Positions 1-45,208 of a DNA stretch of 45,208 nucleotides are shown piece by piece. Below the pieces are notes generated by a model that did no database searches, was not told the origin of the DNA, and saw nothing but the letters and a program-made list of their open reading frames with translations. The stretch is from Methylotenera sp. (lineage in GTDB: Bacteria; Pseudomonadota; Gammaproteobacteria; Burkholderiales; Methylophilaceae). The position numbers and the translations under genes are program-made. The stretch covers positions 1-45,208 of the forward strand of contig NZ_JAURYU010000026.1 of assembly GCF_030653755.1 (NCBI RefSeq), read 5' to 3'. How positions within the stretch are numbered: the stretch's first letter is position 1; every line of letters begins with the position of its first letter.

Positions 1-128
1 CAAAGTTTAACGGTATCCCTAAGCATACGTTCTATCTGCACCTGAAAGAGACTGAATATAGATTTAATCATCGACGTGATAACATTTACCTTGAGATACT
101 TAAACTTTTACGAAATAAACCGCTTTAG
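1..128 (+). mobile_element. 3' end of an IS1595-family (ISXO2-like) transposase, cut by the window edge
   Basis: The frame beginning at base 3 reads as the last 41 residues of a transposase and stops at TAG 126-128. The stretch KHTFYLHLKETEYRFNHR followed by a short LLRNKPL tail is typical of the C-terminus of ISXO2-like DDE transposases (IS1595 family), where a conserved YRFN.R segment lies near the end. The catalytic core is outside the window. No terminal inverted repeat can be identified to the right, because a glycosyltransferase frame begins directly after the stop. The element therefore probably ends within a few bases of its stop codon, or its right end has been deleted. Family call is fairly sure; subtype is unknown. 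Confidence 0.75.
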
Positions 129-935
129 CTTCCTAAGACCCTTAATGAAATACAAAAACAAACATGCTTACCTATTCATCTAATTCATGTTCAAGAATGC
201 GGCATACCTTTTGCCAGAAATGCCGCATGTAAAAAAAGTTTAATACTAAATGCGGAATGGATTATCTTTATTGATGACGACGAAGAAGCGCTACCTGGCT
301 GGCTAAGTGCTTATGCAAATGCATTAATTAATTGCAAATCAAACGTACTAACTGGGCCAGTAGAATACATATTCCCCGACAATAATGATAAATGGCTGAA
401 AAATAAAGGATTTCCTCTACATAAAGATGGTCAGTTTATTAAATCAGCAGCAACAAGCAACGTCATGTTCTCGACAAAACTACTTACTTCGGATAACCAA
501 TTAAGCTTCGATTGTACTATGGCACTTACAGGTGGAAGTGATGCTGATTTCTTTGCTCGCTATATCCACCAAGGCGGCAAGATTACGGCAGTATCAAATG
601 CTCGAGTAAAAGAGCATGTATCACCTCATAGAGTCACTTTAATCTGGCGATTGAGAAGACAAATGCAAAGTAGCGCGAACAGAGTTTATACTAGCCGAAA
701 ACTTTACCCAAGCAAAAAAGTTTATATATCTGTATTGCAAGAGGTTTTAAAAAGATTGATACATGGTTCAATTAGAACACTCACCTCTCCGTTGTGGCTA
801 ATAGCTGGATATTATCCATTCAAAAAATCCCTCTATCACGGGCTTAGACACTATGCAAAAGCTATAGGTCTCACTTGCGCTTTATTCAACTTGAAAAAAC
901 ACATAGAGCTATATCGAACTACAGATGGCTACTAG
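129..935 (+). pseudogene. Family 2 glycosyltransferase missing its N-terminus
   Basis: An open frame runs from the codon after the transposase stop to TAG at 935, about 268 codons, but has no start codon before ATG 465. The segment upstream of that ATG is clearly coding: GIPFARNAACKKS followed by EWIIFIDDDEEALPGW matches the GT-A region ending in the metal-binding DxD. Further on, GGSDADFFARYIHQGG resembles the acceptor-site helix of GT2 enzymes. The first strand and nucleotide-binding loop (about 80 residues) are absent, replaced by the IS end. Beginning the gene at 465 would omit the DxD, so a functional enzyme is unlikely. It is convergent with the epimerase gene, 6 bases away. The original product was probably a polysaccharide glycosyltransferase, since sugar-nucleotide genes follow. 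Confidence 0.8.
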
Positions 936-941
936 GATAAC

Positions 942-1967
942 TTAAGCCAAAACGTAACTTTTATACCAGTCAACAAATTGAGAAATACCGTACTCAATCT
1001 GAACCTGTGGTGTGAATCCAATTTCTTTTAACTTTGAAATATCTGCGTAAGTAGACGCTACATCCCCTGGTTGCATTGGTAATATGTTTTTAATTGCCTG
1101 CATCCCACATGCAACCTCAATCGCTTCAATAAAACGATTTAAGGAAACGGGGTTACCACATCCCAAGTTATATATTCTATAAGGTGCTGTCACACCCGGC
1201 TCCTTATGGATATGAAAGTTTTCATTGGCAGACTCAATGGATTGATGAACTATACTTATTATCCCATTTATAATATCGTCAATATAAGTAAAGTCACGTT
1301 CTAAATTACCATGGTTATAGATATCGATAGCTTTATTTTCTAAAATTGATTTTGTAAATTTATAGTAAGCCATATCTGGTCGCCCCCATGGCCCATATAC
1401 AGTAAAGAAACGTAATCCTGACGTGGGTAAATTGAATAGATGACTATATGTATGCGCTATCAATTCATTGGATTTTTTTGTGGCCGCATATAAACTGACC
1501 GGATGATCAACATTGTCGCTCTCACTGAATGGCTGCTTACTATTATTACCATAGACTGAGCTGGAAGATGCATATAAGAAATGGCTAACCTTTGAATGGC
1601 GGCAGCCTTCAATCACATTGAGAAAACCTAAAACATTACTATTGATGTAAGCATGAGGGTTATCGATAGAATATCTCACCCCTGCTTGGGCAGCTAAATG
1701 TATCACCACATCAAACGTATAGTTTTCAAATATGCTCTCAACAGCCACCTTATTTGACAAATCCAGCTTCACGAAAGTGTAGCGATCAGCACATTCCAAC
1801 GCTTTTGCAAACTTATCCAGTTCTTTCAAACGGTCATACTTTAGCTTTGGATCATAATAATCATTCAAGTTATCCACACCTATGACTTGATGCCCCAATT
1901 GCAACAGAGCTTTCGCCAAATGAAAGCCTATAAAGCCTGCTGAACCTGTAATTAATATTTTTTTCAT
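942..1967 (-). CDS. UDP-glucuronate 4-epimerase-like SDR protein
   Basis: This is an NAD-dependent extended SDR sugar-nucleotide epimerase, 341 residues, the normal family length. The N-terminal Rossmann motif GSAGFIG is at residues 8-14, the SSSSVYG segment ends near 140, and the catalytic YxxxK pair is Tyr160/Lys164. The segment VDNLNDYYDPKLK after the second strand is characteristic of the UDP-glucuronate 4-epimerase (CapI/LspL) group, which makes UDP-galacturonate from UDP-glucuronate. The UDP-glucose dehydrogenase gene immediately upstream on the same strand would supply UDP-glucuronate, so the two form a two-step route to an acidic sugar donor. A UDP-GlcNAc-type 4-epimerase cannot be fully excluded. 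Confidence 0.9.
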   Translation of the reverse strand: MKKILITGSAGFIGFHLAKALLQLGHQVIGVDNLNDYYDPKLKYDRLKELDKFAKALECADRYTFVKLDLSNKVAVESIFENYTFDVVIHLAAQAGVRYSIDNPHAYINSNVLGFLNVIEGCRHSKVSHFLYASSSSVYGNNSKQPFSESDNVDHPVSLYAATKKSNELIAHTYSHLFNLPTSGLRFFTVYGPWGRPDMAYYKFTKSILENKAIDIYNHGNLERDFTYIDDIINGIISIVHQSIESANENFHIHKEPGVTAPYRIYNLGCGNPVSLNRFIEAIEVACGMQAIKNILPMQPGDVASTYADISKLKEIGFTPQVQIEYGISQFVDWYKSYVLA

Positions 1968-2006
1968 ACACCCAGTTTAACAACCTTATCCATACTTAAC
2001 ATGATT

Positions 2007-2030
2007 GGGCTGCACATAATTGCGCAACCC
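2007..2030 (-). terminator. Hairpin between ugd and the epimerase gene
   Basis: Nine base pairs (two G-T) can form between GGGTTGCGC and GTGCAGCCC on the minus strand, around a 6-base loop. No clear T-run follows, so this may be a weak terminator or an mRNA-processing hairpin rather than a true stop. It lies in the 134-base gap between ugd and the downstream epimerase. Confidence 0.35.
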
Positions 2031-2101
2031 AAGTGCTTTGTCCAAAGAAAGCCGATATGTTTAAAGCAGAAAAAATAAGCATTTTTGATGCTAAGCATTC
2101 A

Positions 2102-3268
2102 TCAGTCTTGCCCAAACAGATCCCTGCTATACACTTTGCTTTCTACATCCTTGATGTCATCTGTCACTCTGTTAGCAATAATCACGTCAGACATCTTTTT
2201 AAACTGGACCAAATCATTAATAACGCTTGATTGAAAAAACTCGGGCTCTGTTAGCACAGGCTCATATACAACAACTTTTATTCCTTTTGCCTTGATGCGT
2301 TTCATAATACCTTGAATAGAAGAGGATCTAAAATTATCAGACCCTGCTTTCATCACTAAACGGTAAATACCTACAGTTTTAGGATTGCGGCTCAGTACGC
2401 TTTGGGCAATAAAGTCTTTTCTGGTACTATTGGCCGTGACGATAGCCTCGATCAGTTTCTGGGGTACATCTTTGTAATTTGCCAGTAGTTGCTTGGTGTC
2501 TTTAGGCAGGCAGTACCCACCATACCCGAATGACGGGTTGTTATAGTGACTGCCAACCCTAGGGTCTAGACATACGCCGTCAATGATTTGTCGTGTGTCC
2601 AAACCATGTGAAAGCGCATAGGTATCCAGCTCATTAAAATAGGCCACCCTCATTGCCAGATAAGTATTCGCAAACAGCTTAATCGCTTCAGCCTCCGAGC
2701 TATCTGTATAAAGCACTGGGATATCTTGCTTGATAGCAGCTTGCTGCAGGAGCTTTACAAAAATCGTAGCCCTTTCCGACCGCTCGCCAACAATAATGCG
2801 TGACGGATAAAGGTTATCGTGTAAGGCCTTGCCTTCACGCAGGAATTCTGGCGAGAATATAATGCCATCAAAATTAAAGCGTTTTTTAAGCTTATCGGTA
2901 TATCCAACTGGCACCGTTGATTTGATAATAATGACCGCATTTGGGTTGATGTTAATTACATCGCTGATTACCAACTCAATTGAACTTGTGTCAAAAAAGT
3001 TGGTTTGTGTATCGTAGTCAGTTGGCGTGGCAATCACCACATAATCTGCATCGAGATAAGCGTCTTGTGAGTCAAGCGTAGCTCTGAGCCGTAACGTTTT
3101 GTTTTTTAGATAAAGCTCAATATCTGTATCTTCAATGGGCGAGTGACGCTGATTGAGCATATCAACCTTTTCGGGGTTGATATCCAGCGCCACAACTTCA
3201 TTATGCTGCGCTAATAAAACAGCATTGGATAACCCAACGTAACCGCTACCTACTATTGTAATTTTCAT
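2102..3268 (-). CDS. ugd: UDP-glucose 6-dehydrogenase
   Basis: It oxidises UDP-glucose to UDP-glucuronate with two NAD. The 388-residue protein has the nucleotide-binding motif GSGYVGL at 7-13, the [13 protein letters not shown] segment at 139-151, the [17 protein letters not shown] helix near 197-213, and the catalytic cysteine in [12 protein letters not shown] at Cys253. The start is ATG 3268, 12 codons inside the longest frame, because it is preceded by an AGGG ribosome-binding site and places the Rossmann motif at residue 7 as usual. Neighbours are cysC upstream and the UDP-glucuronate epimerase downstream, all on the minus strand. This supports a role in acidic exopolysaccharide or LPS sugars. 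Confidence 0.95.
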
Positions 3269-3365
3269 TGATTTCCCTGCACTTTTTTTAACTCGCAGAC
3301 ACAAAGCATACTCAACAAATGCTTTTTTGTAAGCCAGTCTTTTCTTTAGTAAATTTTAAGTGCTC

Positions 3366-3974
3366 TCAAACAGTCTGCAAATTGACCAACTGACGCTCAG
3401 CAAGATAAGTCAAAATTTGGCTTAACTCGGCATCAATCGTTTGCTTGTCTGTATGTAATGTAATCTCAGCTTGATTAGGTATCTCATAGGGTGAGTCTAT
3501 ACCAGTAAACTCTTTAATGATGCCTTGCCGTGCTTTTTTATAAAAACCTTTGGGGTCACGCGTCTCACACACCGCTAGAGGTGTATCAACAAATACCTCA
3601 ATAAACTCCGTATCATCAAACATAGAGCGGACCATGTTGCGATCAGACAAATAGGGAGAAATAAAAGCGGTAATGACAATCAACCCTGCATCTACCATCA
3701 GTTTAGACACCTCACCAATACGCCTAATATTTTCAACACGTGATAGCTGATCAAACCCCAGATCTTTATTCAGACCATGCCTGACGTTGTCACCATCCAG
3801 CAAATAACTGTGAAAACCATGTTTGTACATATAGGCGTCCAATGCATTGGCTATGGTAGACTTGCCTGAGCCAGACAGGCCAGTCAGCCAAATAACGAAG
3901 GGCTTTTGATGGTTTAATGCTGCCCTGTCGTGCTTATTAATTTTTTGAGGATGCCAAACAAGATTAGTGCTCAT
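3366..3974 (-). CDS. cysC: Adenylylsulfate (APS) kinase
   Basis: It phosphorylates APS to PAPS. The 202-residue protein has the Walker A motif GLSGSGKST at 32-40, the LLDGDNVRHGLNKDLGF segment of APS kinases, and the FVDTPLAVCETRDPKGFYKKAR segment with the lid region. It is free-standing, not fused to CysN. It lies between an acyltransferase gene and ugd, not with cysD and cysN, which are more than 20 kb away. Since CysH in this window looks like an APS reductase, PAPS is probably not made for sulfate reduction. A role in supplying sulfotransferases, for a sulfated glycan or lipid, is an inference from context; no sulfotransferase is visible here. Confidence 0.93.
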   Translation of the reverse strand: MSTNLVWHPQKINKHDRAALNHQKPFVIWLTGLSGSGKSTIANALDAYMYKHGFHSYLLDGDNVRHGLNKDLGFDQLSRVENIRRIGEVSKLMVDAGLIVITAFISPYLSDRNMVRSMFDDTEFIEVFVDTPLAVCETRDPKGFYKKARQGIIKEFTGIDSPYEIPNQAEITLHTDKQTIDAELSQILTYLAERQLVNLQTV

Positions 3975-4047
3975 GAATATATCTTTTATGATTTATTTTA
4001 TAAAGATAATTATAAGCCAATTGTTGCTTACCTAGCTCTACTCTGAG

Positions 4048-4839
4048 CTAAAACTTCGCTAAAAGTAGCTCTCTTTTTTGCAGTCTATTTTCGTTAATAA
4101 AGTTTATGAACGCGTTTGCACTTTTTTCTGGCGAGCAGATTTTATTAGGCCCAGTAAAAACCACGCTCAATGCCCCCAGCCCAGAAATTTCATATCTGGC
4201 AAAGTACATGGGGATTTGTTGTTGACTGGCTAACACAAAAAGCGTTGGGCTAATAAATGTAAACTTATCACTTTTATTTTTTGGAAAATCAATATCACAA
4301 CAGACTATTTTATTTTGATTGAGCGCTTTAACTAACTTGAGTAAACAATACTGGTCTCTATCTATCAGGGTAATCTCTGCGTTAATGCCTGTTCTTTTAA
4401 ATACCTTGTTTTTCACGTAGTCCTGATCAGCGACTATCGTAGTTACTTGACGCTGATGACTGCTCATAAATTTAGTGGTAAAAGCGAAGCCGTTATGCAC
4501 TGTAACCACGATAAAAGTAGCATTATTTTTTATTGCATCTATTAAATCTGGATGATGATTGTGAAGAATCTCTGGAACATAGGGATGCCCAACTTTTGCC
4601 ATGCGCTTCACTAACACTAACAGAAAGTATTCACGATAGCTCAGCTGGTGCCTGTGTTCACAATATTTCACAACCTTGTTTAATAGCTTGCTACTATCTA
4701 ACTTTTCAAATGTACGGTGAAATACATCTTTTTTAGCTAATTTTTTTAGCTTTAAAAAATACAAAACTAAGACTGCTACCACGCAATCTATGATTTTTTT
4801 TGCTGTGTTTCTACGTTTCTTTAAAAAATAACTAATCAT
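4048..4839 (-). CDS. Putative LpxL/HtrB-like acyltransferase (LPLAT superfamily, divergent)
   Basis: The 263-residue protein starts at ATG 4839, 5 bases after the ACP stop; a TTG at 4848 overlapping that stop is an alternative. A hydrophobic stretch near residues 16-29 could anchor it in the inner membrane. The order of motifs resembles lipid A-type acyltransferases: a histidine after a beta strand (VVTVHNGFAF, about His115), a central LLKLVKALNQNKIVCCDIDF segment like the family's aLr.g..v..l.Dq, then the LFVLASQQQIPMYFARYE segment. The usual HX4D/E acidic residue is not present, as the sixth position is Phe. It may therefore be a changed acyltransferase or use other residues. Coupling to an ACP gene strongly suggests an acyl-ACP donor. 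Exact acceptor unknown. Confidence 0.6.
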   Translation of the reverse strand: MISYFLKKRRNTAKKIIDCVVAVLVLYFLKLKKLAKKDVFHRTFEKLDSSKLLNKVVKYCEHRHQLSYREYFLLVLVKRMAKVGHPYVPEILHNHHPDLIDAIKNNATFIVVTVHNGFAFTTKFMSSHQRQVTTIVADQDYVKNKVFKRTGINAEITLIDRDQYCLLKLVKALNQNKIVCCDIDFPKNKSDKFTFISPTLFVLASQQQIPMYFARYEISGLGALSVVFTGPNKICSPEKSANAFINFINENRLQKRELLLAKF

Positions 4840-4844
4840 CAAAT

Positions 4845-5090
4845 TCAAATATTAGCGATAGATTGAATTAATCGTTTTACATCTTGTAAGTTTTTACACA
4901 GTGCAAATCTCTCAACAGGTAGACTGATTTTGAAATAATTATCTATTTGCATCAGTAGATCTAATGTATCAAGACTGTCTAACGCAAGGTCGTCAATTCT
5001 CGTTTCTAAACTTAACACCATATCTTTATGCTTAGTTGAAAACTCTTTAAAAACTTTGAGTATATCTTGCTCTAATTGTGCTTCAGTCAT
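4845..5090 (-). CDS. Acyl carrier protein
   Basis: This small acidic helical protein of 81 residues has the phosphopantetheine attachment motif DSL at 38-40 (Ser39) in LALDSLDTLDLLMQID, typical of type II acyl carrier proteins. It is not the housekeeping acpP, which normally sits in the fab cluster and has the DSLDTVELVMALE sequence. Its start overlaps the end of the P450 gene by 8 bases and has a good ribosome-binding site (AAGGTGAG). Its stop is followed almost at once by the acyltransferase. It is therefore a dedicated carrier for the flanking enzymes, probably holding a fatty or polyketide-like acyl chain for oxidation and transfer. Confidence 0.88.
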   Translation of the reverse strand: MTEAQLEQDILKVFKEFSTKHKDMVLSLETRIDDLALDSLDTLDLLMQIDNYFKISLPVERFALCKNLQDVKRLIQSIANI

Positions 5091-6132
5091 GAAAGCTCAC
5101 CTTAATTGTGTTGTATATGTTGAATACGTTGTCGAACTCTCTACGGCTTACGTCATGAAGTTGAATTGTACTGTGTGTATTTGCAAACGCAGCAGCGATT
5201 AAACTCCATATTTTTTTGCCTATTGGCATACCCAAACACACATGGCGTCCAGCACCGAAATACAGCTGAGAGTATGAGGGCTCATCGCTATCAGCATAAC
5301 CTGTAGCGTCTAGATACAATCTGAACCTTTGGCCTGCTTGAAAAGCCTGCCCCTCAAGGTTTAGAGGTTGCGTGAGTATCCTTTCAATTACGGGTACACC
5401 AGTTACAGAGATATCACTTGGCCAAGACATATTACTCAGAGCCTGCCCTGGATGGGTGAGCAACACATTCACTATTGATTCGGTAAGTGTTCCTAAAAGC
5501 GAATCAACACCTAATGCCAACATTGAGACTCGAAAATACTTTTCATCTAAACTTAAATCATCGGGTAACGAGTTAATTAACTCAGCAATAATGTGATTAA
5601 TTTTGATGCGTTTAGTGAGCGGTAATGTTTCATCTAAAATCTGAGAAATAGAATCCGAAAAGGATAGTTTAGAGAATTCAATATCTAGTAATATTGCAAA
5701 AAAATGCTGAATACTAGGCATCAATAAATCGTCATGTAGATTAAAAACAATGCCTGCTTCATCCTGAAGTGCTTGAAGTTTTATTGTAAAGTTTAGATTA
5801 AAACTTTCTAGCGCAGCATCTCCATTTAGCATTAATTGGCGAGCATGGCGTTTACGTATCGCCTTATGAGCCTCACCCTCTAGCGCTACAGGAAAATATT
5901 TTACCAGCGTAATATTATGCTCAAGATCTACTGGTATTCTTTCAATAATTTTTTCTACTGAGTACGTCGGCACTTCGAACTGTCGGTTAGCCAAGATTGC
6001 TTTAATAAGTGCAGCGTCAGTACAAATCCAACGATTTAACTCATTTGACCACCAAAGCTTTTCTTTTTGTTGATAAATACTTAACTTATCTTGTCTTCGA
6101 TGTATGGTGTAATCAGAATATTCTTTTTGCAT
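5083..6132 (-). CDS. Atypical short cytochrome P450
   Basis: The heme-binding loop FGAGRHVCLG is at 292-301 with the thiolate ligand Cys299. A C-helix His89...Arg93 pair (EGEAHKAIRKRHA) matches the P450 segment that contacts heme propionates. The I helix region YFRVSMLALGVDSLLGTLTE (about 199-218) lacks the usual AGxDTT. The K-helix ExxR motif appears as E250-R-I-L, so the conserved arginine is missing. The meander before the heme loop is shortened, giving 349 residues against about 400 for soluble bacterial P450s. No membrane anchor is visible and no redox partner is adjacent. Translational overlap with an ACP gene suggests oxidation of an ACP-bound acyl chain, as P450 BioI does; that is inference. 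Confidence 0.88.
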   Translation of the reverse strand: MQKEYSDYTIHRRQDKLSIYQQKEKLWWSNELNRWICTDAALIKAILANRQFEVPTYSVEKIIERIPVDLEHNITLVKYFPVALEGEAHKAIRKRHARQLMLNGDAALESFNLNFTIKLQALQDEAGIVFNLHDDLLMPSIQHFFAILLDIEFSKLSFSDSISQILDETLPLTKRIKINHIIAELINSLPDDLSLDEKYFRVSMLALGVDSLLGTLTESIVNVLLTHPGQALSNMSWPSDISVTGVPVIERILTQPLNLEGQAFQAGQRFRLYLDATGYADSDEPSYSQLYFGAGRHVCLGMPIGKKIWSLIAAAFANTHSTIQLHDVSRREFDNVFNIYNTIKVSFHD

Positions 6133-6271
6133 ATTTTCAAAGACCTTAAACCTGATTTAGTGAATTATTGCTTATTGTACAGGCTAGTATCAATCATATT
6201 GATGATAAAGTTGCATCTTATTTCTTTATTAAATATCATTAAAAGAAAATTTAATAAAACCATATAAAGCA

Positions 6272-6670
6272 TTAATAAGCCCCGCCAGTAAACTTCTTAA
6301 TATCCCTAAGCTGCCGTTTAGTCGGGCGCCCCGTCCCTCGATCTCGTTGCGCAAAATCATGCTCGCCAGTAAGTTTTGCATTTTCACGCTTGGCAATACT
6401 TTCTGTAGTTTCGGAATACAGTAGTGCAGCTTCTGGTGCGCCTTTGCGTATATTAGATAATGCTAGAACATTGACTTCAATTTCAAAATCTCGGTTACGG
6501 ATATGAATCACTTGGCCGATATGCACTTCTTTTGCAGGTTTTACACGGTCGCCATCCACATGGACTTTGCCAGTATCAATGGCAGTGGTAGCTAGGCTAC
6601 GTGTTTTAAAAAAACGGGCAGCCCAGAGCCATTTATCTAGCCTGCATTTGCTATCAGTTTCATTTGCCAT
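6272..6670 (-). CDS. hslR: Heat-shock protein 15 homologue, S4 RNA-binding protein
   Basis: The 132-residue basic protein opens with an S4 domain: RLDKWLWAARFFKTRSLATTAIDTGKVHVDG at residues 10-40, closely like Hsp15. It binds 50S subunits with stalled nascent chains and helps recycle them in E. coli; the role here is by family. The C-terminal tail is rich in Arg and Lys (GTGRPTKRQLRDIKKF), as in the family. It is the last gene of a minus-strand run after a Lon-like protease (30-base gap), so a shared protein quality-control theme is plausible. Confidence 0.92.
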   Translation of the reverse strand: MANETDSKCRLDKWLWAARFFKTRSLATTAIDTGKVHVDGDRVKPAKEVHIGQVIHIRNRDFEIEVNVLALSNIRKGAPEAALLYSETTESIAKRENAKLTGEHDFAQRDRGTGRPTKRQLRDIKKFTGGAY

Positions 6671-6700
6671 TGGTAATGATTAAACGTTAGTTATGTGATT

Positions 6701-8809
6701 TTAAGCAGATCTTTTAGGTAGGTTGGTTTCTAGTATTTTCTTGAAATCATGAAGCACAACTTCTGCAAGATCATTTACTTCCTGCAAGCTACGACCTGTT
6801 AGATACAAAATACCATCGGCGACATTATTCATGGTGGCGATGTGAAATTGACCATTTTCAACCGCTTGAATCACTTCGTCACTGAGCATGAGATGGCGCA
6901 TATTGCGCTCTGGCATCAGCACACCTTGCTTACCATCTAAGCCAATTTCTTTACACACTCTGAAATAGCCTTCAATTTTTTCATTAAGGCCTCCGACTGG
7001 CAGCACTTCGCCATGCTGATTAAGTGCGCCAGTGACGGCGATACCTTGTTTAATTGGCACTTGTGTGAGCGATGAAAGTAATGCAAATAGCTCTGCACAT
7101 GAGGCTGAATCACCATCCACACCGCTGTACTCTTGCTCGAATACAAGAGAGGCTGTGAGGTTAAGTGGATTCAACAGTGCAAAGTTAGCATGTAGCCAGC
7201 TTTGTAAAATCATGACGCCTTTATCATGTGTAGGGCCACTCATACTCACTTCACGGTCAATGGTCAGCACACCGCGGCTACCAGGATAGCAATTGGCAGA
7301 AATGCGCACAGGTGAGCCAAAGCTTGCTTCAGATAAATCGATATGTGTTAGGCCGTTAATTTGGCCGATACATTCGCCATGCACACTAATAATGAGCTCT
7401 TTATCTACAATAGAGTCTCGCATATGTGCCTCAATGTAACTGTGGCGTGCATATTTGCGCTGTATGGCTGATTTTACGTCTTCTACTTCTACCAATTCTG
7501 CACCACGCAGGTTAGCTGCTGCTGCACTTTCTAAAAGCAGTTTTTCAAGCACTGCAAACTTGGTACTGAGCCTTGTTTGATCTTCAATTAAGCGATGCAT
7601 TGCTTGTAATAAAACAGCGACCGCTTCTGCGGTGACGTGACAGCAGTTATGTTGGCGGCACTTATGGGCAATAAATGATGCATAAGCCGCATAGTTCTCA
7701 GGGCTGGCTTTTACTTGGTCAGCAAACTCTATTTTGATGGGGAAGAAATCAAAAAAGTCTGGCTTTACACTTAATAGCTCATAGTAATCTTCACGGGTGG
7801 CTATCAATACAATTTTGACTGAAACTGGTATTGCCGCTTGTGCACTAATCAGGCTACTACCTTGATTACCACTACTGCTTAAGTCTTCAATTTGCAAGGT
7901 GCCATTTCGTAAGAATCGGTGCAATTTTTCAAGGATATGTGTGCCATTTTGTTCATCAGCAAGAATGTCACGCAAATGTAGTAATAACGTACCGCCATCA
8001 GCGCGCATTAGATTGCCTGCTCGTAAACGCATAAAATCAGGGATATTACTAGCTTCACTTGCGCCTTCTATACCGCCAAATAAAGACTGTAAACTGGGGT
8101 CATTATCATAAAGCACTGGTGCATGTTGTGTTGCATGGTGTTCTACCAACACGTTGGCACGATAGCGGCCGAAGAAGCTTTCAGAGATGAGTGCTTCAAG
8201 GTTACTTTCACCATCAGCACTTGTCGTGGGCTGTATATTTTCGAGTGTCTCTAATATATCTTTTTGTAGCGCATTAAAATAATGCGTTGGCATTTTGTCT
8301 GCATCGATCAAAGTAAGGCTGGCTTTAACTGTGCTCAACTGCCCTTCTAAGAAAATCTGCAAGGGTGCAATCGAGTTTTGCTGCACTTTGGCTTCTAATA
8401 AGCTTGCAAGGTCTTTGGCAAAAACGCGTACAAAACTATCCAACGCTTGTTTTAACTGTACACCTGCCCCCGCTGGCAACTTGATAAACAGGGGCTTTCC
8501 GTTGCCGTCAAACTGGTATAGTGCGACTAAATCACTTGCTGCTGACCACTTTTTTGCAGCATCATGCATCACGCTGGTCATCAGGGTAGTTCGACCAGAC
8601 CCAGGTTCACCCAAAGCAAGCAAATTAAAGCCAGATTGCTGAATGCTTAACCCAAACTCAGCCGCCTTTTTAGCCTCTGCTTGGGCTACCCATGCTTGAT
8701 ATTGGGCGTTATCGTGTTTTTCAACAAGCAGTTCTGATGTGTCAGCAAAGTTGAATTGCTCCAATGCCACATTGAGAGTTAGCTGTTGAGGTATTAATGT
8801 TTTTTGCAT
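6701..8809 (-). CDS. Lon-related ATP-dependent serine protease (LonH/YcbZ type)
   Basis: The 702-residue protein pairs an N-terminal AAA-like module with a C-terminal S16 Lon protease domain. The catalytic dyad is visible: Ser568 in SGVDGDSASCAEL and Lys611 in GGLNEKIEGYF. LMRADGGTLLLHLRDIL (about 267-283) is typical of the Lon-related AAA_32 group. It lacks the N-terminal substrate domain of classical Lon and is not membrane-anchored like archaeal LonB. The P-loop reads GEPGSGRTT (67-75), with Arg where the Walker A lysine is expected. ATP use may therefore differ, or the residue may be normal in this subgroup. The start lies 1 base after the moaE stop, so the two are likely co-translated. 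The substrate is unknown. Confidence 0.9.
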   Translation of the reverse strand: MQKTLIPQQLTLNVALEQFNFADTSELLVEKHDNAQYQAWVAQAEAKKAAEFGLSIQQSGFNLLALGEPGSGRTTLMTSVMHDAAKKWSAASDLVALYQFDGNGKPLFIKLPAGAGVQLKQALDSFVRVFAKDLASLLEAKVQQNSIAPLQIFLEGQLSTVKASLTLIDADKMPTHYFNALQKDILETLENIQPTTSADGESNLEALISESFFGRYRANVLVEHHATQHAPVLYDNDPSLQSLFGGIEGASEASNIPDFMRLRAGNLMRADGGTLLLHLRDILADEQNGTHILEKLHRFLRNGTLQIEDLSSSGNQGSSLISAQAAIPVSVKIVLIATREDYYELLSVKPDFFDFFPIKIEFADQVKASPENYAAYASFIAHKCRQHNCCHVTAEAVAVLLQAMHRLIEDQTRLSTKFAVLEKLLLESAAAANLRGAELVEVEDVKSAIQRKYARHSYIEAHMRDSIVDKELIISVHGECIGQINGLTHIDLSEASFGSPVRISANCYPGSRGVLTIDREVSMSGPTHDKGVMILQSWLHANFALLNPLNLTASLVFEQEYSGVDGDSASCAELFALLSSLTQVPIKQGIAVTGALNQHGEVLPVGGLNEKIEGYFRVCKEIGLDGKQGVLMPERNMRHLMLSDEVIQAVENGQFHIATMNNVADGILYLTGRSLQEVNDLAEVVLHDFKKILETNLPKRSA

Positions 8810-8810
8810 A

Positions 8811-9269
8811 TTATTTTTCTATATTCCAACGGTCACGAGCCATATCATCTGCTGATTTTGCCTCTATCCAATGTTCACCTTTTGAATTAGCTTCTTTTTT
8901 CCAGAATGGTGCTTCTGTTTTGAGATAATCCATCATAAATTCACAAGCTGAAAACGCATCTCCGCGATGCGCACTGCTCACTACCACCAGCACTATTTGA
9001 TCGCTAGGTTGCAATGTGCCAACACGATGCACGACTAAGGCATCGAAAATATTCCATCGTGCTTTTGCTTGATCAATAATCGAACTTAAAGATTTCTCCG
9101 TCATGCCTGGATAATGCTCAAGGGTGAGCTGTGATACTTCATCGCCCTCGTTCAAATCGCGCACCAACCCTACAAAGCTGACAACCGCGCCAATATCTTT
9201 ACGTGATTGACGTAGCTGATTGATTTCTAGACCGACATCAAAATCTTCTGTTTGCACCCTTACTGTCAT
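8811..9269 (-). CDS. moaE: Molybdopterin synthase catalytic (large) subunit
   Basis: The 152-residue MoaE has GAVVSFVGLVRDLNEGD at about 27-43, HYPGMTEKSL, the HRVGTLQPSDQIVLVVVSSAHRGDAF core and the KTEAPFWKKE segment with the conserved catalytic lysine. With MoaD it converts cyclic pyranopterin phosphate to molybdopterin in the cytosol. It follows moaD on the same strand, but the two are separated by a 115-base gap holding a REP-like double palindrome. No other molybdenum-cofactor gene is in the window. Confidence 0.96.
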   Translation of the reverse strand: MTVRVQTEDFDVGLEINQLRQSRKDIGAVVSFVGLVRDLNEGDEVSQLTLEHYPGMTEKSLSSIIDQAKARWNIFDALVVHRVGTLQPSDQIVLVVVSSAHRGDAFSACEFMMDYLKTEAPFWKKEANSKGEHWIEAKSADDMARDRWNIEK

Positions 9270-9308
9270 CTAAGCATCTCTAAAACAAATCATATAAACC
9301 CTACATTT

Positions 9309-9374
9309 GTAGGAGCGGTCATTGACCGCGAAGGGGTTTTATTAGCCAAGTTCGCGGTCAATGACCGCTCCTAC
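9309..9374. repeat. REP-like inverted repeat, two perfect 24-base arms
   Basis: The arms 9309-9332 and 9351-9374 are exact reverse complements around an 18-base spacer. Each arm is itself nearly palindromic (GCGGTCATTGACCGC), so it can form two small hairpins or one long one. Opening with GTAGGAGCGGTC is typical of the 'GTAGGAGCGG' repetitive extragenic palindromes found in many beta- and gammaproteobacteria. It lies between moaD and moaE inside one operon, so it will be transcribed and may stabilise or separate the two messages. Confidence 0.85.
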
Positions 9375-9384
9375 TATAAGACAG

Positions 9385-9642
9385 TTAACCGCCAGTGACT
9401 GGTGGGAAAAACGCCACCTCATCACCATCGTTAATCAGCGCTTTATCATCTACAAGCTCATGATTAATGGCTGCACGGACTTTAAGCTTACCCATCAACA
9501 TTTGCCCCCAAACATCACCACGTTTAGCGAGTAACGCTTTTAATTTCAGAATGGTGAATGATTCATCTGGTAGCTCTAAATCTTCTGTAGAGTACTTCAG
9601 TGTTTCTTTAAGTCTTGCAAAGTAAAATAGTTTAATTTTCAT
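9385..9642 (-). CDS. moaD: Molybdopterin synthase sulfur carrier (small) subunit
   Basis: This ubiquitin-like protein of 85 residues ends in PPVTGG. The C-terminal Gly-Gly is adenylated and turned into a thiocarboxylate that donates sulfur to MoaE. FYFARLKETLK near the start and the DGDEVAFFPPV end are typical of MoaD. It begins 4 bases after the rmuC stop, so translation is probably coupled to rmuC. Confidence 0.95.
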   Translation of the reverse strand: MKIKLFYFARLKETLKYSTEDLELPDESFTILKLKALLAKRGDVWGQMLMGKLKVRAAINHELVDDKALINDGDEVAFFPPVTGG

Positions 9643-9646
9643 TTAG

Positions 9647-10966
9647 TTAATCTGTTTTATCATCAATAATATCTAATAAATCGGGTATGTTTTTAGTTAA
9701 CTCTACACGTTCGATTTGTGCAAATCTTTGTGAAATCTTCTGGCTAGAGATATGCACATCCTGCGCATTTTCATGTGCTTGCCTGATGTTATCAGCAAGC
9801 TTTTTCATGCGCAGATCAAAACGCCCAAAATCTTTGCTGAGTTTACCCAACTCCTCTTTAATGACATGTACCTGTTTACGCGTTTCAACGTCTTTTAACA
9901 CGGCACGGGCAGTATTAAGCACTGCCATTAAGGTGGTAGGCGAAACCACCCACACGCGTTTATTCATGGCATATTCAATGACATCGGCATGATAGGCGTG
10001 CAGCTCGGCAAATACAGCCTCCGCAGGAATAAACATTACTGCACCATCTGAAGTCACATTAGAAATAATGTATTTAGTTGCAATGTCATCTACATGCTTT
10101 TTAACATCGGATTTAAATTGCTTTTCAGCAATAAGTTTTTCTGCATCACTTAGTTTGTTATCTAACATGCGGTGATAGTTTTCCAGCGGAAATTTACTAT
10201 CTACCGCCACCACGCCAGTAGGCTCAGGTAAAAACAACGCACAATCAGCACGCGTACCATTTTCAAAAGTATGCTGCATTGCAAAAGAATTCACTGGCAA
10301 TACGTTACGCACTAAGGCTTCTAGCTGCACTTCACCAAAGGCACCTCGTGAGCGTTTATCTCCTAACAACTCCTGCAAACTCACTACATTAGTGGTTAAG
10401 CCATCAATTTTCTTTTGCGCTTCATCAATGGTTGCAAGGCGCGCCATGACATCCATAAAGGTTTGATTGGTTTTTTTGAAGCCCTCATCTAAGCGCTCAG
10501 ATACTTTGCCACCAATTTGCTCTAATCGACCATCTACAGATTTTGTTAAGCCTTCAATACTTGCAGTAAGCTGAAAAGTCGCGTTGCGCATAGTTGACTG
10601 GATTAACTCCTGCTCAGCCTTACCCTGCTCTGCCAAAGTCGTGTGTAGCTTTTCCAACACGGTTTCACGTGTTTGAGAAAGACTGTTGTTTTGCGCTAAT
10701 TGTAGCGTCTGCATCGCATCACGCGTTGCCTGTAACTCAGTGGCCACACTATTGCGCAGACGCTCACTGGTTTCATTGGTCGCACTGCTTAACCTGTCAC
10801 CAAGTTTATTTAAGCCATCGTTAAAATCAAGCAACATCGCTCTATGCTTTTCTTCTAGCTGTTGCAGTATCAAGATATTGCGATCAATTTTACTTTCTCG
10901 CCACATCTGCAATAAAAGCAACAAAAGAATAGCCAATGAAATAATTAATATAATGATTTGTACCAT
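9647..10966 (-). CDS. rmuC: DNA recombination protein RmuC
   Basis: The 439-residue protein has an N-terminal membrane segment (residues 3-20), a long coiled coil (about 35-200) and the RmuC nuclease-like core. The latter is marked by LLGDKRSRGAFGEVQLEALV, DSKFPLENYHRML and the VWVVSPTTLMAVLNTARAV segment. RmuC limits inversions at short inverted repeats in E. coli. It is the first gene of a minus-strand set with moaD, moaE, the Lon-like protease and hslR, and is divergent from the CHASE2 gene across 192 AT-rich bases. Confidence 0.94.
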   Translation of the reverse strand: MVQIIILIISLAILLLLLLQMWRESKIDRNILILQQLEEKHRAMLLDFNDGLNKLGDRLSSATNETSERLRNSVATELQATRDAMQTLQLAQNNSLSQTRETVLEKLHTTLAEQGKAEQELIQSTMRNATFQLTASIEGLTKSVDGRLEQIGGKVSERLDEGFKKTNQTFMDVMARLATIDEAQKKIDGLTTNVVSLQELLGDKRSRGAFGEVQLEALVRNVLPVNSFAMQHTFENGTRADCALFLPEPTGVVAVDSKFPLENYHRMLDNKLSDAEKLIAEKQFKSDVKKHVDDIATKYIISNVTSDGAVMFIPAEAVFAELHAYHADVIEYAMNKRVWVVSPTTLMAVLNTARAVLKDVETRKQVHVIKEELGKLSKDFGRFDLRMKKLADNIRQAHENAQDVHISSQKISQRFAQIERVELTKNIPDLLDIIDDKTD

Positions 10967-11158
10967 AGGCTAAATTATACCCGATGCTTGTTTAGGCGCC
11001 TTATAAAATCACTTATAAAATAGTTTGCGTGCGTAACTTAGTAAGCATTAGAGATTGATACTTAAAGTCAAAATTAGCAAAAGTTTTCAAAAGACCATTT
11101 TTAAAATACTTCAGATTATGCCAAACTTAAACCTATTATTAATCTTATTAGGCTTATC

Positions 11159-12874
11159 GTGCTTAAACTCAAACTACTATTAAACCAGTGGCTAACTTAC
11201 ATAATCCGCAGACTACACAACAGCTTTTACTTGTATTTAAGTGCATTGCTCACTGTGTTGGTTTTATTAGACGCGAGCGTGTTTCACGTAGGTGAAAACA
11301 TGCGAGACCGCGCGTTTGATATGATGGTAAAGAACCGCATTATGGCGCCAAAGCCAGATGCTGACATAATAATTGTTGATATCAATGAAGCATCATTAAG
11401 CGCCATGTCCGCTGAATATGGTCGCTGGCCCTGGCCAAGGCAAGTATTAGGCGAGTTTTTAGAAAACATTGAAGCGCAACAGCCCAAAGCCGTGGTGTTT
11501 GACATACTGTTTAGTGACGCAGATGTTTATAACCCTGATAGTGATGCATATTTTGACGAAGTGATTGCCAGTACTCAAAATACCTTTTTCCCGATGCTAA
11601 GGCTTTCTGAAGCGAATGACCACTTAAGCCAGGTCACACCTGACATGATTCCAGGTATTAAACGCACTGGGCTAATCGCAGACTTAGACACTGCCACTAA
11701 ACCCATTGCAATCGTTCTACCGCATTTTGAAGCCGCGCTAAACTCAAATCACTTAGGCACCCACAACATATACCCAGATAAAGACGGCATTGTGCGTGAA
11801 TACAGGCTCTGGCATGATGAAAATGGTTGGGTCCTGCCATCCTTACCTTTAGCTGTCGGGAATTTTGTAGAGAATAGCTCAGACAGTCTTCCACAAAACA
11901 TGCTCATTAATTGGCGTGGCAAACCCTTTACCTACCAGTTTGCAACCTTCAGTGATGTTTACGCAGATATGGCGAGCAAAGTGAAAAAACGCCCACCTAA
12001 TGAGTTTAAAGACAAAATTGTGATTATCGGCTCTACAGCACCTTCGTTGTTTGACCTTAAAGCAACAGCCATGGCAAAAGCCCACCCTGGGGTAGAAATA
12101 CTGGCAACTGCGATTGATAACGTTAAACACAATGATTATTTAAAAGTTTGGCGCGGGAAAACACCTTATATACTCATGAGTCTGACATTGGTTTGGCTAA
12201 CTGCACTGGCGTTTTTCCGCAATGTAGACCGAGACAAAGTAACAACCATTTTCGGTAGTAGCCAAATTATACTGATTACGCTTTCTTACCTTGCGATTAA
12301 CTTTACAAACACTTACTTAGATTTAACTGGCCCGATTGCTTGGGCAATTATGTATTTTAGTGTGGCAAAAATATATGCACTAGCGAACGACCGCGCTATG
12401 CAACGGCTATTAGCAAATGACGTTGAATCAGGCAAAAAAGGTGCGGCGATTCTGCTCATGCCAATTGTGTTTGAAACACAAGAACCACTAAGTGATAGCA
12501 TACTCAAAAAACTACAACATAAAATTGAGCATGAACTGCATCAACAAGGTACTGCACACCAACAAGGTACTGTAGAAATTTTAAAAGGTACACAAAGTGG
12601 AATATGGGGTCTATTTAGCGACATGATTATCGTCAACTGGGCTTATCGTCATGATGATGAGGTTGCTGCGACTAAAGCTGAACAAAACGCCAAAAAGCTT
12701 GGGGAGCAACTCAATCAACTCGTACAGAATACAGGTATACCTAGTAATACAACTGTGCGTTATATACTGCATGCTGGCACACTCAACACAGCAAAACCGA
12801 TGGCAAACCAATGGCGAGGTTTGTTTGCTCAAGCCATTATCAAATTAGATATATTAGAAGGTGAAAACCAATGA
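11159..12874 (+). CDS. CHASE2-domain membrane sensor with a degenerate cyclase-like C-terminal domain
   Basis: The 571-residue protein starts at GTG 11159. A membrane segment lies at about 23-39. It is followed by a large extracytoplasmic CHASE2 domain (about 45-330) with family signatures RDRAFDMMVKN, IIIVDINEASLSAMSAEYGRWPWPR and KDKIVIIGSTAPSLFDLKATAM. Three membrane segments follow (about 337-353, 363-382, 391-408). The cytoplasmic part (420-571) has the layout of a class III nucleotidyl cyclase: LFSDMIIVNWAYRHDDE, then ATKAEQNAKKLGEQLNQL, then VRYILHAGTL. It lacks a clear set of metal and purine-binding residues, so it is probably a non-catalytic relic or regulator. It overlaps the SH3 gene by 4 bases. 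Ligand unknown. Confidence 0.85.
   Translation: MLKLKLLLNQWLTYIIRRLHNSFYLYLSALLTVLVLLDASVFHVGENMRDRAFDMMVKNRIMAPKPDADIIIVDINEASLSAMSAEYGRWPWPRQVLGEFLENIEAQQPKAVVFDILFSDADVYNPDSDAYFDEVIASTQNTFFPMLRLSEANDHLSQVTPDMIPGIKRTGLIADLDTATKPIAIVLPHFEAALNSNHLGTHNIYPDKDGIVREYRLWHDENGWVLPSLPLAVGNFVENSSDSLPQNMLINWRGKPFTYQFATFSDVYADMASKVKKRPPNEFKDKIVIIGSTAPSLFDLKATAMAKAHPGVEILATAIDNVKHNDYLKVWRGKTPYILMSLTLVWLTALAFFRNVDRDKVTTIFGSSQIILITLSYLAINFTNTYLDLTGPIAWAIMYFSVAKIYALANDRAMQRLLANDVESGKKGAAILLMPIVFETQEPLSDSILKKLQHKIEHELHQQGTAHQQGTVEILKGTQSGIWGLFSDMIIVNWAYRHDDEVAATKAEQNAKKLGEQLNQLVQNTGIPSNTTVRYILHAGTLNTAKPMANQWRGLFAQAIIKLDILEGENQ
12539..12574 (+). repeat. In-frame 18-base tandem duplication in the CHASE2 gene
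   Basis: Two 18-base units, 12539-12556 and 12557-12574, differ at two bases and encode HQQGTA then HQQGTV, just before the cyclase-like domain. The reading frame is kept. Such a short tandem array can gain or lose units by slippage. Confidence 0.8.
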
Positions 12875-13389
12875 AACATTACCTAAAACACGCGTTAATC
12901 ACGACCAGCTTAATCCCTTTACTTTACGTAGGCATGAGCACTGCCGCTGAAAAAGGCAGTGCGCTTAAAAATGATAGTTTGCGCACGGAGCCATATGCCG
13001 ATGCAAAAATCACTGGTAGCTTTGTACGTGGCGAAAGTTTAGACATCATTAAAAAACAAGGCGCCTGGCTACAAGTCAAAGCAAAAAAAAGCTCAGGCTG
13101 GGTGCGCTTACTTTCAGTGAAACGTGGTGCGGCAACAAGTAGCAACCAAACTGCTGGCGTACTAGCTGTGGCTAGCGGTCGCGCAGGTACAGGACAGGTA
13201 GTATCAACAACAGGCGTACGAGGCCTGAGTGAACAAGAATTAAAAGCAGCTAAATTTAATGAAGAAGAAATTAAAACATTAGAAAGCTACACATTAAGTG
13301 CAGAAAAAGGCCGCGCCTTCGCCAAGGCGGGTAATTTAAACAGTATAGCTTTTAAGAACTTAAAAGAAGTGAAAGGTGGTGCTCAATGA
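12871..13389 (+). CDS. Secreted SH3-domain (SH3b) protein
   Basis: The 172-residue protein has a signal peptide (positive KHYLKH, hydrophobic core to about residue 20, likely cleavage after MSTAA near 26). The bacterial SH3 domain (about 30-85) shows LRTEPYADAKITGSFVRGESLDIIKKQGAWLQVKA and SGWVRLLSV. The remainder is a charged helical tail. SH3b domains often bind peptidoglycan or other envelope partners. The gene overlaps both neighbours by 4 bases (ATGA), showing tight coupling between the CHASE2 sensor and the M48 protease. A periplasmic adaptor for the protease or sensor is a reasonable guess. Confidence 0.82.
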   Translation: MKHYLKHALITTSLIPLLYVGMSTAAEKGSALKNDSLRTEPYADAKITGSFVRGESLDIIKKQGAWLQVKAKKSSGWVRLLSVKRGAATSSNQTAGVLAVASGRAGTGQVVSTTGVRGLSEQELKAAKFNEEEIKTLESYTLSAEKGRAFAKAGNLNSIAFKNLKEVKGGAQ

Positions 13390-14345
13390 GCCCGAACCAA
13401 ACAATCAAAAACATCACTACAACACACCAACACCGCCTCATTTCATTCTTAGTCGCAGGCTTATTAGGCCTTGCTAGCCTACAAAGCGCGGCATTTGATT
13501 TAAAAGGTGCGCTCAAAGATGCTGTAGAAAAAGAAATTGGCCAAAAATCAGAAAGCCAAGCAAGCCCCACTGAGGCTAATAGCAACACTGAAAGTGCTAA
13601 ACCTAATCATACAACAACCAGCTCAGAAGCAGCGTTCAACTGGAAAAATCCCAGCACCGCAGAAGAAATCAGCCTTGGACGCGAAATTGCAGGTAATTTA
13701 CTAGGTGCAGCGCCACTAGTAAAAGATGCAGCACTACAAAAATATGTAAACTCGGTAGGTCGCTGGGTTGCATCACAATCTGAACGTCCAGAGTTACCTT
13801 GGCGCTTTGGTGTGATTGAGAGTGACGATTTAAATGCGTTCGCAGCACCTGGTGGCTACATTATGCTCACCAAAGGCCTGTATCGAAAACTGCAAAATGA
13901 AGCACAACTTGCTGGTGTATTAGGACACGAAATTGCCCATGTAGTCAAAAAACACCAGCTCAAAGTATTACAAAAACAACAGCTTTTGAATATTGGCGCT
14001 GGATTTTTAAGTGACAAATATGCAAAAGATAATGCCGTCATTAGCAAAGCGATTGGCAGTGGCGCAGAAATCAGTGCTAGAAGCTTAGACAAAACGGCCG
14101 AATACGAAGCTGATCGATTGGGTTTAAGTTACGCAACACGCGCAGGTTACGAACCGTATGGCTTGACTGATGTATTGCAAACGTTGGGGCAATCAAGCAA
14201 TGGTGACTCAAGCGTTGCTTTGTTATTTAAAACCCATCCACACCCAGATGAAAGGCTCACTGCTTTAAGTGAATCAGTTGGTGGACAACTCGACAAAATT
14301 AACAACGGAAAAACACTGGAAAAACGATTCTATCTACTTAAATAA
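13386..14345 (+). CDS. Periplasmic M48-family zinc metalloprotease
   Basis: The 319-residue protein has a signal peptide or anchor (hydrophobic residues 19-36), a low-complexity linker rich in Ser/Thr/Asn (55-82), then an M48 peptidase domain. Zinc ligands are visible in HEIAH (181-185) and the downstream EYEADRLG (Glu241). GGYIMLTKGLY before the helix is also typical. It resembles BepA/LoiP-type periplasmic quality-control proteases but lacks the TPR domain of BepA. It is the last gene of the CHASE2-SH3-M48 unit and is followed by a strong terminator. Confidence 0.92.
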   Translation: MSPNQTIKNITTTHQHRLISFLVAGLLGLASLQSAAFDLKGALKDAVEKEIGQKSESQASPTEANSNTESAKPNHTTTSSEAAFNWKNPSTAEEISLGREIAGNLLGAAPLVKDAALQKYVNSVGRWVASQSERPELPWRFGVIESDDLNAFAAPGGYIMLTKGLYRKLQNEAQLAGVLGHEIAHVVKKHQLKVLQKQQLLNIGAGFLSDKYAKDNAVISKAIGSGAEISARSLDKTAEYEADRLGLSYATRAGYEPYGLTDVLQTLGQSSNGDSSVALLFKTHPHPDERLTALSESVGGQLDKINNGKTLEKRFYLLK

Positions 14346-14423
14346 ATAGACTATGGTGAATATAGCCACGTCTCCACCTAATGATCAAGAGTATTGATTA
14401 TTAGATGGGGTTTAAGTAAAGAT

Positions 14424-14463
14424 AAAAGTGCTTTGTTTGATTATGCTCAAACAAAGCACTTTT
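14424..14463 (+). terminator. Rho-independent terminator after the M48 protease gene
   Basis: A perfect 17-base-pair stem (AAAAGTGCTTTGTTTGA, loop TTATGC, then the complement) ends in TTTT. The A-run on the other side would also let it act in reverse. It separates the CHASE2 unit from ppk2. Confidence 0.85.
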
Positions 14464-14533
14464 ATTGGTTTAGCCGTTTGACATATGAATATATAGGGAT
14501 AAGAATATCCTTAATATGGTTGAGGATTATTTT

Positions 14534-15709
14534 ATGGCAACGAAGCAAAAAGAGAGTAACCCAAGTAACGCTTTAAAAGAAGCGACCACAAAGCCAGCTA
14601 GTGGCTTCTCAAAGAAGAGTAAAGTGTCATCAGGTGACACTGCGCCAGATAATAATGTCGACAGTATTGAAAACTTCGCCGTCAATGAAAACATAGTTGC
14701 GGCTCAAGAGGGTAAATTCGAGGCAGTGCAGGATATTATTCAACGCATTTCTAGCAATGATTTATCAACGCTCCCCGACGCATTGCATACCATTTTAGAA
14801 GGCGCATCACCCGACGATGCGGCCGCGCTAAGTAAAGCGCTAAGTGTGATTAAAGACGCCAATACGATCAAATCAAGGTTACGTAATGATCAAGCATTAG
14901 CTAAAGACTGGCGAGATGGTGGGTACCCATACCAAAACCTGCTCTCACGAAAATCTTACGAAAAACAAAAATACCACCTACAAGTAGAATTACTAAAGCT
15001 ACAGGCTTGGGTCAAAGAAACAGGTCAGCGTGTTGTGATTTTATTTGAGGGACGTGATGCGGCAGGCAAAGGTGGCACAATCAGGCGATTTATGGAACAT
15101 CTAAACCCTCGTGGTGCGCGCGTAGTTGCGCTTGAAAAGCCTAGCGAAGTCGAACGAGGTCAATGGTACTTTCAGCGCTACGTTTCTGAACTGCCAACCG
15201 CTGGTGAAATTGTATTATTTGACCGCTCTTGGTATAACCGTGCTGGTGTAGAACGTGTCATGGGCTTTTGTAACAATGATGAGTATCTCGAGTTTATGCG
15301 TCAAGCGCCAGACTTTGAACGTAACCTCACGCGGTGTGGTATTCATGTGATTAAATTTTGGTTCTCTGTCAGCCGTTCAGAGCAACGCAGACGTTTTAAA
15401 GAGCGAGAAATGCATCCACTCAAACAGTGGAAGCTCAGCCCCATCGACTTAGCCTCACTCGACAAATGGGACGACTACACTAAAGCAAAAGAAGCGATGT
15501 TCTTTCATACAGATACCGCTGATTCACCTTGGACCGTGATTAAGTCTGATTGTAAAAAACGGGCACGCCTTAATGCGATGCGCTATGTATTACACAAACT
15601 GCCCTACACAAATAAAGATATTGACGCAATTGGATCATTAGACCCATTACTAGTAGGTAGAGCTCACATTGTTTATGAGCGTGGCGAGCACAATCATATT
15701 ATTCTCTAA
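14534..15709 (+). CDS. ppk2: Polyphosphate kinase 2
   Basis: The P-loop EGRDAAGKGGTIRRF lies at about 172-186 and the Walker B-like FDRSWYNRAGVERVMGF at about 229-245. The lid segment EQRRRFKEREMHPLKQWKLS and the conserved KWDDYTKAKEAMF complete the PPK2 fold. The enzyme moves phosphate between polyphosphate and nucleoside di/triphosphates. ATG 14534 is chosen over 14516 because GAGG at 14522-14525 sits 8 bases upstream. At 391 residues it is longer than minimal single-domain PPK2 (about 300) owing to a Ser/Lys-rich N-terminal extension of some 50 residues and a helical segment. A class I, single-domain form is likely. It is transcribed alone between two hairpins. Confidence 0.95.
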   Translation: MATKQKESNPSNALKEATTKPASGFSKKSKVSSGDTAPDNNVDSIENFAVNENIVAAQEGKFEAVQDIIQRISSNDLSTLPDALHTILEGASPDDAAALSKALSVIKDANTIKSRLRNDQALAKDWRDGGYPYQNLLSRKSYEKQKYHLQVELLKLQAWVKETGQRVVILFEGRDAAGKGGTIRRFMEHLNPRGARVVALEKPSEVERGQWYFQRYVSELPTAGEIVLFDRSWYNRAGVERVMGFCNNDEYLEFMRQAPDFERNLTRCGIHVIKFWFSVSRSEQRRRFKEREMHPLKQWKLSPIDLASLDKWDDYTKAKEAMFFHTDTADSPWTVIKSDCKKRARLNAMRYVLHKLPYTNKDIDAIGSLDPLLVGRAHIVYERGEHNHIIL

Positions 15710-15726
15710 TGTTTTATAATTTAGGA

Positions 15727-15769
15727 AGCGCTACTAAGTGTTAATACAACATTAACGCTTAGTAGCGCT
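15727..15769. terminator. Hairpin downstream of ppk2, facing the permease gene
   Basis: A 19-base-pair stem with one G-T pair (arm AGCGCTACTAAGTGTTAAT, loop ACAAC) lies between convergent genes. There is no T-run, so its efficiency as a terminator is doubtful. It may protect 3' ends from both sides. Confidence 0.55.
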
Positions 15770-15806
15770 GTCAACACTGGTAATCAAGATAATCAAAGGA
15801 GTTAAT

Positions 15807-16841
15807 TTAAATCAGATCGCGTGCACGAAGCTCAGCCTTAATATACGCATAATAAATAGGTGCGGCTACAATTCCTATTAAGCCAAAAGCAGCCTCCATA
15901 CACAACATTGCAATCAATAACTCCCATGCATTGGCACGAATCTGATTCCCAACAATACGTGCATTTAAGAAGTATTCAAACTTATGAATAATCACTAAAT
16001 AGAACAAAGAGCCAAGTGCGACAGCAAGGGACTGACTCAAACTCACCACTACAATGACAGCATTTGAAATTAAATTACCAATCACTGGAATTAAGCCAAC
16101 CACAAAAGTAATGGCAATCATCGTTTTAACCAAGGGCAAATGTACGCCCATTAAAGGTAGTACCACTGCTAAATAAATGGCCGTAAAAAACGTATTAATC
16201 GCTGATATCCGTATCTGAGCAAATACCACACGTTTAAAAGCATCACTCAGCAAAGCACAACGGGCATACAATGCTCCAGAAAATGGCTTAAAGTGCTCAA
16301 CCGATACAGCCTCACGTAGCGCCAACATACCACCCACAATCATACCAATTAGAATATGTGCAGTGACACGCCCCGCTTCTTTACCTACCACTTGCAACTC
16401 ATCGGCATGGCTACGTAGCCATGTAGTTAACATCTCTTTAAAAGTAATGGCATCAGCAGGTAAATGCGTTAATAGCCAAGCAGGTAGTATTTTTCGTGAA
16501 TCTTCTAGTATTTGTGCCATTTTAGCCAACAACACAGTCAAACTGCCCGCATCAGATCTCAAAAACGCTATTAAACCTGCACCTGCCAGTGAAAGTAAGC
16601 TCACAATAATAAATACTAAAATACCTACTGCCCAAAGTTTAGAATAATTACTTGGCCGCTTACTAGGAAATTTACGTGAAATATAGGGCGTAATCATGTG
16701 TACCAACTGATACACCAGTAGACCTGCCATCAATGCTGGCAACAGGCTAAATTTCAGCACACAGAACAAGGCAAATCCAGTCAACACCCATGCTGATATT
16801 TCATAACTAGTTGCTGCTTGCACTTGCGCTGATTTGACCAT
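15807..16841 (-). CDS. AI-2E family (PerM/TqsA-like) membrane transporter
   Basis: The 344-residue inner-membrane protein has about seven hydrophobic segments, including 20-60, a helix near 75-95 and several in 150-320. The late pattern IAITFVVGLIPVIGNLISNAVIVVVSLSQS matches AI-2E permeases, where GLIP..G.... is conserved. Members export small molecules such as autoinducer-2 or act as Na+/H+ antiporters, so the substrate cannot be read from sequence. It stands alone, convergent with ppk2. Confidence 0.85.
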   Translation of the reverse strand: MVKSAQVQAATSYEISAWVLTGFALFCVLKFSLLPALMAGLLVYQLVHMITPYISRKFPSKRPSNYSKLWAVGILVFIIVSLLSLAGAGLIAFLRSDAGSLTVLLAKMAQILEDSRKILPAWLLTHLPADAITFKEMLTTWLRSHADELQVVGKEAGRVTAHILIGMIVGGMLALREAVSVEHFKPFSGALYARCALLSDAFKRVVFAQIRISAINTFFTAIYLAVVLPLMGVHLPLVKTMIAITFVVGLIPVIGNLISNAVIVVVSLSQSLAVALGSLFYLVIIHKFEYFLNARIVGNQIRANAWELLIAMLCMEAAFGLIGIVAAPIYYAYIKAELRARDLI

Positions 16842-16897
16842 ATTTACCTTAAGAATTGATTATATTTTGATACTAAGTATCAACAAAAATATGCTGT

Positions 16898-17470
16898 TTA
16901 ATAGCTTTTAAGTGAAAATCTACTGATGAAATCACCTACATCATTTGCTGGTAACGAAACAATCAAATCTACATGCTCATTAAATACTTTATCAACAATC
17001 GCACCATTACACTTTGATAATGCCCTTGTCACAAAATCCATTTGATTATAAGCAATAGTGAGATTAATAGTTTTCATTTCCACATAATCTGCCACGTCTG
17101 CTGAATCCAGCGCAAGTTTAGCCGTACCACCATAAGCACGTGCCAAACCGCCTGTACCTAGATTAATGCCACCATAATATCTAATTACACCAACACATAC
17201 ATTAATCAGATTGCGACCTTCCAATAGTTTCAACACAGGCATACCTGCTGTGCCTGAAGGCTCGCCTGCATCTGAAAAACGCTGAACAATACCCTCTTCT
17301 GTTTTTAGCCTGAAAGCATAAGCAAGATGATGTGCATTTTGGTGCTTGGCAGCTAAAGCACGTAAGGCTTGTCCGACTTCTCGCTCTGAAGCACATGACA
17401 CAGCCATTGCAATAAAACGTGATTTGGTAATGGTTTGCTCAGCAAACCCTGCTTGTACAATAATTTGCAA
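16898..17470 (-). CDS. yigZ: YigZ/IMPACT family protein
   Basis: The 190-residue protein has the UPF0029 N-terminal domain: TKSRFIAMAV, AHHLAYAFRL, RFSDAGEPSGTAGMPVLKLLEG and VIRYYGGINLGTGGLARAYGG are all diagnostic. A C-terminal ferredoxin-like DUF1949 domain follows. Its function is poorly known; the eukaryotic relative IMPACT affects the integrated stress response. Start is TTG 17470, directly after the stop of the HerA-like gene, so translation is coupled. No internal ATG would keep the conserved N-terminus. Confidence 0.92.
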   Translation of the reverse strand: MQIIVQAGFAEQTITKSRFIAMAVSCASEREVGQALRALAAKHQNAHHLAYAFRLKTEEGIVQRFSDAGEPSGTAGMPVLKLLEGRNLINVCVGVIRYYGGINLGTGGLARAYGGTAKLALDSADVADYVEMKTINLTIAYNQMDFVTRALSKCNGAIVDKVFNEHVDLIVSLPANDVGDFISRFSLKSY

Positions 17471-18925
17471 TTACTTACGCCCACCTAAAATACTACCCAA
17501 TATGCCACGGATAATTTGTCTACCTAATTGCGAGCCAATCGCTCGCGCAGCACTTTTTGCAGCGGCCTCTAATATGCCATCAGAACGGCTTACAGGTTGT
17601 TTTTTACTTGAGGATGCAGCGAGTTCTGCATCTGCAGCTGCAGTTGCATCAACATGGGCCTTTAAAATCTCATAAGCAGACTCACGATCCACTTGTTTCT
17701 CGTATACGTTATTCAACACTGAAGTCCTGATAGACTCAATACGTTCAGCATCAGTTGCTGGGCCAATACGGCTACCTGGCGGACAAACAAATGTGCGTTC
17801 AACAGGTGTCGGAATCCCTTTTTCATCCAAGAATGAAACCAGCGCCTCGCCTACTCCAAGCTCTGTAATCACACTAGCCACATCTAACTTTGGGTTAGAC
17901 CTAAATGTCGTTGCGGCAGATTTCACGGCTTTTTGGTCTCGTGGTGTAAAAGCACGTAATGCATGCTGAACACGGTTCCCTAATTGCCCTAAAACGGCAT
18001 CAGGGATATCTAGCGGATTTTGGCTCACAAAATACACACCAACCCCTTTAGAGCGAATCAGACGAACTACTTGCTCAACTTTTTCTAGCAATACGGATGG
18101 CGCATCATTAAATAACAAATGTGCTTCATCAAAAAAGAACACTAATTTAGGTTTATCTAAATCCCCTGCTTCAGGTAGCTTTTCAAACAGTTCGGACAAC
18201 AGCCACAATAGCAGCGTGGCGTAAATGCGCGGCGAATTAAATAACTTGTCACTCATTAAGATATTAACGATCCCACGACCTTGCTCATCCGTTTGCATCA
18301 AATCATCTAAGTTAAGTGCTGGCTCACCAAATAGTTTATCGGCTCCTTGCGTTTCAAGTTGCAATAACGCACGCTGCACCGCGCCTACACTTGCCGCAGA
18401 AATATTGCCATATTGAGCTTGATACGCTGATGAGTTCTCAGAAGCATGCTGCATCATTGCGCGCAGATCCTTCAAATCCAACAGTAACCAGCCTTTATCA
18501 TCGGCAATTTTAAAAATTGCGTTAAGTACACCAGCCTGCACATCATTTAAATTCAATAAACGTGCGAGTAACAATGGCCCCATTTCGGCAATTGTCGTGC
18601 GAACAGGATGGCCTTTTTCTCCAAACATATCCCAAAATGTAACTGGGCATTTCGCATAACTAAAGTCAGAAATTGCCAACTGCTGAACTCTAGCTTCAAC
18701 TCGCGCATTACCACCGCCTTGCTGAGACATACCAGACAAGTCGCCTTTAACGTCAGCCATAAATACGGGCACACCAATTTTTGAGAAGCCCTCTGCCAGC
18801 GTCTGCAATGTGACAGTTTTACCTGTACCCGTTGCGCCAGCAATTAGGCCATGACGGTTTGCCATTCTAGGCAAGATAACACTTGATATTTCATTATTTT
18901 TTGCGATTAAAATGGGGTTAGCCAT
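17471..18925 (-). CDS. HerA-like ATPase (DUF853 / helicase HerA-like)
   Basis: The 484-residue P-loop ATPase of the FtsK-HerA superfamily has Walker A GATGTGKT at 30-37, Walker B FFFDEAH ending at 269, and the [12 protein letters not shown] segment after the first strand. The C-terminal tail [15 protein letters not shown] is characteristic of DUF853 proteins. These are widespread in proteobacteria and their role is not settled, though DNA translocation is inferred from HerA. It is read together with yigZ, with no gap. No NurA-like nuclease is nearby, so the archaeal HerA-NurA repair pairing does not apply here. Confidence 0.92.
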
Positions 18926-18988
18926 GAAGTGATTACCTAATTTTAGTCATAAACGTTAATAAATAGTGATAGCCAATACAGCAAGTCA

Positions 18989-19564
18989 TTAGAAGTCACC
19001 CTTACGCGCTCTATCCATGATTTCAAGAAGCTTGGTTTCTAACTCTTGTGCAGATTTCTTTGCACGTTCAGTTGGCGATTTGATGCTTTGTAAATCAAAA
19101 GTCGGCCTATCCATCGCGATATAAAGCTGGCGTTTTTTATGTTCATCTAGCTTTTCGTAAATCGCAATTCTACAAGGTGCAAATACCAAAAACTCAGGAT
19201 GATCTACAATGATTTCCGTCCCCATGCTCAAATTACAAAATGAGCGCACTTCTTTAATCCCTTGCGGATCTTCCCCACGCAACTTCATATGCTCACCTAT
19301 AGGAAAGTTAGCGGGGTTAACAAAGTTCATCCCCTCTGAAATACTTTTCAAGCTTTCTACAACATCTTGGTAACTTACCCCTGCATTTACTGGCAACTCG
19401 TAAATGGCAGTAGCAGGATCAATAGCAGGCATGCCAGGCCTAACTTGACCAATCAGCACAATGTCTTTAGAAGCTAAATTCGGCTTACTAACACTACACG
19501 AAGCCATGAAGAATACGATGACCGATAAAAAAATAAGGTCAAATCTAAATTTCACCGTACGCAT
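18989..19564 (-). CDS. DUF302-domain lipoprotein
   Basis: The 191-residue protein starts at ATG 19564 (GGGTGA ribosome site); GTG 19573 is an alternative. A lipoprotein signal ends in FMASC, with the lipid-accepting Cys at about residue 23. The body has DUF302-like segments: NAGVSYQDVVESLKSISEGMNFV and the PCRIAIYEKLDEHKKRQLYIAM strand pair. It ends in a basic helix. It follows cysB by 20 bases on the same strand, so it is probably in the same transcript. Its function is unknown; DUF302 proteins are often linked to redox or sulfur conditions. Confidence 0.8.
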   Translation of the reverse strand: MRTVKFRFDLIFLSVIVFFMASCSVSKPNLASKDIVLIGQVRPGMPAIDPATAIYELPVNAGVSYQDVVESLKSISEGMNFVNPANFPIGEHMKLRGEDPQGIKEVRSFCNLSMGTEIIVDHPEFLVFAPCRIAIYEKLDEHKKRQLYIAMDRPTFDLQSIKSPTERAKKSAQELETKLLEIMDRARKGDF

Positions 19565-19584
19565 AGCGTTCACCCGTTCTAAAT

Positions 19585-20511
19585 TTAGTCAGCGATCTTA
19601 AGCGCCTGATTTACCTCCGCACGATTAAAATGCGGCGCAATCAGCTCAATAAAACCATACATGTACGCACGTAAAAACGCATCTTTACGCACACCTAAGT
19701 ATGTCGTGCTATCAGCAAACAAATGATCAACATCTATTTTTGCTAAATGCGTGTCACGCTCAGGATCATAAGCCATATTTGCCAGCAAACCTACCCCCAA
19801 GCCCAACGTCACATAGGTCTTAATTACATCAGCATCAATCGCAGTCAGCACTACATTAGGGGTTAATCCTGCATCAGAAAACGTTTTTGACACTAAAGTG
19901 CCACCAGTAAACGCAAAGTCATAAGTAATGAGTGGGTAGCTCGCTAGTTTCTCTAATGTTAAAGGTCCATCTGTGAGCAAAGGGTGTCCGTGTGGCACGA
20001 CCACACATCGATTCCAGTGATAACAAGGCAAGCACAGCAAACTTTCTCTATCGCTGATAGACTCAGTCGCAATCCCAATATCAGCCTCCCCATTTTCAAC
20101 CTGCTCGGCAACCTGACTTGGATTACCCTGATGAATATTAAGCTTAACTCGAGGATAGTTAGTCATAAAGGCTTTAACCGCAGCGGGTAGCTTATAGCGT
20201 GCTTGAGTATGCGTTGTGGCAATCGTTAATGTGCCAGTCTCAACATCACTAAACTCTTCCCCTACACGCTTAATATTTTCAATATCACGCATCACTTTAT
20301 CAGCTAAGGCAATAATTTGCTGGCCTGGCTCAGTTAAGCCCGTTAAACGCTTACCATTACGTTTAAATATTTGCAGTCCAAGCTCTTCTTCAATTAATTG
20401 GATTTGCTTGCTAACACCAGGTTGTGATGTGTATAAAGCATCGGCTGCACTGGTAATATTTAACCCTTGCTTCACTACTTCATGCAAATACCGTAACTGA
20501 TGTAATTTCAT
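19585..20511 (-). CDS. cysB: CysB-family LysR-type regulator
   Basis: The 308-residue LysR regulator has an N-terminal winged HTH: LHQLRYLHEVVKQGLNITSAADALYTSQPGVSKQIQLIEEELG at 3-45. The effector domain contains IATTHTQARYKLPAAVKAF (about 97-115), diagnostic of CysB/Cbl, which sense N-acetylserine or APS. QGNPSQVAEQVENGEADIGIATE is also CysB-like. It is divergent from the tauE-cysI-cysH-cysD-cysN block across 190 bases, as expected for its regulator. Whether the effector is acetylserine (CysB) or APS (Cbl) cannot be told from sequence alone. Confidence 0.93.
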   Translation of the reverse strand: MKLHQLRYLHEVVKQGLNITSAADALYTSQPGVSKQIQLIEEELGLQIFKRNGKRLTGLTEPGQQIIALADKVMRDIENIKRVGEEFSDVETGTLTIATTHTQARYKLPAAVKAFMTNYPRVKLNIHQGNPSQVAEQVENGEADIGIATESISDRESLLCLPCYHWNRCVVVPHGHPLLTDGPLTLEKLASYPLITYDFAFTGGTLVSKTFSDAGLTPNVVLTAIDADVIKTYVTLGLGVGLLANMAYDPERDTHLAKIDVDHLFADSTTYLGVRKDAFLRAYMYGFIELIAPHFNRAEVNQALKIAD

Positions 20512-20619
20512 TTGGATTAATTTCTTTTTTTTAGCTCATCTTTAAAATAAATATTGAGTTTAAAGCCCGTAACTTCGACCCCAAACCATCACGCTATATA
20601 ACTAAATAATATATCCATA

Positions 20620-20651
20620 GAATAACATATTCTTAAAAGAATAAGCTATTC
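20620..20651. promoter_or_regulatory. Probable CysB operator between cysB and the sulfate genes
   Basis: Two related sites, GAATAACATATTC (20620-20632) and GAATAAGCTATTC (20639-20651), sit 19 bases apart. Each has GAAT/ATTC half-sites, and together they create a central palindrome ATTCTTAAAAGAAT (20629-20642). Spacing near two helical turns fits tandem LysR-type binding. The region ends about 50 bases before the tauE start. Binding by CysB is inferred from position and symmetry. Confidence 0.55.
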
Positions 20652-20701
20652 ACTGCTATAGTGCGCGACTAAATTAAGTTTATGATGATCAGGTACTCCA
20701 C

Positions 20702-21496
20702 ATGGAATTGGGTTATATTATTTCGGGCTTTGCAGTCGGCATGCTGGTTGGCATCACTGGCGTTGGTGGCGGTTCACTGATGACGCCCCTATTAGTATTT
20801 TTATTTGGATTCAAAGCAACAGTTGCTGTAGGCACAGACTTACTATATGCCGCAATTACTAAGACTGGCGGCGTATTTGTACACCACAACACACACAAAT
20901 CTGTAGATTGGCGTGTTGTCACTTGGATGTCAGTGGGTAGCTTACCTTCTGCGGTAATCACCATTTTTGTGATTAAGCATCTCATTCAAATTGAAAAAGA
21001 CATTTCAGGCATTATCACCTTTACATTGGGTGTTGCCCTGATTTTGACCTCTATCGCATTGATTATTCGTAGCTATTTAACGAGAAAAAAAATACGCGAA
21101 ATCGAAGATAGTGTCATTAGTAGTGGTCGTTTTAACAAAATTCAAATCCCAGCGACCATATTTACTGGCATAATACTGGGTGCGCTAGTGACAATTTCTT
21201 CAGTAGGTGCTGGTGTACTTGGAACACTGGCACTGCTCTTTCTTTACCCTAAGATGAGCACGCTCAAAGTGGTAGGGACAGATTTAGCGCATGCAATCCC
21301 GTTAACCGCAGTTGCTGGTTTCGGTCATTGGACGCTTGGGCACGTCAACTTTGAACTGTTAGGCACATTACTCATTGGATCCTTACCTGGAATATGGGTC
21401 GGAAGCCACTTAAGTGTAAGAATTCCAGAGAAAATATTACGTCTAATTTTAGCCACACTCTTACTGGTGATTGGCTTGAAGTTCGTTTTAGTTTAA
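20702..21496 (+). CDS. TauE/SafE (TSUP) family sulfite or sulfur-compound permease
   Basis: The 264-residue integral membrane protein has the TSUP repeat signatures: GFAVGMLVGITGVGGGSLMTPLL (about 9-31) and GILGALVTISSVGAGVLGTLALL in the second half, each followed by a further GTDL. About eight hydrophobic segments are visible. It is first in the sulfate block, 32 bases before cysI. That suggests sulfite export during APS reduction, or uptake of a sulfonate or sulfate. The AGG ribosome site at 20691 is 8 bases upstream of the start. Confidence 0.88.
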   Translation: MELGYIISGFAVGMLVGITGVGGGSLMTPLLVFLFGFKATVAVGTDLLYAAITKTGGVFVHHNTHKSVDWRVVTWMSVGSLPSAVITIFVIKHLIQIEKDISGIITFTLGVALILTSIALIIRSYLTRKKIREIEDSVISSGRFNKIQIPATIFTGIILGALVTISSVGAGVLGTLALLFLYPKMSTLKVVGTDLAHAIPLTAVAGFGHWTLGHVNFELLGTLLIGSLPGIWVGSHLSVRIPEKILRLILATLLLVIGLKFVLV

Positions 21497-21528
21497 TTTA
21501 AAAGTTAGTTTAAAAAGCACTATATATT

Positions 21529-23196
21529 ATGTATAAATACGATGAAATAGATCAACAGATTGTTGATGAACGCGTTACCCAATATCGCGACCAAACTCGC
21601 CGCTATTTGGCTGGTGAATTATCAGAAGACGAATTCCGTCCACTACGCTTACAAAATGGGCTATATATTCAACGTCAGGCGCCGATGCTTCGCATCGCGG
21701 TGCCTTATGGCATGTTATCAAGCAAGCAATTGCGCAAACTTGGTGATATTTCAAAAAAATATGACAAAGGTTATGGTCACTTTAGTACACGCCAAAACTT
21801 GCAATTAAACTGGCCTAAACTAGAAGATGTACCTGAAATCTTGGCTGATTTAGCCACAGTTGAAATGCATGCGATTCAAACATCTGGCAACTGCATTCGT
21901 AACATCACAACGGATCAATTCGTAGGTGTAGCACCTGATGAAGTCATCGACCCACGTGCCATTGCTGAGATTATGCGCCAATGGAGCACCTTTCATCCTG
22001 AGTTCGCTTTATTACCACGTAAATTCAAAATTGCAGTTTCTGGTACTAAAAACGATCGTGCTTTGGTGCAAGCCCACGACATTGGTTTAGAATTCTACCG
22101 TGACAGCAACAACCAAGTAGCGATCAAGGTATGGGTTGGCGGTGGCTTAGGTCGCACCCCTATCTTAGGCACAGTCATTCGTGAACATCTTGAGTGGCAA
22201 CATGCCCTCACATACTGCGAAGCAGTGATCCGCGTGTACAACTTACATGGCCGTCGTGACAATATATACAAAGCGCGTATCAAGATTTTAGTCAAAGCCT
22301 TAGGCATCGATGAATTCCGTCAACAAGTTGAAGCCGAGTGGGCGCACCTTAAAGACACAGATAACACGATTACCGAAGCTGAATTAGCACGCGTTGCGCA
22401 GCATTTTGATGCAATGCCTTATGAAAACGTACCAGCTCATGATGCCAGCTTTGATGCGGCGATTGCAAGCAATCCAGCATTTGCTGCATGGGTTAAACGT
22501 TGCGTACATGCGCACAAACAAGCAGGCTACCGTGCTGTTACCCTTTCGCTCAAGCCACATGGTCAAGCGCCTGGCGATATCTCATCTGAGCAAATGTGGG
22601 CTGTGGCAGACCTCGCTGACGAGTATAGCTTTGGTGAGTTACGTTCATCTCATGAGCAAAACTTGATATTGGCTGATGTCAAATTAAGCGATTTATTTGC
22701 ATTATGGGAAAAAGCACGCGCTAACGGTTTAGCAAGCCCAAACATTGGTTTGCTGACAGATATCATTTGCTGCCCAGGCGGAGACTTCTGCTCGCTTGCA
22801 AACGCAAAGAGCATTCCTATCGCCAAAGCGATTCAAATGCAGTTTGATAACTTGGACTATCTACACGATATCGGTGATATTGAGCTTAACATCTCAGGCT
22901 GTATGAACGCTTGTGGTCATCACCATGTAGGTCATATCGGTATTCTTGGTGTAGATAAAGATGGCTCTGAGTGGTATCAAGTTACTATCGGTGGCAAACA
23001 AGGCAACGATGCAAGCATTGGTACTGTGATTGGGCCTTCATTCTCTGCGGATGAAATGCCTAGTGTCGTGCAAAAACTAATTGAGGTTTACATTCAAGAA
23101 CGTACACCTGAAGAAAGATTTATTGATACTGTGCGCCGCTTGGGTGTTGCCCCATTCAAAGCACATGTCTATGCAAAAAATGAGGTTGTAGCATGA
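21529..23196 (+). CDS. cysI: Sulfite reductase hemoprotein subunit
   Basis: The 555-residue siroheme/[4Fe-4S] enzyme reduces sulfite to sulfide. Cluster and siroheme-bridging cysteines are at Cys415 and Cys421 (CPGGDFC) and Cys458 and Cys462 (GCMNACGHH). The N-terminal PLRLQNGLYIQRQAPMLRIAVPYG and GHFSTRQNLQLNW segments match the nitrite/sulfite reductase ferredoxin-like half-domain. No cysJ flavoprotein is in the window, so electrons probably come from ferredoxin or another donor. The next gene, DUF934, overlaps by 4 bases and is a regular partner of this type. Confidence 0.93.
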   Translation: MYKYDEIDQQIVDERVTQYRDQTRRYLAGELSEDEFRPLRLQNGLYIQRQAPMLRIAVPYGMLSSKQLRKLGDISKKYDKGYGHFSTRQNLQLNWPKLEDVPEILADLATVEMHAIQTSGNCIRNITTDQFVGVAPDEVIDPRAIAEIMRQWSTFHPEFALLPRKFKIAVSGTKNDRALVQAHDIGLEFYRDSNNQVAIKVWVGGGLGRTPILGTVIREHLEWQHALTYCEAVIRVYNLHGRRDNIYKARIKILVKALGIDEFRQQVEAEWAHLKDTDNTITEAELARVAQHFDAMPYENVPAHDASFDAAIASNPAFAAWVKRCVHAHKQAGYRAVTLSLKPHGQAPGDISSEQMWAVADLADEYSFGELRSSHEQNLILADVKLSDLFALWEKARANGLASPNIGLLTDIICCPGGDFCSLANAKSIPIAKAIQMQFDNLDYLHDIGDIELNISGCMNACGHHHVGHIGILGVDKDGSEWYQVTIGGKQGNDASIGTVIGPSFSADEMPSVVQKLIEVYIQERTPEERFIDTVRRLGVAPFKAHVYAKNEVVA

Positions 23197-23810
23197 GTAA
23201 TTTAATTAAACTGAACAATGGCGTTGCTAGCTTGGTAGAGGATGACTGGACATTGATTCAGTTACCAGCCACTCAAGTAGAAGAGCGCAAACAAGCAGGT
23301 AAAGTTGTTTTATTTAAACTCACTGGGGAAGCCACAGTGACTGATGCACAAATTGCGGATACAGTGATTCCAGCCACTGGCAAAATTATTCTGCCGTTAA
23401 GTGTATTTATTGCACGCAGCGATGAGTTTAAAAACCGTATTGCGCAAGGTGAAATTGGTGTTTGGTTAGCGACACATGAAATTTTAGAAAACTTGACTCA
23501 ACATCAAGCAGACTTGAACACGCTACCTATCATCGCGATATTTGTTGAGCGCTTTGCCGATGGCCGTATTTTTTCATTAGGTAACTTGCTACGTACGCGC
23601 TTTGGCTTTAAAAATGAATTACGTGCATTTGGTGATGTATTACGCGATCAACTATATTTCTTGAAACGTAGTGGCTTTACTAGCTACTTAGTACGTGCTG
23701 ACCGCTCAGCACAAGAAGCGATTGCCAGTTTGAATGATTTTACTAAACCATACCAAGGTGCGGTTGATGAACCACGCCCTGTATTTAAGCGTTACAACAG
23801 AGGCGCGTAA
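23193..23810 (+). CDS. DUF934 protein associated with sulfite reduction
   Basis: The 205-residue protein overlaps cysI by 4 bases and directly adjoins cysH. IAIFVERFADGRIFSLGNLLRTRFGFKNELRAFGDVLRDQLYFLKRSGF is typical of DUF934. These proteins occur almost only beside betaproteobacterial and alphaproteobacterial sulfite reductase genes, and are thought to help assembly or electron transfer. No cofactor motif is visible. The role is by association. Confidence 0.88.
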   Translation: MSNLIKLNNGVASLVEDDWTLIQLPATQVEERKQAGKVVLFKLTGEATVTDAQIADTVIPATGKIILPLSVFIARSDEFKNRIAQGEIGVWLATHEILENLTQHQADLNTLPIIAIFVERFADGRIFSLGNLLRTRFGFKNELRAFGDVLRDQLYFLKRSGFTSYLVRADRSAQEAIASLNDFTKPYQGAVDEPRPVFKRYNRGA

Positions 23811-24590
23811 ATGAGCACTGATGTAGATTTAGGCTCAGTTGTGATGCTCAAACCAAGTGCAAACAACCCAGCTACTAGACCAACACTCACTGATGCACTA
23901 GTAGCAAGTGTTAATCAAAAAGCGAGTGAAGTGATTGTATTACTAAGCAATGCCGCTAGCGAGCTTGGTGCCAATGAAGTCACTTTTGCTAATAGTTTTG
24001 GTGCTGAAGATATGGTGTTAACAGACATCATTCAGCGCCAAAAAATTGCGATTGAGATTTTCTCACTAGACACTGGCCGTTTACCTGTTGAAACTTACGA
24101 CTTAATTGCCAAAACAGAGCAAACTTACAATACCAAGCTTAAAATCTTTTTCCCGCAATCAGATGCGGTAGAAAGCTATGTTAGAACCAATGGCATCAAT
24201 GCGTTCTATGAGTCCATCGATTTACGCAAAGCTTGTTGTTTTATGCGTAAAGTTGAGCCCTTACAACGTGCTTTAAAAGGTAAAAAAGCATGGGTCACAG
24301 GCATGCGTGCAGAGCAATCAACCACGCGTGTTAATTTGCCATTTCGCGAGTTTGACAGTGGCAATCAGTTAGAAAAGTTTAACCCGCTTAGCAACTGGAC
24401 AGAGCAAGAAGTGTGGGCATATATCCGCATGTTTGATGTGCCATACAATAAACTGCATGACCAATTTTACCCAAGCATAGGCTGTGCGCCATGCACGCGA
24501 GCGATTGCAATGGGTGAAGATGTCCGTGCTGGCCGCTGGTGGTGGGAAGACCCCAATAGCAAAGAGTGTGGATTACATGTAAAGAAATAA
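23811..24590 (+). CDS. cysH: Assimilatory APS reductase
   Basis: The 259-residue CysH reduces an activated sulfate to sulfite. It has both cysteine pairs that bind a [4Fe-4S] cluster, Cys142-Cys143 (RKACCFMRKVEP) and Cys225/Cys228 (GCAPC), plus the catalytic Cys253 in KECGLH near the C-terminus. The cluster pairs mark APS reductases; PAPS reductases of the E. coli type lack them. This is family knowledge, with some exceptions that use both substrates. It directly adjoins the DUF934 gene. Because APS is used, APS kinase is dispensable for assimilation here, which matters for the placing of cysC. Confidence 0.93.
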   Translation: MSTDVDLGSVVMLKPSANNPATRPTLTDALVASVNQKASEVIVLLSNAASELGANEVTFANSFGAEDMVLTDIIQRQKIAIEIFSLDTGRLPVETYDLIAKTEQTYNTKLKIFFPQSDAVESYVRTNGINAFYESIDLRKACCFMRKVEPLQRALKGKKAWVTGMRAEQSTTRVNLPFREFDSGNQLEKFNPLSNWTEQEVWAYIRMFDVPYNKLHDQFYPSIGCAPCTRAIAMGEDVRAGRWWWEDPNSKECGLHVKK

Positions 24591-24659
24591 TTTTATAGCA
24601 TTCAGCTACTTTTGATAGCTGCGTCTCATGTAGTAATTTTGATTTTGAAACCTAAGAAT

Positions 24660-25592
24660 ATGACAACGACTAAACAACCTTTATCTCATTTAGACTGGCT
24701 AGAGTCAGAGGCCATTTACATTCTGCGTGAAGTCGCAGGGCAATGTAGCAACCCTGTATTGCTATTCTCAGGTGGCAAAGATTCTCTGTGTATTTTGCGT
24801 TTAGCTGAAAAAGCTTTTCGCCCAGGTAAGTTCCCGTTTCCACTCATGCATATTGATACAGGCCACAACTATCAAGAAGTATTGGACTTCCGCGACCAAC
24901 GCGCAGCAGAGTTAGGTGAGCGCCTGATCGTACGTTCAGTTGAAGACTCAATGAAACGTGGTACGGTGGTACTTAAGTCACCTGATGAACCGCGCAATAA
25001 GCACCAATCAGTCACATTGCTTGAAGCAATTGAAGAGTTTGGCTTTGACTGCTGTATTGGTGGCGCACGCCGTGATGAAGAAAAAGCGCGTGCAAAAGAA
25101 CGCATCATGAGTTTCCGTGATGAGTTTGGCCAGTGGGATCCTAAAAACCAACGCCCTGAGTTATGGAATTTGTATAACGCACGTTCACATAAAGGTGAAA
25201 ATATTCGTGCATTCCCTATTTCTAACTGGACAGAAATGGACGTTTGGCAATACATCGAGCGTGAGAACTTAGGCTTACCAAGCATCTATTTCTCTCATAA
25301 CCGCGACATTATTATGCGCGGTGGTGCAATGATGCCTGCAAACGTACCACTAGCTAACGGCGAAGTAATCAACCAACCTAAAGCAGGTGAAGAAGTCATT
25401 AACATGCAAGTTCGTTTTAGAACTGTAGGTGATATCACATGTACAGCGCCAGTGCTATCAGATGCAGACAATGTGAGCAAAATTGTGATTGAAACTGCGA
25501 CCACCACCATTACAGAACGTGGCGCTACCCGCCTAGATGACCAAACCTCAGACGCTTCAATGGAACAGCGCAAAAAAGAGGGATATTTCTAA
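24660..25592 (+). CDS. cysD: Sulfate adenylyltransferase subunit 2
   Basis: The 310-residue PAPS-reductase-like ATPase is the catalytic subunit that adenylates sulfate. The PP-motif LLFSGGKDSLCILRLA is near residues 34-49. FDCCIGGARRDEEKARAKERI and NLYNARSHKGENIRAFPISNWTE are also typical of CysD. ATG 24660 is chosen rather than the upstream TTG at 24612, because it gives a family-length N-terminus (QPLSHLDWLESEAIYI). It lies 69 bases after cysH and is separated from cysN by a 164-base gap with a palindromic element. Confidence 0.94.
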   Translation: MTTTKQPLSHLDWLESEAIYILREVAGQCSNPVLLFSGGKDSLCILRLAEKAFRPGKFPFPLMHIDTGHNYQEVLDFRDQRAAELGERLIVRSVEDSMKRGTVVLKSPDEPRNKHQSVTLLEAIEEFGFDCCIGGARRDEEKARAKERIMSFRDEFGQWDPKNQRPELWNLYNARSHKGENIRAFPISNWTEMDVWQYIERENLGLPSIYFSHNRDIIMRGGAMMPANVPLANGEVINQPKAGEEVINMQVRFRTVGDITCTAPVLSDADNVSKIVIETATTTITERGATRLDDQTSDASMEQRKKEGYF

Positions 25593-25611
25593 AAAATGCA
25601 ACCTAAATCAA

Positions 25612-25715
25612 TTTATTGAACCTATTGCTGCGTTGCTAGGTACTCGAAATCCTCATGTACTGCTTGTACACTCTGGATTCTGCGTTCCATGCGCCTTGCA
25701 CTATTATTCAATAAA
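25612..25715. repeat. 104-base imperfect palindrome (MITE/ERIC-like) between cysD and cysN
   Basis: Outer 9-base inverted ends TTTATTGAA (25612-25620) and TTCAATAAA (25707-25715) are perfect. The core TGTAC-TGCTT-GTACA (25656-25670) lies at the exact centre, flanked by ATCC and GGAT. A segment GCGTTGCTAGGTACTCG resembles a family of short dispersed repeats in proteobacterial intergenic regions, recalled from memory. It occupies most of the gap inside the cysD-cysN pair and carries no coding frame of note. Confidence 0.7.
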
Positions 25716-25756
25716 CCGCTTTATCTAGCATTTTTGATAACTTGAAAACTAAACTT

Positions 25757-27034
25757 ATGAATACACTACACAACGATTCTCTATTACGCTTTATGACATG
25801 CGGTAGCGTAGATGACGGCAAAAGCACACTAATTGGCCGTTTGCTATACGATACTAAAACCATTTTGGCTGATACGCTGACACAAATTTCAAATACCTCT
25901 AAAAAACGCGGTATGGAAGCTGTTGACTTATCACTGCTGACTGATGGTTTACAAGCAGAGCGTGAGCAAGGTATCACCATTGATGTTGCTTACCGCTATT
26001 TCAGCACTGGTACACGTAAATATATTATTGCAGATGCGCCTGGCCATGAGCAATATACACGTAACATGGTAACGGCAGCATCAACCGCAAATCTTGCGAT
26101 TATTTTAATTGATGCACGTAGAGGCGTATTGACGCAAACACGCCGCCATAGCTATTTAGCGCACTTGGTAGGTATTCCACACATTGTGGTTGCCGTGAAC
26201 AAAATGGACTTAGTCAATTATGACCAAGCGGTTTACGATAAAATTTGTGCAGATTATTTAGCATTTGCCACTGAAATTGGCTTACAACGTGATAACCATG
26301 ACATCCGCTTTATTCCAATGTCTGCATTAAATGGCGACATGTTGGTAGACCGTCTGGAAAACATGCCTTGGTACACTGGCGAGACATTAATTGAAATGCT
26401 AGAAAAAGCACCTGCTGCACATACAGAACAATCAGAAGCATTCCGCTTCCCTGTTCAATTTGTATGCCGCCCGCATGCCTCTGACGACCCTGAGTTACAT
26501 GACTTCCGTGGATTCATGGGGCGTATTGAGTCTGGTGAAATTACAGTAGGTGACGCAGTGACTGTGCTACCTAATGGCTACCAATCAAAAGTAAAAGCCA
26601 TTCAGCTTGGCGCAGACCAGTTACAATCTGCATCCACAGAGCAAAGTGTTACCTTGCTGTTAGAAGATGAAATCGACACATCACGTGGCGACATGATCAT
26701 TAAAAGTGCTGAAGCCATTGAGCCAGTAAAACAAATAGAAGCTTTTGTGTGCTGGCTATCAGAAACACCTCTGTCCACTGCACGCACTTACATCATTCGT
26801 CACACCACGCGTGAATCTAAAGCTAAAGTTGGCACCATCAGCTATAAAGTGGATGTGAATACATTAGAACAACAAGCGACTACGGACTTGAAAATGAATG
26901 ACATTGCACGTATTAGTTTTAAACTTGCACAACCGCTCATGATAGATAGCTATAAAAACAATCGTGCGACTGGCGCGTTCATCATTATTGATGAGTCAAC
27001 CAATAACACGGTTGGTGCAGGGATGATTGTGTAA
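25757..27034 (+). CDS. cysN: Sulfate adenylyltransferase subunit 1 (GTPase)
   Basis: This 425-residue translation-factor-like GTPase drives CysD. G1 is GSVDDGKS (16-23), the switch region has the REQGITIDVAYRYF segment, G3 is DAPGH and G4 is NKMD. The C-terminal beta-barrel domains end at VGAGMIV. It is not fused to a CysC domain, consistent with the separate cysC. ATG 25757 is chosen over TTG 25742. The gene follows the palindromic element after cysD and is the last sulfate gene. Confidence 0.95.
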   Translation: MNTLHNDSLLRFMTCGSVDDGKSTLIGRLLYDTKTILADTLTQISNTSKKRGMEAVDLSLLTDGLQAEREQGITIDVAYRYFSTGTRKYIIADAPGHEQYTRNMVTAASTANLAIILIDARRGVLTQTRRHSYLAHLVGIPHIVVAVNKMDLVNYDQAVYDKICADYLAFATEIGLQRDNHDIRFIPMSALNGDMLVDRLENMPWYTGETLIEMLEKAPAAHTEQSEAFRFPVQFVCRPHASDDPELHDFRGFMGRIESGEITVGDAVTVLPNGYQSKVKAIQLGADQLQSASTEQSVTLLLEDEIDTSRGDMIIKSAEAIEPVKQIEAFVCWLSETPLSTARTYIIRHTTRESKAKVGTISYKVDVNTLEQQATTDLKMNDIARISFKLAQPLMIDSYKNNRATGAFIIIDESTNNTVGAGMIV

Positions 27035-27040
27035 ATTCCA

Positions 27041-27076
27041 ACAAAGTTACTGTGTACATATATGCGGTAACTTTGT
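27041..27076 (+). terminator. Hairpin after cysN
   Basis: A perfect 10-base-pair stem ACAAAGTTAC / GTAACTTTGT encloses a 16-base loop, 7 bases after the cysN stop. No T-run follows, so it may be a 3' end stabiliser or a Rho-assisted stop for the sulfate operon. Confidence 0.5.
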
Positions 27077-27152
27077 AGCGTTAGTCATCGCAAATTAATC
27101 GAATTTCTAATAAAATAACGTTTTAGCTTTTAAGCTGTAAAGGACTTTAAAA

Positions 27153-27476
27153 ATGACTTATGTCGTTACCGAAAATTGTATTCAATGTAAATTCACAGAC
27201 TGTGTAGATGTTTGCCCAGTAGATTGCTTTGTAGAAGGTCCTAACTTCCTTGCAATTAACCCAGATGAATGTATTGATTGCACATTATGCGTTGCAGAAT
27301 GCCCAGCTGAAGCCATTTTTGCTGAAGATGATGTCCCTGCAGACCAACAAGAATATATTGCATTGAATGCTAGACTTGCTCAATTATGGCCTGTGATTAC
27401 TTCTCGTAAAGAAGCACTTGAAGATGCAGAGGCAATGAACGGCGTGCCTGGCAAACGTGATTTACTGATTGAGTAA
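27153..27476 (+). CDS. fdxA: Seven-iron ferredoxin
   Basis: The 107-residue ferredoxin has the FdxA pattern: [17 protein letters not shown] near the N-terminus for the [3Fe-4S] and [4Fe-4S] clusters and a second motif [12 protein letters not shown] at about 40-51. The C-terminal [18 protein letters not shown] helix is typical of FdxA. It is a soluble electron carrier. It sits alone after the sulfate operon with its own AGGA ribosome site, and could plausibly serve the sulfite reductase, which has no CysJ partner here. Confidence 0.93.
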
Positions 27477-27503
27477 TCTTAGTATCAAATTTAGACATCA
27501 ATC

Positions 27504-27543
27504 AAATACAGAAAAGGAGGCATATGCCTCCTTTTCTGTATTT
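27504..27543. terminator. Perfect 40-base palindrome ending fdxA
   Basis: Bases 27504-27543 are fully self-complementary around the centre GGCATATGCC, with GC-rich AGGAGGC / GCCTCCT and a TTTTCTGTATTT tail. It is a strong bidirectional rho-independent terminator. An ATG falls in its centre (27524), but should not be a start codon. Confidence 0.9.
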
Positions 27544-27574
27544 ACTAAGACATATAACACACTACATTGCTGCA

Positions 27575-28069
27575 ATGACTAAACCACTAAGATTCCTTCA
27601 GCACTACTCACCTACCCTGCAAGATAAAATCAGGCAATTACAGGCGCAGAGCTTATTAGGCGACTATATTACACAACGCTACCCGCAACACCACTCCATC
27701 CAAACAGACAAAGCACTGTACCAATACAGTAACGAGATTAAACAAGCCTTCTTACGAAATGCTCCTGTTCTAGACAGAGTGCAATATGACAATAAATTAG
27801 GGATAGAGCATCATGCACTCGGTTTGAACACCGCCATCTCGCGTGTGCAAGGCGGAAAGCTTAAAGCAAAAAAAGAAATCAGAATTTCCTCATTCTTTAA
27901 AGAGTCACCTGTTGAGTTCTTACGCATGATTGTAGTTCATGAGCTGGCCCATTTGAAAGAACGCGATCATGACAAAGCTTTCTACCAACTCTGCCAACAC
28001 ATGGAACCAAACTACCATCAGCTAGAGTTCGATTGCCGTGTTTACCTCACATGGAAAAGTGAAAAGTAG
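27575..28069 (+). CDS. YgjP-like (DUF45) metallopeptidase-fold protein
   Basis: The 164-residue protein carries HELAHLKERDH, with His122, His126 and His132 as likely zinc ligands of the gluzincin-like M48/DUF45 fold. SPVEFLRMIVVHELAHLKERDHDKAFYQ matches the YgjP/WLM-like family. The enzyme activity is not firmly known for the family. ATG 27575 is chosen because the upstream ATG at 27524 sits inside the fdxA terminator. There is no good ribosome site at either. It is convergent with the Bcr-type exporter, 11 bases away. Confidence 0.85.
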   Translation: MTKPLRFLQHYSPTLQDKIRQLQAQSLLGDYITQRYPQHHSIQTDKALYQYSNEIKQAFLRNAPVLDRVQYDNKLGIEHHALGLNTAISRVQGGKLKAKKEIRISSFFKESPVEFLRMIVVHELAHLKERDHDKAFYQLCQHMEPNYHQLEFDCRVYLTWKSEK

Positions 28070-28080
28070 TCGCTAGCATG

Positions 28081-29265
28081 CTAGTTACGCCAAACTTTAG
28101 CGCGACAAATCATCACCCAACTAAACATTAAATAAACAGCCATAGCAATTGCCAAACCCGATGGTGCATACCAAACAAGGGGAACAACTAGACCTGCTGA
28201 TACAGTAGATAACAACATCTGAATAAATGCCTGTCCAGATGCAGCAGTTCCGCGGATTTTAGGGTACCGATCCAAAGCGGCTAATGACAATATCGGCATC
28301 GCCAAAGCCATACCAATATTAAACAAGGCAATTGGCACAATGTTATAAATAATATTGGTAGGTAGAAACAAGCAAACGCCGATATTAAGTATGACCATTG
28401 CGGACATCCAAATATACGCCACTTTAATTACTTTTCTTTGCGTGTATTTACCAGCGGCACGTTTAGCCAAATAAGAGCCTAACACCATGCCGCAGACTGT
28501 AGGCACAAACATATAAGCAAACTGATGCTCAGTTAAGCCTAAATGCTTTACTAAAAATACGGGACTAGCTAACACATAGAGGAAAAAACCTGCAAAATTT
28601 GCCCCAAGTGCAAATACGACATAATTAAATTCTTTATCACTAAAAATAATGCGGTAGTCTTTCATAACCTGCTTCGCTGAGAGCGGCAAACGCTTTGCTT
28701 TAGGCATTGTCTCAGGTAAATATTTGACTGCTGCCCATAGGCTGAGCGCTGCATATAGCGCCAAGAAGATAAATATAGCCTGCCAATGAATACCTAATAG
28801 CAAGCCGCCTATAATAGGTGCAACTGCTGGCGCAATGCCAAACAACATTTGCACGGTTGCCATCACACGTTGCGCTTGCGGACCGTCAAACAGGTCACGT
28901 ACCATTGCACGTGCTACAACATTACCAGCGCCCCCAGATAGGCCCTGTAAAATACGAAAGAACCATAATGTTTCTACATTAGGTGCAAATGCACAGCCGA
29001 TTGATGCCAATACAAAAATGCCTAACCCCCATTTAATGGTAGTAATACGTCCAATTGAGTCAGATATGGCACCATGCCACAGTGTCATCAGTGCGTATGG
29101 TAGTAAATAAAATGTAAGGCTTTGTTGAAGCTCTAATGAAGTGCCATGTAGCTCACGCTCTAGTGACGGGAATGCAGGCAAGTAGGTATCAATTGCAAAT
29201 GGTGCAAGTGCGGCTAGACTTGCAAGTACAATCGACAATACCAATGGGGATGATGAATGCTTCAA
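28081..29265 (-). CDS. Bcr/CflA-family multidrug efflux transporter (MFS)
   Basis: The 12-segment major facilitator has SLAALAPFAIDTYLPAFPSLERELH near the start, GAISDSIGRITTI loop motif A and a RILQGLSGGAGNVVARAMVRDLFDG segment that mark drug:H+ antiporters of the Bcr/CflA group. It has no ATG near the start. TTG 29265 (394 residues) is preferred over TTG 29298, because the latter lies directly on the T-run of the pqqE terminator and would have no ribosome site. Both are possible. Confidence 0.88.
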   Translation of the reverse strand: MKHSSSPLVLSIVLASLAALAPFAIDTYLPAFPSLERELHGTSLELQQSLTFYLLPYALMTLWHGAISDSIGRITTIKWGLGIFVLASIGCAFAPNVETLWFFRILQGLSGGAGNVVARAMVRDLFDGPQAQRVMATVQMLFGIAPAVAPIIGGLLLGIHWQAIFIFLALYAALSLWAAVKYLPETMPKAKRLPLSAKQVMKDYRIIFSDKEFNYVVFALGANFAGFFLYVLASPVFLVKHLGLTEHQFAYMFVPTVCGMVLGSYLAKRAAGKYTQRKVIKVAYIWMSAMVILNIGVCLFLPTNIIYNIVPIALFNIGMALAMPILSLAALDRYPKIRGTAASGQAFIQMLLSTVSAGLVVPLVWYAPSGLAIAMAVYLMFSWVMICRAKVWRN

Positions 29266-29299
29266 ATGAAAACTTTCAATAAATATTTCTACTGGCAAT

Positions 29300-29332
29300 A
29301 AAAAACGCGCTACTGATAATGACAGTAGCGCG
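29300..29332 (-). terminator. Rho-independent terminator of the pqq operon
   Basis: On the minus strand a 10-base-pair stem CGCGCTACTG / CAGTAGCGCG with a 7-base loop is followed by six T. It ends the pqqE transcript 124 bases after its stop, just before the exporter gene. Confidence 0.85.
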
Positions 29333-29455
29333 CTAGATTAAATCACAATAACGCTATTAATGCACCTATGAGAGATACAAGCTAGTGAGATACTAGTGAC
29401 ATTAAGGCAAGCTAAATACCAGTGAGATAAGACCAGCTAGTTATCTAAATACAAG

Positions 29456-30691
29456 TTATGGCAATGCGTGAAACTCATCTACACGGTCTTTAAGTTCACC
29501 AGCGATAATTTTCTTAGAGTTCTTATCATTTCTAAATACGATAGGCTGTGCTGCAATCGTAGGATTTCTTGAATCTAATATCGCCTGCTCAATTAAGTGA
29601 TGATGCGGTGATTTACTACATACTGGGTCAGCCGCTTCAGCATCACCAGTAAGCAAGAATGATTGACAGCGACAACCGCCCAAATCGTTTTCTTTTTCGC
29701 TACATGTACGGCATGGCTCTTTCATCCAACTATCACCACGATACTTATTGAATGCTGGTGAATCTTTCCAGCTCCAACCTAAATCTGTATCTTTAACATT
29801 CGGGAATTGCATATTAGGTAGTACGCGTGCTGAATGACAAGGCAATACATCACCGTTAGCAGTCACAATCATGAACACCTCACCCCAACCATTCATACAT
29901 TTTTTAGGACGATCAGAGAAGTAATCCGGTACTACAAAGAAAATCTTCATTTTACTACCAGACTTTTCTCTGAATTCGTTAGTAATTCGTTCAGCTTCAT
30001 CTACCTGCTCTTTCGTAGGCATTAATTGGCTACGATTCACTAAAGACCAGCCGTAGTATTGGGTATTAGCAAGCTCGATGTACTCCGCTCCAAGTGCATC
30101 GGCCATCTCTAAAATTTCCTTCATGTGGCCTATGTTATAACGGTGAATCACAACATTAAGCACCATTGGGTAGCCATGACCTTTAATCATGGCGGCAACT
30201 TTTTTCTTGAGCTCAAAAGTTTTGGTATTCGTAATGAAGTTGTTAATTTCCTCAGTAATGTCATGCATCGATAACTGAATATGGTCTAAACCACCATCTT
30301 TGAACGCTTGAATGCGTTTTTCTGTTAAACCAACACCCGAGGTAATTAAATTACTGTAGTAGCCTAGCTTTTTAGCTTCAACAACAATGTCTTCAATATC
30401 ATCACGCAACAGTGGCTCACCACCAGAAATACCTAACTGAATAGCGCCTAATTTACGTGCATCACGTAACGCTTGTATCCATTGCTCGGTTGTTAATTCA
30501 TTTTGCGTATGTTTGTCATAATCAGTAGGGTTATAGCAAAATGCACAATGCAATGGACAGCGGTATGTTACCTCAGCTAACAACCATAATGGCTGTGTCT
30601 GTGTAACGCTGGCTGCAACACCATTATTTTGAGTTTGAGTGGCATGAATGGTCTTTTGAACCACTGACTCACCTAAGGATGCTTGTGTCAT
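29456..30691 (-). CDS. pqqE: PQQ biosynthesis radical SAM enzyme
   Basis: The 411-residue radical SAM/SPASM protein crosslinks Glu and Tyr in PqqA. The SAM cluster cysteines are Cys45, Cys49, Cys52 (CPLHCAFC). GISGGEPLLRDDIE binds SAM. C-terminal auxiliary cluster cysteines are visible in SFNKYRGDSWMKEPCRTCSEKE-type segments and GGCRCQSFLLTG. It is 20-30 residues longer than most PqqE, through an N-terminal extension rich in Gln, Thr and Ser. It is the last gene of the pqq run and is followed by a terminator. Confidence 0.95.
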   Translation of the reverse strand: MTQASLGESVVQKTIHATQTQNNGVAASVTQTQPLWLLAEVTYRCPLHCAFCYNPTDYDKHTQNELTTEQWIQALRDARKLGAIQLGISGGEPLLRDDIEDIVVEAKKLGYYSNLITSGVGLTEKRIQAFKDGGLDHIQLSMHDITEEINNFITNTKTFELKKKVAAMIKGHGYPMVLNVVIHRYNIGHMKEILEMADALGAEYIELANTQYYGWSLVNRSQLMPTKEQVDEAERITNEFREKSGSKMKIFFVVPDYFSDRPKKCMNGWGEVFMIVTANGDVLPCHSARVLPNMQFPNVKDTDLGWSWKDSPAFNKYRGDSWMKEPCRTCSEKENDLGGCRCQSFLLTGDAEAADPVCSKSPHHHLIEQAILDSRNPTIAAQPIVFRNDKNSKKIIAGELKDRVDEFHALP

Positions 30692-30711
30692 TTTGCTACT
30701 CCTAAATTAAT

Positions 30712-30996
30712 CTAAACTTTACGTATCCAAGTTTTGCTTAGCGCAAGCTCATACATACCAATAATATCTTTTTCGATGTTTTCAGCATCTGGAAATGTAG
30801 CTTTTAAATCAGCGACTACATCCCCTACCGTTGCTTTACCATCTAGACGTTTAATCACTTCACCAGCACCGCCATGTAGTTTGACCATGCCTTCAGGAAA
30901 AAGTATCACATAGCTGCTTTGTGCCTCTTCCCACTGAAAGCGGTGGTGAGGTGAAAGTGTATAAATATCTGCGTTTTGAATCTGGTTATCCATCAT
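30712..30996 (-). CDS. pqqD: PqqA-binding chaperone
   Basis: This 94-residue RiPP recognition element is PqqD. WEEAQSSYVILFPEGMVKLHGGAGEVIKRLDGKATV shows the beta-hairpin and helix typical of the family. It binds PqqA and delivers it to PqqE. It lies 8 bases after pqqC and 20 bases before pqqE. Two adjacent ATG codons (30996, 30993) are possible starts. Confidence 0.95.
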   Translation of the reverse strand: MMDNQIQNADIYTLSPHHRFQWEEAQSSYVILFPEGMVKLHGGAGEVIKRLDGKATVGDVVADLKATFPDAENIEKDIIGMYELALSKTWIRKV

Positions 30997-31004
30997 CTGC
31001 TTTC

Positions 31005-31769
31005 TTAACTTACATTCATCACAGGTTGGCGCAGATAATCGCGACCTTCAACCTTAATGTCTGCTGATTGCAACATAATCGCATCCGCCATTACCCACAA
31101 GACATCAAGTTTAAATTGCAATATATCTAATGCACGCATCTGCATTTCACGAGTTTGGCTAAAGTAATCCAATGTCACTTCAAGACCCTGCTCTACATCA
31201 CGACGTGCTTGAGTCAATCTATTTTTAAAATATTGCATACCCTCTGCATTAATCCATGGATACATCTCAGGCCATGAGTCTATACGTTGTTGGTGAATAT
31301 GTGGTGCAAATAGTTCAGTTAAACTGGAGCAAACAGACTCCTGCCATGGTCGTTGTTTCGCAAAATTAATGTATGCATCAACAGCAAATTTTGTGCCTGG
31401 AGCTACCAATTTCAACGATGTCACTTCTTCACGACTTAGACCTACTGCTGCACCTAAATGAATCCAAGCCTCGATACCACCTTCACCACCCTCTGCAATT
31501 TGGCCGCTACCATCATGGTCGAAAATACGTTGTATCCAACCACGGCGCAGTTCACGATCTGGGCAGTTTGATAAAATTGCAGCATCTTTCATTGGAATCG
31601 CAATTTGGTAGTAATAGCGATTAGCCACCCATGCCTGCATTTGTTGCTGCGTAAGTTTACCCTCATACATCAACACGTGAATTGGATGATAGATGTGATA
31701 GCCTTTACCTTTTTCACGTAATTTAGCTTCAAACTCTTCTTTAGACCAGGGTGCTAATTTTTCAGCCAT
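31005..31769 (-). CDS. pqqC: Pyrroloquinoline-quinone synthase
   Basis: The 254-residue cofactorless oxidase does the final ring closure and eight-electron oxidation to [36 protein letters not shown] at the start, [36 protein letters not shown] and IFDHDG contain the conserved active-site His and Tyr residues of PqqC. ATG 31769 is chosen, since GGAG lies 7 bases upstream; the longer frame would use a TTG at 31781. It follows pqqB by 140 bases. Confidence 0.95.
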
Positions 31770-31909
31770 TTCTTTCTCCAAATATTTAAAGTGATTAAGT
31801 CAATTAAGACGCTTTTACTTTTAGGTTTTATCATCTTAGGTTGATCAACTAAGTATGCTGCCAACAATATTTCCTAATTAATAATTAAGCGTCTAAGCAC
31901 TTTGTATTC

Positions 31910-32827
31910 TTACAAAATAATATCCATGCCATCATAAGCGACTTCAATTTTGTGTTCGTTCAATACAGCGCGCTCGGCGGAATCTTCACGCAAAATCGGG
32001 TTAGTGTTGTTGATATGAATCAACACTTTTCTTACATCACCAAATTTATCTAACTCTTCAATCATGCCATTAGGGCCAGATTGTGGATTATGACCAATGC
32101 TACGTGCAGTCTTAGTCATTAAACCCAAATCCAACATCTCCGTATCGGTCCAGAACGTACCATCGACCATAATGCAGTCTGCTTGATTCATTAACGCTGG
32201 TAAATGTGGCTCAATTTCAGCTAACCCTGGTGAATACCAACATTTTTTACCTGAGCTAATTTCTTCAATCAAAACACCAATCGTATCGCCTGGATGTGGG
32301 TCATTGCGGTGCGGTGAATATGGAGGTGCCGCACTCTTAAGCGCAACCGCTGTAAACTTCAAGTTAGGCACATTGGGCATAGTAAAACTGGTTTTACCAT
32401 CAATCGGCACGTTGTGATGATTGATGCCACAATAATGCCCAAGAATATTTAAAATCTGATTCCCTGAAGTTAAATCACCATACACCATATCAGTACAGTA
32501 AATTTCACGTTTTACAGAGCCTTCACGCAACATATAAAGACCAGTTGTATGATCGATTTGCGCATCAATCAGCACAATCGCCTGAATACCTGTATCTCTG
32601 ACAGCACGACCTGGTTGCAATGGAGCAAAGTCTTGAATCTGTTGCAACACATCTGGAGAAGCATTGAATAGCACCCAGTTCACACCATCACCACTTACAC
32701 AAATCGATGATTGTGTACGCTTAGTCGCTTTAATGGTGCCTTTACGCAAGCCATCACAGTTAAAACAATTACAATTCCACTGTGGAAAACCACCCCCAGC
32801 ACCAGCCCCTAATACATGTATATGCAT
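31910..32827 (-). CDS. pqqB: PQQ biosynthesis metallo-hydrolase-fold protein
   Basis: The 305-residue MBL-fold protein begins with HVLGAGAGGGFPQWNCNCFNC, the typical PqqB opening with cysteines able to bind zinc. IDHTTGLYMLREG and MVDGTFW follow. PqqB is an iron-dependent hydroxylase acting on the crosslinked Tyr-Glu product. It follows pqqA, with an intervening terminator that would lower its expression relative to pqqA. Confidence 0.95.
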   Translation of the reverse strand: MHIHVLGAGAGGGFPQWNCNCFNCDGLRKGTIKATKRTQSSICVSGDGVNWVLFNASPDVLQQIQDFAPLQPGRAVRDTGIQAIVLIDAQIDHTTGLYMLREGSVKREIYCTDMVYGDLTSGNQILNILGHYCGINHHNVPIDGKTSFTMPNVPNLKFTAVALKSAAPPYSPHRNDPHPGDTIGVLIEEISSGKKCWYSPGLAEIEPHLPALMNQADCIMVDGTFWTDTEMLDLGLMTKTARSIGHNPQSGPNGMIEELDKFGDVRKVLIHINNTNPILREDSAERAVLNEHKIEVAYDGMDIIL

Positions 32828-32942
32828 GAATCTCTACAATTCTATTTAAATTAAACTTCAATCATTAAAAAATGTGCTTTTAAACACCACAGTTTTTTTG
32901 TAAAAAAATGAAAACACAACAATATAAAGTCCATTCTTTTAC

Positions 32943-32974
32943 AAAAAAAGGCTGTCTCTCGGCAGCCTTTTTTT
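32943..32974 (-). terminator. Attenuating terminator between pqqA and pqqB
   Basis: A perfect stem (AAAAAAAGGCTG / CAGCCTTTTTTT, 12 base pairs, 8-base loop) with a T-run on the minus strand lies 20 bases after the pqqA stop. It can act as a strong terminator, so most transcripts would carry only pqqA. This fits the known need for more PqqA peptide than enzymes. Confidence 0.88.
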
Positions 32975-32993
32975 AATATTACGTCAACAATAA

Positions 32994-33065
32994 TTACTTG
33001 TTCATTACGTACATTGTCACTTCAAAGCCAAAACGCATTTCTGTAGCTGCTGGTGTTGTCCACAT
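32994..33065 (-). CDS. pqqA: PQQ precursor peptide
   Basis: The 23-residue peptide is the substrate for PQQ synthesis. It begins MWTTPAATEMRFGFEVTMY, with the crosslinked pair Glu15 and Tyr19 in the ExxxY spacing. It is preceded by AGGA 7 bases upstream of ATG 33065. It is too short for ordinary gene callers but its place just before pqqB and its motif make it certain. A hairpin terminator follows. Confidence 0.97.
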   Translation of the reverse strand: MWTTPAATEMRFGFEVTMYVMNK

Positions 33066-33214
33066 GATAATTTCCTTTTTTTAATTTAGATAATTTCGCT
33101 ACGCGCTTATTGCTGTAACGTGAGAAGCATTGTGCGCCCTAATTCATATGTACAACACTGCAAACTTACCCAATATCTACTAAGTAAATTCATGATGCAC
33201 TGGTTAAAAAGCAC

Positions 33215-34309
33215 TTAGCCCTTAATTATCCCAGCCAAGACTTCTAAAAACTTTGCGTTCTCTGAAAACAAACCAATACTTACCCTTAGATATTCAGGCA
33301 TTTCATAGTTAGCCACAGGCCTGACAATCACACCTTGTTGCAACAGTTTTTGATTAACACTAGCAGCATCACCTACTTTGACACTAATGAAGTTTGCAAA
33401 AGATGGAATGTAGGTCAAACCTAATTGATCGAATCCCTGTTTTAGTTGTGCCATACCCGCTTGATTTAACGCGTAGCTACGCTCAACAAAGTCATCATCT
33501 GCCAATGAAGCAACAGCCGCAGCCTGCGCTACGCTGTTCACATTAAAAGGCTGGCGCACACGGTTCATCATATCTGCAACTTGCGCATGACATAAACCAA
33601 AACCAATACGTAATCCAGCTAAGCCATATGCTTTTGAAAAAGTACGTGAAATCACTAAATTTTCAAACTCGCTCAGCCAACCAATTGCTTCAGATTTGTA
33701 CTCAGCTGATAAATATTCATCATATGCTTCATCCAGCACCACTAACACATGTTGCGGCACTTGTTTTAAGAATCTATATAAAGCTGCTTTTCCTAACAAA
33801 GTACCTGTTGGGTTATTAGGGTTGGCAATAAAAATCAAGCGCGTTTTATCTGTGATCGCTGCCAGCATTGCTGATAGGTCGTGTCCAAAATCTTTAGCTG
33901 GTACGACAACACCTTTAGCACCCATCGCCTGAGTCACTAATGGATAAACCGCAAAAGCATGTTGCGAGTAAATCACTTCACTATCACTACTCAAATAAGC
34001 ACGCGCAACCAACTCTAAAATATCGTTTGATCCGTTACCAAACACAATCTGATCATGTGCAACGCCGAACTTAGTACTAACAGCTTCACGTAAGGCAAAA
34101 CTATTGCCATCTGGATACCTTGCAATCTCTAGAATTGCATCTTGAATCGCGTAATCCGCCTTAGGACTAATGCCTAGCGGATTTTCATTCGAAGCAAGTT
34201 TTACAATATCTTCAATCTTCAAATTCATTTCCCGAGCAAGCTCTGTGATTGGCTTTCCACCCTGGTATGGTGCTATATTTTGAATATGTTGAGGTGCTTG
34301 AATGGTCAT
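33215..34309 (-). CDS. hisC: Histidinol-phosphate aminotransferase
   Basis: The 364-residue fold-type I PLP enzyme has ASNENPLGISP near 39-49, NPNNPTGT at 163-170, the VVLDEAYDEY segment and the PLP lysine Lys226 in SRTFSKAYGLAG. It transaminates imidazole-acetol phosphate, and often also phenylpyruvate. Its place after pheA, with serC and gyrA, is common in betaproteobacteria and suggests a role in aromatic amino acid synthesis too. It is separated from pheA by a terminator, so it probably has its own promoter. Confidence 0.93.
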   Translation of the reverse strand: MTIQAPQHIQNIAPYQGGKPITELAREMNLKIEDIVKLASNENPLGISPKADYAIQDAILEIARYPDGNSFALREAVSTKFGVAHDQIVFGNGSNDILELVARAYLSSDSEVIYSQHAFAVYPLVTQAMGAKGVVVPAKDFGHDLSAMLAAITDKTRLIFIANPNNPTGTLLGKAALYRFLKQVPQHVLVVLDEAYDEYLSAEYKSEAIGWLSEFENLVISRTFSKAYGLAGLRIGFGLCHAQVADMMNRVRQPFNVNSVAQAAAVASLADDDFVERSYALNQAGMAQLKQGFDQLGLTYIPSFANFISVKVGDAASVNQKLLQQGVIVRPVANYEMPEYLRVSIGLFSENAKFLEVLAGIIKG

Positions 34310-34356
34310 AATGTAGTGAGATTCAGAAAATGAAAAATATAAGAAGGAAAACTCAT

Positions 34357-34389
34357 AAAAAAGTTGCAGGTGATGACATGCAACTTTTT
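34357..34389 (-). terminator. Rho-independent terminator after pheA
   Basis: The stem AAAAAGTTGCA / TGCAACTTTTT (11 base pairs, 10-base loop) lies 112 bases after the pheA stop, with a T-run on the minus strand. It separates pheA from hisC. Confidence 0.8.
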
Positions 34390-34501
34390 ACTTTATGGTG
34401 ACAATAGTCGTCTTAATACGTTAAAAAGCAGAATTATGTAGCCTTTGCGCAAAAATCTGTACTTAATTTAACCTAAAAACAAAACCAGTCTTGATATAAG
34501 G

Positions 34502-35599
34502 TTAAATAACAGCCTGCGGGTAAGAGCCTAAAAGTTTAAGATAAGAAGCTCTAGATATAATTTCATTGATTGCTGAAGCAACATTGGCATCTTGCACATG
34601 CCCTTCAATATCAACATAAAACACATACTCCCACATACCACCTTTTGCAGGTCTTGATTCAAGCTTAGTCATGCTGACATTATGATTAGCCAATGGCTCC
34701 AATAAACCTAAAATTGCACCTGGTTGATTTTTAGTCGCAGTGACAAAAGAGGTTTTATCTTCACCTGATGGCGCAACATCATGTGCTGACAACACTAAAA
34801 AACGTGTGGTATTTTTAGGATCATCTTCAATATTTTCAGCAAGAATATTCAAATTAAACAACTCAGCTGCGCGCTTACTTGCAATTGCTGCAGCAAAAGT
34901 ACCATCAGCCGCGATCAAGTCATGAATCATCTGCGCTGCACGCGCGTTACTTGTGACTGGCTCTCGCTCTGCTTTTGGTAGCATCTTATTTAACCACTCA
35001 TGGCATTGCGATAAAGACTGCGAATGCGAGAATACATGTGATATTTGATGTATATCGGTCTGTTGCGAGAGCAAACAATGATGGATTGGTATTGTTACCT
35101 CACCACAAATTTTGAGTGGGCTACTTAATAGTAAATCTAAGGTTAATCCAACAGCACCTTCATTGGAGTTTTCTACAGGCACAACACCATAATCAGCCTG
35201 ACCAGATTCTACGGTACGAAAAACCTCATCAATAGAACCGCATACTACCGCATGCTTGCCTTCACCAAATTGCTTCAGAGCCGCTTCTTCACTATAGGTA
35301 CCAAGTGGGCCCAAAAAGGCAACGGTCATTTCCTTTTCTAATGCACGGCAATTAGACATAATGCTACGGAATATATTGGTCACAGCTTCCGCAGGTAGTG
35401 GCCCTGGATTAAGCTCTGTTAAGCGCCTTAATACCTGCGCTTCGCGCTCAGGGCGGTAAATCACCCCGTCATCTTTAAGCTCACCAATATGGCGTGCGTG
35501 GCTAGCTCGCTCATTAGCAAGTTTAAGTATCTGTTCATCAATCGCATCAATTTGGTCACGATGCTGCTTTAACAGGCTTGATAATTGTTCTTTAGACAT
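34502..35599 (-). CDS. pheA: Chorismate mutase / prephenate dehydratase
   Basis: The 365-residue bifunctional enzyme converts chorismate to phenylpyruvate. The chorismate mutase helix domain spans about 1-90 (HRDQIDAIDEQILKLANERASHARHIGELK). The prephenate dehydratase domain follows (VAFLGPLGTYSEEAALKQFG to NTTRFLVL). The C-terminal ACT domain contains the ESRP motif for Phe feedback. It lies 2 bases after serC, so the two are coupled. Confidence 0.96.
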   Translation of the reverse strand: MSKEQLSSLLKQHRDQIDAIDEQILKLANERASHARHIGELKDDGVIYRPEREAQVLRRLTELNPGPLPAEAVTNIFRSIMSNCRALEKEMTVAFLGPLGTYSEEAALKQFGEGKHAVVCGSIDEVFRTVESGQADYGVVPVENSNEGAVGLTLDLLLSSPLKICGEVTIPIHHCLLSQQTDIHQISHVFSHSQSLSQCHEWLNKMLPKAEREPVTSNARAAQMIHDLIAADGTFAAAIASKRAAELFNLNILAENIEDDPKNTTRFLVLSAHDVAPSGEDKTSFVTATKNQPGAILGLLEPLANHNVSMTKLESRPAKGGMWEYVFYVDIEGHVQDANVASAINEIISRASYLKLLGSYPQAVI

Positions 35600-35601
35600 A
35601 T

Positions 35602-36678
35602 TTAGTGCGCTTTTTCAAATTCCTGCATATAACTCACCAAGGCCTGAACACCTTCAATTGGCATCGCATTATAAATTGACGCACGCATTCCACCGACCAT
35701 ACGATGACCTTTCAACTGCAAAAGACCCTTAGCCTCTGCACCCTTCAAAAAGGCATCATTTAAAGACTCATCAGCTAAGAAAAATGGAATATTCATGCGT
35801 GAACGATTATGTACAGCCACCTTATTGATATAAAAGTCAGTACTATCAATGTAATCATAAAGCATATTGGCTTTTTTAATGTTCACTTGTTCTATCGCAC
35901 TCACACCACCCTGCGCTAACAGCCATTCAAACACCAAGCCTGCAATGTAAATGCTATAAGTGGGCGGCGTATTAATCATGGATTGATTTTCAGACTGCGT
36001 TTTCCAATTAAACACGGCTGGGGTTAAAGGTGAAGCGCGATCAAGTAGATCTTCACGCACAATCACAATGCATAAGCCAGCAGGACCAATATTTTTTTGC
36101 GCCCCACCGTAAATCACACCATACTGACTCACATCAATCGGGCGGGAAAGGATATGTGAAGACATATCAGCCACAATAGGCACATTACCAGCATCTGGCA
36201 AACCATCAAACTCCACGCCATTGATTGTTTCATTAGTACAGATATGCAGATATGCCGCATTTTTATTAAGCTGCCAAGTTGAAAATGCAGGCACACTGGT
36301 AAAACCATCAGCCTCACTCGTTGCGACCACATTGATTTTTCCATAAGCATTGGCATCTTCTACACTACGTTTAGACCATGCGCCTGTGACTACGTAATCA
36401 GCTTCGCCACCATTCAGCAAATTCATTGGAATAATGGCATTTTCTGCAATCGCGCCACCTTGCAAAAACAACACTTTATAGTTTTGTGGAACACTAAGAA
36501 GCTTACGTAAATCCGCTTCAGTTTTGGCCAAAATACTAGTGAACTCTTTACCACGGTGCGACATTTCCATCACACTCATGCCTGAGCCATGCCAATCCAA
36601 CATTTCGGCTTGTGCACGTTCCAGTACTGGCTTAGGTAAAACTGCAGGTCCTGCTGAAAAGTTATAAATTTTAGTCAT
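35602..36678 (-). CDS. serC: Phosphoserine aminotransferase
   Basis: The 358-residue fold-type I aminotransferase has [15 protein letters not shown] at the N-terminus and the PLP lysine Lys195 in [12 protein letters not shown]. It makes phosphoserine for serine, and also acts in pyridoxal synthesis. Methylotrophs need a steady serine supply, but this is normal housekeeping. It lies 124 bases after gyrA and 2 before pheA. Confidence 0.96.
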
Positions 36679-36802
36679 TAATTAAGTGATAGATCAAAAA
36701 ATATTATTTTAAAATTAAATAGTTACATCAAAAGTGCATTTATTGAGTTGCTAACAACACACGGATTAAGCGCGTGCATTAGCAGCTGTACCTCTCTAAA
36801 GA

Positions 36803-39421
36803 TTATTCGACTTCTTTATCGATTTCGATATCACCGTCAGTTTCACCATCGATTTCAATGTCGCTTTCGATCTCACCGTCTTCGTCGTCATCTGTTTCAA
36901 CGATTTTCTCGATTCCAGAAAGTTTTTCGCCTTCGCCAAGGTTAATCAAGGTAACACCTTGTGTTGCACGGCCTAGCTCACGAATCTCACTCACGCGTGT
37001 GCGAATCAATACGCCACCAGTAGTAATTAGCATAATTTCATCTTCATCATTCACTAGTTTTGCCGCAACCACAAGACCATTACGCTCGCTCACCGCAATT
37101 GCTTTCACACCTTGTGTACCACGGCCTGAACGACGGAAGTCTGCTAGTACAGTGCGCTTACCATAACCGTTCTCAGTAGCCACCATCACCGTCTGTTGGT
37201 CATCCGATGCAATCAGTAATGATAAAACTTGCTGGCCTTCGGCAAGCCTCATGCCTCGAACGCCACGTGTTGCACGACCCATTTGACGCACTTCATCTTC
37301 ATCAAACCACACCGCTTTACCACCGTTGGACACTAGCACGATATCATTACTACCATTGGTGATTTCAGCACCAATTAAGTAATCGCCATCATCCAAGTTA
37401 ATCGCAATAATGCCTGATTTACGTGGATTAGCGAACTCTGTTAATGCTGTTTTCTTCACAGTACCAAGTGAGGTTGCCATGAAAATAAAATGATTTTCAT
37501 CAAAGCTTTTCACTGAAAGAATCGCGTTGATTTTTTCATTTTCCTCTAGCGGGAACAGATTAACGATAGGCTTACCACGGCTTGTACGGCTACCTTGTGG
37601 TACTTCATACACTTTAAGCCAATAAACACGACCACGGTTTGAGAAACATAAAATGTAATCATGCGTATTCGCCACGAACATTTTATCGATAAAGTCATCC
37701 TCTTTTGTTGCCGCAGCCTGCTTACCACGACCACCACGTTTTTGCGCACGATACTCATCTAAAGGCTGTGATTTAATATAGCCAGTATGAGATAACGTCA
37801 CCACTACGTCTTGAGGTGCTATCAAATCTTCTAGTGATAAATCTTGTGCATTTTCAACAATCTCACTACGACGTTTATCACCAAACTGCCTTCTGATTTC
37901 ATTTAACTCATCGGTAATAATAGTCGTCACACGTGAAGCTGTTGCTAGAATATCAAGCAAATCAGCAATCACGTCCATGACTTCTTTATATTCATTGACG
38001 ATTTTGTCTTGCTCAAGGCCTGTTAAACGTTGTAAGCGCATTTGCAAGATTTCTTGCGCTTGCACATCGCTTAGTTTGTAGCCATCAGGTGTTAAGCCAA
38101 AGTTAACAGCCAATCCATCTGGACGCGCAGCTTCCATCGCCGCACGCTTTAACATCTCTTCAACCACTGGCGACTGCCAAATTTTGGCCATTAAGTCTTT
38201 TTTAGCTTCAGGTGGCGTTGGTGCAGCTTTGATGATGGCAATCATTTCATCTACGTTTGCTAACGCAACGGCCAAGCCTTCTAACACGTGACCACGCTCA
38301 CGTGCTTTACGCAATTCAAACACGGTACGACGTGTAACCACTTCACGGCGGTGACGTAAGAACGCCTCTAGCATCTGCTTCAAGTTAAGCAAACGTGGTT
38401 GACCATCTAACAGCGCCACCATGTTCATACCAAAGGTATCTTGGAGTTGCGTCTGTTTGTATAAGTTATTTAGTACAACCTCAGGAATTTCACCTCGCTT
38501 CAGCTCAATGACGACGCGCATGCCTGATTTATCAGACTCATCACGCAAATCAGAGATACCTTCTATTTTCTTTTCGTTCACAAGCTCAGCGATTTTTTCA
38601 ATCAGCGTTTTCTTGTTCACTTGATAAGGCAACTCATCAATAATAATGGACTGACGACCGCCTTTATCCATATCCTCAAAGTGAGTACGTCCGCGCATCA
38701 CAACGCGACCACGGCCAGTGCGATAACCCTCTTTCACCCCTACCGTACCGTAAATAATACCTGCTGTTGGGAAGTCAGGTGCAGGCACTAATTCAATTAA
38801 CTCTTCAACCGTTGTTTCTGGGTTTTTAAGCAGCGCAAAACAAGCATCGAGCACTTCGTTAATATTGTGTGGTGGAATGTTTGTTGCCATACCTACCGCG
38901 ATGCCTGAGCTACCATTAATGAGCAGGTTAGGAATACGTGCAGGCATAATTAATGGCTCATGTTCAGAGCCATCATAGTTAGGGCCAAAATCGACAGTTT
39001 CTTTATCAATATCCGCTAACAACTCATGTGCAATTTTAGCCATACGAATTTCCGTATAACGCATCGCAGCCGCATTATCACCATCCACTGAGCCAAAGTT
39101 ACCCTGACCATCTACCAACATATAGCGCAATGAGAAGTCTTGCGCCATACGAACGATGGTGTCATAAACCGCTGTATCACCATGAGGATGGTACTTACCG
39201 ATCACATCACCTACGATACGTGCTGATTTTTTATATGGTTTATTGTAATCGTTAGATAACTCATGCATCGCGAATAAAACGCGTCTATGTACAGGTTTCA
39301 AACCATCACGAACATCGGGTAAAGCACGCCCCACAATCACGCTCATTGCGTAATCGAGGTAAGATCGACGCATCTCATCTTCTAAACTAATTGGGAGGGT
39401 TTCTTTAGCGAATTGATCCAT
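36803..39421 (-). CDS. gyrA: DNA gyrase subunit A
   Basis: The 872-residue type IIA topoisomerase subunit has the catalytic tyrosine Tyr122 in AAAMRYTE. The quinolone region reads [11 protein letters not shown], with Thr83 and Asp87 in E. coli numbering. The GyrA box QKRGGRGK opens the C-terminal beta-pinwheel domain, whose blades repeat. The end is an acidic tail with repeated DIEID units, which in E. coli GyrA tunes supercoiling. It is upstream of serC and pheA and has a 334-base gap before it. Confidence 0.97.
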
Positions 39422-39755
39422 ATTTTGACTGTCTTATAATGGTTTTTATATGACACAAATTTTAACATGATTAGCGCGCAAAATAACGCTTACAACCATA
39501 CTTTTAACACAGTTTTTCAACGCCAAAAATGGGGATTAAGCCTTATTCAAATCAAATCAGCCAACAAGGTCGATATCACCTCGCTCTAACCGTTGGTAGC
39601 GTCCTCAAAAGCACTGAGAAGCACGGAGAGGCAATAGCAAAGACTCAAGTAACAAACTCTGAATTTACATCATGATTATTGAGTACATTTTGACGGCTGA
39701 TGAAACCTGATGAAGATTGGAAAGATGTTTTAACCAAAACATTAAATGACAGTAA
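39422..39755. other. 334-base intergenic gap upstream of gyrA
   Basis: The gyrA-proximal end is AT-rich and should hold the gyrA promoter, but no confident -35/-10 pair can be named. The remaining 250 bases contain only frames of 20 codons or fewer and no tRNA-like or palindromic structure. The very short frame near 39703-39759 has no family resemblance. I see nothing further that can be supported. Confidence 0.5.
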
Positions 39756-40529
39756 CTAAGGCACTTTATAGTGCTCCTGCGTCATTAAATCTATCCCACA
39801 CTCTAGATTTTCAACCCAAGCAATAAATCGATTAACCATCTCTTTACCAACAAATGCTCGCCCATGCTGCGGCACAATAGAATCAATCTCCAAATTACGC
39901 ACCATAGCAGCCCACAAGCGACAAGCTTTATTTGAGGTCATATATCGACGGTGAAAAGGCAACATTGTAGGCAAATGCTCATCAAAATTAGTGACAGGCT
40001 CAATGGCTAGGTCATGATGCACTAAAGAAGCGCCTAAATCCCCTGAGAACAAAATCTTACTTGTCACATCGTAAAACTGAAAGTTACCTTCGGAATGTAG
40101 AAAGTGTGCAGGGATCGCTTTAATGATTGCACTACCTAACGTGATATTCATGCCTCGGTCAGGAATACCAATAATACGGTTTTTGGTATTTCCAACACTG
40201 CAAAAATGCGGCAAAAATCGCTCCCAAATCGCTGGAGCGAGCACCTTACACCCAGTGCCTACCAGCCACTTATTGATGGAGGCTACGATATCTGGATCCT
40301 GATGAGAGGCGAAAATATAATCCAAGTCACGAAAATGAAAATACTTACCCATCCCCATGACCAAAGCACTATAGGTCATATTACCACCTGGGTCGATAAG
40401 CGCGCCATGACCATCATTGACAATCAAAAACTGGTTTGATTGAACTGCCTCATCTGATGAGTCAGTGTCTGATAGGTCGCTGAATTTTACACAAATGTGC
40501 TGTCCATTGTTAAATAGTTCTGATGCCAC
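39756..40529 (-). CDS. Diiron oxygen-sensing type metallo-beta-lactamase-fold protein (ODP-like)
   Basis: The 257-residue MBL-fold protein resembles the diiron domain of flavodiiron proteins, without the flavodoxin domain. Likely metal ligands are His76, Asp78 and Asp80 (SHQDPDI), His142 (PAHFLHSEG), Asp164 (FSGDLG) and His222 (PQHGRAF). Replacement of HxExDH by HxDPDI and loss of the flavodoxin part are typical of oxygen-binding diiron proteins (ODPs), which bind O2 stably and work as sensors, e.g. in chemotaxis. The start is GTG 40529 with AAAGG upstream. No signalling gene is adjacent. Function is inferred. Confidence 0.78.
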   Translation of the reverse strand: MASELFNNGQHICVKFSDLSDTDSSDEAVQSNQFLIVNDGHGALIDPGGNMTYSALVMGMGKYFHFRDLDYIFASHQDPDIVASINKWLVGTGCKVLAPAIWERFLPHFCSVGNTKNRIIGIPDRGMNITLGSAIIKAIPAHFLHSEGNFQFYDVTSKILFSGDLGASLVHHDLAIEPVTNFDEHLPTMLPFHRRYMTSNKACRLWAAMVRNLEIDSIVPQHGRAFVGKEMVNRFIAWVENLECGIDLMTQEHYKVP

Positions 40530-40682
40530 GCTTTGCTAACCTTTGACGAAAATCACATCCACAGATCACAAAATTAAAAGTGATATACAGCATGCTGATT
40601 GATTGGTAAAAAGACAACATTAAGGTTGCTTTTTACCTCAAACAAACATTTTAAGTAATGATTCACATCAAAGCAGTACGCA

Positions 40683-41873
40683 TTAGCATGTCAATAGTGC
40701 TAAATCCGCTTTCAAATCCTCAATATGCTCTAGGCCCACTGCAATACGCACCAACCCATCACTAATCCCTGCGGCTGCACGCGCCTCAGGTGTTACTCGA
40801 CTATGCGTAGTGGTTGCTGGGTGCGTAATCGTGCTTTTTGCATCACCTAAATTCGCAGTAATTGATATCAATTGCGTAGAGTCAATTAAAGCCCAAGCGG
40901 ACTCTTGTGCTGTTTTACCAGAAACTGGCTTCACCTCAAAAGTTACAATACCTCCACCACTAAGTTGCTGGCTCATTGCTAACGCATGCTGCGGATGAGA
41001 CTTCAAGCCAGGATAATGTACGCGACCAACCTGAGGCTGTGCTTCTAGCCATGTAGCTAATGCCAACGCATTTTTGGCATGTGCTTCCATACGTACATGC
41101 AGTGTTTCTAACCCTTTTAAAAACACCCATGCGTTAAAAGCACTCATGGTAACGCCTGCTGTGCGCAAAAACCCATAAACTGGCTCCATCAGCGCCTTAG
41201 ACCCTAATACGGCGCCGCCTAAACACCTACCCTGCCCATCAATATATTTTGTTGCAGAGTGAATCACAATATCCGCACCCAACGCTAGTGGGCGCTGTAT
41301 TGCTGGTGTACAGAAACAATTATCAACCACCAAATGTGCGCCTGCGGCATGTGCAATGTCCGCTAGCAAACGAATATCGCATACCTCAGTCAATGGATTG
41401 GATGGAGTTTCGACAAAAAACAGCTTAGTTTTTGCTGTTGCCGCAGTTTTCCATTCATCAGGCTCAGTGAGCGAAACAAACGTGACATCTAAGCCCCAAC
41501 GTTTAAGGATATTGCCAAACAACTGTACGCTTGTGCCAAATATACTGCGAGATGCGACGATATGATCACCAGCCGAACACAAACCCATGACACATGCCAA
41601 AATTGCTGACATGCCGCTAGAGGTTGCAACACACTGCTCCGCGCCTTCCAAAGCTGCTAGCTTGTTTTGGAACATCGTGACCGTTGGGTTAGTAAAGCGC
41701 GAATAAATATTGCCAGGTTCCGTGCCACCAAATCGGGCAGCGGCTTGTGCCGCACTTTTAAATCTGAAGCTAGAATTTAAGAACAAAGCTTCAGAGTTTT
41801 CTCCGTATTCAGTCGACTCACTACCAGCACGTACACTCAGCGTTTCTGGGTGAAATTGTAAATTATTATTCAT
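40683..41873 (-). CDS. metZ: O-succinylhomoserine sulfhydrylase
   Basis: The 396-residue Cys/Met-metabolism PLP enzyme has FHPETLSVRAG at the start, YSRFTNPT and the PLP lysine Lys209 in HSATKYIDGQGR. It joins sulfide to O-succinyl (or acetyl) homoserine to make homocysteine, linking the sulfate pathway to methionine. The start is ATG 41873 with AGAGG 5 bases upstream; a longer frame would run into the terminator. A promoter, SAM-II aptamer and terminator lie directly upstream. Placement after purF is common in betaproteobacteria. Confidence 0.94.
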   Translation of the reverse strand: MNNNLQFHPETLSVRAGSESTEYGENSEALFLNSSFRFKSAAQAAARFGGTEPGNIYSRFTNPTVTMFQNKLAALEGAEQCVATSSGMSAILACVMGLCSAGDHIVASRSIFGTSVQLFGNILKRWGLDVTFVSLTEPDEWKTAATAKTKLFFVETPSNPLTEVCDIRLLADIAHAAGAHLVVDNCFCTPAIQRPLALGADIVIHSATKYIDGQGRCLGGAVLGSKALMEPVYGFLRTAGVTMSAFNAWVFLKGLETLHVRMEAHAKNALALATWLEAQPQVGRVHYPGLKSHPQHALAMSQQLSGGGIVTFEVKPVSGKTAQESAWALIDSTQLISITANLGDAKSTITHPATTTHSRVTPEARAAAGISDGLVRIAVGLEHIEDLKADLALLTC

Positions 41874-41898
41874 CATTTCCTCTAAGTTCTCGGGACAT

Positions 41899-41934
41899 AA
41901 AAAAACCCGCTCAAGCATTGCGCTAAAACGGGTT
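41899..41934 (-). terminator. Terminator of the metZ leader (riboswitch expression platform)
   Basis: On the minus strand AACCCG (41929-41934) pairs with CGGGTT (41904-41909), with a further inner AGC/GCT pairing, then seven T. It ends 25 bases before the metZ start codon. Part of its 5' arm and loop, CGTTTTAGC (41922-41930), can pair instead with the aptamer tail. Confidence 0.85.
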
Positions 41935-41944
41935 CTTTTTTACT

Positions 41945-42021
41945 CGCTTTAGCTGTATTTATAATGCGCCCGCAAGCTGAGTATGGCCTTGATTAATGTT
42001 GGCAAACTCAAATCAGCGCAG
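41945..42021 (-). ncRNA. SAM-II (SAM-alpha) riboswitch aptamer upstream of metZ
   Basis: The minus-strand leader reads TGCGCTGATTTGAG, then a variable hairpin (TGAGT / ACTCA arms), CAGCTTGCGGGCGCA, then TTATAAATACAGCTAAAG. P1 pairs TGCGC with GCGCA. The GATTTGA element, the TTGC before the P1 3' strand, the ATAAAT loop and the final GCTAAA match the SAM-II consensus known from metA/metX/metZ leaders. It begins at or a few bases after the predicted transcription start. The pseudoknot was not modelled; the call is by sequence and P1 pairing. Binding of S-adenosylmethionine should favour the terminator. Confidence 0.88.
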
Positions 42022-42025
42022 TTTC

Positions 42026-42054
42026 ATGTTAGTCCTAAGTGTAAACACAGTCAA
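42026..42054 (-). promoter_or_regulatory. Sigma-70 promoter of metZ
   Basis: TTGACT (42049-42054) and TAACAT (42026-42031) are separated by exactly 17 bases on the minus strand. The start point would fall near 42019, at the beginning of the SAM-II aptamer, which supports both calls. Confidence 0.8.
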
Positions 42055-42094
42055 GCATTTAACAGGAGCAACGACATATTTTAAATGGCCTCAT

Positions 42095-43639
42095 TTAAGC
42101 GCCCTCTTCTATCTCGAGTCCATCAGCGTTGATTAAATTCAAATCTAACTGTGTGCTTGAATTCGCTGGTTTAGCACCTTTTTGTCCATCACCACGCGCA
42201 GATTCAATTTTTGACAAATATGCCTCACTAATATCACCAGTCACATATTTACCATCAAAACATGAACAATCAAAGTCTTTGATTTTAGGGTTGCTTTGCT
42301 TGATACCATCCACTAAAGCGTCAAGATCTTGATAGATTAGCGCGTCAGCACCAATTTCTTTGCAGATCTCTTCATCGCTACGTCCAGTTGCCAACAGTTC
42401 ATCGCGACTTGGCATATCTATACCATAAACATTGGGGAAGCGAACTGGAGGCGCCGCTGAAGCAAAATACACTTTAGTTGCGCCTGCGTCACGTGCCATT
42501 TGCACGATCTGCTGAGAAGTTGTACCGCGCACAATAGAGTCATCTACCAATAAAACATTTTTACCTTTAAACTCAATGCCAATTGGATTTAGTTTTTGAC
42601 GGACTGATTTTTTACGTAATGCTTGGCCTGGCATAATAAATGTGCGTCCAATATAACGATTCTTAATAAATCCTTCGCGATAATCTAGCCCTAACGCCAA
42701 GCCAACTTGCAACGCACTTGGACGGCTAGTATCAGGAATCGGAATCACGACATCAATCTTTTTATCAGCCCATTCGCGCTTGATTTTTTCAGCTAAGGTT
42801 TTACCCATATCCAAACGCGTTTGATAAACAGACACGCCATCAATCACTGAATCTGGACGCGCTAAATATACATACTCAAAAATACATGGATTTAACTTCG
42901 CTTCATCAGAACACTGACGTGAATAGAAGTTGCCTTCCATATCAATGAATACCGCTTCACCAGGCTCAACGTCACGTACAACTTGAAATCCCAATACATC
43001 TAAAGCCACACTTTCAGAGGCAACAACGTACTCGGTACCTTTATCTGTTTCGCTTTTACCAATCACCAATGGACGAATACCATTAGGATCACGGAATGCG
43101 AGCAAACCAAAATTAGCAATCATCGCCACAACCGCATAAGCCCCTTTACAGCGTTTGTGGACTCCAGCAACTGCATCAAAAGCCATGTCAGTGTTTAATA
43201 CGGCATTACGAGACGTTTTTTCAATCTCATGTGCGAGTACGTTTAGCAATACTTCAGAATCTGAACTTGTATTAATGTGGCGTAAGTCCTGACGGAACAT
43301 CTCTGATTTCAATTGTTCAGAGTTCGTCAAATTACCGTTATGTCCTAATACAATCCCAAATGGAGAGTTCACATAAAATGGCTGCGCTTCTGCGGCATTA
43401 GAAGATCCCGCTGTTGGATAGCGCACGTGTGCAATACCCGCATTGCCAACAAGACTACGCATATGACGTGTTTGAAACACATCTTTCACTAGTCCGTTAT
43501 TTTTATGCATAAAGAATGTATTGCCATCACAGGTCACAATGCCAGCCGCATCTTGCCCCCTATGCTGAAGTACCAGTAATCCATCATACAACAACTGATT
43601 AACTGGGTTTTTACCAACAATGCCTATAATTCCACACAT
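42095..43639 (-). CDS. purF: Amidophosphoribosyltransferase
   Basis: The 514-residue enzyme starts MCGIIGIVG, with Cys2 as the glutaminase nucleophile after removal of Met. The PRPP-binding motif [14 protein letters not shown] is in the C-terminal phosphoribosyltransferase domain. It makes phosphoribosylamine, the first step of purine synthesis. The C-terminal tail ([17 protein letters not shown]) is a low-complexity extension. It follows cvpA by 45 bases, as in many proteobacteria. Confidence 0.97.
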
Positions 43640-43684
43640 GTATCGAGCCTTAACTGATGAGTTCTATTTATTTAAATGATGATT

Positions 43685-44176
43685 CTAGTCGTATTTAACG
43701 TGCTTAGCGATGCTCTCTGGAACCCATGGCAATGAACTAAGTACGAGTGCTTCAATTGGGGCGCTAAACATAGCGTTGCGCCACCTAGCGTCTTTAGGCA
43801 TATCGGTTAATCCTGCCAGAAAAACAATCACACAGACAATTAACAGGCCACGGGCAACACCAAATAAAGCACCTAAGAAGCGATTTAACCAGCCTAATCC
43901 AGCTTTCTTAAAAATTGCAGATAGTGCGATGCCCAGTAACGTAGCAAGCAATAAAGTGGCTAAAAAAAGTACCAAAAAGGCCGCTAACACACGGAGTGCG
44001 TCGTTAGGGATATCTACTGGCATCATAGGAAGAAGTTGATTTGTATAAGTAATGCCTACATAAAACGCTGCGACCAAGCCAACTATCGCAAGCACTTCTC
44101 TTATCATGCCACGCATGACGCTTAATATTACAGACAACCCTATTATGATTAATACAATATAGTCAAAAATCGTCAT
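43685..44176 (-). CDS. cvpA: Colicin V production family membrane protein
   Basis: The 163-residue protein has four hydrophobic segments and starts TIFDYIVLIIIGLSVILSVMRGMIREVLAIVG, the CvpA signature. ARGLLIVCVIVFLAGLT is the fourth. It influences envelope function and colicin export in E. coli, but the exact role is unclear. It sits in the usual dedD-cvpA-purF order. Confidence 0.93.
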   Translation of the reverse strand: MTIFDYIVLIIIGLSVILSVMRGMIREVLAIVGLVAAFYVGITYTNQLLPMMPVDIPNDALRVLAAFLVLFLATLLLATLLGIALSAIFKKAGLGWLNRFLGALFGVARGLLIVCVIVFLAGLTDMPKDARWRNAMFSAPIEALVLSSLPWVPESIAKHVKYD

Positions 44177-44242
44177 TTTAAATCTCTACCAATTCCATCA
44201 AATTGCATCGTTGTGTTAAAGTTAGTGCGAAGTAGTATCAAA

Positions 44243-44989
44243 CTAATCATTACTAATAACGATACCTGGTAGCCCAATCTCTTTTATCTTCACCAATGCA
44301 CTCATCGCATCCTGACGAGATGTAAATTTACCTGCCTTGAGACGAAGGCCATCACCTTTTGGTGTGGTCGCTTTCTCAGTAGTCGTTGTAAATCCAGCCT
44401 GCTTAAGCTGATCTTGTAAACGTTTTACATTTGCCGCATCTGAATACACACCCACCTGAACAGTAAAATTACCTTCAGATTTAGATGGTGTTTGATTTTC
44501 AACTGATTTTACTGGTGTTGAAGTAGCTTCAACTTGTGTTTCTTCAGCAGATTTAACAACCTTTACAGGGTCTGCCTTTTTGACTTCAGCTTTCGGCATA
44601 ACCACTGCTTCAGTTTTAGCCTCAGCAGCTTTTGCCAAAGATTTTCTACGCTCAATCTCTTTTGCTTCTGCTTCTTTTAGTGCAGCAAGACTATCCACAC
44701 TTGGCGTATTCAATAGCTCAGATTCAACTACATATTCATTCTCTGTTGCCTGCTGATCAACCTCTAAGGAAGCTGACGGTTGTGGCACATTTTGCGCATA
44801 AGCTAGCTCATGAGCTACCTCAGGCATTGTAATTTTTATAGATTCTGGCTTTGTCTGCGCGGAACGATCTTGAAGTATCTGCGGCAATATAATGAGCATC
44901 AAAAGCACAAGCGCAACTGCACCAACCAAGCGCCTACGTGCTCTCTTTTTAAGAATTAATGCTTGATCAACTGGCAAATCTACAGACAT
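44243..44989 (-). CDS. dedD: SPOR-domain protein of the DedD type
   Basis: The 248-residue protein has a membrane segment at about 22-38 (GAVALVLLMLIILPQIL), a Lys/Glu/Ala-rich linker (about 45-165) and a C-terminal SPOR domain (about 172-246) with FTVQVGVYSDAANVKRLQDQLKQAGF. SPOR domains bind denuded peptidoglycan at the septum, so it is a cell division accessory protein. Its ATG overlaps the folC stop (TAATG). Confidence 0.92.
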   Translation of the reverse strand: MSVDLPVDQALILKKRARRRLVGAVALVLLMLIILPQILQDRSAQTKPESIKITMPEVAHELAYAQNVPQPSASLEVDQQATENEYVVESELLNTPSVDSLAALKEAEAKEIERRKSLAKAAEAKTEAVVMPKAEVKKADPVKVVKSAEETQVEATSTPVKSVENQTPSKSEGNFTVQVGVYSDAANVKRLQDQLKQAGFTTTTEKATTPKGDGLRLKAGKFTSRQDAMSALVKIKEIGLPGIVISND

Positions 44990-45208
44990 TACTGCTTCCT
45001 TAAGGATGTGTTAACACGTTCGTTTAAATATTGCATAACACTAGAAACAGTAAAAAACGAACCGAACACCGCGATTTTATCATTTTCACTCTGTTCTATA
45101 CAGCTTTCTCTATCGATATAAGCTTGATAATAAGCATCTCCTAAATTATCAAAAACTTTCACCGATGCATTCGGAATGATTTCAATAATCGCATCTATTA
45201 GCGCACTA
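44989..45208 (-). CDS. folC: Folylpolyglutamate / dihydrofolate synthase, C-terminal end only
   Basis: The minus-strand frame from the window edge to TAA 44989-44991 gives 72 residues. DKIAVFGSFFTVSSVMQYL is the typical FolC C-terminal motif (D.I.VFGSF.TV). The rest lies beyond the window. Its stop overlaps the dedD start by one base (TAATG), as expected for the folC-dedD-cvpA-purF operon. Confidence 0.88.
   Translation of the reverse strand, partial: SALIDAIIEIIPNASVKVFDNLGDAYYQAYIDRESCIEQSENDKIAVFGSFFTVSSVMQYLNERVNTSLRKQ

Follow-up and report, generated by a model that had tools for sequence, protein, structure and literature searches.

A rare gene module combines a divergent P450-like protein and a dedicated acyl carrier protein with one of two alternative partners

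What do a P450-like protein, a stand-alone acyl carrier protein (ACP) and an acyltransferase-like protein, encoded side by side at the edge of a polysaccharide locus, do together? The window analysed here is a whole contig of 45,208 bases, and the polysaccharide locus is therefore cut at base 1. All three genes lie on the minus strand where the original prediction had placed them, the P450-like protein at 5083..6132 (349 aa), the ACP at 4845..5090 (81 aa) and the acyltransferase-like protein at 4048..4848 (266 aa from a TTG at 4848, with an alternative in-frame ATG start at 4839). As also foreseen, the P450-like and ACP genes share 8 bases (5083-5090), and the ACP stop nearly touches the next start, overlapping it by 4 bases if TTG is used and lying 5 bases from it if ATG is used. 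Sequences resembling promoters and terminators occur around the unit no more often than in shuffled sequence. The unit is AT-rich as claimed, its G+C content of 36.2%, against 41.4% for the window, ranking within the bottom 0.9% among 863 overlapping segments as long as the unit; the idea that this hints at transfer meets a mixed picture across relatives.

Whole-genome searches with the P450-like protein recover nine modules from eight genomes, all of the one class (the window, L004, L009, L010, L027, L034, L035, L036 and L037). An ACP gene accompanies the P450-like gene in all nine, spanning four taxonomic families, and all three gene families co-occur in five modules from two families. Whether the three genes are ever found together in another genome was the test set beforehand, and they are, in G006, G374 and G911. 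Gene order and the 8-base P450/ACP overlap are identical in G006, which is of the same genus, and on contig 11 of G374, which belongs to another family; on contig 6 of G374 and in G911 the trio is rearranged. This recurrence, of the trio in five modules and of the pair in nine, rules out that three unrelated genes lie together by chance, a reading to which we leave next to no probability. The claim that the genes form one unit is borne out by the recurring trio, the shared overlap and a phosphopantetheine serine conserved in 9/9 module ACPs.

The ACP gene lies directly behind the P450-like gene in seven modules (sharing 8 or 4 bases with it, or separated from it by 17 bases or fewer) and elsewhere in two, 937 bases behind it in L010 and 986 bases before it in L034. 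A class-wide search found no ACP gene near 15 other P450 loci (L012-L026; 14 full-length P450s and a short ORF, L026), all of which span the place directly behind the P450 gene and only 0.6-1.4 kb before it, so that in most of them an ACP in the position seen in L034 may have escaped. None was found at three further P450 loci (L068-L070) either. The ACP search model was trained on seven of the nine module ACPs; those of L034 and L036, and two from Azospirillum, were found without training on them. The third gene is acyltransferase-like in five modules and encodes an alpha/beta-hydrolase in four, and no module has both; in L035 and L036 it is convergent and outside the operon. Pairwise distances correlate between P450-like protein and ACP (r 0.86, equalled by 1 of 5000 label shuffles), between P450-like and acyltransferase-like protein (r 0.88, reached among 120 orders by the true one alone) and between ACP and acyltransferase-like protein (r 0.95, 4 of 120 orders), driven in part by the close pair L035/L036.

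In the bacteria searched, the module is conserved but rare and patchy. Distribution searches used differing draws, in which a genome present in one may be absent from another. Among 52 genomes of the genus six matched, the window's own and G006 with an intact gene, G1326 with a truncated fragment, and G952, G1327 and G1324 with other P450s. The module appears only in the window's own genome and G006 among 150 genomes of the window's family, in its own genome, G287 and G374 among 399 of the order, and in G374, G911, G935 and G943 among 61 of the family of G374. The class search (369 genomes) matched 14, the P450-like family being confined to the window's own genome and G674, the only representative of its family in the genome set, while the other 12 carry other P450s at the 15 loci above. 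The search threshold of E 0.001 thus admits ordinary P450s, from which the family was told by score, length and motif. A profile of the acyltransferase-like protein found the window's own genome only, among 398 genomes of the phylum. Scanning genome contigs with the acyltransferase-like protein gave no match; a scan with a two-row P450 alignment gave none either, though, with back-translated patterns that spanned the N-terminus only, it argues weakly for absence. Searches of plasmids with the P450-like proteins of the window and two relatives returned four weak matches, three annotated as cytochrome P450 and one in an unannotated record, and a search with one acyltransferase-like protein returned none. 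Two Azospirillum plasmids carry a hydrolase of the module family together with an ACP, with no P450-like match within 12 kb.

A question remains, is the first protein a P450? Searched directly against Pfam, the window protein falls below the p450 cut-off (PF00067, E 0.0047, 16.2 bits against 22.8), which was missed in 5/5 proteins scanned (window, L004, L009 and L034 below it, L010 unlisted; L027, L035, L036 and L037 stood outside the scan). At the level of the family profile homology to P450s holds: hhalign of the nine proteins against 14 ordinary P450s gives Prob 99.65 over 313 columns, and the 9-row profile matches PDB P450s from E 1.2e-15. The haem-thiolate loop F(G/A)xGxHxCxG, in the window FGAGRHVCLG with Cys299 (codon 5238-5236), is present in 9/9 members, as are the haem Cys, the His preceding it, Arg251 and the C-helix His; the C-helix Arg is kept in 8/9 (H89-x-x-x-R93 in the window). 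The window protein lacks the K-helix ExxR at the aligned place, and at the ExxR columns the family has Glu in 0/9 and Arg in 3/9, against both in 14/14 ordinary P450s, a placement that depends on the alignment, L036 having EAER further upstream. The meander is shortened. Given that the ExxR is out of place in 9/9 and the meander short, monooxygenase activity is not assured.

A known exception helps to place the family. CYP157 P450s of Streptomyces keep the Cys loop and lack the ExxR, the K-helix being present with its Arg replaced by Trp (PMC3599690); L035 and L036 (2/9) likewise have Trp at the Arg column. CYP157 differs in that its K-helix is present, whereas the segment is gapped in 4/9 module proteins and changed in the rest, the meander is short and the partners differ. 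Since CYP157 is such an exception, we file the family, on its sequence features, as a putative divergent relative of P450s and not as a canonical P450. Might the protein instead have lost catalysis and serve for binding or as a scaffold, as the P450-derived glycosyltransferase activators do, in a module that only delivers an acyl group? The displaced ExxR and short meander would fit, and the best NCBIfam match of the window protein is such an activator (TIGR04515, though at E 0.0087, far below cut-off); yet a scaffold would not need the Cys ligand, its preceding His, Arg251 and the C-helix residues that all or nearly all members keep, and the ExxR is also missing from CYP157 P450s (PMC3599690). 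We regard the scaffold as quite unlikely. A tentative and more specific proposal, to which we give a minority chance, is that the family forms its own branch within the P450 fold, one that lost the ExxR and part of the meander because its substrates come only on a dedicated carrier. It would then be a haem-thiolate enzyme of non-canonical chemistry, for instance isomerisation, chain cleavage or oxidation driven by peroxide. The module around it would be exchangeable, with a second half, of LPLAT fold or an alpha/beta-hydrolase, that decides the destination of the product. A family with a haem-thiolate loop, without ExxR and with its own ACP in 9/9 loci makes it possible to test directly how complete the P450 core must be for a carrier-borne substrate.

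What does the carrier hold? The window ACP matches Pfam PP-binding over cut-off (PF00550, E 2.7e-7, 31.2 bits against 20.8), and its best NCBIfam model is the acyl carrier TIGR00517 (E 1.4e-9, below cut-off). Acyl carrier models also come out on top, all below cut-off, for seven other module ACPs scanned (that of L035 left out). Phosphopantetheinylation is predicted at the conserved serine, Ser39 of the DSL motif in the window (codon 4976-4974). These fits speak against an amino acid or peptide as cargo, which a ligase encoded elsewhere would load, the P450-like protein hydroxylate on the carrier and the third protein release or transfer. That reading draws on the two Azospirillum plasmid loci, where an ATP-grasp-like gene (PF14397, 24.6 bits, cut-off 31.4) is followed by the ACP and the same-family hydrolase, on a YheC/D ATP-grasp gene (131.9 bits) and a glycosyltransferase adjoining one of them, L076, and on genes near L027, L035 and L036 that look ATP-grasp-like by eye. 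Near the modules, however, the gene at L027 has only a sub-cut-off Pfam ligase match (13.9 bits) and gave an uninformative PDB search, and the two at L035, of which the L036 copies are 80 and 75% identical, have no meaningful Pfam match, so that Pfam supports such genes solely in Azospirillum. No ATP-grasp-like or adenylation gene was seen among the ORFs read beside the window module, L004, L009, L010, L034 and L037. We consider an aminoacyl or peptidyl cargo rather unlikely.

The third protein of the window has no meaningful Pfam or NCBIfam family, including no LpxL match (PF03279), a model that in the same genome hits two other places and not 4048..4848. The description 'LpxL-like' survives at the profile level. 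In a single hhalign comparison, five relatives against 16 LpxL-type proteins (of 22 fetched loci) gave Prob 84 and E 7e-6 over 135 columns, against at most 0.23% in controls (one 4-row profile and three single proteins), while single acyltransferase-like sequences reached no more than 5.3% probability against LpxL. Of the HX4(D/E) dyad the His is aligned in 5/5 (His118 in the window) and the acid is present in 0/5, the residue at +5 being F, L, A, F and F. Filing the protein directly as LpxL is ruled out by the missing PF03279 match and the missing acid. A hydrophobic N-terminal stretch, read from hydropathy, is shared by LpxL/HtrB and the window protein, whereas L035 and L036 have no strong N-terminal peak.

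Taken together, the conserved gene association, the carrier serine, the haem-thiolate loop and the mutual replacement of two candidate off-loading partners are observed, and suggest that something carrier-bound is modified and then handed on. Our leading proposal, to which we give about an even chance, is that the module acts on an acyl group held by its own ACP, by oxidation or some other change, and then transfers or releases the product. The ACP would be phosphopantetheinylated on its conserved Ser and, because the unit has no loading enzyme, would receive an acyl group from elsewhere, probably from fatty acid synthesis. The degenerate P450-like protein, predicted from sequence to bind haem, would bind the acyl-ACP and alter the chain, most likely by oxidation, and the third protein would remove the product. 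In modules of type A, including the window, this would be a distant LPLAT/LpxL-fold relative, hydrophobic at its N-terminus, that passes the product to a membrane acceptor by acyl transfer; in type B the alpha/beta-hydrolase would do the off-loading. Single-sequence structure models were uninformative (pLDDT 36 and 41). Comparing modules that have an acyltransferase-like partner with those that have a hydrolase-like one offers a test of the off-loading step.

The known kind to which the module belongs is the carrier-protein-dependent P450s, and it is a variant not recognised in the open-access literature listed, where titles and abstract openings reveal no P450-like/ACP/acyltransferase-like or P450-like/ACP/hydrolase module. 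Known P450-plus-carrier pairs define biosynthetic steps, and to our knowledge few free-standing ones have been described. P450BioI, whose gene belongs to a biotin operon, relies on the ACP that serves fatty acid synthesis. Like the module protein it is a bacterial protein of P450 fold; it works on an ACP-held chain, as is proposed for the module protein, and its complex with ACP (PDB 3ejb/3ejd/3eje) is among the PDB matches of the family profile, 3ejb not being the top one; the module differs in its dedicated ACP gene overlapping the P450-like gene, the absent ExxR and the added transferase- or hydrolase-like partner. Could the module then be a biotin-pathway variant, cleaving acyl-ACP to pimeloyl-ACP, with a BioH-like hydrolase in type B? 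The profile match to 3ejb and the presence of P450, ACP and hydrolase supply the right set of parts, but BioC is found over cut-off in 6/8 module-bearing genomes, including the window's own (of the remaining two, G287 has a sub-cut-off match and the incomplete G935 fragments), and no biotin genes were seen among the ORFs read beside the nine modules. We reject the biotin pathway as very improbable. In NikQ/NikP1 and NovI/NovH, an adenylation domain loads an amino acid onto the carrier, on which NikQ and NovI hydroxylate it. There a P450 acts on a substrate held by a small dedicated carrier, as is proposed for the module; the difference is the adenylation domain, none being seen beside the window unit, whose ACP best fits an acyl carrier model.

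Pfam misses the P450-like protein in 5/5 and the acyltransferase-like protein in 3/3 scanned, and such modules may therefore well be annotated as hypothetical.

Finally, does the unit serve the polysaccharide locus that it adjoins? The same-strand run claimed for the window is there: cysC, adenylyl-sulfate kinase (3366..3974; PF01583 E 1.6e-68, NF003013 over cut-off), starts 73 bases downstream of the unit, followed by ugd, a nucleotide-sugar dehydrogenase of UDP-glucose 6-dehydrogenase type (2102..3304; TIGR03026 over cut-off at 343 bits, NF011631 short of its cut-off of 757 with 661.6 bits), and an epimerase (942..1967), all on the minus strand and outside the conserved module. The epimerase is supported as an NAD-dependent nucleotide-sugar type (PF01370, E 2.9e-55), with no NCBIfam equivalog above cut-off among the best 25 of 75 matches; UDP-glucuronate, named in the original prediction, is a putative substrate. 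The original prediction took this run to mean that the acceptor may be a glycolipid or an acidic, possibly sulfated, glycan, a view that is not supported: ORFs read by eye showed polysaccharide-type genes at two modules and none in the stretches fetched for the other seven, L004 among them, and the one sulfotransferase family searched in the window's own genome gave a single match below cut-off. The tie of the module to polysaccharide is thus weak. That the unit acylates a glycan or glycolipid made by the adjoining locus is possible but doubtful: it sits close to cysC on the same strand, L027 also adjoins what look on reading like genes for nucleotide sugars and polymers, and a Stf0 sulfotransferase lies directly upstream of L037 (PF09037, 97.5 bits). 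Against it stand the seven modules and the base composition, the unit differing from cysC and ugd (about 42% G+C) though not from the epimerase (37.2%). L004, the closest relative of the window module, has a FemAB-like gene (PF04339) on one side and, judged by reading, the genes of a type I restriction system on the other.

The three genes make up a genuine module that recurs across genomes, is rare and includes an unusual P450-like protein; it represents a variant of a carrier-protein-dependent P450 system. In the window they are consecutive on the minus strand with no space between them, the P450-like gene at 6132-5083, the acyl carrier protein (ACP) gene at 5090-4845 and the acyltransferase-like third gene at 4848-4048 when read from a TTG, an ATG lying nine bases further in. 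The original prediction had placed all three genes, and the 8-base overlap of the first two, correctly. The identity of the ACP is clear, its Pfam PP-binding match being over the cut-off; the P450 match, at 16.2 bits against a cut-off of 22.8, is genuine though weak, and neither Pfam nor NCBIfam assigns the third gene to any meaningful family.

Whole-genome searches, with the P450-like protein first and then with growing alignments of P450-like proteins, yielded nine modules in eight genomes. Besides the window's, these are L004 in G006, of the same genus, L010 in G287, L027 in G674, of another family of the class, L009 and L035, both in G374, of a family other than the window's, and L036, L037 and L034 in G911, G935 and G943, of the same family as G374. 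The window, L004 and L009 have the P450-like gene first, then the ACP gene and then the acyltransferase-like gene, each with the identical 8-base overlap of the first two; L035 and L036 pair the P450-like gene with the ACP gene and have the acyltransferase-like gene in convergent orientation; in L010, L027, L034 and L037 (type B) an alpha/beta-hydrolase gene replaces it. None of the nine carries both families, and a hydrolase gene near L009 is unrelated, unmatched by the hydrolase family model. Between the window and L004 the three module proteins are 47, 41 and 30% identical, and the window P450-like protein shares 15 to 31% identity with the other seven.

Do the three genes belong together, as had been claimed? 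Recurrence argues that they do, with all three gene families together in five modules and the P450-like and ACP genes in nine: an ACP gene lies beside the P450-like gene in all nine, whereas the same model, trained on seven of the nine module ACPs, finds none at 15 other P450 loci from the class-wide search (14 with a full-length gene, one with a short ORF). At all 15 the place directly behind the gene was covered; coverage before it was limited to 0.6 to 1.4 kb, and an upstream ACP of the L034 type could have escaped notice there. In seven modules the ACP gene comes straight after the P450-like gene, overlapping it by 8 or 4 bases or separated from it by 14 to 17; it lies 937 bases behind in L010 and 986 bases before in L034. 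The model also matched the ACPs of L034, L036 and two Azospirillum loci, which were not in its training. Between-module distances of the P450-like proteins and ACPs correlate (r 0.86, a value reached by 1 of 5000 shuffles), and those of the acyltransferase-like proteins agree with both, the close pair L035/L036 contributing to these correlations.

Aligned with 14 ordinary P450s, a profile of the nine P450-like proteins reaches 99.65% probability across 313 columns. PDB P450s match it from E 1.2e-15, and among the matches is 3ejb, a P450-fold protein solved in complex with an ACP. By alignment column, all nine retain the C-helix His, the Cys ligand with the His preceding it, and the Arg ahead of the beta strands; eight retain the C-helix Arg. 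In the I helix, the window, L004 and L009 have G-x-D-S; L027, L034, L035 and L036 have G-x-D-P; and L010 and L037 have A-P or Q-P. The alignment also has a gap in the meander, the segment that links the beta strands to the haem loop and holds the third member of the P450 ERR triad. The K-helix ExxR motif, of which all 14 ordinary P450s have both residues, retains its Glu in none and its Arg in three of the nine, a placement that depends on the alignment; L036 has EAER further upstream. PMC3599690 describes CYP157 as a known P450 family devoid of ExxR.

The third protein had been called LpxL-like, a reading that stands at the profile level only and without the acid of the HX4(D/E) dyad. The acyltransferase-like profile matches 16 LpxL-type proteins (those of 22 fetched loci with an ORF picked) with 84% probability (single-comparison E 7e-6), and His118 aligns with the LpxL His; singly, the five proteins reach at most 5.3% probability, and the +5 position, where an acid is expected, is occupied by F, L, A, F and F. 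Four controls (one profile, three single proteins) stay at or below 0.23%, and PDB searches with the acyltransferase-like profile returned nothing significant. The window protein shares with LpxL proteins a hydrophobic stretch close to its N-terminus; this is absent in L035 and weak in L036. Given the weak single matches, the profile match, the missing acid and the uneven N-terminal stretch, we infer a distant LPLAT-fold relative, not classed as LpxL.

The overlap of the genes, a carrier that is dedicated to the unit and keeps its serine, a haem-thiolate protein whose profile also matches the ACP-bound 3ejb, and a third partner that can be exchanged together point towards a predicted chemistry, in which a carrier-bound group would be modified by the P450-like protein and then off-loaded by the third partner. 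The best ACP models, all below cut-off, suggest that this group could be a fatty acyl chain. It may instead be an aminoacyl or peptide substrate, as an ATP-grasp-like gene precedes the ACP and type B-family hydrolase genes in two Azospirillum plasmid loci (L075 and L076, about 4280-6630). Neither locus yielded a P450-like gene over 12 kb; this is possibly a related carrier module lacking a P450. L076 also has a YheC/D ATP-grasp and a glycosyltransferase alongside. Next to the modules L035 and L036 lies a conserved gene pair (4116-6172 in L035, 9526-11582 in L036) with 80 and 75% identity from one locus to the other; both genes are ATP-grasp-like by eye, the L035 pair having no meaningful Pfam match. 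Biotin synthesis is an unlikely role for the module, since BioC is over its cut-off in six of the eight module-bearing genomes.

The proposed connection to a polysaccharide or sulfated glycan fares less well. In the window, cysC lies 73 bases after the unit, followed by ugd and an epimerase gene; across the stretches read, polysaccharide-type genes adjoin the module in the window and L027 only, of nine, L027 and most neighbours being named by ORF reading. The window's own genome has one match, below cut-off, to PF13469, the one sulfotransferase family searched for. With so few such neighbours and this single match, the sulfated-glycan link is unproven. Directly upstream of the P450-like gene in the type B module L037 is an Stf0 sulfotransferase (PF09037, 97.5 bits; 8078-8887, minus strand). 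The window is one complete contig, so the polysaccharide locus is cut off at base 1; there, on the plus strand (1-935), 41 codons without a Pfam match, which resemble the end of an IS1595-type transposase, precede a glycosyltransferase family 2 frame missing its N-terminus (the Pfam match starts at profile position 50).

AT-richness, originally read as a hint of transfer, holds for some modules. Compared with its surroundings, the unit is richer in A+T by at least 4 points in the window (36.2 versus 41.4% G+C), L004, L010 and L027 (40.1 versus 58.2%), and slightly so in L037, but not in L009, L034, L035 or L036. Transfer is likely for L027. Within the window's genus, the module is present in its own genome and G006 among 52 genomes, and a third genome holds a truncated copy. 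This copy, 185 aa from the N-terminal end of a type B-like P450 (L067, 4084-4641, minus strand), lies in a locus without an ACP hit and is likely the remnant of a lost module. In two further genomes of the genus, ordinary P450s adjoin a phenylacetate-CoA-ligase-like gene by ORF reading (L068, 327-2941; L069, 3-2485), a different and possibly interesting pair.
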